35,970 nt of DNA from a virus, in the IMG/VR virus record IMGVR_UViG_3300005436_000021, positions 1 to 35,970 of that record; one strand, 5' to 3'. This document shows, piece by piece, positions 1-35,970 of this stretch (the first letter of the stretch is position 1; each line of letters starts with the position of its first letter). A model generated the notes under the pieces. That model worked only from the letters and a program-made list of their open reading frames with translations. It made no database searches and was not told the DNA's origin. Position numbers and translations under genes: made by a program.

Positions 1-258
1 GGCAACCGGGAACACTACGACGAGAACACCCAGGAGGGCCCGGAGTGCGGTTGCACCGGCTGTATCGCCACGTTCGTCCTTCCCCGCCACCCGTTGCACA
101 TCTTCAACCGTGATGACGAGTTCGACCACACCTACGCCACCTTCTACTTCGCCGCTCCGCCCAAGTTCGAGGAGCAGCTTGCCGCCATCGCCCAGGACCC
201 GGTCAACATGGACGAGGTGTGGCGGGGCATCATCGACGCCATGGGTGGTGGGTTATGA
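1..258 (+). CDS. Hypothetical protein, C-terminal part (gene enters from left edge)
   Basis: The frame is open from base 1 to a TGA at 256-258, giving 85 visible residues and no start inside the window. The visible part has a Cys cluster (C16, C18, C21 of the visible peptide, in ECGCTGC) and then an aromatic-rich stretch (YATFYF). The stop overlaps the next ATG in an ATGA junction, which is good evidence that this frame is translated and coupled to its neighbour. The three close cysteines could bind a metal, but I do not recognise the family. Function unknown. Confidence 0.7.
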   Translation, partial: GNREHYDENTQEGPECGCTGCIATFVLPRHPLHIFNRDDEFDHTYATFYFAAPPKFEEQLAAIAQDPVNMDEVWRGIIDAMGGGL

Positions 259-647
259 GCCTTCCTATCGGCCGGGAACCCAACGGCATGTATCTGGAGA
301 ATCTGGTACAGGTGGTGCACACGTACGCGGTGGTAATTCCCGGCCGGGATGGTCCGTTCCCGCAGGAGCAGGCACTGCGTGACAACCTGAAGCGGTGGCT
401 GGACCAGATGTGGGTGGACGCGTTCCACGCCGGTGCCGCCTGGCGGGCTTCCGTGGAGCCTCGCACCATCCAGATCACCGTGGACGCGGAGTCCTACCAC
501 CGTTGGTTGCAGGTAGGCGAGGAGCAGGTGCGTGACTGGCTGGGCCAGCACCCGGACGGCACCTGGCCGCAGGAGGGGCAGAAGGTGTCACGCAACGTCC
601 AGGTTCCCGAGCGCCAGGAGACGCCGCCGGCACCACCACCGGTGTAG
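255..647 (+). CDS. Hypothetical protein, 130 aa
   Basis: The start is the ATG at 255, which overlaps the upstream stop (ATGA) and follows a G-rich GGTGGTGGG stretch. An in-frame ATG at 219 would lie inside the upstream coding sequence and is less likely. The protein is soluble and Trp-rich (RWLDQMW, YHRWL, RDWLGQH), and its C-terminus turns into a proline-rich tail (TPPAPPPV). There is no signal peptide, membrane segment or motif that I recognise. It is the last gene of a rightward unit, because the next gene is on the opposite strand beyond a strong hairpin. Confidence 0.75.
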   Translation: MSLPIGREPNGMYLENLVQVVHTYAVVIPGRDGPFPQEQALRDNLKRWLDQMWVDAFHAGAAWRASVEPRTIQITVDAESYHRWLQVGEEQVRDWLGQHPDGTWPQEGQKVSRNVQVPERQETPPAPPPV

Positions 648-696
648 CCTGAAGTTCCCTGGCAAAGGGACCCGCCCATCGTCCAGATGGCACACA

Positions 697-733
697 CAGC
701 AGGACCCCAGGTTCAAAACCCGGGGTCCTGCTG
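697..733. terminator. Bidirectional hairpin terminator between convergent genes
   Basis: A perfect 12-bp inverted repeat (CAGCAGGACCCC at 697-708, GGGGTCCTGCTG at 722-733) encloses a 13-nt loop. Flanking ACACA/TGTGT bases lengthen the stem with one bulge. It sits between the convergent genes ending at 647 and 770. No U-tract follows on either strand, which is common for terminators in GC-rich actinobacterial DNA. A weaker hairpin (TCCCT at 656-660, AGGGA at 666-670) precedes it. The rest of 648-769 holds nothing else I can support. Confidence 0.8.
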
Positions 734-769
734 GTGTGTAGGGGCCGATCAGCGGGCAGCCGAGTGACC

Positions 770-1309
770 CTACCCGTAGTAGCCTACTGTCCTCCAGGCG
801 GTGCCGGCGGTCCCCAGGTTCACCGCCTCCTGCGCCTGCACCAGCCACGGTCCCCGCAGTCCACCGGCGAAACGCACCCGCTGGACGGGGCCGATGCGCA
901 GCAGGCTCACGCCACGCTCCTCCAGCATCTGGATGCGTGCCGCAAGGGTACAGCGCCCCTCGTCGTGGTGGCCGTCCATCAGCATGCAGTGCACGTCGTA
1001 GGAGCCGTCCTCATGCACGGTCACCGGATGCCACGGGCCGGGCTCCAGTGCCCCCACGGCGTTCCTGGCGGGCCCTACGGCCTCAAGGATCGCGTTGGTG
1101 CACCAGGAGATGTGGCAGGTCACCAGTTCCAGCAGGCCCGCCAGTGACTCTTCGGAAAGTTGGGCTGCTGCCTGTAGCCGGAAGCACGCGGGGCAGATCG
1201 GTGCCCCCGGCTTGTTGGTGGTCCACGTCAGCCTGCTGAGGTCAGAGAAACGGAACCCGCAGCAGGAGCAGACCGGCGGGGTGGGGTCAGTCGTCGTCAT
1301 TGTCGTCAC
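770..1309 (-). CDS. Zinc-ribbon-like hypothetical protein, 179 aa
   Basis: This is the last gene of the leftward operon. The N-terminal region has a Cys set C14, C16, C17 and C39-P-A-C42, spaced like a zinc ribbon. Further Cys/His follow in the middle (CHISWC and HCMLMDGHHDEGRC). The second cluster resembles the C-x-L-x-x-G-H motif of many small actinobacteriophage proteins. The start is uncertain: GTG at 1309 or ATG at 1300, neither with a well-placed Shine-Dalgarno sequence. Both overlap the end of the upstream 41-aa gene, so translational coupling is likely. Function unknown; nucleic-acid or protein binding through zinc is a guess. Confidence 0.75.
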   Translation of the reverse strand: MTTMTTTDPTPPVCSCCGFRFSDLSRLTWTTNKPGAPICPACFRLQAAAQLSEESLAGLLELVTCHISWCTNAILEAVGPARNAVGALEPGPWHPVTVHEDGSYDVHCMLMDGHHDEGRCTLAARIQMLEERGVSLLRIGPVQRVRFAGGLRGPWLVQAQEAVNLGTAGTAWRTVGYYG

Positions 1310-1412
1310 AGCAGCAGTCGCAATCCTTACCGTCCCTCCAGACGATGAAGCAGATGGTGCCCATGGTGATCAGGCTCAAGGCAACAGTGGTGAACGCCTC
1401 CGACCAGCTCAC
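1287..1412 (-). CDS. Membrane miniprotein with Cys/Asp-rich tail, 41 aa
   Basis: GTG start at 1412, preceded by AGGGAGG nine bases upstream, and overlapping the upstream stop (GTGA). One transmembrane segment spans about residues 7-25. A cytosolic or periplasmic tail follows, ending DCDCCCDDNDDD: four cysteines among acidic residues. Such a tail could chelate a metal or be modified by disulfides. It is the third of three consecutive membrane miniproteins. No homologous family is recognised. Confidence in coding rests on the ribosome-binding site, the stop/start overlaps and the hydrophobic pattern. Confidence 0.65.
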   Translation of the reverse strand: MSWSEAFTTVALSLITMGTICFIVWRDGKDCDCCCDDNDDD

Positions 1413-1543
1413 TCCTCCTCGCCTCCCTTGCGGGTGGTTTCGGTGTAAGTGACGTGGGTGCGTGACGCCCACAGTGCCATGCACAGGATGGCGGTGAAGC
1501 ACACGATCACGGCGATGATGACAGCCGCTGTCGGCCAGCTCAC
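1409..1543 (-). CDS. Membrane miniprotein, 44 aa
   Basis: GTG start at 1543 overlaps the stop of the upstream miniprotein (GTGA), and its own TGA overlaps the next GTG in the same way. After a short VSWPTAA leader, residues about 7-26 form one hydrophobic helix containing two cysteines (VCFTAILC). It is followed by a polar, charged tail ending KGGEEE. Its opening VSW matches the VSW opening of the neighbouring 41-aa protein, so the two may be diverged duplicates. The Shine-Dalgarno match is weak, so coupling to the upstream gene is likely. Confidence 0.6.
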   Translation of the reverse strand: MSWPTAAVIIAVIVCFTAILCMALWASRTHVTYTETTRKGGEEE

Positions 1544-1641
1544 TTGAGGATCACCGCCACCGCCACCAGTGTCACGATGATCAGGATGATAATCCAGATG
1601 CCGATGTCGGCATTCTTGTCATTGTTGCCGTTGTTACTCAC
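1540..1641 (-). CDS. Membrane miniprotein, 33 aa
   Basis: GTG start at 1641, preceded by an excellent ribosome-binding site (AAGGAGGA with a 5-base spacer). The peptide is an Asn-rich polar N-terminus (about 12 residues) followed by a single long hydrophobic segment to the end (IWIIILIIV and onward, finishing VILK). It overlaps the stop of the upstream 63-aa gene and the start of the next miniprotein. The strong ribosome-binding site makes it credible despite its size. Function unknown; small single-helix phage proteins include holins, antiholins and membrane-protein modulators. Confidence 0.65.
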   Translation of the reverse strand: MSNNGNNDKNADIGIWIIILIIVTLVAVAVILK

Positions 1642-1825
1642 CCGACTCCTCCTTGCTCCTCTTGGCGGCCACCGTCTTGAGGCACGCTTCGCAGATCCCC
1701 ATGTGCCCGACGTGCCCCTCGGGTACCATCACCGTGACTTCCCGCCCGCAGCAGGTGTTGCCGGTGGCCGGGTGCAGGTAGTGCAGCTTGTAGCCGGCCG
1801 CCGTGGTGCACAACTTCAGGTCCAT
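1634..1825 (-). CDS. Small zinc-binding-type protein, 63 aa
   Basis: ATG at 1825 follows GAGAGGAG. Pattern: C6, then HYLHP near residues 15-19, TCCGR at 24-28, and ICEAC at 44-48. The arrangement (H..., T-x-C-G-R, C-x-x-C) matches a class of tiny proteins often seen in actinobacteriophages, probably folding around one zinc ion. It carries no enzymatic residues. It overlaps both neighbours by about 10 bases. A specific function cannot be assigned. Confidence 0.75.
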   Translation of the reverse strand: MDLKLCTTAAGYKLHYLHPATGNTCCGREVTVMVPEGHVGHMGICEACLKTVAAKRSKEESGE

Positions 1826-1977
1826 GACACGCTCCTCTCATGCCTTGCGTCGGTGCCGAAGTGGGCGTGGATGACGGGGTGGTGCGGTTGCAGTGCCTCC
1901 CGGTAGCCCACCATCCCGGCACCACCCACCAGTACCGCCAGGATGCCGGCGGCCACCATCACTCGGGCGTAGACCAT
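1816..1977 (-). CDS. Small membrane protein, 53 aa
   Basis: ATG at 1977, chosen because the predicted transmembrane helix begins at once (residues about 2-22, VMVAAGILAVLVGGAGMV) after a short YAR. The remainder is a His-rich polar tail (HHPVIHAHFGTDARH). The start lies 19 bases inside the upstream gene, and a GGGAG lies upstream. It is a single-pass protein or a type with a cleavable signal; there is no clear cleavage motif. It belongs with the other membrane miniproteins of this operon. Role unknown. Confidence 0.65.
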   Translation of the reverse strand: MVYARVMVAAGILAVLVGGAGMVGYREALQPHHPVIHAHFGTDARHERSVSWT

Positions 1978-2201
1978 GTCATGCTCCCGTCCTTGCGCCT
2001 GGTGGGCCGACTGCGTCCGCCCAGCACCAACACCTGGTCCCACGTGCCGGGGGCGTACATGACCCCTCCCCGCTTCGCCAGCTCAACCGAAAGCGCACCG
2101 CCCTCGTCCACGGTCACATCCATGCCGTTGTTGGTGGTGCTGGTGAACTCGTCGGTGACAGTTGCCCCGTTGCCGTCGCCACGCTGTACCTTGACCTTCA
2201 T
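1959..2201 (-). CDS. Hypothetical protein, 80 aa
   Basis: ATG at 2201 has a very strong ribosome-binding site (GGAGGAGAC) and overlaps the upstream stop (ATGA). The protein looks all-beta: alternating hydrophobic and polar residues (MKVKVQ, VTVDEGG, LSVELA, QVLVLGG) with a Thr/Asn-rich turn in the middle and a basic patch (RSRPTRRKDG) near the end. No cysteines and no membrane segment. I do not recognise it. It could be a small adaptor or inhibitor, but nothing in the sequence says which. Confidence 0.7.
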   Translation of the reverse strand: MKVKVQRGDGNGATVTDEFTSTTNNGMDVTVDEGGALSVELAKRGGVMYAPGTWDQVLVLGGRSRPTRRKDGSMTWSTPE

Positions 2202-2503
2202 GCCGTCTCCTCCGTTGCTGCCTGGATGAACTCGGTGGTTGCCACCGCGAACGCGATGGTGTCCTGCTTGTAGCGGGCGGCCAGGATCGCCAGGTCGTGC
2301 TTCAGGTCCTCGACATTGTCCTCGTCCACCTCCACGCACCAGCAGGCGTTCTGGAACGGTTCGGCCGGACACGAGAGCCAGGAACCGTGGGTGCGTTCGG
2401 CCGCCCACTCCAGTTCGTCATTGACCGCGTGCCAGTACAGTGCCCATTCGCGCTGGGTCAGCTTGTCGTCGGAGTTGCCGATCGATACGTATGCCGTGAT
2501 CAT
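2198..2503 (-). CDS. Hypothetical protein, 101 aa
   Basis: ATG at 2503 follows GAGGGTGG and overlaps the stop of the WhiB-like gene (ATGA). The first half reads as a beta strand plus amphipathic helix (ITAYVSIGNSDD, then LTQREWALYWHAV). A short Cys pair (ACWC) sits mid-protein in a strand, and a C-terminal helical region includes KHDLAILAARYKQ. The pattern suggests a small alpha/beta fold. No catalytic motif is recognised. Its translation is coupled to the WhiB-like regulator, so the two are probably made in similar amounts. Confidence 0.7.
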   Translation of the reverse strand: MITAYVSIGNSDDKLTQREWALYWHAVNDELEWAAERTHGSWLSCPAEPFQNACWCVEVDEDNVEDLKHDLAILAARYKQDTIAFAVATTEFIQAATEETA

Positions 2504-2844
2504 GCCGCCACCCTCTGTCTGTTGCTCCGTTGAGACTGTCGTTCCTGCCGAAGGGCGGCCAGGCGCTGCACCGCCCTGGTGCCGTTCACCGCGCCCGACC
2601 ACCATTTGCCTCCCAGCACCTGCCCGTTGAACAGTTGGGAGGGGCGCAACGTCAACGCCCAGTCCAGGCACTGCTCACGCACCGAGCACCTGGCGCAGAT
2701 CGCAAGCGCCCGGTTGATGTCCACCGTCCTGACCCGCGAGACCGCCCCCTCCCGTTCGCTCTCGGGGAAGAATAGGGAGGCGTTGCCTGGGCAGGCCGCC
2801 TGGCTGCGCCACGACTGGTCGCCGTAGATCGGCACGTTGATCAT
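2500..2844 (-). CDS. WhiB-family iron-sulfur transcription factor
   Basis: 114 aa from ATG 2844 (GAAGGTGA upstream, ATGA overlap with the previous stop). The four family cysteines are present: C18, then C50-x-x-C53-x5-C59, which bind a [4Fe-4S] cluster in WhiB proteins. A glycine turn (GQVLGGKWW) stands where the family has its G-[VI]-W-G-G turn, but the match is imperfect. A basic Arg/Gln-rich tail could contact DNA. WhiB proteins act with the primary sigma factor in Actinobacteria, and phage copies (for example in mycobacteriophage TM4) can interfere with host WhiB regulation. Here the role is inferred: redirecting host transcription or regulating phage genes. Confidence 0.9.
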   Translation of the reverse strand: MINVPIYGDQSWRSQAACPGNASLFFPESEREGAVSRVRTVDINRALAICARCSVREQCLDWALTLRPSQLFNGQVLGGKWWSGAVNGTRAVQRLAALRQERQSQRSNRQRVAA

Positions 2845-3068
2845 GTGTCGGTCACCTTCGGACCCAGTACCTGTGCGAGGTGGTCCTCGTACTGGCTGCA
2901 CGCTTCTGCCGCGTCGTCCAGCCTGGTGACGTCAACCCAGGCAATCTGACCGTAAGGACTACGGTTGGGGTAGTCGCTGTCGAAGGTGGACACATCCTCC
3001 CAGTAGAGCTTCCACAGCTTCACCAGGGCCTGGAGGGCAGCCCGTTCCACCTGCACCAGGTCAGTCAC
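2841..3068 (-). CDS. Hypothetical protein, 75 aa
   Basis: I place the start at GTG 3068, because it lies in a GTGACTGA overlap with the stop of the ribbon-helix-helix gene. A longer reading from 3125 would run inside that gene. The sequence is amphipathic-helical at the N-terminus (VERAALQALVKLWKLYW) and acidic later (RLDDAAEACSQYEDH). It ends in an ATGA overlap with the WhiB-like gene. No recognised motif. Its position between two regulator-type genes suggests a shared regulatory or host-modifying unit, but that is context only. Confidence 0.65.
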   Translation of the reverse strand: MTDLVQVERAALQALVKLWKLYWEDVSTFDSDYPNRSPYGQIAWVDVTRLDDAAEACSQYEDHLAQVLGPKVTDT

Positions 3069-3279
3069 GCAACTCACCGCCGAGGGTGCGCCGTACCCGT
3101 TCCAGGTACTTGTCCACCAGGGCACCGAATGTCGGTGACTCGCGCACCATGGTCAGGTGGCTCACGCAGGCCACCCGCACCACCTCGCTGAAGGTGGTGT
3201 TCAGCACGCCGGCCAGCAGGTCCAGTTGCTCGATCAGGTCGTCTTCCAGGCGCAGCGACTTGACGGTGCTACCAGGCAT
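3061..3279 (-). CDS. Ribbon-helix-helix DNA-binding protein
   Basis: 72 aa from ATG 3279. The first 45 residues fit the ribbon-helix-helix (MetJ/Arc/CopG) fold: a short beta strand (TVKSLRL), helix A (EDDLIEQLDLLAGVL), then a turn and helix B (TFSEVVRVACVSHL). The charged C-terminal third (VDKYLERVRRTLGG) could be a partner-binding extension. Proteins of this fold dimerise and insert the paired strands in the DNA major groove. The start lies inside the end of the phosphatase gene. Likely role: transcriptional repressor. No toxin neighbour of a classical antitoxin pair is evident, although a toxin-like domain exists in the 457-aa gene of the same operon. Confidence 0.8.
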   Translation of the reverse strand: MPGSTVKSLRLEDDLIEQLDLLAGVLNTTFSEVVRVACVSHLTMVRESPTFGALVDKYLERVRRTLGGELRD

Positions 3280-3892
3280 TGTGGTCACCGTCATCCGGGG
3301 CCGGGACGAACGCCACCACCCGCACGTCGTCGTCGCCACCATCAACCCAGGCCACATGCTCTGCCAGCTCGTCCGCCTTGCGCTCCTGCTCGTCGGCGAG
3401 GGTCTGCTCCTCGCGTGCCAGGTAACGGCGGAAGTGCTCGTTACCCAGGGCGTAGGGGGAACGGCGCCGCTTGATGTGGGCGACCGCCTCCGTCCAGGTC
3501 CAGCCACGGCGAAGCATCACCAACGCCACCAGAAGCCCGGAACGGTTGTAGCCGGCGCGGCAACGCACCAGCACCGTGTCCCCTGCTCGAAGGTTGCCCA
3601 CGATCCGGTCGGCCGCCACCCGCAACAGCTCCCGCTGGTGGTTGTTCAGCATGGCGTCGGGCATGAACAGCAGGTGGTGCTCGGTTCCTTCCGGGGGCCC
3701 GTAGTTGTACACGGCTGCCTCGTTGGCAAGGCGGTCGTCACGCAACCTGATGGAGTACACCACCGTGAACGGGTGCTCAGGCGTCACCTTGGCGTGGCGC
3801 AGGTCCACCGACCCGTCCTCGTGGTATTCGTGGCCACCCATGTACAGGCCGGGGATGATCTCGTTCCACGGCTCGTCGGCGTAGGGAATCAT
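3269..3892 (-). CDS. Dual-specificity / tyrosine protein phosphatase
   Basis: 207 aa. The active-site loop is V-R-C111-R-A-G-Y-N-R117-S-G, the C-x5-R signature of cysteine phosphatases, with nucleophile C111 and phosphate-binding R117. The usual His before the Cys is replaced by Arg (R110). A probable general-acid loop (FMPDAML, D79) lies about 30 residues upstream, as in dual-specificity enzymes. The N-terminus has the family-like EIIPGLYMGG. A C-terminal extension rich in Glu/Asp (EEQTLADEQERKADE) follows the core. It would remove phosphate from Ser/Thr/Tyr of host or phage proteins. Target unknown. ATGA overlap with the upstream gene. Confidence 0.88.
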   Translation of the reverse strand: MIPYADEPWNEIIPGLYMGGHEYHEDGSVDLRHAKVTPEHPFTVVYSIRLRDDRLANEAAVYNYGPPEGTEHHLLFMPDAMLNNHQRELLRVAADRIVGNLRAGDTVLVRCRAGYNRSGLLVALVMLRRGWTWTEAVAHIKRRRSPYALGNEHFRRYLAREEQTLADEQERKADELAEHVAWVDGGDDDVRVVAFVPAPDDGDHNAW

Positions 3893-4257
3893 CCGTCCAC
3901 CTTCTCGAAGTGGATGCCGGCACTGCCGAACCCGCGTTCGGGGTCACCTGTTGTCACCCGGAACTTGCCCTGCCAGCGCATGTTGGGGATGCTGGAGAGC
4001 TGTTCGAACAGGGGGCAGTCGAACAGGTGCCCCAGGATGCGTTCCCGTAGCGGGTGCTGCACGGTGTACCCGTCAGCCTGGAAGTCCACCACGTGCTCGG
4101 TTTCCGGGTTGCCCATGATCAGGCTCATGGCGTCGTTGCGTGGACAGTCACCCTCCACGCACAGCACCTGGGTGGGTTCCTGTTCGATGTCCACGTACAG
4201 GGTCTGGCCACAACCCATCGGGCAGTAGCCGGCCACATGTAGCCGGTCAGCTCCCAT
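3889..4257 (-). CDS. Zinc-ribbon-type protein (CPMGC family)
   Basis: 122 aa from ATG 4257 (GGAGGAGGTGATG upstream). The N-terminal metal site is Y-C12-P-M-G-C16-G and VLC33-VEGDC38-P. The CPMGCG...C...DCP pattern resembles a small actinobacterial/phage family that I recall under a DUF number (DUF6085); that label is from memory. The rest contains a TVQHPLRERI stretch and a mixed alpha/beta C-terminus without obvious catalytic residues. It lies just before, and overlaps, the phosphatase gene. No function is known to me. Confidence 0.7.
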   Translation of the reverse strand: MGADRLHVAGYCPMGCGQTLYVDIEQEPTQVLCVEGDCPRNDAMSLIMGNPETEHVVDFQADGYTVQHPLRERILGHLFDCPLFEQLSSIPNMRWQGKFRVTTGDPERGFGSAGIHFEKVDG

Positions 4258-4930
4258 CGGTCATCACCTCCTCCGGTTTGCGTGCCAGGACCTCCAGTGC
4301 CCACCGGGCGAACTCGTGCAAGTCACTGGGTTCCATGTGGTGCTCCAGACAGAACTTGCGTGCCTTGCGCTTGTCCTCCAGTTCGGCCATGCCACGGCTG
4401 GACAGCGGCACCGCCTCATCGGCCTCCTTGTACCGCCTGATCAGTTCCTGGAGGCACCACTCGATGTCGGGCCACTCCGGGTCACCCGGGTAGATGTCGT
4501 GAAGGTTCAGAACCTCCATCATGGTCATGGTCAGCTTGGTCTCACGCCGGCTCAGCTTCACCTCCGACTGGGTACTGGCGAGGTAGCGGGCGATCAGCTC
4601 CGCGACCTCCCGCTCCGGGTCCACGGTGAAGGTGGTGGCGTCCGGCTCATCGGGACGTAGGGCCTGTGCCACCTGGAAGGAGAGCCGGTTGAGCAGTTCC
4701 GAGTGTGCCCTGTACTGGTTGCGCTCCTCCTGGAGCTTGCGCATGGTGACGGTCAATGAGCCGATGTCCCGGTTGAGGGTGCTCACCTCTTGCTCGTAGG
4801 CGTCCCGGTCGCTGTCCCAGCCCTCCTTCTCGGTCAGCAGCCGGTGTATCTCGGCGACCAGGTCCTGGTGCTGTGTCTCGGTCGCTTCGCGGTAGCTGTT
4901 GAGCTGGTCCATCAGCTCGTTCCAGGTCAC
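4247..4930 (-). CDS. Coiled-coil hypothetical protein, 227 aa
   Basis: GTG start at 4930 overlaps the upstream stop (GTGA). Residues about 1-75 are a long charged helix with heptad-like hydrophobics (LMDQLNSYREATETQHQ onward through IGSLTVTMRKLQEERNQ), a good coiled-coil candidate. A middle helical domain follows (LLNRLSFQVAQAL, EVAELIARYLAS). The C-terminal half is compact and helical, with two widely separated cysteines (WCLQELI, KFCLEHH). It is cytoplasmic with no membrane segment. It may be a scaffold or oligomerising protein. I do not recognise a family. Confidence 0.7.
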   Translation of the reverse strand: MTWNELMDQLNSYREATETQHQDLVAEIHRLLTEKEGWDSDRDAYEQEVSTLNRDIGSLTVTMRKLQEERNQYRAHSELLNRLSFQVAQALRPDEPDATTFTVDPEREVAELIARYLASTQSEVKLSRRETKLTMTMMEVLNLHDIYPGDPEWPDIEWCLQELIRRYKEADEAVPLSSRGMAELEDKRKARKFCLEHHMEPSDLHEFARWALEVLARKPEEVMTDGS

Positions 4931-5133
4931 TTGTCCTCCACCGACCTCATGTTGATGTTGACTCCGTACCGCATCGCCAGGTACGTCAGCACCCGGGCAC
5001 GCTGGTTGGCGCCCATCCCGTCGAACAGGGTCACCGCCAGGCCGAGGTTCAGTGTCTCCAAGTCACCCGCCGGCAGGAACGTCGTGCCACCAACAGTCAC
5101 ACGTGGTGGCTGTGCCAGGTCGTCTTCCCTCAC
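4927..5133 (-). CDS. Hypothetical protein, 68 aa
   Basis: GTG at 5133 follows GAGGAGAAGCG. The protein starts with a charged segment, then a beta hairpin-like region (PRVTVGGTTFLPAGD) and a helix (LNLGLAVTLFDGM). It closes with LTYLAMRYGVNINMRSVEDK. The first 70 bases overlap the end of the upstream membrane-protein gene, a longer overlap than elsewhere in the operon. A later start is therefore possible, but the ribosome-binding site supports 5133. No known family. Confidence 0.6.
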   Translation of the reverse strand: MREDDLAQPPRVTVGGTTFLPAGDLETLNLGLAVTLFDGMGANQRARVLTYLAMRYGVNINMRSVEDK

Positions 5134-5275
5134 CGCTTCTCCTCGCGTGTGGTGGCCGGCGCCGCCTGCTCCAGCCCCACAGCAGGACCAGTGCGACGGC
5201 GCCGACCTTGATGAACCAGACCCCCACGATCAGCACCGGTAGCAGGTGACTGGCGTGGAGGTGAAACGTGACCAT
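5063..5275 (-). CDS. Small membrane protein, 70 aa
   Basis: ATG at 5275 forms a TAATG junction with the upstream stop. One strong transmembrane segment (residues about 11-34, LLPVLIVGVWFIKVGAVALV) is followed at once by a stop-transfer cluster of arginines (WSRRRRPPHARRS). That orders the protein with its N-terminus outside and a basic tail inside. The tail runs 70 bases into the next gene and has low-complexity composition, so the true end may be functionally unimportant. Role unknown. Confidence 0.6.
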   Translation of the reverse strand: MVTFHLHASHLLPVLIVGVWFIKVGAVALVLLWGWSRRRRPPHARRSGEGRRPGTATTCDCWWHDVPAGG

Positions 5276-5550
5276 TATGCCGGGTCCCCAGTACCGGACA
5301 CCTCGGCCGAACGGCCATGACGAGGGAAGGTGCCGGGTTCCTTGTCACGGTTGGCGTGACGTGTCGAAAGGTACGCCAACCGCAGTTTCTGCTCCGCGCG
5401 TGCCAGGATCTGCGACAGTCGTGGGATACCAGCTATCGCCTGCACCGCCTCCTGGTTGTCGTGCAGTACCGCCAGGTGCAGGGCGATCAGTGCCGCTGCC
5501 TGGTGCTCGGTGAAAGCCACCCGTACCTTGCGCTGGTATGGACCACTCAC
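5275..5550 (-). CDS. Hypothetical helical protein, 91 aa
   Basis: GTG at 5550 has GGAGGAGACATC upstream and overlaps the previous stop (GTGA). A central helix is rich in Ala, Leu and His (EHQAAALIALHLAVLHDN), followed by a second helix (LSQILARAEQKLRLAY). The C-terminus is polar and probably unstructured. The all-helical, lightly basic pattern could be a small DNA- or protein-binding factor, but there is no recognisable helix-turn-helix. Function unknown. Confidence 0.68.
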   Translation of the reverse strand: MSGPYQRKVRVAFTEHQAAALIALHLAVLHDNQEAVQAIAGIPRLSQILARAEQKLRLAYLSTRHANRDKEPGTFPRHGRSAEVSGTGDPA

Positions 5551-5882
5551 GATGTCTCCTCCAATTCCTTGATGATCTCCTTCAGGCGAAGGTTCTCTTC
5601 CCGCAGGGACAGTCGCCGGTCACGCGCCCTCTCCCAACGCCTGCTGCGACCGCCCCTGGTCACCTCCCACAGCAGGACCCACACGACGACGGGCCCGAAC
5701 ACCCCCAGCAGGAGACCTGCCCCCACATCCCTGCCATGGGGGGAGTCGCGCTTCTCGTAACTGGAGTCGTCGTAGCGTCCCGGGTACTCCTTGCGGCTGG
5801 CCAACCACGAGTTGCGGGTACAACGCCTCCACAGGTACCCCAGCAGCATCAGGTAGCCGGCGAGGATGATCCAGCCGGTCAC
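5547..5882 (-). CDS. Two-pass membrane protein with coiled-coil tail, 111 aa
   Basis: Start at GTG 5882, which overlaps the upstream stop (GTGA). A longer reading to 5978 would lie inside that gene. Two hydrophobic segments are visible: residues about 4-18 (WIILAGYLMLLGYLW), and about 55-76 (GAGLLLGVFGPVVVWVLLW). Between them is a basic/Tyr-rich loop (RRCTRNSWLASRKEYPGRY). The C-terminal 35 residues form a charged helix with leucine heptads (LREENLRLKEIIKELEE). Such hairpin-plus-coil proteins can be membrane anchors. Nothing identifies it as a holin. Confidence 0.68.
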   Translation of the reverse strand: MTGWIILAGYLMLLGYLWRRCTRNSWLASRKEYPGRYDDSSYEKRDSPHGRDVGAGLLLGVFGPVVVWVLLWEVTRGGRSRRWERARDRRLSLREENLRLKEIIKELEETS

Positions 5883-6160
5883 CGGGCGGTCCCCGGGCGA
5901 ACCGGTGGCATCGGTGGTCGTGATGCCGGTGGCAACAGCTTGGCCAGTTCGATGTGTGCCATGGCCACAGCGGCGCATGCCTGGATCATGTGCACCGGCT
6001 TGCCATTCGCGCCCTCCAGCCAGTCCTCGGCCGCCTTGATGTGCTCCTCGCGGGTCATGTGCTTCTCCTCCGTTTCGGACGCAAGGTCCGGTTCCCCCAG
6101 GTGCACCGGATTGGAGCAGACCTGAGGAAACCGGCCCTTGCAGGTGGGGCAGCTAGTCAC
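5879..6160 (-). CDS. Hypothetical protein with CPxC motif, 93 aa (start ambiguous)
   Basis: Read from GTG 6160 the protein begins with a metal-binding-like segment (SCPTCKGRFPQVC, C4, C7, C15), then a helical part (MTREEHIKAAEDWLEGANG and AAVAMAHIELAKLL). The internal ATG at 6058 has a far better ribosome-binding site (GGAGGAG, 6-base spacer), while 6160 has none. Two products, or only the short 59-aa form, are therefore possible. The Cys-rich stretch looks coding and fills the gap to the upstream gene, so I report the longer form. Confidence 0.62.
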   Translation of the reverse strand: MTSCPTCKGRFPQVCSNPVHLGEPDLASETEEKHMTREEHIKAAEDWLEGANGKPVHMIQACAAVAMAHIELAKLLPPASRPPMPPVRPGTAR

Positions 6161-6578
6161 TGGTGGGCTTGGCCGGTACGTGCGGGTGGTGTGGGACCCT
6201 GATCATGTCCGGGTGGCGTGCCTGCCAGTCCTTGAACTCCTGGGCAGTGAGGAAGACCTGGTCGGCCTGCCACTGGAGTCCCAGGCCCTGGCACCGTGAC
6301 CGGTACTGCTCCACTCCCCAGGAGGCACAGATGTCGTCGGCGGCCAGGATGAACACCGGCACCGGGTCGTCTTCGGCAAGGGCGGCCACCTCGGGCGCGG
6401 TGGAACCGTCGTCGGCGATCTCCTCCCCCAGGTCACGCGTGACCCAGATGGTGAACTCGACAGTCTCCTCCTCGGTGCCGTGGTCCACGCTGCCCTTGTG
6501 GTCGTACTCGGCCAGCTTCCAGCCCAACTCCTGGCAGCGTTCCTTGAGCGCCAGCATCAGCTCGAAACGGTCAGTCAT
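6153..6578 (-). CDS. Hypothetical protein, 141 aa
   Basis: ATG at 6578 follows GAGGAGAAGACG. The N-terminal helix (RFELMLALKERCQELGWKL) is followed by an acidic region with beta strands (VEFTIWVTRD, VPVFILAADD). The C-terminus is Gln/His-rich (FKDWQARHPD, HHPHVP). The DDPVPVFILAADDI stretch has the look of a Rossmann-like beta-strand end, but no complete nucleotide-binding motif is present. It follows the duplicated C-x-T-x-x-C-x-A-G genes in the operon. I do not recognise the family. Confidence 0.68.
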   Translation of the reverse strand: MTDRFELMLALKERCQELGWKLAEYDHKGSVDHGTEEETVEFTIWVTRDLGEEIADDGSTAPEVAALAEDDPVPVFILAADDICASWGVEQYRSRCQGLGLQWQADQVFLTAQEFKDWQARHPDMIRVPHHPHVPAKPTSD

Positions 6579-6978
6579 GCGTCTTCTCCTCGCTGCTCGC
6601 GGCCAGGATCTTGTCGGCTTCGGGGCCGAACGGGTCCATGCCGATGACATAGCCGACCTGCTGTGCCAGCTTCTGCATGTTGTCGGTGAAGCTGTAGAAG
6701 ATGGTGCACACCTGCCTGTCCGTGAGTCCCAGCAGCACCCGTGCCTCGTCGTCACAGTGCCACGAGCTGATGGTCCGGCCGTCCTTGGCCAGTCTGGCTT
6801 CCCCGTGCCGGTCCCACGACCACTCCCAGCCACCGAGAATCATCGCCCAGCCGGCGAAGCAGTGGGTGGTGTAGCAGCCCTGTGCCGCCTGGATCTGGCG
6901 ACCGTAGTGGTTCTGGTCCCACCGCTCCTCGTGGTCGGCGATGAAGCGCATGGTACGGATCATGAGCGCGGTGTTCAC
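6571..6978 (-). CDS. C-x-T-x-x-C-x-A-G family protein, paralog B, 135 aa
   Basis: GTG at 6978 overlaps the upstream stop (GTGA). Architecture: helix (MIRTMRFIADHEERWDQ), core motif G-C-Y-T-T-H-C-F-A-G-W at about residues 34-44, then a Trp-rich stretch (GGWEWSWD) and a C-terminal helix ending DPFGPEADKIL. It is aligned by eye with the gene at 6975-7379, which shares the N-terminal helix, the Cys motif and the ending DP-x-GPEAD. Proteins with a CGTxxCxAG core are widespread in actinobacterial plasmids and phages, to my recollection without a known function. Confidence 0.75.
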   Translation of the reverse strand: MNTALMIRTMRFIADHEERWDQNHYGRQIQAAQGCYTTHCFAGWAMILGGWEWSWDRHGEARLAKDGRTISSWHCDDEARVLLGLTDRQVCTIFYSFTDNMQKLAQQVGYVIGMDPFGPEADKILAASSEEKTHD

Positions 6979-7379
6979 GCCGACACCTCCGCCAAAAGCG
7001 CGTCAGCCTCGGGACCGGTCGGGTCGAACCCGAGCAGGCTGGTGACAACGACACGGACACCGTTCAGGTCAAATGCCCACAGGAACAGTCGGGCCGCTTC
7101 CCCGTCCTCGATCCCCAGCTCACTGCGGGCCACCTTGTACGCCGACTCGTGCCGCCGACCCTTGGTGACACCGTCAAGGTCACGCATCTGTTCCCCGGCG
7201 ATGAAGTACGGGGCGCTCCACACCGGCTTCCAACCGGCCATCAGTGCCGCGTGGCCGGCGAAGCAGAAGCAGGTGCCGCACTCGGTCTCCTCGCCGAACA
7301 TGGCCTGGTTGTGCTGTTCCGGGTGCTCGATGATGTAGCGGAACACCCGCACCATCAGTGCCTGTTGCTCTCGTGTCAT
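6975..7379 (-). CDS. C-x-T-x-x-C-x-A-G family protein, paralog A, 134 aa
   Basis: ATG at 7379 in an ATGA overlap with the 457-aa gene. N-terminal helix VRVFRYIIEHPEQHNQ, then E-C-G-T-C-F-C-F-A-G-H near residues 33-43, the best match in this window to the family core. A predicted alpha domain with a charged segment (GRRHESAYKVARSELG) leads to the shared ending DPTGPEADALL. The Cys pair, optionally with nearby His, could bind metal or form a disulfide. It is one of four related products in this operon. Mechanism unknown. Confidence 0.76.
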   Translation of the reverse strand: MTREQQALMVRVFRYIIEHPEQHNQAMFGEETECGTCFCFAGHAALMAGWKPVWSAPYFIAGEQMRDLDGVTKGRRHESAYKVARSELGIEDGEAARLFLWAFDLNGVRVVVTSLLGFDPTGPEADALLAEVSA

Positions 7380-8749
7380 GCGCCTGCCTCCATGTCGGTT
7401 GCGCGAGCGTAGAGGTGGTAGACGTCGGGTTCGGTGGGGTGGCGCACGATCTGCACCTGCACGTTACGGTGACCCTTGATCACCACGGTGGTCACCAGCC
7501 CGAACCGGCGACCCGGGTCCTTGGCCAGCTCGGACAGGGCACCGGTCACCTCTGGCAGTTCCAGCACCAGCTCCATCGCCTTGGCGAAGTCGGTGACCTG
7601 GGGCTCCTGGCCGGGAAGGTAGTCCACGAACGTGATGCCGGCACCGGATTCCTCGGCCAGGATGGCGTCCACCAGTACCTGCGCCTCCCGGTCGTCCTGC
7701 GGCTGCGACAGCTCCTCCACGTTGCCTTCCGTCACGTGACCCAGCTTGCGGTACTGGCCGAAGTCCAGCCGCTCGATGGTCTTGCCCACCTGGAAACCGA
7801 GCTTGCCGTAGATGTGGGACTCCTTGACCTCATCAAGGCTGCCCGTAAGGTAGTCCTTCCAGTTGCTGGCGGTGAACTCGGCGCCCGCCGGCAGTTGGTC
7901 CATGAAGTCCATGTACAACTGGTGGACGATACCGGCACGGCTGTGCGCCGGGCGGTAACCGTTGCTGGTGGTGACGGGGTGCGCCACCGCCCACACGCCA
8001 CGTGCCACGTTGTAGATCTGACCGATCTGCTCCGCGCGGTAGGTCATGTTGATGATGGTGCCCTTGGGCACCTCGAACATGGTGGCTGCCGCGAAGCTGT
8101 ACCAGTCGCTGGTGGTGAAGCGGTCGTCGGGACCCCGCCGGGAGATGAACTTGTCCCAGCATTCCTGGAGTCCCGCGACCCGCACGGGTGTGTTGCGCAT
8201 GCGTGGCCTGATCTCCCGGCCATCCTTGGTGGTGCGTGCGGCGTGTGGCACTGGCTTCTCCTCCTTCTTGGATGCTGCCGGCGGTACCTCCACCAGTAGC
8301 GGTACAGCACTGGCGGGGTGGTCCTTGCTTGCCGCCGTCGCCAGTTTCAGTGCTTCCTGAGTCACCGGATCCAGGTGCTCGTCCACCTGGTAGAGCATGG
8401 TGCCCAGCAGGTACGAGGTCTCCTGCGCCTGGGTCGGCACCATCGGGGTGCGGGGCGACAGCGGGCGTCCCTTGCGGATGTGGCTGTTGAGGTCGGTGAC
8501 GGTGATGACGTCAAGGGTCCGTGGGTCGTAGACCACCTCGATGTCCCCACGCTTGGCGCACACCGCCCGTCCACCGTTCTGGGTGGTCCAGTCGGTTTCG
8601 TCGGGGCGGTCGATGCAGGCCAGCACCTCGTAGTGGCCGAACCCGCGCTCCTGGCGCTGCTGTTCACCATGGATGGTGTAGGACACGCGTGCCGGAACCA
8701 CCCAGGTCAGCCGTGGTGGCAGTGGCTTGGACAACCGCCAGTCGCTCAT
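7376..8749 (-). CDS. 457-aa protein: DUF4258-like N-terminus plus internal duplication
   Basis: Start ATG 8749 (GAGGAGGCGAC upstream). Residues about 20-86 (IHGEQQRQERG, EVLACIDRP, GRAVCAKRGDIEVVYD, VITVTDL) follow the order of DUF4258/BrnT-like small domains: H-x-x-x-R-x-x-ERG helix, then strands ending VVYD and ITV. Those are related to RelE-type toxin folds. A Pro/Lys linker follows (about 150-190). Two similar segments come next, about 197-250 and 279-336, each with F-T-x-S-[DN]-W about 12 residues in, followed by a helix-rich unit. The C-terminal 100 residues are mixed alpha/beta. It is the largest gene of the left operon. It could be a nucleic-acid-binding effector, but activity is not shown. 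Confidence 0.72.
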   Translation of the reverse strand: MSDWRLSKPLPPRLTWVVPARVSYTIHGEQQRQERGFGHYEVLACIDRPDETDWTTQNGGRAVCAKRGDIEVVYDPRTLDVITVTDLNSHIRKGRPLSPRTPMVPTQAQETSYLLGTMLYQVDEHLDPVTQEALKLATAASKDHPASAVPLLVEVPPAASKKEEKPVPHAARTTKDGREIRPRMRNTPVRVAGLQECWDKFISRRGPDDRFTTSDWYSFAAATMFEVPKGTIINMTYRAEQIGQIYNVARGVWAVAHPVTTSNGYRPAHSRAGIVHQLYMDFMDQLPAGAEFTASNWKDYLTGSLDEVKESHIYGKLGFQVGKTIERLDFGQYRKLGHVTEGNVEELSQPQDDREAQVLVDAILAEESGAGITFVDYLPGQEPQVTDFAKAMELVLELPEVTGALSELAKDPGRRFGLVTTVVIKGHRNVQVQIVRHPTEPDVYHLYARATDMEAGA

Positions 8750-9210
8750 GTCGCCTCCTCTTCCGGGTCTGTGCCGGTGACCTCCGTGATGATGCGCCGC
8801 AGGTCGTCCAGGGTGTTGGTGGCGCAGAACAGCTTGTCGGCGTCGGTGGGGTTGAGTCCCAGCACCTTACGTGCGACGTGCGCTATCTGGAGGTTCTGGC
8901 CGTAGGTGTCGGTGTCGGCCACGAACCAGGAGCTGTCGTACCACCCGTCCATTGGCGTGAAGCGGGGCTCCCACACCAGCTTGTAGCCGGCGCGGACGAC
9001 AGCGTGTCCGGCGAGGCAGTAGGCGGTACGGCAGCCGTGCTCACTGCGGGCAGCGAACAGCCGCTGCTCCCACTCCTTGGGGTGGGCCTTGATGTAGCGG
9101 TAGATGGCCACCAGTTCGGCGGTGTCGGGGTCCGACGGCTCCGGTGTGGGAACGTAGTCCCAGTCGTCGTCGTAGCACTCGACCTCGCCGAAGGGTTCCG
9201 GTTCGCTCAC
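8746..9210 (-). CDS. C-x-T-x-x-C-x-A-G family protein, paralog C, 154 aa
   Basis: I choose GTG 9210 (AAGGAGGAGAA immediately upstream, overlap with the preceding small gene). An in-frame start at 9303 lies inside that gene. An acidic, Pro-rich leader of about 30 residues (PFGEVECYDDDWDYV) precedes the family helix (LVAIYRYIKAHPKEW), the core G-C-R-T-A-Y-C-L-A-G-H and a Trp-rich middle. The C-terminus (LDDLRRIITEVTGTD) differs from the GPEAD ending of paralogs A and B, so it is a more diverged member. Confidence 0.75.
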   Translation of the reverse strand: MSEPEPFGEVECYDDDWDYVPTPEPSDPDTAELVAIYRYIKAHPKEWEQRLFAARSEHGCRTAYCLAGHAVVRAGYKLVWEPRFTPMDGWYDSSWFVADTDTYGQNLQIAHVARKVLGLNPTDADKLFCATNTLDDLRRIITEVTGTDPEEEAT

Positions 9211-9368
9211 TTCTCCTCCTTGCTCGGGGTCATCATCGACGCGTGGATCAGGGTGCCGAACGAGACACCTTCCTCCTGGCGTGGGCCGAGGTTCGTGTTC
9301 CAAGGCTGCCGGTGATCGGTGATGTACCGGTAGATCTGGACGATCAGGTCCAAGTTCGCCTTTGCCAT
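9207..9368 (-). CDS. 53-aa protein resembling the N-terminal helix of the paralog family
   Basis: First gene of the leftward operon: ATG 9368 with a near-perfect ribosome-binding site (GAAGGAGGAGAG). Its helix LIVQIYRYITDHRQPWNTN lines up with LVAIYRYIKAHPKEW of the next gene and with the same region of the two genes at 6571-7379. The Cys core and everything after it are missing. The stop overlaps the next GTG (GTGA). It is a truncated paralog or a dedicated short regulator of its longer relatives. The strong start argues it is expressed rather than decayed. Confidence 0.72.
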   Translation of the reverse strand: MAKANLDLIVQIYRYITDHRQPWNTNLGPRQEEGVSFGTLIHASMMTPSKEEK

Positions 9369-9404
9369 CTCTCCTCCTTCGTGTCTGTCACCTGTGCGGA
9401 ACTG

Positions 9405-9434
9405 ACGCTACCACACCCCCCGTGGGATATGGTA
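9405..9434 (-). promoter_or_regulatory. Putative leftward promoter of the left operon
   Basis: On the minus strand a TAGCGT hexamer (plus 9405-9410) fits a TAnnnT -10 element and would start RNA near 9398, about 30 bases before the first gene (ATG 9368). The 18 bases upstream contain CCCACGGGGGGTG, the same 13 bases found in the spacer of the promoter at 13323-13352. No good -35 hexamer is present (TACCAT at the expected place), so activation or an unusual promoter type is possible. Confidence 0.45.
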
Positions 9435-9435
9435 G
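9408..9435. promoter_or_regulatory. Inverted repeat / operator candidate in the divergent promoter region
   Basis: CTACCA (9408-9413) and TGGTAG (9430-9435) form a perfect 6-bp inverted repeat flanking the G/C run CACCCCCCGTGGG (9414-9426). Within it CCAC and GTGG also mirror one another. It overlaps the candidate -10 of the leftward promoter and the region where a rightward promoter must lie. It could bind a dimeric regulator controlling both directions. The remaining bases of 9369-9444 hold only the leftward leader with its ribosome-binding site. Confidence 0.45.
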
Positions 9436-9438
9436 TCT
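9428..9438 (+). promoter_or_regulatory. Possible rightward -10 region, near-leaderless start
   Basis: Two overlapping TAnnnT hexamers, TATGGT (9428-9433) and TAGTCT (9433-9438), precede the ATG at 9445. The gene has no purine-rich ribosome-binding site (the bases before it read TCTCCTCCC). With TAGTCT as -10, transcription would start at or near the ATG itself, giving a leaderless mRNA, a common arrangement in Actinobacteria. No convincing -35 is seen. Confidence 0.35.
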
Positions 9439-9444
9439 CCTCCC

Positions 9445-9732
9445 ATGACGACTTTGACAGCGGCCCCCGAGCAGGGCCAAGACGACATCGACGGCGAGTA
9501 CGGTGCCCAGAACTACCTCCTCGCCCACCTCGCAGCCACCCGTGCCGGCGCAGAGGAGGCACGTCTCATGGCGGCCCAGTGCGGGGAACGCGCCCGCAAG
9601 CTTGCCTACGAACTGCACTACGCGCCCTACTCCATGAGTTGCCTTGCCATCGCCAAGGCCATCGGATGCTCGGTGTCCACCGTCGAGCGGCTGGTGGCAC
9701 GGGAACGCTTCGCCAGGGGTGAGCGCGGATGA
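9445..9732 (+). CDS. Helix-turn-helix protein, 95 aa
   Basis: First gene of the rightward operon. Residues about 62-86 (YSMSCLAIAKAIGCSVSTVE) read as a helix-turn-helix: first helix LAIAKAIG, turn C-S-V, recognition helix STVERLVAR. It is preceded by an Ala/Glu-rich helix that may serve as a dimerisation arm (residues 25-58). Its position beside the divergent control region suggests it regulates one or both operons. It lacks an enzymatic domain such as a resolvase catalytic region, which this type of HTH sometimes accompanies. Confidence 0.75.
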   Translation: MTTLTAAPEQGQDDIDGEYGAQNYLLAHLAATRAGAEEARLMAAQCGERARKLAYELHYAPYSMSCLAIAKAIGCSVSTVERLVARERFARGERG

Positions 9733-9938
9733 ACACCCCCACCTACTACCTGACCGTGCGCGAGCGCCTGAGCGACGGCGCCTTCAAGGTCACCGACTCG
9801 CTCACCTTCACCGACCGCGACCGGGCGCTGTACACCCTGGACATGACGGTGCAGATCTGGCCCGAGGACTACGACAGCCGTGGTGCGCGCTTCCAGGTGG
9901 CGCTGACCCGTGACCACCCGCTGGGGGTGCGCCGGTGA
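9729..9938 (+). CDS. Hypothetical protein, 69 aa
   Basis: ATG 9729 overlaps the HTH gene stop (ATGA). The protein looks like a compact alpha/beta fold: strand (TYYLTVRERL), strand (AFKVTDSLTF), helix (RDRALYTLDMTVQIW) and a final strand (ARFQVALTRD). No cysteines and no membrane segment. It is probably co-translated with the HTH protein and may be its partner, but there is no direct sign of that. Confidence 0.7.
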   Translation: MNTPTYYLTVRERLSDGAFKVTDSLTFTDRDRALYTLDMTVQIWPEDYDSRGARFQVALTRDHPLGVRR

Positions 9939-10159
9939 TACCGGGAAACTGGAACTGGAAGATGAGTTGTGCGCCCACCATCTGGATCAAGGACTGGGAC
10001 TTCACCTCCGAGCGTGAGCACCTGTGTCCTCCACTGTGCGAAGCGACCTCACCCTGGACGCTATGGTCCTGCAACCGTCCACAGGGGCACACCGGCCGGC
10101 ACCTCAACACCGGATACCCGGATTCTGGTCGGGTACGGGTGAAGGCGGTATGGGCGTGA
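9935..10159 (+). CDS. Small Cys/His (GHTGRH) protein, 74 aa
   Basis: GTG at 9935 overlaps the preceding stop (GTGA). An alternative ATG (MSCAPTIW) lies nine codons on. Metal-site candidates are C31-P-P-L-C35 and C46 followed by QGHTGRH (residues 50-56). The C-x4-G-H-x-G-x-H arrangement is typical of tiny zinc-binding proteins in actinobacteria and their phages. Trp-rich N-terminus (GNWNWK, DWDF). Function unknown. Confidence 0.68.
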   Translation: MIPGNWNWKMSCAPTIWIKDWDFTSEREHLCPPLCEATSPWTLWSCNRPQGHTGRHLNTGYPDSGRVRVKAVWA

Positions 10160-10332
10160 TGCGTCCGATGCCAGCTCCTCGGCTCGCGCAACGTTTCAGC
10201 CGCGAGGACCTGTGGCGCTGGAAGTTGGAGGCCACCAGGCTGGAGTATGGACCCGGCCGATGGTGGTGGTTCTGGATCATTATGGGCCTGGAGCTGGAGC
10301 ACGCACTACTGATCAAGGAGAAGTCATGTTGA
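10156..10332 (+). CDS. Hypothetical amphipathic/membrane-associated protein, 58 aa
   Basis: Starts at GTG 10156 or ATG 10159 in a GTGATG overlap with the previous stop; GAAGG lies about 10 bases upstream. A basic amphipathic N-terminal half (FSREDLWRWKLEATRLEYG) is followed by RWWWFWIIMGLELEHALLI, hydrophobic enough to lie in or on the membrane but short for a full span. It is followed directly by a clear transmembrane protein, so the two may act together. Confidence 0.55.
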   Translation: MMRPMPAPRLAQRFSREDLWRWKLEATRLEYGPGRWWWFWIIMGLELEHALLIKEKSC

Positions 10333-10577
10333 GGAACGCGCTGTTCGTCCTGGCCGCCACCGCCGTGGTGGTCGGCATCTGGATGACGTGGAAGCTGTCC
10401 TACAAGTCAGGTCACGGGCAGCATGCCCTGGCCAACAAGAACCTGCGGCCCGAGGTGCCACAGACCTGGTGGCCCAACAAGAACTACCGCGTGTACCGGG
10501 TCACCGAGCACGAGGTGGTGCTGTCCCGGCTGTGGAACCCCGACACCTACGGCAACCACGCGGTTGCGGCTGCCTGA
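10326..10577 (+). CDS. Single-pass membrane protein, 83 aa
   Basis: ATG 10326 has a good ribosome-binding site (AAGGAGAAGTC) and starts 7 bases inside the previous gene. N-terminal transmembrane segment, residues about 4-24 (NALFVLAATAVVVGIWMTW), preceded by one Arg. This is a signal-anchor, or possibly a signal peptide without an obvious cleavage site. The remaining 58 residues are soluble with Tyr/Arg/Val alternation (NYRVYRVTEHEVVLSRLW), probably a small beta domain. Function unknown. Confidence 0.68.
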   Translation: MLRNALFVLAATAVVVGIWMTWKLSYKSGHGQHALANKNLRPEVPQTWWPNKNYRVYRVTEHEVVLSRLWNPDTYGNHAVAAA

Positions 10578-10744
10578 TGTGCCTGCTGCTGAGCATGGCT
10601 GACGGGTCGACGCAGGAGATCTTCTGTCCTGGCCGCACTGCCCGTAACCCGTGCCCGGTGACCCAGGTGGTGATCAAGGACTGGCAACCAGGAAGAGTCA
10701 CCATCCGCAATATATCCGAGTTCGACCACGTATGGAGGAGTTAG
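10577..10744 (+). CDS. Hypothetical protein, 55 aa
   Basis: ATG 10577 sits in a TGATG junction with the upstream stop. Three cysteines (C2, IFCPG, NPCPV) in 55 residues suggest a small metal-binding or disulfide fold. The C-terminal part has strand-like alternation (GRVTIRNISEF). There is no ribosome-binding site of its own, so translation probably depends on re-initiation after the preceding gene. No recognisable family. Confidence 0.6.
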   Translation: MCLLLSMADGSTQEIFCPGRTARNPCPVTQVVIKDWQPGRVTIRNISEFDHVWRS

Positions 10745-10747
10745 AGG

Positions 10748-11287
10748 ATGAGTACCGACATTCTGGATGATGTGAGGACCGTCTACCGGCAACTGGTCAA
10801 CGAGTCCGGCTGCGACCCCGACGCCGTGGCCGAGAAACTGTACGAGGAGATCTTCCACGAGACCGCCGGCTCGGGCTCCGCGTTCCGGTTGCTGTTCGCC
10901 AAGCTCGCCGGCACCACCGAGGTTACTGACTGGACCCGCGAGCATGTGGGCGACCTCCAGGCCATGCTGCGCGCCACCGACGAACCCACCGCCCTGGTGG
11001 CACAGACACCGGCATCGGTCGCCGAGTGGATGGCGCAGCACCGACCGGAAGGGGTGCGCATCTCCACCGGTGACCCCGAGCAGGCGGAGGAGGTCGCCGA
11101 ACCCGAAGACCACAGCCTGGAGCTGTCCCTGGACATGAGCGAGGAGGAAGTGGCCAGGGTCAAGGAGCTGCGCCACCAGCAGCAGGAGGATAAGTGGGCT
11201 GCCATCCGGGCCGAGCAGGACGCGTTCCATGAGGCACGTGAGGCTGCCCTGGCGGCGGAGCAGCGGGAGGGGAACGCCGGTGAGTGA
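10748..11287 (+). CDS. Acidic helical protein, 179 aa
   Basis: ATG 10748 follows GGAGGAGTTAGAGG. The N-terminal half (ILDDVRTVYRQLV, AVAEKLYEEIFHE, AFRLLFAKLAG) is helical and could fold as a small domain. Residues about 110-135 are very acidic (DPEQAEEVAEPEDH). The C-terminal 45 residues form a long charged helix (EEEVARVKELRHQQQEDK onward through EAREAALAAEQREG), a coiled-coil candidate. A large complementary frame on the other strand has the low-complexity look of a shadow. Scaffold-like or regulatory; not recognised. Confidence 0.7.
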   Translation: MSTDILDDVRTVYRQLVNESGCDPDAVAEKLYEEIFHETAGSGSAFRLLFAKLAGTTEVTDWTREHVGDLQAMLRATDEPTALVAQTPASVAEWMAQHRPEGVRISTGDPEQAEEVAEPEDHSLELSLDMSEEEVARVKELRHQQQEDKWAAIRAEQDAFHEAREAALAAEQREGNAGE

Positions 11288-11684
11288 CACCTTCGGCTAC
11301 AAACCGCAGGACGGTGACTGGGTACGGGTGGTGCTGGAGGGTGAGGTCGCCACCAGTGCCCAGGGTTTCTGGATCGGCGGGAAGGGCACCGACGGCGAGT
11401 TTGCCAACGAGATCATTCCCAGATCCCGGCATGTGGTGTTGGTGGAGAAGATCCCGGCACCGGTGAAGGTGGGCGACGTGCTCACCAACGAACAGGTGGT
11501 GGCTGGTCAGTGGAGACCGGGGACCGTGTTCCGGATGACTGCGATTAGCGGTTTCATCGGTATCCTGTTGCGCACCAGGGATTCGGTGGACTGGTGGGCC
11601 TGTAGCGATGGGAACGACTACCCCGATAGGCATCTCACCAATTTCTGGAACGATATCGCGTTCGAGGTGATCCACCTGCCATGA
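11280..11684 (+). CDS. Hypothetical protein, first of a tandem pair, 134 aa
   Basis: GTG 11280 with GGGAGG upstream, overlapping the previous stop by 8 bases. Shares a pattern with the next gene: W-V-R-V-V-L-E-G-E-V near residues 13-22, P-V-K-V-G-D-V-L followed by Q-W-R-P-G-T-V-F-R-M in the middle, and F-E-V-I-H-L-P at the C-terminus. The alternating hydrophobic pattern suggests an all-beta (barrel or SH3-like) protein. Tandem duplication within the operon is evident. Function unknown. Confidence 0.72.
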   Translation: MSDTFGYKPQDGDWVRVVLEGEVATSAQGFWIGGKGTDGEFANEIIPRSRHVVLVEKIPAPVKVGDVLTNEQVVAGQWRPGTVFRMTAISGFIGILLRTRDSVDWWACSDGNDYPDRHLTNFWNDIAFEVIHLP

Positions 11685-12052
11685 GTGACCCGTACAAGGT
11701 TCGGATGGGCGACAAGGTGCGGGCGGTGCTGGAGGGGACCGTCACCGGGATCGGCCTTATCTCCTTCACCATGGGCACGGAGGACAGCATGGTCAGGATT
11801 CCGCTGCTGGCCAGAGAGCTGACGCTGCTGGAACTGCTCCAGGCGCCACTGCGGGTCGGTGACACGTTCATGGGCGCGGAGGTGACGGCACGCAGGTGGT
11901 CCCAGGGGACCCTGTTGCGGTACGGCAAGCACACGTACCTGATGCGCAGGTTCCGTGACTGGGCTGTGAATGATGACGGTGTTGCCGACGACAAGATGAT
12001 CAAGAGCTGGCAAGGTTTCTTCGAGGTGGTGTACCTGCCCGATGAACACTGA
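11681..12052 (+). CDS. Hypothetical protein, second of a tandem pair, 123 aa
   Basis: ATG 11681 overlaps the stop of its paralog (ATGA). Corresponding blocks are V-R-A-V-L-E-G-T-V, P-L-R-V-G-D-T-F, R-W-S-Q-G-T-L-L-R-Y and F-E-V-V-Y-L-P, in the same order and spacing as the gene at 11280. The middle region between the first two blocks differs strongly, which suggests a conserved beta scaffold with a variable insertion. Could act as a heterodimer with its partner; no evidence beyond adjacency. Confidence 0.72.
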   Translation: MSDPYKVRMGDKVRAVLEGTVTGIGLISFTMGTEDSMVRIPLLARELTLLELLQAPLRVGDTFMGAEVTARRWSQGTLLRYGKHTYLMRRFRDWAVNDDGVADDKMIKSWQGFFEVVYLPDEH

Positions 12053-12428
12053 CCCGCTCTGCTACCGGCTCCCGCACGAGGACGGGGAGACGATCTGCCG
12101 GGACCGAAACAACGACACCGACCCGTCACACTGCCTTGTGCACCAGGTGGACGAACCTGTCGACCGTGGCGTGTACCGGATCTGTTTCGAGTGCAAGCAC
12201 GTGTACCGGACCGCCAGGAGCCTCTGGTGGGCCAACCTGCGCACCGACTGGAGGTTGGCACGTGACTCCTACCACCGGCCGGCGGTCACATTGCCCGACT
12301 TCCTGGATGATGTGAAGTTGCCGGGTCGGTTACGTGCACGCCTGAGCTGGTACTGGTTCATGGTGCGTGCACTGGTACGTCGCCCCAGCAAGATCTGGAT
12401 GTGCGCGGAGTGCTCACATGACTTCTAG
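12042..12428 (+). CDS. Split zinc-finger protein (CFEC...CAEC), 128 aa
   Basis: ATG 12042 starts 11 bases inside the previous gene. Two Cys pairs are far apart: C48-F-E-C51 and C121-A-E-C124 (followed by SHDF). They are probably brought together on one zinc ion by the helical segment between them, which has an Arg/Trp-rich region (TARSLWWANLRTDWRLARD). Extra Cys/His at C7, C19 and C31 in the N-terminus may form a second site (SHCLVH). The C-x-E-C-x-H-V-Y-R-T-A-R pattern is recurrent in actinobacteriophages. Nucleic-acid binding is plausible but inferred. Confidence 0.72.
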   Translation: MNTDPLCYRLPHEDGETICRDRNNDTDPSHCLVHQVDEPVDRGVYRICFECKHVYRTARSLWWANLRTDWRLARDSYHRPAVTLPDFLDDVKLPGRLRARLSWYWFMVRALVRRPSKIWMCAECSHDF

Positions 12429-12645
12429 GTCCGACATTCTTGACACATCCGACCGCGAGGGTCACGATGGACGGATCGCGGTACCCGGGTCCAGCAGAGT
12501 TTGGCGGCCCGGGTACCTGCATGAAGGAAACGCCCCCACCGTGGACGGCCGCTACACCCAGGACTTCGGCTACGAGGGCTGGGACATGTACAACGACCCT
12601 GATCCAACGGCGAGGAGGGGTAATGGAACCGTTCTGGGAGGATGA
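12418..12645 (+). CDS. Hypothetical protein, 75 aa
   Basis: Starts at ATG 12418, just before the stop of the previous gene, and ends 23 bases into the next. The composition is Gly/Asp/Tyr-rich with aromatic clusters (SRVWRPGYLHEG, RYTQDFGYEGWDMY), probably an irregular or intrinsically flexible chain. There is no strong ribosome-binding site. The other frames here are less protein-like, so I keep it, but with reduced confidence. Confidence 0.52.
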   Translation: MTSRSDILDTSDREGHDGRIAVPGSSRVWRPGYLHEGNAPTVDGRYTQDFGYEGWDMYNDPDPTARRGNGTVLGG

Positions 12646-12769
12646 TCACACCACCTACCTGGAGCGTCATCACTACGAACCGACTAGTGACGACATCCCC
12701 GAGGGTGCCATCAATGCCTGGGGGCAGTGGACCAGCGACCCTGCCCCCTACCAGGCCGTCGAAGACTGA
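12623..12769 (+). CDS. Hypothetical acidic protein, 48 aa
   Basis: ATG 12623 has GAGGAGGGGTA directly upstream, a good ribosome-binding site. The peptide is acidic and aromatic (EPFWEDDHTTYLERHHYE, NAWGQWTSD), ending QAVED. It is similar in character to the preceding 75-aa protein, but I see no convincing alignment. Too short for confident fold assignment. Acidic miniproteins of phages are sometimes DNA mimics, which I only mention as an alternative. Confidence 0.58.
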   Translation: MEPFWEDDHTTYLERHHYEPTSDDIPEGAINAWGQWTSDPAPYQAVED

Positions 12770-12782
12770 CAAGGGAGAACAC

Positions 12783-13100
12783 ATGATCGACCAGGACACT
12801 CTTGACCGGTTCAAGCTGGCACAGGGGTCCGCGCACGCCAACGGCACCAGTCTCGCCTACGAGCTGGATACCGCCGGGCTGCTGTTCACCGCCGAGAAGC
12901 ACCTCGCCGACCGGCTGTTCATGTTGGCCGGCATCAGGTCATGCTTCACCGACTGGACCACAGCCGCCGACGCGCTGGCAAAGCACCTTCCGCCGCAGCA
13001 CCAGGCGTTGACGGCGGCGTCGGTGGTGGCGGCGGTGCACGCCTGGATCGGGGACCTGATCGCCGAGGGGGAGGCGATCCGTGACGGCGCCGGAACTTAA
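12783..13100 (+). CDS. Hypothetical helical protein, 105 aa
   Basis: ATG 12783 follows AAGGGAGAACAC. The protein is nearly all helical: LDRFKLAQGSAHANG, an Ala/Leu helix with a membrane-compatible but short stretch (KHLADRLFMLAGIRS), then ALTAASVVAAVHAWIGDLIAEG. No catalytic pattern. Its last 20 bases overlap the next GTG-initiated gene. Function unknown. Confidence 0.66.
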   Translation: MIDQDTLDRFKLAQGSAHANGTSLAYELDTAGLLFTAEKHLADRLFMLAGIRSCFTDWTTAADALAKHLPPQHQALTAASVVAAVHAWIGDLIAEGEAIRDGAGT

Positions 13101-13326
13101 GCCGTGGGCGTGTGAGCACTGCGGCCTGGTGGCGCCGGTCCTCGCCGATGAGCCGGGATTGAACGTCACGGCACTGCGGGTGAAGGGGTGGCACCTGTAC
13201 GAGGGCTACAACTTCACCCGCACCGCCATCATTCGCAAGGCGATCTGTCCCGAGGGTGCCAGGGATCGTCAGGCCCCCCGGGTATCGTCATCGGGGCCGA
13301 AGAGGAAGAAGCAGAAGACCATTTGA
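13081..13326 (+). CDS. Small Cys-containing basic protein, 81 aa
   Basis: GTG 13081, overlapping the preceding gene by 20 bases. A C11-E-H-C14 pair near the N-terminus plus C56-P may hold a metal. An aromatic region (WHLYEGYNF) lies between. The C-terminus is strongly basic (GPKRKKQKTI), fitting nucleic-acid binding. Its stop codon TGA forms part of the -35 hexamer of the next promoter (TTGACC, 13323-13328), so it ends the first section of this operon. Confidence 0.65.
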   Translation: MTAPELKPWACEHCGLVAPVLADEPGLNVTALRVKGWHLYEGYNFTRTAIIRKAICPEGARDRQAPRVSSSGPKRKKQKTI

Positions 13327-13352
13327 CCCCACGGGGGGTGGGGTGCTAGGCT
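13323..13352 (+). promoter_or_regulatory. Internal SigA-type promoter of the resolvase group
   Basis: TTGACC (13323-13328) and TAGGCT (13347-13352) are separated by 18 bases, close to the consensus -35/-10 layout of actinobacterial primary sigma factors. The spacer holds CCCACGGGGGGTG (13328-13340), identical to the 13 bases in the leftward promoter region at 9414-9426 (opposite strand). Transcription would begin near 13359, leaving a leader of about 33 bases before GTG 13392. Confidence 0.65.
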
Positions 13353-13357
13353 TGCCC

Positions 13358-13377
13358 TTGACCGCGACACAGGTCAA
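13358..13377. promoter_or_regulatory. TTGACC/GGTCAA inverted repeat, operator candidate
   Basis: A perfect 6-bp inverted repeat (TTGACC at 13358-13363, GGTCAA at 13372-13377) with an 8-base centre lies between the putative transcription start and the ribosome-binding site AGGAGGA. The half-site TTGACC also forms the -35 hexamer 35 bases upstream. It could be a dimer-binding operator or a small leader hairpin next to the ribosome-binding site. Confidence 0.45.
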
Positions 13378-13391
13378 CCAAGGAGGATGAA

Positions 13392-13769
13392 GTGACACAG
13401 GCAACGCGCAAGAAGTACAACAAGGTCGTCAACCTGGACGCCACCGAGGAACTGATCGTCGCCGAACGGGAAGCCACCAAACTGGCGGCAGCCTGGGGCG
13501 AGCGGGCCAAGCAGTTGCGTGCCGCCATCGAGGCGGTCATGGGCGACGCGGACGCCGGCACCGTACGTGGCCGGGTCGTGGTGACCCACCTTCCCAAGGA
13601 GCAGTGGGCCGTTGCCCGGCTGCGCAGCGAGTACCCGGACCTCACCGCCCAGTTCGTGGAGATCGTGGCCAAGGAGGAGTTCGTCCTGGACAAGTTCCGC
13701 GTCGCCTACCCCGACATCGCCCGCCAGTACCAGGTCAAGTCGTTCGGTTCGACCTACGAGGTGCGCTGA
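13392..13769 (+). CDS. Hypothetical protein, 125 aa
   Basis: GTG 13392 has an ideal ribosome-binding site (AGGAGGATGAA). A helical N-terminal two thirds (ATEELIVAEREATKLAAAWG, AKQLRAAIEAVMG) is followed by a beta strand with GRVVVTHLP and an alpha/beta end (ARLRSEYPDLTAQF). The helix-then-GRVV...YPD layout recalls the C-terminal accessory region often fused to YqaJ/lambda-exonuclease-type nucleases. Here no nuclease motif is present, so it would be a stand-alone accessory. That comparison is from memory and tentative. Confidence 0.65.
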   Translation: MTQATRKKYNKVVNLDATEELIVAEREATKLAAAWGERAKQLRAAIEAVMGDADAGTVRGRVVVTHLPKEQWAVARLRSEYPDLTAQFVEIVAKEEFVLDKFRVAYPDIARQYQVKSFGSTYEVR

Positions 13770-14233
13770 TGAAGCGGGCTGACCTGCAACTGGGCACCGA
13801 CTACCTGTACCGGCCGTCCACCTACAGCACCAGTCGCCGGTGCAGGCTGGTGAACCTGGAGCGCTACGCCGGGCGCAACACGTGGTCACGTTTGTCGGGA
13901 CCCGGCTACGTGCAGTCCCCCACCGGCACCCGTGCCCTGGTGGACATCTGGTACGACGAGGACGAGGCGCCGATCCGTGAGGCGGTCCCGCTGACCCGGA
14001 TCATCGGCCCCTGGGTGGAGTGCAAGGCTGCCGAGGACGCCGAACGCAAGGCCAAGCGAGCCAAGGAACTGACGGAACGGGAAGCCTACGATGCGCGTCG
14101 TGCGCAGGTGGGTGCCCTGTTGAAGCGCATCAACCACGACGACACTCGTGGCGTGGACTACAACGACCGGGACCGGACTGTGACGATGTCCGTCGCCCTG
14201 CTCCAGCACCTGGTCGAAGGGTACGAGGAGTGA
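13769..14233 (+). CDS. Hypothetical protein, 154 aa
   Basis: ATG 13769 in a TGATG junction. Residues about 1-85 are beta-rich with many Arg/Tyr (YLYRPSTYSTSRRCRLV, GPGYVQSPTG, ALVDIWYDEDE), compatible with an OB- or SH3-like nucleic-acid-binding domain. They are followed by a long charged helix (AAEDAERKAKRAKELTERE) and a C-terminal segment (VTMSVALLQHLVEGYEE). Immediately before the resolvase-like gene and co-translated with it, so a role in DNA handling is plausible. Confidence 0.68.
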   Translation: MKRADLQLGTDYLYRPSTYSTSRRCRLVNLERYAGRNTWSRLSGPGYVQSPTGTRALVDIWYDEDEAPIREAVPLTRIIGPWVECKAAEDAERKAKRAKELTEREAYDARRAQVGALLKRINHDDTRGVDYNDRDRTVTMSVALLQHLVEGYEE

Positions 14234-14805
14234 GTGCCGCAAGGCGCAAGGGGACCGCTGCCGAGTCGGTGGCGGTCTCCTACTTGCGCGCCAACGGATT
14301 CCTATTCGCGGAACGACGAGCACTTCACGGCTCCCTGGACCTGGGCGACATCACCGGAACCCCCGGCATCTGCTGGGAGGTGAAGAGCTGCGCCACCCCA
14401 TCCTGGCCGGCGTGGATGCGTGAACTTGAGTCCGAGCGGCTCAACTCTCGCTCGGCGCTGGGTTTCCTGGTGTACAAGCCGAAGGGCAAGGGCGCCGGCA
14501 GGGTGGCCACCTGGCAGGTGGGGATGTCGGCCGACACCTTCCGCGCCATCTCCGACCCGGATGTGGGATGCCAGTTCTACCAGGCGGGTGCCGCCGACCT
14601 GGGTCCTTTGGTGGCCGATGCCGCCGGCCGCATCACGACCCGTTACCCGTTGGCGGTGGCACGGGTCAGGCCGCGAGGCACCGACCTTGAGCGTGGCGAC
14701 TGGCCCGCCTACACCTACCTGTCCTGGGCTGTGGCGATGCTGCGCCAGGCGGGCTACGGTTCCCCGATCGAGGAGGTGAGCACCGATGATCGTGTTCCGG
14801 CGTGA
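14230..14805 (+). CDS. Holliday-junction-resolvase-like PD-(D/E)XK endonuclease
   Basis: 191 aa from GTG 14230 (overlap with the previous stop). The N-terminus (RKGTAAESVAVSYLRANGF) and the catalytic block D37-L-G-D40-I-x8-W-E50-V-K52 fit the PD-(D/E)XK fold of the small resolvase-like nucleases common in actinobacteriophages. D40, E50 and K52 are the presumed active site, and E12 is a possible extra ligand. After about residue 75 the chain has a KPKGKGAGRVATWQVG strand region as in that family. The C-terminal 90 residues are an extension, probably substrate- or partner-binding. Expected role: cleaving branched recombination or replication intermediates. Confidence 0.82.
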   Translation: MSAARRKGTAAESVAVSYLRANGFLFAERRALHGSLDLGDITGTPGICWEVKSCATPSWPAWMRELESERLNSRSALGFLVYKPKGKGAGRVATWQVGMSADTFRAISDPDVGCQFYQAGAADLGPLVADAAGRITTRYPLAVARVRPRGTDLERGDWPAYTYLSWAVAMLRQAGYGSPIEEVSTDDRVPA

Positions 14806-15058
14806 CGGTGGCAAGAGTGCCCAGATCACCCTGACGCTGACTATCGAGCCGCGTGACGATGCGCAGCTCATCTCCGCCGACGCCGACTTCCCCCAGCGGA
14901 TGGCGGTCGGTCCCAACGACTGGGACGCTTTCGATGAGCGTGCCGTGGTGAACGAGATCAACAGCCTGATCGAGCAGTGGTGGCCCAAGTACGAGCTGTT
15001 CTGGCGCATTACCCGGGTGCAGGTTGCGCAAGACACCCCGGGACGTGAGCCACGGTGA
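14786..15058 (+). CDS. Hypothetical protein, 90 aa
   Basis: ATG 14786 follows GGAGGTGAGCACCG and lies inside the end of the resolvase gene. The chain has strands (AQITLTLTIEPRDDAQLIS), an acidic region (NDWDAFDERAVVNE) and a helix with Trp pairs (INSLIEQWWPKYELFW). No known motif. Coupled to the nuclease gene, so it may modulate it, but this is only position. Confidence 0.65.
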   Translation: MIVFRRDGGKSAQITLTLTIEPRDDAQLISADADFPQRMAVGPNDWDAFDERAVVNEINSLIEQWWPKYELFWRITRVQVAQDTPGREPR

Positions 15059-15459
15059 CGGTACGCAGGGGTGTGACGAAGGCCCACACCACCATCGACA
15101 TGGTGGGCACCTGGCGCCCGACGGTGCACAACACTCCCCGCCAGTGGCAACCTGAGGAGATCACCCACTGCCGGCAGGTGCTCCAGGCGTGGGGTGTGGG
15201 GGCCGAGGTGATCGACGCGTTGGGACTGACGGTGACCCCGGACGGTCCAGCCGACCTGACCTGGATGATCGCCGACGTCACCGACATCAACGGGCGGGTG
15301 AAGTCAGCGCACCGCCGGCACCGCAAAAGGTCACTGGATGGCGGAGAACGCCTGGAAGAAGAGCAGGGCACTGGTCGGGTTGATCAGCAACTGGGCACCG
15401 TAGATGTCCACCGGGAAGATCCCCGTGCGCCCACGCGCAGACGCCGGGGCGGTAAATGA
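15055..15459 (+). CDS. Hypothetical protein, 134 aa; 3' third antisense to a virion gene
   Basis: GTG 15055 overlaps the previous stop (GTGA). The first 92 residues look protein-like (TIDMVGTWRPTVHNT, EEITHCRQVLQAWGVG, DVTDINGRVKSAHRR). From about position 15331 the frame runs antisense to the convergent gene 15331-15681. There it becomes low-complexity and charged, ending in RRRRGGK. The functional part probably ends near residue 92; the tail may have been acquired when two modules were joined. No terminator is visible at this convergence. Confidence 0.6.
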   Translation: MTVRRGVTKAHTTIDMVGTWRPTVHNTPRQWQPEEITHCRQVLQAWGVGAEVIDALGLTVTPDGPADLTWMIADVTDINGRVKSAHRRHRKRSLDGGERLEEEQGTGRVDQQLGTVDVHREDPRAPTRRRRGGK

Positions 15460-15681
15460 CCTGGCGGTCACCCCCAGGTCGGTGTCGACGTTGCGGGCGA
15501 CCAGCACCGTGAACGCGTGCGAGGCGCCACCGTCGGTGTTGACCACCTCCAGGTAGGTGCCGCCATCGTTGTTGCAGATCATGAAGTTGGTGGCATCCCC
15601 CGCCACCGACGGTGCCAGGGTGTCGGTCAGGAAGATCTCACGACTGGTCGGGTACACCGTGAGCTGCGTTCTGGCTGCCAC
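15331..15681 (-). CDS. Small beta-rich virion-type protein, 116 aa
   Basis: GTG 15681 with GGGAGGCGAC upstream. The chain is an all-beta pattern: LTVYPTSREIFL, a FMICNNDGGTYLEVVNTDGG core, HAFTVLVARN, then TGIFPVDIYGAQLLINPTS and a terminal FFQAF. This resembles small beta-sandwich proteins encoded near tail-tip or decoration genes in actinobacteriophages, which carry a similar T-x-L-x-V-x-N-T core. It is the last gene of the leftward virion operon. A minor tail or decoration role is inferred; the exact location is unknown. Confidence 0.7.
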   Translation of the reverse strand: MAARTQLTVYPTSREIFLTDTLAPSVAGDATNFMICNNDGGTYLEVVNTDGGASHAFTVLVARNVDTDLGVTARSFTAPASARGRTGIFPVDIYGAQLLINPTSALLFFQAFSAIQ

Positions 15682-15997
15682 GTCGCCTCCCCCGGTTGGT
15701 GTGCGGGGGAAGTTTCCCCAGCGGTTGCATGGTGAGTTTAACCCCCGCGCGTCGCTCGATGTAGCCGGTGATCAGGCGGCAGGTGCGCCACACCTCCCAG
15801 ATGGCACGGTTGTTGACGGTGCCCGAGATCTGGAGGTAACCGAACGCCTCCCCGCTGACGGCAAGGTCGGTGACCCGCTTGCCGTGGCGGGGATGGTCGG
15901 CGAAGCGTCGCACGCTCCTTCTGGCCGCTGTACTGGCCGCTGCCAGCTTCTCCGGGGCGACCGGTACCGTCCAGAGGTAACGCCGGCTACAGGTCAT
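15638..15997 (-). CDS. Hypothetical protein, 119 aa
   Basis: ATG 15997 overlaps the preceding membrane-protein stop (ATGA). Basic and mixed alpha/beta: RRYLWTVPVAPEKLAAAST, RRSVRRFADHPRHG, then VSGEAFGYLQISGTV and a helix (WEVWRTCRLITGYIERR). The last 44 bases overlap the next gene, and the corresponding residues (RGRRRGSQNAAHG) are low-complexity. Cytoplasmic or virion-associated; no family recognised. Confidence 0.65.
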   Translation of the reverse strand: MTCSRRYLWTVPVAPEKLAAASTAARRSVRRFADHPRHGKRVTDLAVSGEAFGYLQISGTVNNRAIWEVWRTCRLITGYIERRAGVKLTMQPLGKLPPHTNRGRRRGSQNAAHGVPDQS

Positions 15998-16269
15998 TGT
16001 GGGACGTCCTTCAGGGTGCAGCCGTAGGTGACCACCAGGTTGTGGATCTCCAGGGCGATCAGTCGCGTGTTGGTGGTGCCGGGCGGCACGGAGTGGTTGA
16101 CGATGTCGATGGTCTCTAGTAGACCGCACCACTTGCGTTCTTCCTGGCTGACCGCGTACCCGGTGTAGATGAAGCTGCCCAGTGCCAGCGCCAGCACCGA
16201 CAGCAGGTACACCATGATCGCCCAGCCGCGTCTGGTCAGTTTCACCTTGGCCAGCACCTTGTCTATCAT
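15994..16269 (-). CDS. Single-pass membrane protein (lysis-region candidate), 91 aa
   Basis: ATG 16269 overlaps an upstream TGA (ATGA). A basic N-terminus (KVLAKVKLTRRGW) is followed by one transmembrane helix at about residues 16-38 (AIMVYLLSVLALALGSFIYTG). A 50-residue outer domain contains two cysteines (KWCGLLE and TYGCTLK), which could form a disulfide in the periplasm-like space. This topology resembles spanin/LysZ-type or antiholin-like small phage proteins. The neighbouring genes are also membrane proteins, but no endolysin is present, so lysis is only a suggestion. Confidence 0.65.
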   Translation of the reverse strand: MIDKVLAKVKLTRRGWAIMVYLLSVLALALGSFIYTGYAVSQEERKWCGLLETIDIVNHSVPPGTTNTRLIALEIHNLVVTYGCTLKDVPQ

Positions 16270-16424
16270 CCGCGCACCACCAGCATGATCGTCACGTAGA
16301 CGGTGAAGACGGTGACGAGGAAGGACGAGGAGATGACGATGATTCGACTGTATCCGGGTGAGTTTCGTTGCCACCCCGGCCGAGGGACACGATGGACAGG
16401 ATCCCCGGAACTCCCAAGAGGCAC
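16266..16424 (-). CDS. Possible membrane peptide in alternate frame (start unresolved)
   Basis: In the -1 frame relative to the gene 16292-16555 the bases 16266-16345 encode a clean hydrophobic segment (IIVISSSFLVTVFTVYVTIM) ending VVRG. Its TGA forms an ATGA junction with the next gene. The only in-frame start nearby is GTG 16424, without a ribosome-binding site, giving 52 residues. Alternatively the segment is reached by a -1 frameshift from the upstream frame. No canonical slippery heptamer was found. The ATGA junction is the main argument that this frame is read. Confidence 0.38.
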   Translation of the reverse strand: MPLGSSGDPVHRVPRPGWQRNSPGYSRIIVISSSFLVTVFTVYVTIMLVVRG

Positions 16425-16555
16425 CCAGCCAGGGTCAACAGCCCAGGATCGGAATGGCCCGAGATCGTTTCGTTGATCACGATGAAGATCCCGGCTCCAA
16501 ACGATCCCAGGTCCCGGATCACCACCACGACCTTTTGCACCGTTGCCCAGCTCAC
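16292..16555 (-). CDS. Two-pass membrane protein, holin-like, 87 aa
   Basis: GTG 16555, first gene after the hairpin at 16615-16635, with GGGGAAG upstream. Two hydrophobic segments: residues about 6-28 (VQKVVVVIRDLGSFGAGIFIV) and about 38-58 (GLLTLAGCLLGVPGILSIVSL). A polar tail follows that becomes a Ser/Pro repeat (SSSSPRPSSSPSSPST). The tail is out of frame with a hydrophobic segment described separately, so its low complexity may reflect a frame conflict. Small two-helix proteins at the end of tail genes are often holins or their companions. Not proven. Confidence 0.62.
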   Translation of the reverse strand: MSWATVQKVVVVIRDLGSFGAGIFIVINETISGHSDPGLLTLAGCLLGVPGILSIVSLGRGGNETHPDTVESSSSPRPSSSPSSPST

Positions 16556-16593
16556 CCACTTCCCCGCCCTTCCCGCCGCGTGACACTGGGCAC

Positions 16594-16599
16594 ATAGTA
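16594..16599 (-). promoter_or_regulatory. Possible -10 element before the membrane genes
   Basis: TACTAT on the minus strand (plus 16594-16599) is a good -10 match, located between the hairpin at 16615-16635 and GTG 16555. No matching -35 lies 16-18 bases upstream; that region is the small palindrome ATCAACATTGAT (16601-16612) and the hairpin. If real, it would give the membrane genes a separate start after the tail genes terminate. Confidence 0.3.
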
Positions 16600-16614
16600 G
16601 ATCAACATTGATGA

Positions 16615-16635
16615 CTCCCCATCCATCATGGGGAG
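16615..16635 (-). terminator. Hairpin after the tail-protein genes
   Basis: CTCCCCAT (16615-16622) and ATGGGGAG (16628-16635) form an 8-bp perfect stem with a 5-base loop. The hairpin overlaps the stop of the gene 16626-17210. A second short palindrome (ATCAA CA TTGAT, 16601-16612) follows in the direction of transcription. It is the only gap in this part of the operon and probably terminates or attenuates the tail transcript. Confidence 0.6.
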
Positions 16636-17210
16636 CGGATCTTACGAAGTTGCAGGCCGAACGCGACAGTCATGGTCGCCGGGCCCCCGTTGTACAGGAA
16701 GGCCAACCCCACGGTCCCGGCCACCGAGAAGTACGGCATTCCTACACAGGTCAGGTAGAACTGGGCGTCAAGGGCATCGGTGGGCGGCGGGCACATGGTG
16801 CTGCGCGCGTAGCCGGCGCCATTCTGGAGCACCGAGAAGCGCAGGCTGGTGGGGAGGGAGCCGGAAGCTACCCCGTAAAGCTGCGCCTGCATATGCCACA
16901 GGCCGGTGCCGACGTTGATGATGCCGGTGGAGTGCGAGGAGAAGGGGTCGGTGACGATCCCGTCCGGGTTCCACACCCCGCCGCCGTCACAGTTGAAGAT
17001 CAACGTGGTGGAGGTGGCCAGGGTGATCGTCTGCACCGACGACACACCCACCAGCAGCGTCTGGTCGTGCAGCAGATTGGTCTGCTCAGTGGCCACGGTA
17101 CCCAGCGTGGTGTCGATGTCGGTCATCAGGGTCTGCACCGTGGAGGCGTTATACACCTCGGTGTCGTACGGGTACGGCCAGGAGTAGACCGGTGTCGTGC
17201 CTCCCATCAC
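16626..17210 (-). CDS. Minor tail protein, tail-tip paralog 3, 194 aa
   Basis: GTG 17210 overlaps the upstream stop. N-terminal module: YSWPYPYDTEVYNAS then a helix (TVQTLMTDIDTTLG), matching the [IW]-P-Y-P plus helix module of the two upstream genes. Residues about 50-194 are an all-beta domain (TLATSTTLIFNC, GLWHMQAQLYGVAS, SLRFSVLQNG, LAFLYNGG, MTVAFGLQL) typical of a C1q/TNF-like jelly roll in receptor-binding tail proteins. It would be held at the tail tip by its N-terminus and contact the host surface. Confidence 0.75.
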   Translation of the reverse strand: MMGGTTPVYSWPYPYDTEVYNASTVQTLMTDIDTTLGTVATEQTNLLHDQTLLVGVSSVQTITLATSTTLIFNCDGGGVWNPDGIVTDPFSSHSTGIINVGTGLWHMQAQLYGVASGSLPTSLRFSVLQNGAGYARSTMCPPPTDALDAQFYLTCVGMPYFSVAGTVGLAFLYNGGPATMTVAFGLQLRKIRSP

Positions 17211-17836
17211 GTCACCAACGGGCAGATACGCGTCATGGAAACGCGGCAGTTGACGACGTTGACGGTGGAGGCGATGTTGCCGTGCTCGAACTGCACCAGA
17301 ATGTAGGAGTTGCCACTCATCCTGGTCAGGCCCATCGCGGTCAGGGAGTGGGTGGTGGTGCCGGTGTCGTAGTCCTTGCCGAAGAAGTTGTCCACCGCAG
17401 CCACCGGAAGGCTGGTGTTGTCGAACACCGAGATGCGAAGGGTCCGGTAGGAGGTGGCGGTGACCGTGCCGGTGGGGTCGGACTCGATGAACGCCTCCAC
17501 CAGGTACCAGCCGGCGTCAAGGATGCTGGTGACAGCGGGTGTCAGCACCGCCGGCCCCGCCACCACGGAAGCCACCGGAAGCCCGGAGTAGGGGCTGTTG
17601 GGCGCGTACACGGTGGTGTCGAAGTCGATGGTGGACAGCACGTCATGGGCGAACGGGCCCTGGGTGCCGGAGATCGTCAACACGCACGACTGCGGTTGCG
17701 CCAGGTTCTGGTAGCCCACATCCACGCCGTGCAGCAACGCTTCGGTGGTCTCCGCCAGGTACTGCAACTCGGTTCCCCAGGCCGCCGGGTCGTCCGGTTC
17801 CGGGTAGGGGATGCCCCAGGTGGGTGTCTGTTTCAC
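17207..17836 (-). CDS. Minor tail protein, tail-tip paralog 2, 209 aa
   Basis: GTG 17836 in a GTGA overlap. Starts WGIPYPEPDDPAAWGTELQ followed by a helix (YLAETTEALLHG), the clearest example of the anchor module shared by three tandem genes. The C-terminal domain is beta-rich (AGWYLVEAFIESDP, SYRTLRISVF, NSYILVQFEHG). The motif pair GWYLVEAFI and YILVQFEHG is arranged as in its neighbours (GWYDVGIYVHTG, GLWHMQAQLYG). Probable receptor-binding or tail-tip decoration protein. Confidence 0.75.
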   Translation of the reverse strand: MKQTPTWGIPYPEPDDPAAWGTELQYLAETTEALLHGVDVGYQNLAQPQSCVLTISGTQGPFAHDVLSTIDFDTTVYAPNSPYSGLPVASVVAGPAVLTPAVTSILDAGWYLVEAFIESDPTGTVTATSYRTLRISVFDNTSLPVAAVDNFFGKDYDTGTTTHSLTAMGLTRMSGNSYILVQFEHGNIASTVNVVNCRVSMTRICPLVT

Positions 17837-18501
17837 TGGTCACGGCTCCACATCATCCAGCAGCACGCAAACGTGATGAGCTGATCGGTGGCGTGCGACC
17901 CGGTGAAGGAGCCCTGCTTGACCAGGTTGACGGCGAACACCGGCAGGGTCGCCGATTTGGTGGGATCCAGCAGCACATTTCCCCCCAGGTACAGGGCGGT
18001 GTCGGTGTTGCCGGAACCACCGTCGTACTTGCGCACCCCAGGGGTGGCCCCGAAACAGTAGGGCCAGTTGGATGCCTGGTTGACCTGCGGTCCCAACACC
18101 AACTGGAGCATCAAGGAGCTGTTGGTGGTGTTGGCGTTGCTGGTGCCGGTGTGCACGTAGATACCCACGTCGTACCAACCCTTGGGCAGGGAGGCCGGCG
18201 TGATGGGCCCCACCGGGCACAGGTTCAGGTTGCTCATGTTGGCGGTGTCCACATCCACCGTGTCGAACGGCACCATCGCCAGGTTCTGCAACGTGTTGAC
18301 CGGGCTCAGCGTCAGAGTGGTCTGGGTGCGAAGGGACAGGCGCACCACCGGCGGCACGATCAGGCGTGACTGGGCGGAGGTCACCGACGACAGGGCGGCG
18401 TCGATGGCCTGCGCCGAGCCTTGGGTGGTGGTGGGGAACGCGCACAACTCATCCCCGCCGGTGGGGTAGGGGATGTGGTAGGTGGCGGTGGTGCCGCTCA
18501 T
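17833..18501 (-). CDS. Minor tail protein, tail-tip paralog 1, 222 aa
   Basis: ATG 18501 overlaps the previous stop (ATGA). The N-terminal HIPYPTGGDELCAFPTT and helix AQAIDAALSSVTSA form the anchor module. The body is beta-rich with GWYDVGIYVHTG and LMLQLVLGP near the centre and a terminal LITFACCWMMW. Compared with the other two paralogs it carries an insert of about 20 residues (YCFGATPGVRKYDGG). The three genes are consecutive and overlapping, so they are probably made in similar amounts. Confidence 0.74.
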   Translation of the reverse strand: MSGTTATYHIPYPTGGDELCAFPTTTQGSAQAIDAALSSVTSAQSRLIVPPVVRLSLRTQTTLTLSPVNTLQNLAMVPFDTVDVDTANMSNLNLCPVGPITPASLPKGWYDVGIYVHTGTSNANTTNSSLMLQLVLGPQVNQASNWPYCFGATPGVRKYDGGSGNTDTALYLGGNVLLDPTKSATLPVFAVNLVKQGSFTGSHATDQLITFACCWMMWSRDQ

Positions 18502-18728
18502 CCGATGTCCCCCAATACCAGGTAGGTGGAACCGTAGGCAAGCACGGCCACCACGTCGTTGACGGCGGGCGAGGAGTAGGAGGCCAGCTTGTAGACGTTT
18601 TGTACCGTGGCCCCACGTATGTTGAGTGTCAGGGTGGTCGAACCCACCGCCAGCACCGTGGCTTTGATCATCGTACAGGGCATCCCGACCAGGGACGCGA
18701 TCTGGGAGGCGACGCGACTGGCGGTCAT
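18498..18728 (-). CDS. Small OB-like baseplate/spike-type protein, 76 aa
   Basis: ATG 18728 in an ATGA overlap with the hub gene. After a helical start (RVASQIASLVG) the chain is five strands: MIKATVLAVGS, TTLTLNIRG, VYKLASYSSPAV, DVVAVLAYG, YLVLGDIG. The pattern ending G-D-x-V-x-V-L...LVLG resembles the OB-fold of phage spike proteins (gp5/gpV class) that sit on the central hub. Position directly after the hub-like gene supports it. Family assignment is inference from the pattern. Confidence 0.62.
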   Translation of the reverse strand: MTASRVASQIASLVGMPCTMIKATVLAVGSTTLTLNIRGATVQNVYKLASYSSPAVNDVVAVLAYGSTYLVLGDIG

Positions 18729-19888
18729 GACGACAACCCATGTGTCAGTGCCCGGCAGGTCACCTGCATGGTGGAGGTACCGGTGATCGGAAGCGTGTAC
18801 CCCGACACCACCTGAAGATCGGTCCGGGTGACACCCCACTGGTTGGTGACCGACAGCGGCAGCAGGTCGCCCAGCTCCAGGCTCGGGTCAAGGGCGGTGG
18901 AGAAGGTCCACGCCTCCGTCAGCCCCTTGTTACGTGACAGGTTCGCCTGCGCCAGCGACAGTGCCTGGCCCTGCGAGGACACCCCCTGCGCTTGCTGCAA
19001 CTGTCCCTGCACACCGAAGTTGCCCAGCACGTAGGTGGGCGAGGAGGGGTTGAGGTCACTCGCGGTGGCATAGAACGGGGTGGAGGTGTTGGCAAGTTCC
19101 CCCACCACCGTCCACTGGTTGAATACGTTCTGCCGGCTGGCGGTCAGGTTCGCGTCGTTGATCAAACCTCCCGGCCCGTCGGTGTAGGTCACCGGCACCG
19201 GTACCGCGTTGAAGTTGGTCCAGGGGATCTGGCGCATCACGAAGTCGCCGTTGGCCAGGGTGTACCAGAAGGCGTTGGCCGCCCCCGCCAGGTCGTCGCA
19301 GGCGCTTGCCCGGTCGTTGGTCCAGTTGAACGCGGGTGTCTTGAGCCCGAACGGGTCGCTGGCACCGAAGGTGGCCGAAGGAAGGGCGCCGCTGACCAGG
19401 ACACCGAACTGGTCCACCAGGTCCAGGCCAGCGTCGGAGTTCTGCGGGGTGCCGAAGTTGGAGGAGCCGACGTAGGCTGCCCGGTCCTCGAAGTTGACCG
19501 TCATCTGCCCGGAGGACGCCTGGTAGGAGATGGCGGCGATGCGCCCGGAGAAGACCTGGAAAGCGAACGAGATCCCCGCACCGCCACGTACCCGCTGGAA
19601 GATCCGTACCTCCGAGCCGAACGGGGTCAGAAGAGCGGTAGGGTCAACGAAGCTTTCCGGCACCAGGATGTTGTTGCGGTCCTCCTGCACCACGAACGAG
19701 CCGGTGCGTACCACCCGGCTTGCCAGGGTCGCGCTGATCGGCGAGGAGGAGGCAAGGATCGGCACCCCGGCGTCGCCGTACGGGTCGATGCGTGCCCCTC
19801 CACGCCAGATCTCCACCCTGGTGATGACCTGGTAGGCGCTTGCCAGAAGGCGCCGGTAGCCTGCGTCGGTTCCCCCGGTGAGCATCAC
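18725..19888 (-). CDS. Minor tail protein, hub-like (DUF5047-type), 387 aa
   Basis: GTG 19888, or ATG 19885, overlapping the upstream stop. The N-terminal part (RVEIWRGGARIDPYGDAGV, ISATLASRVVRTGSFVVQ) followed by GSEVRIFQRVRG and an IAAISYQASSGQMTVNFED segment is the order seen in actinobacteriophage minor tail proteins of the DUF5047/tail-hub type. The C-terminal half includes ELANTSTPFYATASD and a closing LELGDLLPLSVTN...VVSGYTLPI, typical of hub proteins that form the tube end. Acts in the tail tip, between distal tail and receptor-binding proteins. Confidence 0.78.
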   Translation of the reverse strand: MMLTGGTDAGYRRLLASAYQVITRVEIWRGGARIDPYGDAGVPILASSSPISATLASRVVRTGSFVVQEDRNNILVPESFVDPTALLTPFGSEVRIFQRVRGGAGISFAFQVFSGRIAAISYQASSGQMTVNFEDRAAYVGSSNFGTPQNSDAGLDLVDQFGVLVSGALPSATFGASDPFGLKTPAFNWTNDRASACDDLAGAANAFWYTLANGDFVMRQIPWTNFNAVPVPVTYTDGPGGLINDANLTASRQNVFNQWTVVGELANTSTPFYATASDLNPSSPTYVLGNFGVQGQLQQAQGVSSQGQALSLAQANLSRNKGLTEAWTFSTALDPSLELGDLLPLSVTNQWGVTRTDLQVVSGYTLPITGTSTMQVTCRALTHGLSS

Positions 19889-20847
19889 GGCACCACGATC
19901 GCGGGGTCGTACACCTGCTGGGTGGTGTCAAGGCCGTCCTGCTCGGCGAGGTCGGTGAGTACCTGCACGTTCCCGCGCACCCCACCGGTGGAACCCGCGT
20001 AGCCGCGTGTTCCCTGCAACACGTCGGTGCCGTGGACACTGGCGCTGTTGGCGGCGGTCCAGGTCAGGTTGCACTGGTCCATCCAGCGGCTGCCCAGGTA
20101 GCCGTAGGTGAGCCCGGCCGGCACCCCGATCGCAGTGAACGGCAGCGACACGGTGCGCCACTGGCGGCGGTGGTCGGACAGGGGCCGGTTGGCTGACACG
20201 TCACCGACGTGCAGGTACGTGTCGGGGATGCCGTACTCGGGGGGCGCGGACAGTTGCAACGGCTCGCCGGTGTCCACCAGCGCCAGGATCGCGTCGCGGT
20301 CAACGAAGGTGCGTGCCACCACGTTCAGGGTGCTGGTGCGTCCTCCCCGTGGCTTGATGGACACCGCGCCGTAGCGGGAACCCTCCACCGGGTTCACCGC
20401 CCCCTGGGACGGGTAGTTCTCGGTGGCGTCCATCGACTGGAAGTAGATACCGGTGACCGGCAGGCAGGCGCTGTTGAGTTGCGGGGAGACCTTGGTGATG
20501 GCGACGTTGAGCCCCGGGCGCACCGGGTTACGCAGGTGCAGCCGCCCCGACGAGCCGACGATCACCTCCGCGCTTGTCACGGCGGCTGCCAGGTTGCCCT
20601 CGTCCACGCAGGTGTAGGACACCGGGACATCCATCGGCATCTCGGTGTCCCACATGATCGCCTGGGCGTTGGACAGCTTCTGGAAGGTGCCGCCATCACC
20701 CTGGGTGTGCGGGCGCACGATCCCGTCGACCTGGCCGTTGACGATGCGGGTGACCTGCACGTGGGTGACACCGACGGTGGTGTAGGAGGGCACCACCAGC
20801 ACCACCTGCCGGGATGGCAGGACGGTCGCGGTCAGGGTGTTGGTCAC
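19885..20847 (-). CDS. Minor tail protein, distal-tail-like, 320 aa
   Basis: GTG 20847 in a GTGA overlap with the tape-measure stop. The position immediately after the tape measure is that of distal tail proteins. The sequence is beta-rich: ATVLPSRQVVLVVPSYTT, THVQVTRIVNG, VPVSYTCVDEGN, then a belt-like region (GAVSIKPRGGRTSTLNVVAR) followed by TFVDRDAILALVDTGEPLQ. Such R-x-x-x-L-x-V-x-A-R strand plus D-A-I-L-A-L helix patterns occur in actinobacteriophage tail proteins downstream of the tape measure. It would cap the tail tube and attach the hub. Confidence 0.78.
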   Translation of the reverse strand: MTNTLTATVLPSRQVVLVVPSYTTVGVTHVQVTRIVNGQVDGIVRPHTQGDGGTFQKLSNAQAIMWDTEMPMDVPVSYTCVDEGNLAAAVTSAEVIVGSSGRLHLRNPVRPGLNVAITKVSPQLNSACLPVTGIYFQSMDATENYPSQGAVNPVEGSRYGAVSIKPRGGRTSTLNVVARTFVDRDAILALVDTGEPLQLSAPPEYGIPDTYLHVGDVSANRPLSDHRRQWRTVSLPFTAIGVPAGLTYGYLGSRWMDQCNLTWTAANSASVHGTDVLQGTRGYAGSTGGVRGNVQVLTDLAEQDGLDTTQQVYDPAIVVP

Positions 20848-22838
20848 GCGCTCAACCCCGCCATCCTGGGCCCGGAGGCAAGTGCGTCACCGACGGCGTC
20901 TATCGCCTTGGCGGTGTAGGCGTAGAAGGGGGTGCCGTCAAGTGCCACGATCACGTGCACAATGCTACGGCCACCGATCATGTTCATCAGACCCGACTGC
21001 CGCGCCAGTTGCATGGCACGCGCCGGCTTGGTCAGCGGGATGATCACCTCGTGCGGGTGAAGGCCCGCCACCATCGACTGGTTGCCGGTCATGCCACCGT
21101 CGGCGAAGAAGTGCTCCAGGATCGTCAGGGTGGCGTTGGTGCCGGCGGTGGCGGCGGGTCCCGGGAACATCTTGCCCGGTGCGCGAAGCCCCCCCAGTCC
21201 CGGCTGGGTGCCCTGGCCGATCCCCGGCTCCCAGGTGCCACTGACCCCACCCTTCTTCTGCCCGAAGTAGGGCAGCGTCGGCAGGTGGCTGATGCCGGCA
21301 CCGAAGAAGTCTGCGGCGCTGATCACGCCGTTGATGCCGATGATCACCAGGTTGATGGCGCCGATCAGGATGTCGGCGATGCCCTCCACCGTGTTGGTGA
21401 GGATGTCGGCCAGTCCGATGAAGAATGACAGGATGCCGCTGAAGGCACTGATCAGCCCGGCACCGAAGATCAGGATCTTCTGGAGCGAGTGGAACATCTT
21501 CTCGATCCACTGCTGGCCTTCCGGGCTGCGGAAGAACTTGGCCAGCGTTTCCACCATGATGGTGATGTTGTCCAGCAGGGTCTGCGAGTTGCTGGTGGTC
21601 TGCGGGGTGACCAGTGACCCCACCAGGTCGAACAGTGCCCCGCCAAGCTTGAGGATCTTCTGGATGGTGACAAGCGCGGAGTCGAAGAACTTGTTGAGGC
21701 TGCCGTCCTTGGACACCCTCTCCATCCACTTCGACCAGGAGTCGATCAGGTGGCCGAAGATGTCGAGCAGTCCGTTGAGGAAGCGGGTGACGGCGGGGGA
21801 AGCGGCGAAGTCCAGCAGTGCCTGGAAGAAGCGAGCGGCGACCGGTCCCATCTTGATGATGGCGGCCGACATGGCGGCGAAGATGACCTGGAGGTCATGC
21901 AGGGACTGCCTGGTCCCCAGTACCTTGGCCACCGAGACGAAGAACTGTCCCCACGCCTTGGCGACCTCGATCATGCCGGACTTCAGCACCGGACCGAGGG
22001 TTTTGCGCATGGACTCGAACACGTCCAGCAGCGGCTTGAGGATGAAACTCTCACCGATCTTGACCAGTGACTGGTAGACGTCACGAAGGACGGTGGCGAT
22101 GACACGAAGGGTCGGGTCGAGCTTCTTGACATTTGTGGCGAAGGACTTCTGATCCTCCGACATCAGGGCAAATACCTTGCCCAGTGACATGAAGGCGATG
22201 GCCAGCGGCCCCACCGCAGCCGTGATGCCTAGGATCGCCGGCAGCAGCACCAGCGCAAGGGCGGCTGCGACCTGGCCGATGATGGCCACCAACGCGATCA
22301 TGGCGCCAATCAGGCCACCGATGGCCACCGACAGCGGGATCGCCAACGCCACCAGCAGGCCCACCGTCACCAGCAGCGCCGGGAGGTCTGCCATGTCGGC
22401 CACCACACCGGTGATCGCCTCACCGACGTTACCCATGCTGCCGACCACCGCTTTGAGCCCGCTGACCATCAGCGCAAGCCCTCGTGAGGCGAGGCTGGTG
22501 GCGTCGGCGGCGGCCTGGCCCATCTCGTCGGCGGCGTCCCCGGCGAGCTTGAAACCTTCGGCGACGGTGGCGCCGGCAGCTTCACCGACGTCCTTGGCTA
22601 CCCTCTCGGTGTCCTTGAGGTCGGTCTCGATGTCCCTCTTGACGCCACCCCAGCGTCGCTTTCGTCCCCTGGAGAAGCCGTCGGCGTACTTCTCGCCGGT
22701 CTTCTCGCCATGCGCCTCGACCTTGGCGTCCACCTCGGCAAGGCCGGCGTCGACACCCTCCTTCAGCTCACGCCGGAAGGGCTTGGTGTCGGCGTGTACC
22801 TCGACAAACGCGCGCCCCAGACTCCCGGCCATACGCAC
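20844..22838 (-). CDS. Tape measure protein, 664 aa
   Basis: The longest helical protein of the tail block, preceded by two chaperone-type genes and followed by distal tail genes. The N-terminus (GRAFVEVHADTKPFRREL) is typical of actinobacteriophage tape measures, followed by a charged helical region. A long hydrophobic stretch covers about residues 140-245 (VGLLVALAIPLSVAIGGLIG and following). A second helical half comes next, with hydrophobic runs near 470-520. The Gly/Pro-rich C-terminus may be processed. Start GTG 22838 or ATG 22832; neither has a good ribosome-binding site. At roughly 0.15 nm per residue a tail of about 100 nm would be expected (rule of thumb). Confidence 0.9.
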   Translation of the reverse strand: MRMAGSLGRAFVEVHADTKPFRRELKEGVDAGLAEVDAKVEAHGEKTGEKYADGFSRGRKRRWGGVKRDIETDLKDTERVAKDVGEAAGATVAEGFKLAGDAADEMGQAAADATSLASRGLALMVSGLKAVVGSMGNVGEAITGVVADMADLPALLVTVGLLVALAIPLSVAIGGLIGAMIALVAIIGQVAAALALVLLPAILGITAAVGPLAIAFMSLGKVFALMSEDQKSFATNVKKLDPTLRVIATVLRDVYQSLVKIGESFILKPLLDVFESMRKTLGPVLKSGMIEVAKAWGQFFVSVAKVLGTRQSLHDLQVIFAAMSAAIIKMGPVAARFFQALLDFAASPAVTRFLNGLLDIFGHLIDSWSKWMERVSKDGSLNKFFDSALVTIQKILKLGGALFDLVGSLVTPQTTSNSQTLLDNITIMVETLAKFFRSPEGQQWIEKMFHSLQKILIFGAGLISAFSGILSFFIGLADILTNTVEGIADILIGAINLVIIGINGVISAADFFGAGISHLPTLPYFGQKKGGVSGTWEPGIGQGTQPGLGGLRAPGKMFPGPAATAGTNATLTILEHFFADGGMTGNQSMVAGLHPHEVIIPLTKPARAMQLARQSGLMNMIGGRSIVHVIVALDGTPFYAYTAKAIDAVGDALASGPRMAGLSA

Positions 22839-22871
22839 ATGGTAGGGCGCACCGGGGCCAAACGGTACACA

Positions 22872-23453
22872 CTACCCCTGTTGCATCGCCGCAAGGAAGG
22901 CGTCGGACTCCTCATCCTCGCCGGACTCGTCGGCGAAACCTTCGGGAGCTGCCTGTATCTGGGCGACGAAGGTCGGCACCTTCTTCGGGTCCGAGTCGGC
23001 CAACTGCTGCAACATGATCCGGTAGGCGGCGTCCAGCCACGCACCCAACGGCACGGTACGCACGTCGATGCCCTGTAGCGACAGTTGCCCACCCACCAGG
23101 TCCCAGGAGGCGCGTGCCACCGCGCAGATGTTGAGGGTGATCCACCACCGGCGACCGGAGGCAACCTCGATCACCTTCAGGATGGTCTCGATCACGTCGC
23201 GTTCGGTGACGTCCCCGTCAAGGATGGCGTCGGTGACCAGGTCCTGGTCGGCATCGGACAGGCAGTCGGGGAAGATGTCGTAGTGGACCGGGTCATCCAG
23301 CAGGTACTCAAGCCACCACGCGGCCGGGTGGGCGGGGATCAGGAAGGTGTGGCGCCCGAAGTCAACCTCCAGCTCCAGCGGGTACAGGCTCGCTAGTGGG
23401 TTGACCCGGGAGGGGGTGACCGATACGGGGCCGGAACCCTCAACGGCGGCCAC
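22872..23453 (-). CDS. Tail assembly chaperone, downstream partner, 193 aa
   Basis: Begins at GTG 23453, 14 bases inside the upstream chaperone gene and in another frame, with no ribosome-binding site. The body (YPLELEVDFGRHTFLIPAHP, WLEYLLDD, ASGRRWWITLNICAVARASW) matches in layout the protein that follows the first tail chaperone in many actinobacteriophages. Acidic C-terminus (ESGEDEESDAFLAAM). It should help fold the tape measure during tail assembly. It could be made by re-initiation or as a frameshift extension of the upstream product; joining the frames needs +1 or -2. Confidence 0.72.
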   Translation of the reverse strand: MAAVEGSGPVSVTPSRVNPLASLYPLELEVDFGRHTFLIPAHPAAWWLEYLLDDPVHYDIFPDCLSDADQDLVTDAILDGDVTERDVIETILKVIEVASGRRWWITLNICAVARASWDLVGGQLSLQGIDVRTVPLGAWLDAAYRIMLQQLADSDPKKVPTFVAQIQAAPEGFADESGEDEESDAFLAAMQQG

Positions 23454-23829
23454 GACGCCAACGCACCGGGCCCGTCTTCGGTGCCTGGGTGGTGCCGGCG
23501 GCGGCGTTCTCGAAGGTGGCCCGTAGCTGGTTCATCAGTTGCTCAAGCTCGGGGATGTCGAAGCGGCCAGCCAGCATCTCGTCCTCCAGCCACTGCTGGT
23601 CGACCGGTTGCCACCAGGCTTGGAAGATGTCGAGGATCTGCGCGAACAGCGCCATGTCGCTGTCGGTGTCCCTCTTGGGGTCGTCCTGGTGTCGTTCCAG
23701 CCTGCGGACCATCATCGCCAACTGCATGGATGAGGGGGTCTTCATCCGCATCACCCGGTCGCCGAAAGGCACCTCGTGCGGGTACTGCTCCTCGATGGTG
23801 GTGTCTTCAGTCCCCATGGGATCGGTCAT
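23440..23829 (-). CDS. Tail assembly chaperone, 129 aa
   Basis: ATG 23829, chosen over an upstream in-frame start that would run through the previous gene. Pattern: a strand pair (HEVPFGDRVMRMKTPSSMQ), then helices (LAMMVRRLERHQ, ALFAQILDIFQAWW) and an acidic helical end. This is the usual layout of the small chaperone upstream of the tape measure. The last residues (TGPVRWRRGRR) are basic and overlap the next gene. A GGGCCCG heptamer in register X-XXY-YYZ lies there, but the -1 frame it leads to stops soon after. Confidence 0.75.
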   Translation of the reverse strand: MTDPMGTEDTTIEEQYPHEVPFGDRVMRMKTPSSMQLAMMVRRLERHQDDPKRDTDSDMALFAQILDIFQAWWQPVDQQWLEDEMLAGRFDIPELEQLMNQLRATFENAAAGTTQAPKTGPVRWRRGRR

Positions 23830-23842
23830 GGCCGACAGCTTA

Positions 23843-24310
23843 TCAGGCTCCGCGCCGCTGGCCAGCCGTCTGTTGGGTACGCCTGCGCACATTGATGGTG
23901 ACCTTGAAACCCAGTGCCCGTCCCACGATGCGCAGCGCATCCGTCAGGTACTGGTTGGGGCGGGCACCCGGGTGGTGGACCAGGCGGGGAAAGACGGTCA
24001 TGCCCACCTTCGGCCAGTAGAACTTGAGGCTGCGACGTGGCGGCCGGGGCCGGATGATGTGCGCGGAGGTGCCCTCATGCACCGCCAAGGCGATGTCGCT
24101 GGTGAAGTTGACCTCACCATCAAGGGTGCCGGCGGCAAGGTCCTCGAACGTGAACTCGTGACCGGACTCCGACAGGGCACCGGTCCGGTTGTGGATGAAG
24201 GCGCGAGCTACCCGCAGCGTGTCACGGGTACAGCGCTCCACCTTCGGGCGCACCAGCCGTAGCGGCTGCCCGATGACCTCGAACTCGTCCCACTCAACTC
24301 GGCTCGGCAC
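23843..24310 (-). CDS. HK97 gp10-like tail completion protein, 155 aa
   Basis: Start placed at GTG 24310, overlapping the previous gene by 17 bases; the ribosome-binding site is weak, so another start is possible. The family-like core is visible: a helix carrying RVARAFIHNRTGALSES, then strands with SDIALAVHEGTSAHIIRP, KFYWPKVGMTVFPRLVHHPG and a terminal helix (NQYLTDALRIV). The R-T-G-x-L, V-H-E-G-T and H-P-G marks are the usual signature of this neck/tail-completion group. It acts at the head-tail joint. Confidence 0.76.
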   Translation of the reverse strand: MPSRVEWDEFEVIGQPLRLVRPKVERCTRDTLRVARAFIHNRTGALSESGHEFTFEDLAAGTLDGEVNFTSDIALAVHEGTSAHIIRPRPPRRSLKFYWPKVGMTVFPRLVHHPGARPNQYLTDALRIVGRALGFKVTINVRRRTQQTAGQRRGA

Positions 24311-24512
24311 CGTCGGTCGCCACCTTCTTGCCCTTGGCGGGACTGGCCACCGCGCCGGTGTCGGGTGCCTGCTCCGGTAGCGGCATCTCCACCAGGTAGC
24401 CGCTCTCGACCAGGGCGTTGATCCGCTCGGATTTGCCGTCGTCGCCGAACACGGATCCGACCGCGATGTCCTCGAACGAGCGGGTGGCACGCAGCAGGCG
24501 GGTGGGGGTCAT
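24294..24512 (-). CDS. Small head-tail connector-type protein, 72 aa
   Basis: ATG 24512 follows AGGAGTGGCC; an earlier in-frame ATG at 24527 lacks this. Short protein with R-A-T-R-S-F-E-D followed by GSVFGDDGKSERINALVESG and Y-L-V-E. This recalls small proteins placed between the connector genes, whose ending reads alias-Gly-aliphatic (here ALVESGYLVE). Its Lys/Pro-rich tail (VASPAKGKKVATDG) is likely flexible. Role in head completion inferred from position. Confidence 0.62.
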   Translation of the reverse strand: MTPTRLLRATRSFEDIAVGSVFGDDGKSERINALVESGYLVEMPLPEQAPDTGAVASPAKGKKVATDGAEPS

Positions 24513-24520
24513 GGCCACTC

Positions 24521-25075
24521 CTAGCATTCGGGACAGATCAGTTCCATTGTCACCAGCATCGTACCGCCACAGCAGCCACCGATGGTCTGCACCGGGCGCC
24601 AGTCCTGGATGGCGAAACCGAACGTGCCCGGGTCATCAGGTCCCAGCGCGTCAGGGTTGAGCAGGTCCTGCATGCAGCAGGCAGCGATGCGCATGGCGGA
24701 GGCGTCCAGCAGCACCTGGGTGGCGGCGGCGGTCCAGTTGGCGTCGGGCACCACCTCGTCAAGGGTGCCCATGTCCACGCACCGGTACACGCCCATCTCC
24801 ATCCTGGCAGCCCAGGAGGGTTCCCGGCATACCGAGAAGGCTTGCGTGTAGGGGGTGGGGAAACCGTCGGGTGCCACCGGGAACAACTGGTCCACCCGCA
24901 CCCAGGCCATGCCGGAGCAGCAGGTGTCCTCCTCCTGGCTGATGTCGGCGTCTGCCGACAATCCCGGCACCAGCCGGAAGTGGGCTGGCGGGTTCGAGTT
25001 TGACTCCAGGGCGGCCTGGAGGCACGCCAGCAGCTCAAGGGCGCGCGGCAGGACCAGGGTGTCGGCGTTGCTCAT
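24521..25075 (-). CDS. Head-to-tail connector protein, 184 aa
   Basis: ATG 25075 in an ATGA overlap with the preceding connector gene. Cys-rich: TCCSGMAWVRV, RCVDM, ACCMQDLL, GGCCGG and a final CPEC. The order (proline-rich first strand with FRLVPG, C-C-x-G-x-A-W-V-R, L-E-V-G-V-type strand here EMGVYRC, and a final G-G-C-C-G-G with MLVTMELI) is that of actinobacteriophage connector/tail-terminator proteins. The paired cysteines may form disulfides or metal sites that stabilise the neck. Confidence 0.75.
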   Translation of the reverse strand: MSNADTLVLPRALELLACLQAALESNSNPPAHFRLVPGLSADADISQEEDTCCSGMAWVRVDQLFPVAPDGFPTPYTQAFSVCREPSWAARMEMGVYRCVDMGTLDEVVPDANWTAAATQVLLDASAMRIAACCMQDLLNPDALGPDDPGTFGFAIQDWRPVQTIGGCCGGTMLVTMELICPEC

Positions 25076-25899
25076 GCCTGGGTCACCGTCCGAACGATCG
25101 GGTCGTCGGGGGAGATGATACGCATCGGATGCGTCAGGCCACCGGGGTTCAAGGCGCGGATGACGGTGTCGACGGTGAACAGGCCGGTGAAACCCATGTT
25201 GAGCAGCACGTCAGGGTTGACGGCAGTCAACGTGACACCTTGGCGCACCAGTTGGGTGATGCGTGCCGGCAACTGGCACTTGCCACCAACGCAGCCCTTC
25301 GCGTACTGGGAAGCCAGCTCCCCCGCCGCGTTGAGCAGTGCCGGTGGGCACGGGATGCCTTTGAGGTAGGTGACCTCGAAGGTGCCGACACCTGAGTCCA
25401 GGTTGTAGTCCTGGTAGAGGGGCCAGTCGTTTCCGTCGGTGCGTACCAGCCACATGCCGTTGTCGACACGGTAGGCCGACGGATTGACCACCACCCCGTC
25501 CACGGTGACCTGCATGACCCAGGCGACCGGGCGGGGAAGGAAGACCTGGTTTTTGGGGTGGCAACGGCAGGCACCGGTGCACACGCAGTTCTGCCACACG
25601 CCGTTGAACAGGAACGGGAACCAGACGCCGTCGAACCAGTACTGCCCGTTCCAGCCGAAACCGCTGGACTCGCACTCCCGGCCGCAGGGGCGCACCACCC
25701 ACTGGCACAGGCCGAACCTGCGACCGGTGGCGGCCCACAGGGTGGTGGAGGCGTACGCGATGGCACGGTCCTGGATGCTCGGGTCGTAGTTGTCCCAGTC
25801 CGGGTCGCACAGTTTCGGGCTGATCTCCCAGGCGCAGGGCGCGGATGGCAGCACACCGGAGGCGACCAGTGGCGGGATCGGGAAGGGCGGGGTCGTCAT
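25072..25899 (-). CDS. Head-to-tail adaptor (HK97 gp6-like), Cys-rich, 275 aa
   Basis: ATG 25899 in an ATGA overlap with the fibre gene. Helical start ([22 protein letters not shown]), then a Cys-rich insert of about 12 cysteines in total ([24 protein letters not shown]). Strands follow ([31 protein letters not shown]) and closing helices ([26 protein letters not shown]). This order is characteristic of the actinobacteriophage adaptor that docks on the portal. Here it lies downstream of the tail fibre gene, not next to the capsid gene. Confidence 0.8.
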
Positions 25900-28193
25900 G
25901 ACAGTGCCACCCAGAAACCCTGGTTGAGGCTGGTGAAAGTGCCCAGGGGGTTGGGCATGCTGGTGGTGCGGCCGGTGTCGGCACTGGCGAAGATGGAGTT
26001 GGCGGCCGACAGGTTGAAGTTGAGCAGTCCACCCACACCCGACACTGTACCCAGGAAGCGTGGGGGTGTCGTGCCGTTGAAGAACCACGCCACGTACGCG
26101 ACACCCACCGACAGTGCCTGGCTGCTGATGGTCATCTGCTTCATGCCACCCGAGTTCCAGGTGCCGGACTGGTCGGCGGTGGTTTGCAACAGGTTCTTGG
26201 ACCCGTCGTAGAGGGCCGCGAAGCATTGCCCGGAGGTCAGGCCAGAACCCGCCGTGTTGACAAACATCCAGATGGTGGTGACGGTCACAGCGGCGGGGAT
26301 GGGGATTTTGGCGACAAACACGGTGCCCGCCGAGAACGGGGCACCAGCCGCTGTGGAGCCTGGCGCCCAGTAGGGCGACATGTTCCAGGCACCCACACCA
26401 TGGTCGAGGTGCATGAAGGTGTCCAGTGGGTGCTTGTGGTCGTCCTTGCTGAGCAGCAGGGAGGCACCGGTGGCACCGGTGGACTGGTTCTGGGTGGGGG
26501 TTGCCGCCGACTGGGTGACCGTCAGGGTCCGGTCGGCTGTCAGGTCCCCGCCACCAGTCAGCGGGGAGGTGGTCAGTATCTGGCGTGAGGTGGCGGTGTA
26601 GCCGGGGATGGTGGAGGTGCCGGTGACCGAGAAGTTGCGTCCCACCGCCAGGTCACGTGTGGTGGCGGCGTCCCCAAGGGCGGTGACATAGAACATGACG
26701 GTGTTGTCGGAGAGGGCCACCTCCATGATGTGCACGGTGGTGTTGTCGCCCAGCAGGTTGGATTGCCAGCGTGCCGCGACCCTGGTGGCGTTGAACGCCC
26801 TGGAGCGAAGCTCCCCACCCTCGTTGGCGTACCCGGTGCGCACACCGGCGACCCGGAACTCGAACAGGTCACTGAAGGCGGCGTTGAGTGTTCCACGCGA
26901 CACCACCATGGTGCCGGGGTCCTCGATGTCGATGTTGGGCACGATCCAGGTGCCGGGAGTACCGCTGGCGGAGCAGATCCACAGGGCACCACCCGAGTCG
27001 ATGATCACGTCCCCGGTGGCCCAGGTACCGGTGGTGGGTGGCCCCTGCGCGGAGGAACGGAAACCGACGAAGTTGAAGGTGGAGATCCCGTTCTTGGCAC
27101 CCACGTTGGTCAGCGAGTGGCTGTTCATCGACACGTCGGCTGTGGGGGCCCCCAGCGCGGACAGCAGGATGTTGGCCGGCACCACATCCAAGCTGGGGTT
27201 ACCTGCCACCCCACCGCCGTTGGTGACCGACAGCATGGTGGAACCGGCGACAATGGTGCGCTGGGTGAAGGTGTCGGTGGCGGTCTCTGCGACCAGGCCG
27301 GTTGCCGCCGGCAGTGCCGCAAGGCCGGTGAGGGTGGCGTCAAGCGGTTGCAGCGCGGAGAGGGCTGCCGGCAAGCCTGTGACACCGGCCTGCGGGATGC
27401 CGGTGAAGTTGGCCGGCGCCACATCGATGCTGGGGTTTCCCGCCGCGCCGGAACCGTTGGTGACGGTCACCATGTTGGAACCGGCGACGATGGAGCGCTT
27501 GGTGAAGGTGTCGGCCGCCGTCTCGGTGACCAGCCCGGCACTACTGTCCAGGCCCGCAAGGGCGGTCAGGGTGGCGTCGACCGGCTGGGCACCGATGGAG
27601 CCGGTGGTGGGGGCGGCAGGCGTGCCGTGGGAGTGGTCACCGCGCGAGTAGGGGACCGCCACCCCTGCCGTTGCGGACAGGCCGAAGCTGGTGCCGGACA
27701 CCACGGTGTTGCTGGGAGTGCCGCCACCACCGGAGGGCGCGTTACCCAGTTGGGAAAGCGGGACGTTGCCCGTGTTGTCCAGGCTCGCCACGCCATTGGG
27801 CTGCCCCAACTGGCTGACCAGCAGGTAGATGGTGGGGTTGGGGTTGGCCGGCACCGGTGAAAGGCTCGGAAGCGCAACGGTGGGCGCGTTGGCGGTCGAC
27901 AGCAGGATCGCGTAGGTGTTGGCCACACCCCGGTTGGACAGGCGTTCGGTGACCGAGTAGGTCCAGTGCTGCGGGAACCAGTCCGGGTCGTCGGACACCG
28001 GCAGGGCGATGGAGAAGGAGCCGGTGGCGTCAAGGATCGCGGTGAAGGTCCCCACCACGATGAAGGTGCCGTTGACCTGGTTGGACAGTGCCTGCCCGGA
28101 GGTGAACGTGACGGTTCCCACGCACGGTGAACCGTCGCCACTCAGGTAGGTACCGGTGACGACGACGGTGGTGAGGTCACCTGGTAGTGGCAC
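25896..28193 (-). CDS. Tail fibre / minor tail protein with internal repeats, 765 aa
   Basis: GTG 28193 with AGAGGGGGTGCC upstream. N-terminal beta domain to about residue 115 ([36 protein letters not shown]), of a kind attached to many actinobacteriophage fibres. A linker contains a D-H-S-H motif (about 186-189). Two clear repeats of about 60 residues lie at about 205-265 and 283-344, each beginning LDATLT and containing TxTDTFT...IVAGS. A mixed region and a second D-H-K-H motif precede the C-terminal beta domain that probably binds the host. D-H-x-H motifs are known metal sites in fibre trimers. Confidence 0.82.
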
Positions 28194-28214
28194 GGCACCC
28201 CCTCTGCGTGGCAA

Positions 28215-28252
28215 GGCCGGCGCCACGCGCCCTGGGGAACGCGACGCCGGCC
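28215..28252 (-). terminator. Hairpin after the major tail protein gene
   Basis: GGCCGGCG (28215-28222) and CGCCGGCC (28245-28252) pair over 8 bp, with an inner CGCG/CGCG stem separated by small bulges. It lies in the 75-base gap between the major tail gene (ends 28269) and the fibre gene (starts 28193). It probably lowers transcription into the fibre genes; there is no U-tract. Confidence 0.55.
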
Positions 28253-28268
28253 ATCTGCTGGTGTGTGG

Positions 28269-29195
28269 TTACGGATAGGTCTGGGATCCGGCGACCCAGG
28301 GCGCGTGGGAGGCGAGCAGGGTGTGGAACTTCGCCACGTAGGTGCCGGCGATGTAGGTGTGGTTGACGGTGGGGCCCACGGTCACCAACTGGGGCGCGGT
28401 GGCGTCCCCCCAGTCCACGTAGCCGGGAAGGACACCCGCCGGCAGGGTCGGCAGGGTCAGCGTGCCGGTCAGGGACGCCTTGGTGGGGGCCGCCAAGGTG
28501 AAGGACAGCGGTCCACCACCACAGCCGGCGATGGCCGGCGGCAGGGCGGTGAGGTGCCAGTCGCGGTGCTGGATGCTGCTGATGGGGGTCAGCAGCGGCA
28601 GCGGTTCCCCGAGGGTGGTGGTGGCAGACGAGATGTTGACGTCGTAGGGACCGGTTCCCCAGGGCGAGGAGTTGCGGGTGCGGAAGTTGACCACGAACGT
28701 GACGGTGTTGTTGCCGTAGGTGACATCCCCCATGGTGCCGTTGATGCACCAGGGGTAGAGCACGTACCCGTACTGGTAGCCGGTGGAGCAGGCTGCCTTG
28801 TTGGTGAGCCTGGTCCAGCCCTCCAGGGCGAAGTTGACCAGCGCCGCCGACCCCTCCTGGGTGCGCCAGCCGATCGACAGCGGGGAGGTGGCGTCGTCCA
28901 GCACCAGGGGCTCGGCGGTCATGATGTTGACCAGCTCGGGGTCGACGTTGCAGAAGGTGGCCACCACGTCGGAGTACTTGTAGAGCGGCGCGGTCTGGTC
29001 CTCCACGCAGAAGGTACCGTCACCGTTCTTCTCGTAGAACTCCTCCTGCGCCTCGTACTGCCGCGTTTCGGCGATGGTGACGATGCCGGCGGAGGTGACC
29101 GAGGAGGTGGCCGAGGACACCGGGTTGCCGCAGGCGTCAAGCAGCGTCACCCGCGTGCGGGGGAGCTTGAAGGGGGTAACGCATACCGACGTCAT
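28269..29195 (-). CDS. Major tail protein with C-terminal PKD/Ig-like domain, 308 aa
   Basis: ATG 29195 follows AGGAGAGCTGACAG. The body (VTIAETRQYEAQEEFYEKNG, LYKYSDVVATFCNVDPELV, SIGWRTQEGSAALVNFALE, YGYVLYPWCINGTMGDVTYG) follows the pattern of tube proteins from actinobacteriophages, including the Y-x-L-Y-P...N-G-x-x-G-D strand. Residues about 222-298 look like a PKD/Ig domain (GYVDWGDAT and NHTYIAGTYVAKFH, the usual W-G-D ... H-T-Y-x-x-G-x-Y marks). Such domains decorate the tail surface and may stick to cell-wall sugars. Polymerises around the tape measure. Confidence 0.83.
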   Translation of the reverse strand: MTSVCVTPFKLPRTRVTLLDACGNPVSSATSSVTSAGIVTIAETRQYEAQEEFYEKNGDGTFCVEDQTAPLYKYSDVVATFCNVDPELVNIMTAEPLVLDDATSPLSIGWRTQEGSAALVNFALEGWTRLTNKAACSTGYQYGYVLYPWCINGTMGDVTYGNNTVTFVVNFRTRNSSPWGTGPYDVNISSATTTLGEPLPLLTPISSIQHRDWHLTALPPAIAGCGGGPLSFTLAAPTKASLTGTLTLPTLPAGVLPGYVDWGDATAPQLVTVGPTVNHTYIAGTYVAKFHTLLASHAPWVAGSQTYP

Positions 29196-29198
29196 CTG

Positions 29199-29567
29199 TC
29201 AGCTCTCCTGAGTCGCCTTCGGGTTGATCTTGCGGATCCGGCCGGTCGGGACCTCCTTGACGACGGTTTCTTCAACCGGCTCGTCGTCGGTGGTCTCCTG
29301 TGGCTCGTCGTCCGCGCCGGTCTCTTCGGTGCCCTCACCAGCGGCCTGGTCACCGTCGTCGCCGGTGTATTCCTCCTGGCCACCGGTGCCCAGCTCCTCG
29401 TCCAGGAGCTTGGCCAGGCCGTCAGGAACCACGAACACCAGACCCTGCGAGCCGTGGGTGATGGACACGTCACGCGGATGGAACGCGTCGGAGTGCTGGT
29501 CGACCAGGGCCAGGAGAAGCGCGGCGGTTGCTGTCTGGTCCCCGTCGATGGGCTGGATCTCTGCCAT
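29199..29567 (-). CDS. Acidic virion-region protein, 122 aa
   Basis: ATG 29567 follows GGAGCAGAGAAC. The N-terminal half is folded-looking (TAALLLALVDQHSDAF, HGSQGLVFVVPDGLAKLL). The second half is a strongly acidic low-complexity stretch (about residues 60-105, repeated Glu/Asp/Thr). A basic end follows (TGRIRKINPKATQES). The acidic tail could bind a basic partner or act in assembly and be absent from the particle. It sits between two structural genes. Not recognised. Confidence 0.68.
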   Translation of the reverse strand: MAEIQPIDGDQTATAALLLALVDQHSDAFHPRDVSITHGSQGLVFVVPDGLAKLLDEELGTGGQEEYTGDDGDQAAGEGTEETGADDEPQETTDDEPVEETVVKEVPTGRIRKINPKATQES

Positions 29568-29578
29568 GTTCTCTGCTC

Positions 29579-30418
29579 CTAGATCGCCAGGATGACGTCG
29601 ATGGCGGCCACGAAGTTGTCGATCGAGACCACGTAACCGCGCTCGGACAGGCCGTAGAGCTGGTTGGTGGCCCGGTTCAGGTTCGGGCCGTACGGGGTGA
29701 CCAGGACGTTGGCCTGGCTGTCGCGCCAGATCGCCATCTGCCCGGTGATGTAGAGGGTGGTGTGACCGGCGGCGGGGGCACCACCGGCAAGGGTCAAGCC
29801 CGAGTAGTTACCCAGGGAGATCGCGGTTCCCTGCGGAGTGCGCCAGACCCCGCCACCGTCCTTCATCATCGAGTTGACCTCGCGGAAGTAGGACGACGCG
29901 ACACTGGGCGCGTGGATGATGCCGGGCAACCCGTACTGCTTGGTCTGGTACAGCCACCCCTCAAGCGAGGAGATGGCCGCCGTGATGGTGGTCACCGCCG
30001 TCAGGGTCACCGCCCCCGGGTTGGTGCTGTTGGCCAATCCGGGTGACTGGCCGTTTGCCTGCTGGGAGAAGACGCTCTCCACGGTGCCCTGCTCGGCCAC
30101 CGACAACCGGTCCAGCAGAGCGTCGTGCAGGCGCTGCTCCGTCAGGCCCACCGGACCACAGACCGCCGAGGTGTACACCACGAACGGGTTGGCCGCCACC
30201 TGGGTGAAGGTGGTGTCGAAGGTCTTGGAGGTACCGGGTGCGCAGGTCACGTCGTACCCGTGGCCGGCACCGTCGTTGGCGACCTCGTACACCACGCCAC
30301 CGTCGCGGATGTGGACGTCGGGGAAGTCGCGGGGAGGCACAACCGTGAACAGCCCGTACCTGGGGGACGCGTTCGCGTTGGGCGCGTCAACGTAGACGGG
30401 CCCAGTGACTACTGCCAT
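29579..30418 (-). CDS. Virion protein of unknown role, 279 aa
   Basis: ATG 30418 follows GGAGGGAGGCACGCC. Recognisable features: N-terminus AVVTGPVYVDAPN, a KTFDTTFTQVAANPFVVYTSAVCGPVG block, a helix with RLSVAEQGTVESVFSQQ, and LEGWLYQTKQYGLPGIIHAPS. The block order (F-D...A-x-P-F-x-V-Y-x-x-x-x-C then an E-x-x-V-E-x-x-F helix, I-H-A-P) recurs in actinobacteriophage head genes next to the major capsid gene. The helix-spine plus strand pattern could be a capsid-like fold, but that needs structure prediction. Role between head and tail genes unknown. Confidence 0.68.
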   Translation of the reverse strand: MAVVTGPVYVDAPNANASPRYGLFTVVPPRDFPDVHIRDGGVVYEVANDGAGHGYDVTCAPGTSKTFDTTFTQVAANPFVVYTSAVCGPVGLTEQRLHDALLDRLSVAEQGTVESVFSQQANGQSPGLANSTNPGAVTLTAVTTITAAISSLEGWLYQTKQYGLPGIIHAPSVASSYFREVNSMMKDGGGVWRTPQGTAISLGNYSGLTLAGGAPAAGHTTLYITGQMAIWRDSQANVLVTPYGPNLNRATNQLYGLSERGYVVSIDNFVAAIDVILAI

Positions 30419-30439
30419 GGCGTGCCTCCCTCCGCGCTA

Positions 30440-30733
30440 CTACACCAGTGCGATGGTGGTCTGGGCAGTGGCGGTGGCCACCGTGATGGTGACGCCGTTG
30501 GCGAACCGCAGGCCACCGGTCGGGGCGAAGTTGAGCTGGTAGTTGTTGGCCGCCGCCGCGAAGGTCTTCTGGAACAGGATCGTTCCGGAAGCCGCCGAGG
30601 CGTTGTCCCACAGCGTCACCACAGCGGTCGCGGCGGCGTTGATGGTCAGGCCCACCAGCGTGCCGGCACCCGACTTCATGGAGGTAGCCGCCGTGGTGGC
30701 ACCCGCGTAGCTCTTGGGGGTTGCTGACGCCAT
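30440..30733 (-). CDS. Small beta-sandwich protein, decoration-like, paralog 2, 97 aa
   Basis: ATG 30733 follows TAGGAGTCCCCG. Begins MASATPKSYAGAT and continues VGLTINAAATAVVTLWDNAS and SGTILFQKTFAA with a final VTITVATATAQTT. The SATPK start, the V-V-T-[LI]-[WF]-D-N strand and S-G-T-I-L are shared with the neighbouring gene, showing duplication. Small, Ala/Thr-rich, beta, located right after the major capsid: a head decoration role is likely, but not shown. Confidence 0.7.
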   Translation of the reverse strand: MASATPKSYAGATTAATSMKSGAGTLVGLTINAAATAVVTLWDNASAASGTILFQKTFAAAANNYQLNFAPTGGLRFANGVTITVATATAQTTIALV

Positions 30734-30742
30734 CGGGGACTC

Positions 30743-31027
30743 CTACTGGATGTAGACGGTGCCGGCGGCACCAACAGCGGCGGACGCGAACACCGTCACC
30801 CCGGTCAGGGCCCGAAGTGGCGTGGAGAACACGATGGTGTCCGCCGTGGTCGCCGCCAGGGTGCCCTGCCATAGGATGGTGCCCGAGTTGGTGGTGGGGT
30901 TGTCGAAGATCGTGACGACCGTGCCACCGGTGGTGTTGTTGTAGGTGATCCCGGCGACTGTGCACGCCTTGGTCTCGATGACCACGACACCGTTCGCGCC
31001 GGTCCACGCCTTGGGGGTGGCTGACAT
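30743..31027 (-). CDS. Small beta-sandwich protein, decoration-like, paralog 1, 94 aa
   Basis: ATG 31027 follows GAAAGGAAGCCC and lies just after the hairpin that ends the capsid gene. MSATPKAWTGANG, then VAGITYNNTTGGTVVTIFDN and SGTILWQGTLA, ending VTVFASAAVGAAGTVY. Blocks and spacing match the next gene. The same T-I-F-D-N-x-x...S-G-T-I-L signature appears in small repeated proteins of other phages, often as particle-surface proteins. The pair may form heteromers on the capsid. Confidence 0.7.
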   Translation of the reverse strand: MSATPKAWTGANGVVVIETKACTVAGITYNNTTGGTVVTIFDNPTTNSGTILWQGTLAATTADTIVFSTPLRALTGVTVFASAAVGAAGTVYIQ

Positions 31028-31052
31028 GGGCTTCCTTTCAAGCCAACCGGGA

Positions 31053-31074
31053 CCGGGTGCCCTAAGGCACCCGG
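31053..31074 (-). terminator. Hairpin after the major capsid gene
   Basis: CCGGGTGCC (31053-31061) and GGCACCCGG (31066-31074) form a perfect 9-bp stem with a 4-base loop, 8 bases beyond the capsid stop. A strong, compact GC hairpin without a U-tract. It could partly terminate transcription or protect the 3' end of capsid mRNA, giving more capsid than downstream products. Confidence 0.65.
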
Positions 31075-31081
31075 CATCCGG

Positions 31082-32773
31082 TTACGGAGTAAAGCAGTCA
31101 ACCTGCGAGGCGGCGGTGGTGGAACCGGTCGGGCAGGTCGGCACGGTGTAGACGCGGGAGACCGGGCCCATCTGCAACATGTTCCAGCCGTCCTCGGTGA
31201 AGAGCTGGGTGACCATGTTGGTGGCCAGCAGCGTCGAGTCGTAGACCATGTGCAGCGTGATCACCGGCTGCACCGCCCGCACCCACGTACCGGCCGGGTA
31301 CACGATGAAGCTGGTGGTGGTCGGCAGCAGGTTGATGGGGGTCGCGCCACCGACACCGGAAGCGGCACCGGTGAACTTGTCCTGGTAGTCGAACACGAAC
31401 TGGGGACGGGCACCCCGCATCGTGAACCACGCCATGATCTGGGAGTCGGCGACCGCCATCGCTTCCAGGTCCATCGCGGTACGACGGGTCAGGTCCTGGC
31501 GCATGTTGGCCAGCAGCCAGTACGGGAGGATGACCTCCAGGGTGGCCGACTGCATGAGCCGCAGCCGGTACTTGATGTCCACGATCGCCATCTCGACGGC
31601 GCCCAGGATGTTGCTGGTCACCGAACCGTCGGAGGTCCACGGGTCGATGGCGGTCAGGTCCACCGCCGTGGAGCCCGCCCGGACCGTGTCGATCTGGAGG
31701 GCGTTGAGCTGGTGGGCGTGGACGGCCATGACACCGGTGGTGAAGGTGTCCACGAACTCCGGGTACCCACGGTTGGTGAGGATCGGGGAGGTCATGCACA
31801 CGCCGGTGACACCCAGGCGCGTGTCGGTGAAGCTGGGGCAGGACACCTGCACGCAGGTCTTGGTGGGGGAACCGGCGATGACCTGGGCTTCAGTCAGGTT
31901 GAAGAAGCCGGTGGGGCCGGTCGCCGGGGACAGGATGTTGGTGTCGGCGGTGCCGTAGATGGTCGCCCAGTCCAGGCCCGTGTTGTGCCGCACGCCACCA
32001 CGGGCGGCGGTGACCTCGGGGAAGTCGGCCAGGCCGTCGATGGCGGTGCCGAACCAGATCCCGTAGTCGGTGGTGGACGGGGCGCACCAGCCACCGGCGG
32101 CGGTCAGTGACCCGCCGGGAAGGTTCGCCTCGTTTGCCACCCGCATCAGGGTCGACTGGTCGCCGTTGTCGCCGTTGACGGTGAACTCCGCCGGGGTGTT
32201 GCGCCGCAGTACCGCCACCGGCGAGGTGGAGAAGCGACCACCGGGCATCGAGCCGTGGGCGGCTGCCGCGTTGAGCAGGACCTCGGTGATGCCCAGGGAG
32301 GTGATCTCCTGGCCCGCCTGGAACTCCTGGAGGCCGGCGGCGGCGACCAGGGCACCGTAGTGGGGGCGGTCGGCCAGCGGCCGGGTGCCGGGGACCAGCG
32401 TCGGGATGGCGGCGACCTGACCCACCCGCACACCGGTAGGGGCCGGCGTCGGTTCGGGGGTCACGGCGGCGACGACCGGCTCCGGTTCGGTCGGGGGAAC
32501 CGGGTCGGGGGTCGGCTCGGGCTCGGGGACCACCGGGTCGGTTCCGGCGGCGGCGAACCGGGCGGCACGATCCTCGCGACTGGTCAGCTCGGCCTGGAGG
32601 GCGTCGCGGTAGGCGACCATGTCCTCAAGCTCGGCGACCTGTGCCTCGGTGGCGGTCTCCGGGGTGGCCGCCGCGACCAGCACGGCGCGTGCCGCAACAC
32701 AGGTGGCCAGCAGGTCACGGATGGCCTGCGAGGTGAAGGAGGTCAGGTGGGTAGGGATTTCCCAGGGGTTCAT
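31082..32773 (-). CDS. Major capsid protein with N-terminal scaffold-like domain, 563 aa
   Basis: Start at ATG 32773 (AAAGGTG upstream). Residues about 1-85 are helical and charged (RDLLATCVAARAVLVAA, EVAELEDMV-like AQVAELEDMVAYRDALQAEL), like the delta/scaffold domain of HK97-type capsids. A Pro/Glu linker follows (about 90-130; PEPEPTPDPVPPTEPEP), a possible cleavage region for the upstream protease. The rest is the coat domain, with RLGVTGVCMTSPILTNRGYP and VMAVHAHQLNALQID, arranged as in actinobacteriophage capsids with an E-R-L-x-A-x-G-L / Y-P-E-x-V / A-H...N-A pattern. Forms the icosahedral shell. Confidence 0.85.
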   Translation of the reverse strand: MNPWEIPTHLTSFTSQAIRDLLATCVAARAVLVAAATPETATEAQVAELEDMVAYRDALQAELTSREDRAARFAAAGTDPVVPEPEPTPDPVPPTEPEPVVAAVTPEPTPAPTGVRVGQVAAIPTLVPGTRPLADRPHYGALVAAAGLQEFQAGQEITSLGITEVLLNAAAAHGSMPGGRFSTSPVAVLRRNTPAEFTVNGDNGDQSTLMRVANEANLPGGSLTAAGGWCAPSTTDYGIWFGTAIDGLADFPEVTAARGGVRHNTGLDWATIYGTADTNILSPATGPTGFFNLTEAQVIAGSPTKTCVQVSCPSFTDTRLGVTGVCMTSPILTNRGYPEFVDTFTTGVMAVHAHQLNALQIDTVRAGSTAVDLTAIDPWTSDGSVTSNILGAVEMAIVDIKYRLRLMQSATLEVILPYWLLANMRQDLTRRTAMDLEAMAVADSQIMAWFTMRGARPQFVFDYQDKFTGAASGVGGATPINLLPTTTSFIVYPAGTWVRAVQPVITLHMVYDSTLLATNMVTQLFTEDGWNMLQMGPVSRVYTVPTCPTGSTTAASQVDCFTP

Positions 32774-32786
32774 GGGGGGCACCTTT

Positions 32787-32808
32787 GGATAGGCGTGGAC
32801 GGCTATCC
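32787..32808 (-). promoter_or_regulatory. Leader stem-loop beside the capsid ribosome-binding site
   Basis: GGATAG (32787-32792) and CTATCC (32803-32808) pair over 6 bp with a 10-base loop, immediately upstream of the AAAGGTG ribosome-binding site of the capsid gene. It lies in the 124-base stretch 32774-32897, which also holds the palindrome TGACGTCA but no convincing promoter. A 5' hairpin could stabilise the capsid mRNA or tune its translation. Confidence 0.4.
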
Positions 32809-32897
32809 GGTGCGGCCTACCTGCCAGCCACCGCGAACTCTATGAACGGTGACCGGCGCACAACCTGACGTCACCTAACGCCACAGACGGTAACACA

Positions 32898-33059
32898 CTA
32901 CTTCTGCTGCGCGAAAGATCCTCCACCGTTACGTACCCGCTGAACACGGGCATCCATTTCGGTGCCCTGGATGGTGTAGGTGTCACCGTTCGGCTTGGTG
33001 ATCAGCCAGTTGACGATTGGTGTGCTGTTGGCGGCAGCACCGCCGCATCCGCAACCCAT
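32898..33059 (-). CDS. Cys/Gly-rich small head protein, 53 aa
   Basis: ATG 33059 with GGGAGGGGTGAGTC upstream, three bases after the protease stop. Sequence starts MGCGCGGAAANSTP and contains a strand-like core (NWLITKPNGDTYTIQG) and a positive end (RVQRVRNGGGSFAQQK). A C-G-C-G start followed by a short strand recurs in tiny proteins between protease and capsid genes of related phages. Possibly a capsid-internal or portal-associated component. No experimentally supported role is known to me. Confidence 0.72.
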   Translation of the reverse strand: MGCGCGGAAANSTPIVNWLITKPNGDTYTIQGTEMDARVQRVRNGGGSFAQQK

Positions 33060-33062
33060 GAC

Positions 33063-35507
33063 TCACCCCTCCCGAGTCAGTTCGGCGAAGCGCTCCTGGC
33101 GCCAGAGTTGACGTTGAACGTTCAACCGGTCCAGGATAGCGTTCTCCAGCGGCGTCGGGTCCACCGGCTCGGTGACCGCCACCTGGAGCATGTCCTCGGC
33201 GATCTGGGCGTCATCCTCCACGATGTCCTCGGCCATGATCATGCCGACCGCGACCATCGCCGACATCTGCTCCTCGTCCGCGCTGAACGCCGGCTTGATG
33301 GCGAACCCCGGCCGGTTGACGCACAGTGCCGCCACCAGTTCCAGGTTGCCACCTACCCCACGCCAGTCACCCGACAGCGGGGAACGGCGAAGGGCCGCCA
33401 TCTTGTCGGGGCCAGCCTCGGGGACCATGGCACCGGCGACCCAGATGCCGTGGCTGTCCTCGCCGGCACGCACGATCGCCGCCTCGGTGCCGGTGTTGTC
33501 GTAGTGTGCCCTGGTGGAGGCGGCGGTCAGGTTCAGTTCCGCGTGCCCGGTGTTGGCGGTGACCTTCCCGACGTCGATCATGTCACCCTCGTCGGTGAGT
33601 ACCTGGGCGACGTGGAACTCCGCGTAGCCGGTCTTGGAGTGTGGCGCCATCACGCAGGTGCGCTGGAACGACAGGTGGCAGGTCTTCCAGTCCGCGAGGT
33701 GTCCGAAGACGTGACCTTCCGGGGTGACCTGCAAGCGGGTGGGACCGGAAAGCTGCGGGTCCTCGAACCAGGACGCGGGCGGGGCGAGCGGGACACCTGC
33801 GGCGGTGACCGTCATGGCACCGGAGCGTCCCTGGATGCGCTTGCGAAGCATGGCCACCACCGACTTGAGTGCCCCCTGGTCGGCGGCGGGGATGTCGACA
33901 CCTCCACGCCCACCGCCCAGCACCGAAGCCACCGAGTTGACGGCACGGGGAACCACCGTCCAGGTTCCGTCGATGATGTCCACGATCGGCAGCTTGAAGT
34001 CGCCCATCGCCTTCGGGTTCTCGGCGTGCCACAGGAACGCGCGACCGAACTTGGACCAGTTGGGCGAATCCCCCTTGACGCCGGTGGCTGCGGCGATCCG
34101 TGCCACGGCGGCCGATGCGTCCCACACGCGGGAGTCTTCGGCGATCGGCATGGTGGACCAGCCGTGCGAGTTGACCCCGAAGGAGGCGTCAGTGTCGGTG
34201 TCGACGTCGGTTTCCATCTTGTCTCCTTGCCCAACCCCGATCCGTCCGGTCTGGGGGCCTGTAGGTTTGCGGTCCCAGGGGGCCGCGATATGTACCGGGC
34301 TGCCACTGTCACGGGTGAAGGCTTCCGACAGCTTGGCGTAGATGTCGGTGACCACTGACTTCAGCCGTGCACGCTCCGCGTCGTTGATGCTGGGTAGCCC
34401 GCCGTGGCCACCCGACAGCAGGGCGGCAGCCGCGTACACCGCGTGGTAGAACATGACCGGTCGTCCACCGATGATGTCGGCGATGGGTAGCCGGTAGCTG
34501 GCGGAGTCGGTGGCCGGACGTGCCGGGTCACGCCACAGGAAGACCTGCGCGAGCTTGCCCGCGTTGCCGGCGGCCCAGCCGGTGATCCGGTCTGCTGCCT
34601 CGTCCGCGTCCCACTTTGCCTGGCGTGGAGCGATGGGCATCGACTGCCACCCGTCGGCCAGGACCGTGAACGGCGACGGGTCGATCCAGGCGGCGGGAGC
34701 CGAGGCCAAAAGGGAGGCGTACCCGGGCGCCTGGCGCAGCTCGTCCTCGGTGGGGGAGTACGTGGGGGTGGCGCTGTCGTCGTTCCAGATCAGGATGCGC
34801 TGGTCGGCGAAGGCGGGGCGGGGAACCATGGTGGCGCCGGCCATCTGGTAGCGGGTGAAGCGGGGGGAAGCAGACTCCTGGTCGTAGTGTGCCTCCACAT
34901 TGCCGCCGTCAAGGCTGGCACCGATGACACCGCCCTGCGCCAGTGCCGCCATCCTGGCCACCTCGGGGACCACGTCGGAGGTGAACACGTCCCCGGCGCC
35001 GATGACGTGTTCACCGGAGTAGTCGAGGTGGGCGATGCGTCCCACGGTCACCGAGTCGCCGTGCGGAACCCCGTTGTGGTGCACCTGGAAGGCCAGTGGA
35101 AGGGGAAGCTCGCGGTGACTGAACCCGTTGCTGTCGATGATCCGCCGGCTGGGGTCGTCGGTGGGTGAATCCAGCCTGGCAAGCGGTCCCATCCAGCGCA
35201 TCGGTCGGGTGGTGTCAAGGCTCGGGTGCGCGGAGGCGACCAGCGCTCCCGCGTCATCGATGGCGAAGTGCTCTCGTCCGGGCCATGCGGCAAGGCGTTC
35301 GTGGTGCAACAGGGCGCACAGTCCCTTGGGGTCACGCGGGTAGTACTTGGTCAGCAGGGACACGCACCGGTAGAAGTCGTGCGGTATCCCCCAGCCGATC
35401 TTCGCGGCGCCGATGCCGTGCAGCCAGTACTCCTTCAGCTTTTCCGGCATTCCGGAGATACCGGCTGATCGTTGCACGATTCCGGCGCTCATCAGCGGTT
35501 CGGTCAT
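33063..35507 (-). CDS. Capsid maturation protease with duplicated inserted module, 814 aa
   Basis: ATG 35507 (GGAGGTGCC upstream, ATGA overlap). Residues about 25-80 hold a G-x-G-A-A-K-I-x-W-G-x-P-x-D-F-x-R-C-V motif seen in actinobacteriophage head genes. About 100-240 is a prohead-protease-like (S78) domain with RELPLPLAFQVHH (candidate His 143/144) and GVIGASLD (candidate Ser 198). Two copies of a W-x-x-M-P-I-A...W-D...R-I...L-P-I-x-D-I-I module follow, at about 285-395 and 448-558. The C-terminal domain (about 570-735; SASWF-like PPASWFEDP, GHLADWKTCH, AHYDNTGTEAA, RAGEDSHGIWVAGA, LSGDWR, GGNLELVAAL) is the signature region of these proteases. Cleaves capsid precursors during head maturation. 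Confidence 0.85.
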   Translation of the reverse strand: MTEPLMSAGIVQRSAGISGMPEKLKEYWLHGIGAAKIGWGIPHDFYRCVSLLTKYYPRDPKGLCALLHHERLAAWPGREHFAIDDAGALVASAHPSLDTTRPMRWMGPLARLDSPTDDPSRRIIDSNGFSHRELPLPLAFQVHHNGVPHGDSVTVGRIAHLDYSGEHVIGAGDVFTSDVVPEVARMAALAQGGVIGASLDGGNVEAHYDQESASPRFTRYQMAGATMVPRPAFADQRILIWNDDSATPTYSPTEDELRQAPGYASLLASAPAAWIDPSPFTVLADGWQSMPIAPRQAKWDADEAADRITGWAAGNAGKLAQVFLWRDPARPATDSASYRLPIADIIGGRPVMFYHAVYAAAALLSGGHGGLPSINDAERARLKSVVTDIYAKLSEAFTRDSGSPVHIAAPWDRKPTGPQTGRIGVGQGDKMETDVDTDTDASFGVNSHGWSTMPIAEDSRVWDASAAVARIAAATGVKGDSPNWSKFGRAFLWHAENPKAMGDFKLPIVDIIDGTWTVVPRAVNSVASVLGGGRGGVDIPAADQGALKSVVAMLRKRIQGRSGAMTVTAAGVPLAPPASWFEDPQLSGPTRLQVTPEGHVFGHLADWKTCHLSFQRTCVMAPHSKTGYAEFHVAQVLTDEGDMIDVGKVTANTGHAELNLTAASTRAHYDNTGTEAAIVRAGEDSHGIWVAGAMVPEAGPDKMAALRRSPLSGDWRGVGGNLELVAALCVNRPGFAIKPAFSADEEQMSAMVAVGMIMAEDIVEDDAQIAEDMLQVAVTEPVDPTPLENAILDRLNVQRQLWRQERFAELTREG

Positions 35508-35970
35508 ACCGGCACCTCCTCCAGCAGATCGCCAAGTACCGTCATCATATTCTCGCTGCGGTGCGCCTCGGAGCGAAGCAACAGGCCGGTGGTGTAGGCG
35601 GTCAGCCGGTGCTCCATCAGTTCCCGCTTGCCCTTGGGCACGTCGAAGGCGTCCGCGAGATCAGGAAGGTGCGCCCAGGCTTTGTGCAGCAACTGGCTGG
35701 CCTTGTCCTGGCTTTGCACCTTGATGTGGCAGTGCAGCTCGTGCGGCGCCACATCAGGGAAGCGTCCCCTGGTGGAACGGTCGAGCAACCGGTTACCGGC
35801 GACCTCCAGTGCCCGGCGCACCATGGCGTCGCCGATCACCACCATCGCAACCGCGTGCCGGTCGGCATCCTCGCCAGAGGCACGAACAGCAGCCCCGGGC
35901 ACGTTCGGTTTCGACGGGTTGGGGGAGCCTGGTGCCTGCGACTTGGCGGGGATGACGGGCAGTTCCGCAC
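35504..35970 (-). CDS. Probable portal protein, C-terminal part (gene continues beyond right edge)
   Basis: The frame is open from the right edge to a stop at 35504, about 155 visible codons, so no start is placed. An internal GTG at 35902 is not needed. After a proline-rich linker (KSQAPGSPNPSKPNVPG) the visible part is helical: AVAMVVIGDAMVRRALEVAGNR, HIKVQSQDKASQLL, ELMEHRLTAYTTGLL. The D-A-x-V-x-R-A-L-E-x-A-G-N-R helix is what I associate with the C-terminus of actinobacteriophage portals. Position directly before the protease agrees. It would sit at the unique vertex through which DNA enters. Confidence 0.6.
   Translation of the reverse strand, partial: AELPVIPAKSQAPGSPNPSKPNVPGAAVRASGEDADRHAVAMVVIGDAMVRRALEVAGNRLLDRSTRGRFPDVAPHELHCHIKVQSQDKASQLLHKAWAHLPDLADAFDVPKGKRELMEHRLTAYTTGLLLRSEAHRSENMMTVLGDLLEEVPV

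Follow-up and report, generated by a model that had tools for sequence, protein, structure and literature searches.

The leftward operon described here encodes three new members of PHROG 889, a known phage family of unknown function, together with one odd short copy, gene D, which so far stands as a single case. Tandem copies are ordinary in PHROG 889; the short copy alone departs from the usual, and only mildly. The whole stretch of DNA analysed, hereafter the window, comprises 35,970 bases in one virus record and comes from an uncultured virus of actinobacteria. Its right part carries the portal, major head, major tail and tape measure genes, which are closest to those of actinobacteriophages, the major head protein being 37% identical to that of Gordonia phages. 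A nucleotide search with the first 12.5 kb found no match in phages, and searches of IMG/VR with the 457-aa protein described below, B, C, D and the major head and portal proteins revealed no close relative of the virus.

The sequence-only reading had described four related genes in one operon, three long and one short, and all four reading frames were confirmed on the minus strand. Gene A (6571-6978, 135 aa), gene B (6975-7379, 134 aa) and gene C (8746-9210, 154 aa from a GTG start) are full members of PHROG 889 with E values of 2e-15, 9e-16 and 2e-18, respectively, and the profile match is significant and nearly full-length in each. The mutual similarity proposed for the long members is evident from BLASTP (E 7e-20 for A and B, 1e-20 for B and C), with 35-36% identity. 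All three share the core C-x-T-x-x-C-[FL]-A-G-[HW] and an invariant Gln; the ending DP-x-GPEAD, reported for two of the genes, is indeed found in A and B and is missing from C, and C carries an acidic N-terminal extension of 28 residues. Judged by these likenesses, A, B and C are tandem paralogues within PHROG 889, a family in which multi-copy genomes are common. In the tree A and B are sisters (SH-aLRT 88), and C is placed elsewhere, unsupported. An overlapping match to PHROG 30739 covers the first 50-60 residues of A, B and C. It is weaker than that to PHROG 889 for every gene of the window, and PHROG 30739 is most likely a branch of the PHROG 889 family.

The family profile and the alignment of 59 members were built with 37 loci taken from IMG/VR and from annotated phages. 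All 59 aligned members match PHROG 889 and 55 of them match PHROG 30739. Among the proteins covering the core, the second Cys (C39) is present in 76 of 76 and the first (C34) in 72 of 76, and the Gln (Q25) of a W/H-x-x-Q stretch occurs in all 74 proteins with letters at that site. Two to six members per record, often in direct succession, were found in 16 of 47 viral records, which had been chosen for holding a member and among which the near copies L025 and L026 make the independent multi-copy cases slightly fewer. L019 has six copies, L027 and L034 have five each, L021 and L046 four each, and Gordonia phage Yvonnetastic three. In the tree, copies from the same genome group together more than under shuffled labels (18 changes versus 31.6), most forks being poorly supported.

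The PHROG 889 protein is almost exclusively one of phages and prophages of actinobacteria. The family had been said to recur in both actinobacteria and phages; this holds for the phages, and in the bacteria it was found only as a prophage. Of 296 genomes searched in the phylum, the sole one with a member was that of the Actinomadura used as search centre. The stretch in question reads as a prophage, in which the member adjoins a recombinase and an Erf-like recombination gene (the names are our own reading of the translations). The family had also been described as having no known role, which agrees with its listing in PHROGs, and searches of Pfam, NCBIfam and PADLOC with the 59 members gave nothing credible.

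The predicted structure of B (pLDDT 96.6, pTM 0.88) is a compact single alpha/beta domain, in which the first helix is one element of several; after it come a hairpin, a short helix immediately following Cys39, a small sheet and four further helices. A sequence search for a counterpart among solved structures gave chance matches only. Comparison of the model with solved structures gave a best Foldseek E of 0.87 and a VIA-align Z of at most 2.7, which does not in itself make the fold new, and where viral models match well, they are phage proteins of the same kind.

The four genes belong to a chain of minus-strand genes linked by four-base overlaps, which starts at 9368 with D and C and runs leftward through a 457-aa gene to B, A and further genes. 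This intervening gene (7376-8749, minus strand) is an unrelated one. Its N terminus (aa 24-84) shows a weak likeness to DUF4258 that stays below the cut-off (E 0.015); no family exceeded the cut-off, and the rest of the protein gave no family match. Further along the same chain lies a gene for a WhiB-like transcription factor (2500-2901, minus strand; PF02467, E 2.7e-10). A dual-specificity phosphatase-like gene (3269-3892, minus strand; PF00782, E 2e-9) adjoins a DUF6085 gene (3889-4257, minus strand; E 4e-29). On the other side of D, a divergent 95-aa gene (9445-9732, plus strand) shows a weak helix-turn-helix match (HTH_23, E 5e-4, below the cut-off). The short intergenic space upstream of D, between the two divergent operons, contains an imperfect inverted repeat, CTACCACACCCC/GGGATATGGTAG (9408-9435), with 12-nt arms of which 10 of 12 positions pair, and this repeat is a possible operator candidate. 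The divergent region at the start of the leftward operon is probably regulatory.

Gene D (9207-9368, minus strand, 53 aa), the first gene of the leftward operon, is a real gene, with a coding signal over its full length and in its tail alone. Its codon use amounts to 0.511 bits per codon, compared with a median of 0.512 for true 53-codon segments, and its coding score is attained by 0.5% of wrong-frame segments. Against the family profile D scores 9.6 bits, a match confined to the helix, whereas the best of 5,000 shuffles of D reached 6.5, and it ranks first among 3,571 short ORFs from 52 sequences. An N-terminal profile built without the proteins of the window gave D 13.3 bits and rank 2 of 9,450 short stop-to-stop segments, the one above it being a complete 99-aa family member. 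In pairwise comparisons with A, B and C, the score of D was reached by 0, 0 and 1 of 3,000 shuffles each, which speaks against a helix matching by chance composition. These comparisons show the likeness of its N terminus to the family to be non-random, although the match is short and leaves chance some room.

According to the sequence-only reading, D has the family helix and nothing after it. The helix is shared, but the similarity runs on beyond it, over about residues 1-32. The tail (residues 33-53) has a good in-frame coding signal, yet its similarity to the family is not significant. D differs from the long members in that its N terminus alone matches; the profile searches that place A, B and C in PHROG 889 do not report D, and no family was reported for it in PHROGs (E up to 1) or Pfam. 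In the alignment to B, the invariant Gln and both core Cys are replaced in D by Thr, Glu and Gly, the Glu and Gly sites falling in the non-significant part of the alignment. The short member as operon leader had been singled out as the unusual part, and it proved to be without parallel in the loci examined: no D-like short form lies beside the long members in 51 other loci, tblastn revealed no relatives of D in phages, and nothing D-like was found in IMG/VR. A frameshift was rejected as the origin of D, since on reading the sequence the other frames of its DNA lack the C-x-T-x-x-C core and also any coding signal. Recent copying was likewise rejected, as the helix DNA of A to D, compared codon by codon, shows no recent copy.

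Two further frames were noted in the survey. In L027 a 67-aa frame (4295-4498, plus strand) about 1 kb upstream of the tandem array scores 10.2 bits; its N-terminal stretch, EYIAEHPEQ, is similar, and the motif after it, GQAYMNVL, looks unrelated. In L046 an 89-aa member of the tandem array (6677-6946) lacks the conserved middle core and matches profile positions 1-20 and 58-111 only; by its sequence it is another damaged or reduced copy.

The explanation that we tentatively prefer, while rating it a little short of probable, is that A, B and C are tandem paralogues with host-directed roles and that D is a truncated copy which couples the translation of C. D would be what remains of a fourth paralogue after loss of the conserved core, namely its N-terminal part. 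It would still be translated, and its main effect would lie at the DNA/RNA level, in coupling the translation of C to the start of the operon. The stop of D and the start of C overlap in GTGA (9207-9210, minus strand), and D ends in AAG GAG GAG AAG TGA, of which AAG GAG GAG AAG is the Shine-Dalgarno sequence of C. Ribosomes finishing D could therefore pass to C through the overlap and the Shine-Dalgarno sequence in the last codons of D. The ribosome-binding site of D, AAGGAGGAGA, had been called the best of the set; it ties with that of C, which is identical to the letter. The operon as a whole would be a leftward set of small accessory genes starting at the divergent, probably regulatory region. 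Coupling to C is most likely the role of D, if D has any. Overlaps like GTGA connect most genes of the leftward operon; coupling through overlaps is frequent in the operons of phages and need not matter for D in particular.

A rather unlikely but by no means negligible reading is that D no longer has any function and is the remnant of an incomplete duplication or of a deletion. D lacks every invariant polar residue, the family duplicates often, and the member of L046 described above has likewise lost its core. The coding signal of D, tail included, is on the other hand that of live genes, although a recent event would also leave such a signal intact. The good signal in the tail argues against simple decay, and D may have its own function.

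We consider it improbable that D is a small protein of separate origin whose amphipathic helix merely looks similar, an idea that would fit a match spanning only about 20-30 residues and the silence of PHROGs and Pfam on D. The shuffling results (0 or 1 of 3,000 per comparison) argue against it, as does the first or second rank of D among thousands of short frames, also without the window's proteins. Furthermore, D shares its operon with A, B and C.

The sequence-only reading had suggested subunit competition or regulation, in which D would act at the protein level as a helix-only form that binds, blocks or tunes the long members or their partner. D does retain the N-terminal helix, its entire frame shows the coding signal, and it is made first in the operon. 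Nothing points to oligomers formed through the first helix, however: B is predicted to be a compact monomeric domain and its model gives no hint of first-helix exchange. In addition, a short form beside long forms does not recur in the 51 other loci or in the phage records, although tandem long forms are common. We regard such a protein-level regulator as distinctly improbable, and the narrower version, in which D is a dedicated short form that is made first, is met by the three long paralogues during their folding and serves as their dominant partner or inhibitor, as very improbable. D matters only if it proves to affect the long forms or their translation.

With regard to the long members, we favour a role as early host-directed proteins, for take-over or counter-defence, that are kept in several diverging versions. 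This suggestion, made by analogy, is based on the restriction of the family to phages, on its position among accessory genes near regulators, integrases and recombination genes, and on its duplication and divergence. In several annotated phages the members have repressor, integrase or recombination genes nearby, and their neighbours share no families beyond those of near-identical phages. Published cytotoxicity screens are uninformative on PHROG 889, since the phages screened (LeBron, Waterfoul, Girr and Adephagia) have no member; nor was one found in Amelie, the last of the five mycobacteriophages used or cited there. The confident compact fold without a solved relative, the invariant Gln25 and Cys39 and the repeated tandem expansion make this widespread actinophage family, to which no function is assigned, a fair target for functional study.

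The only function found attached to any member is the label 'RDF protein' on Mycobacterium phage Quink gp99 in GenBank (KF279417; L081 1501-1971), which also appears on a structure library entry for phage Henry, whose gp93 is a relative of Quink gp99 and a PHROG 889 member (E 4e-18). That PHROG 889 is a recombination directionality factor is extremely improbable even with some members located near integrases: among the matches listed Quink alone is so labelled, the other relatives being hypothetical proteins, no paper was found in support of the label, and several copies per genome are ill-suited to a factor paired with one integrase. Courthouse gp106, also annotated as RDF, was set aside as an unrelated, lipoprotein-like protein.

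DUF6197 (PF19698) resembles PHROG 889 in having an N-terminal helix, a W-x-Q-like motif, a hairpin and a Cys starting a short helix, in the same order, as far as can be judged from a DUF6197 model of low confidence (pLDDT 63). The profile comparison between the two is weak, with a probability of 6.6% and an E of 0.0056 for one comparison, and none of the 59 members exceeded the cut-off of the DUF6197 Pfam profile, one reaching an E of 0.096. On this evidence DUF6197 may possibly be distant kin of PHROG 889. Tandem DUF6197 domains and second copies have been reported from Gordonia cluster A15 phages (PMC10586128), and DUF6197 proteins are also encoded in some of the PHROG 889 phages and in the same prophage (L063/L059 of Actinomadura alba, L064 and L069).
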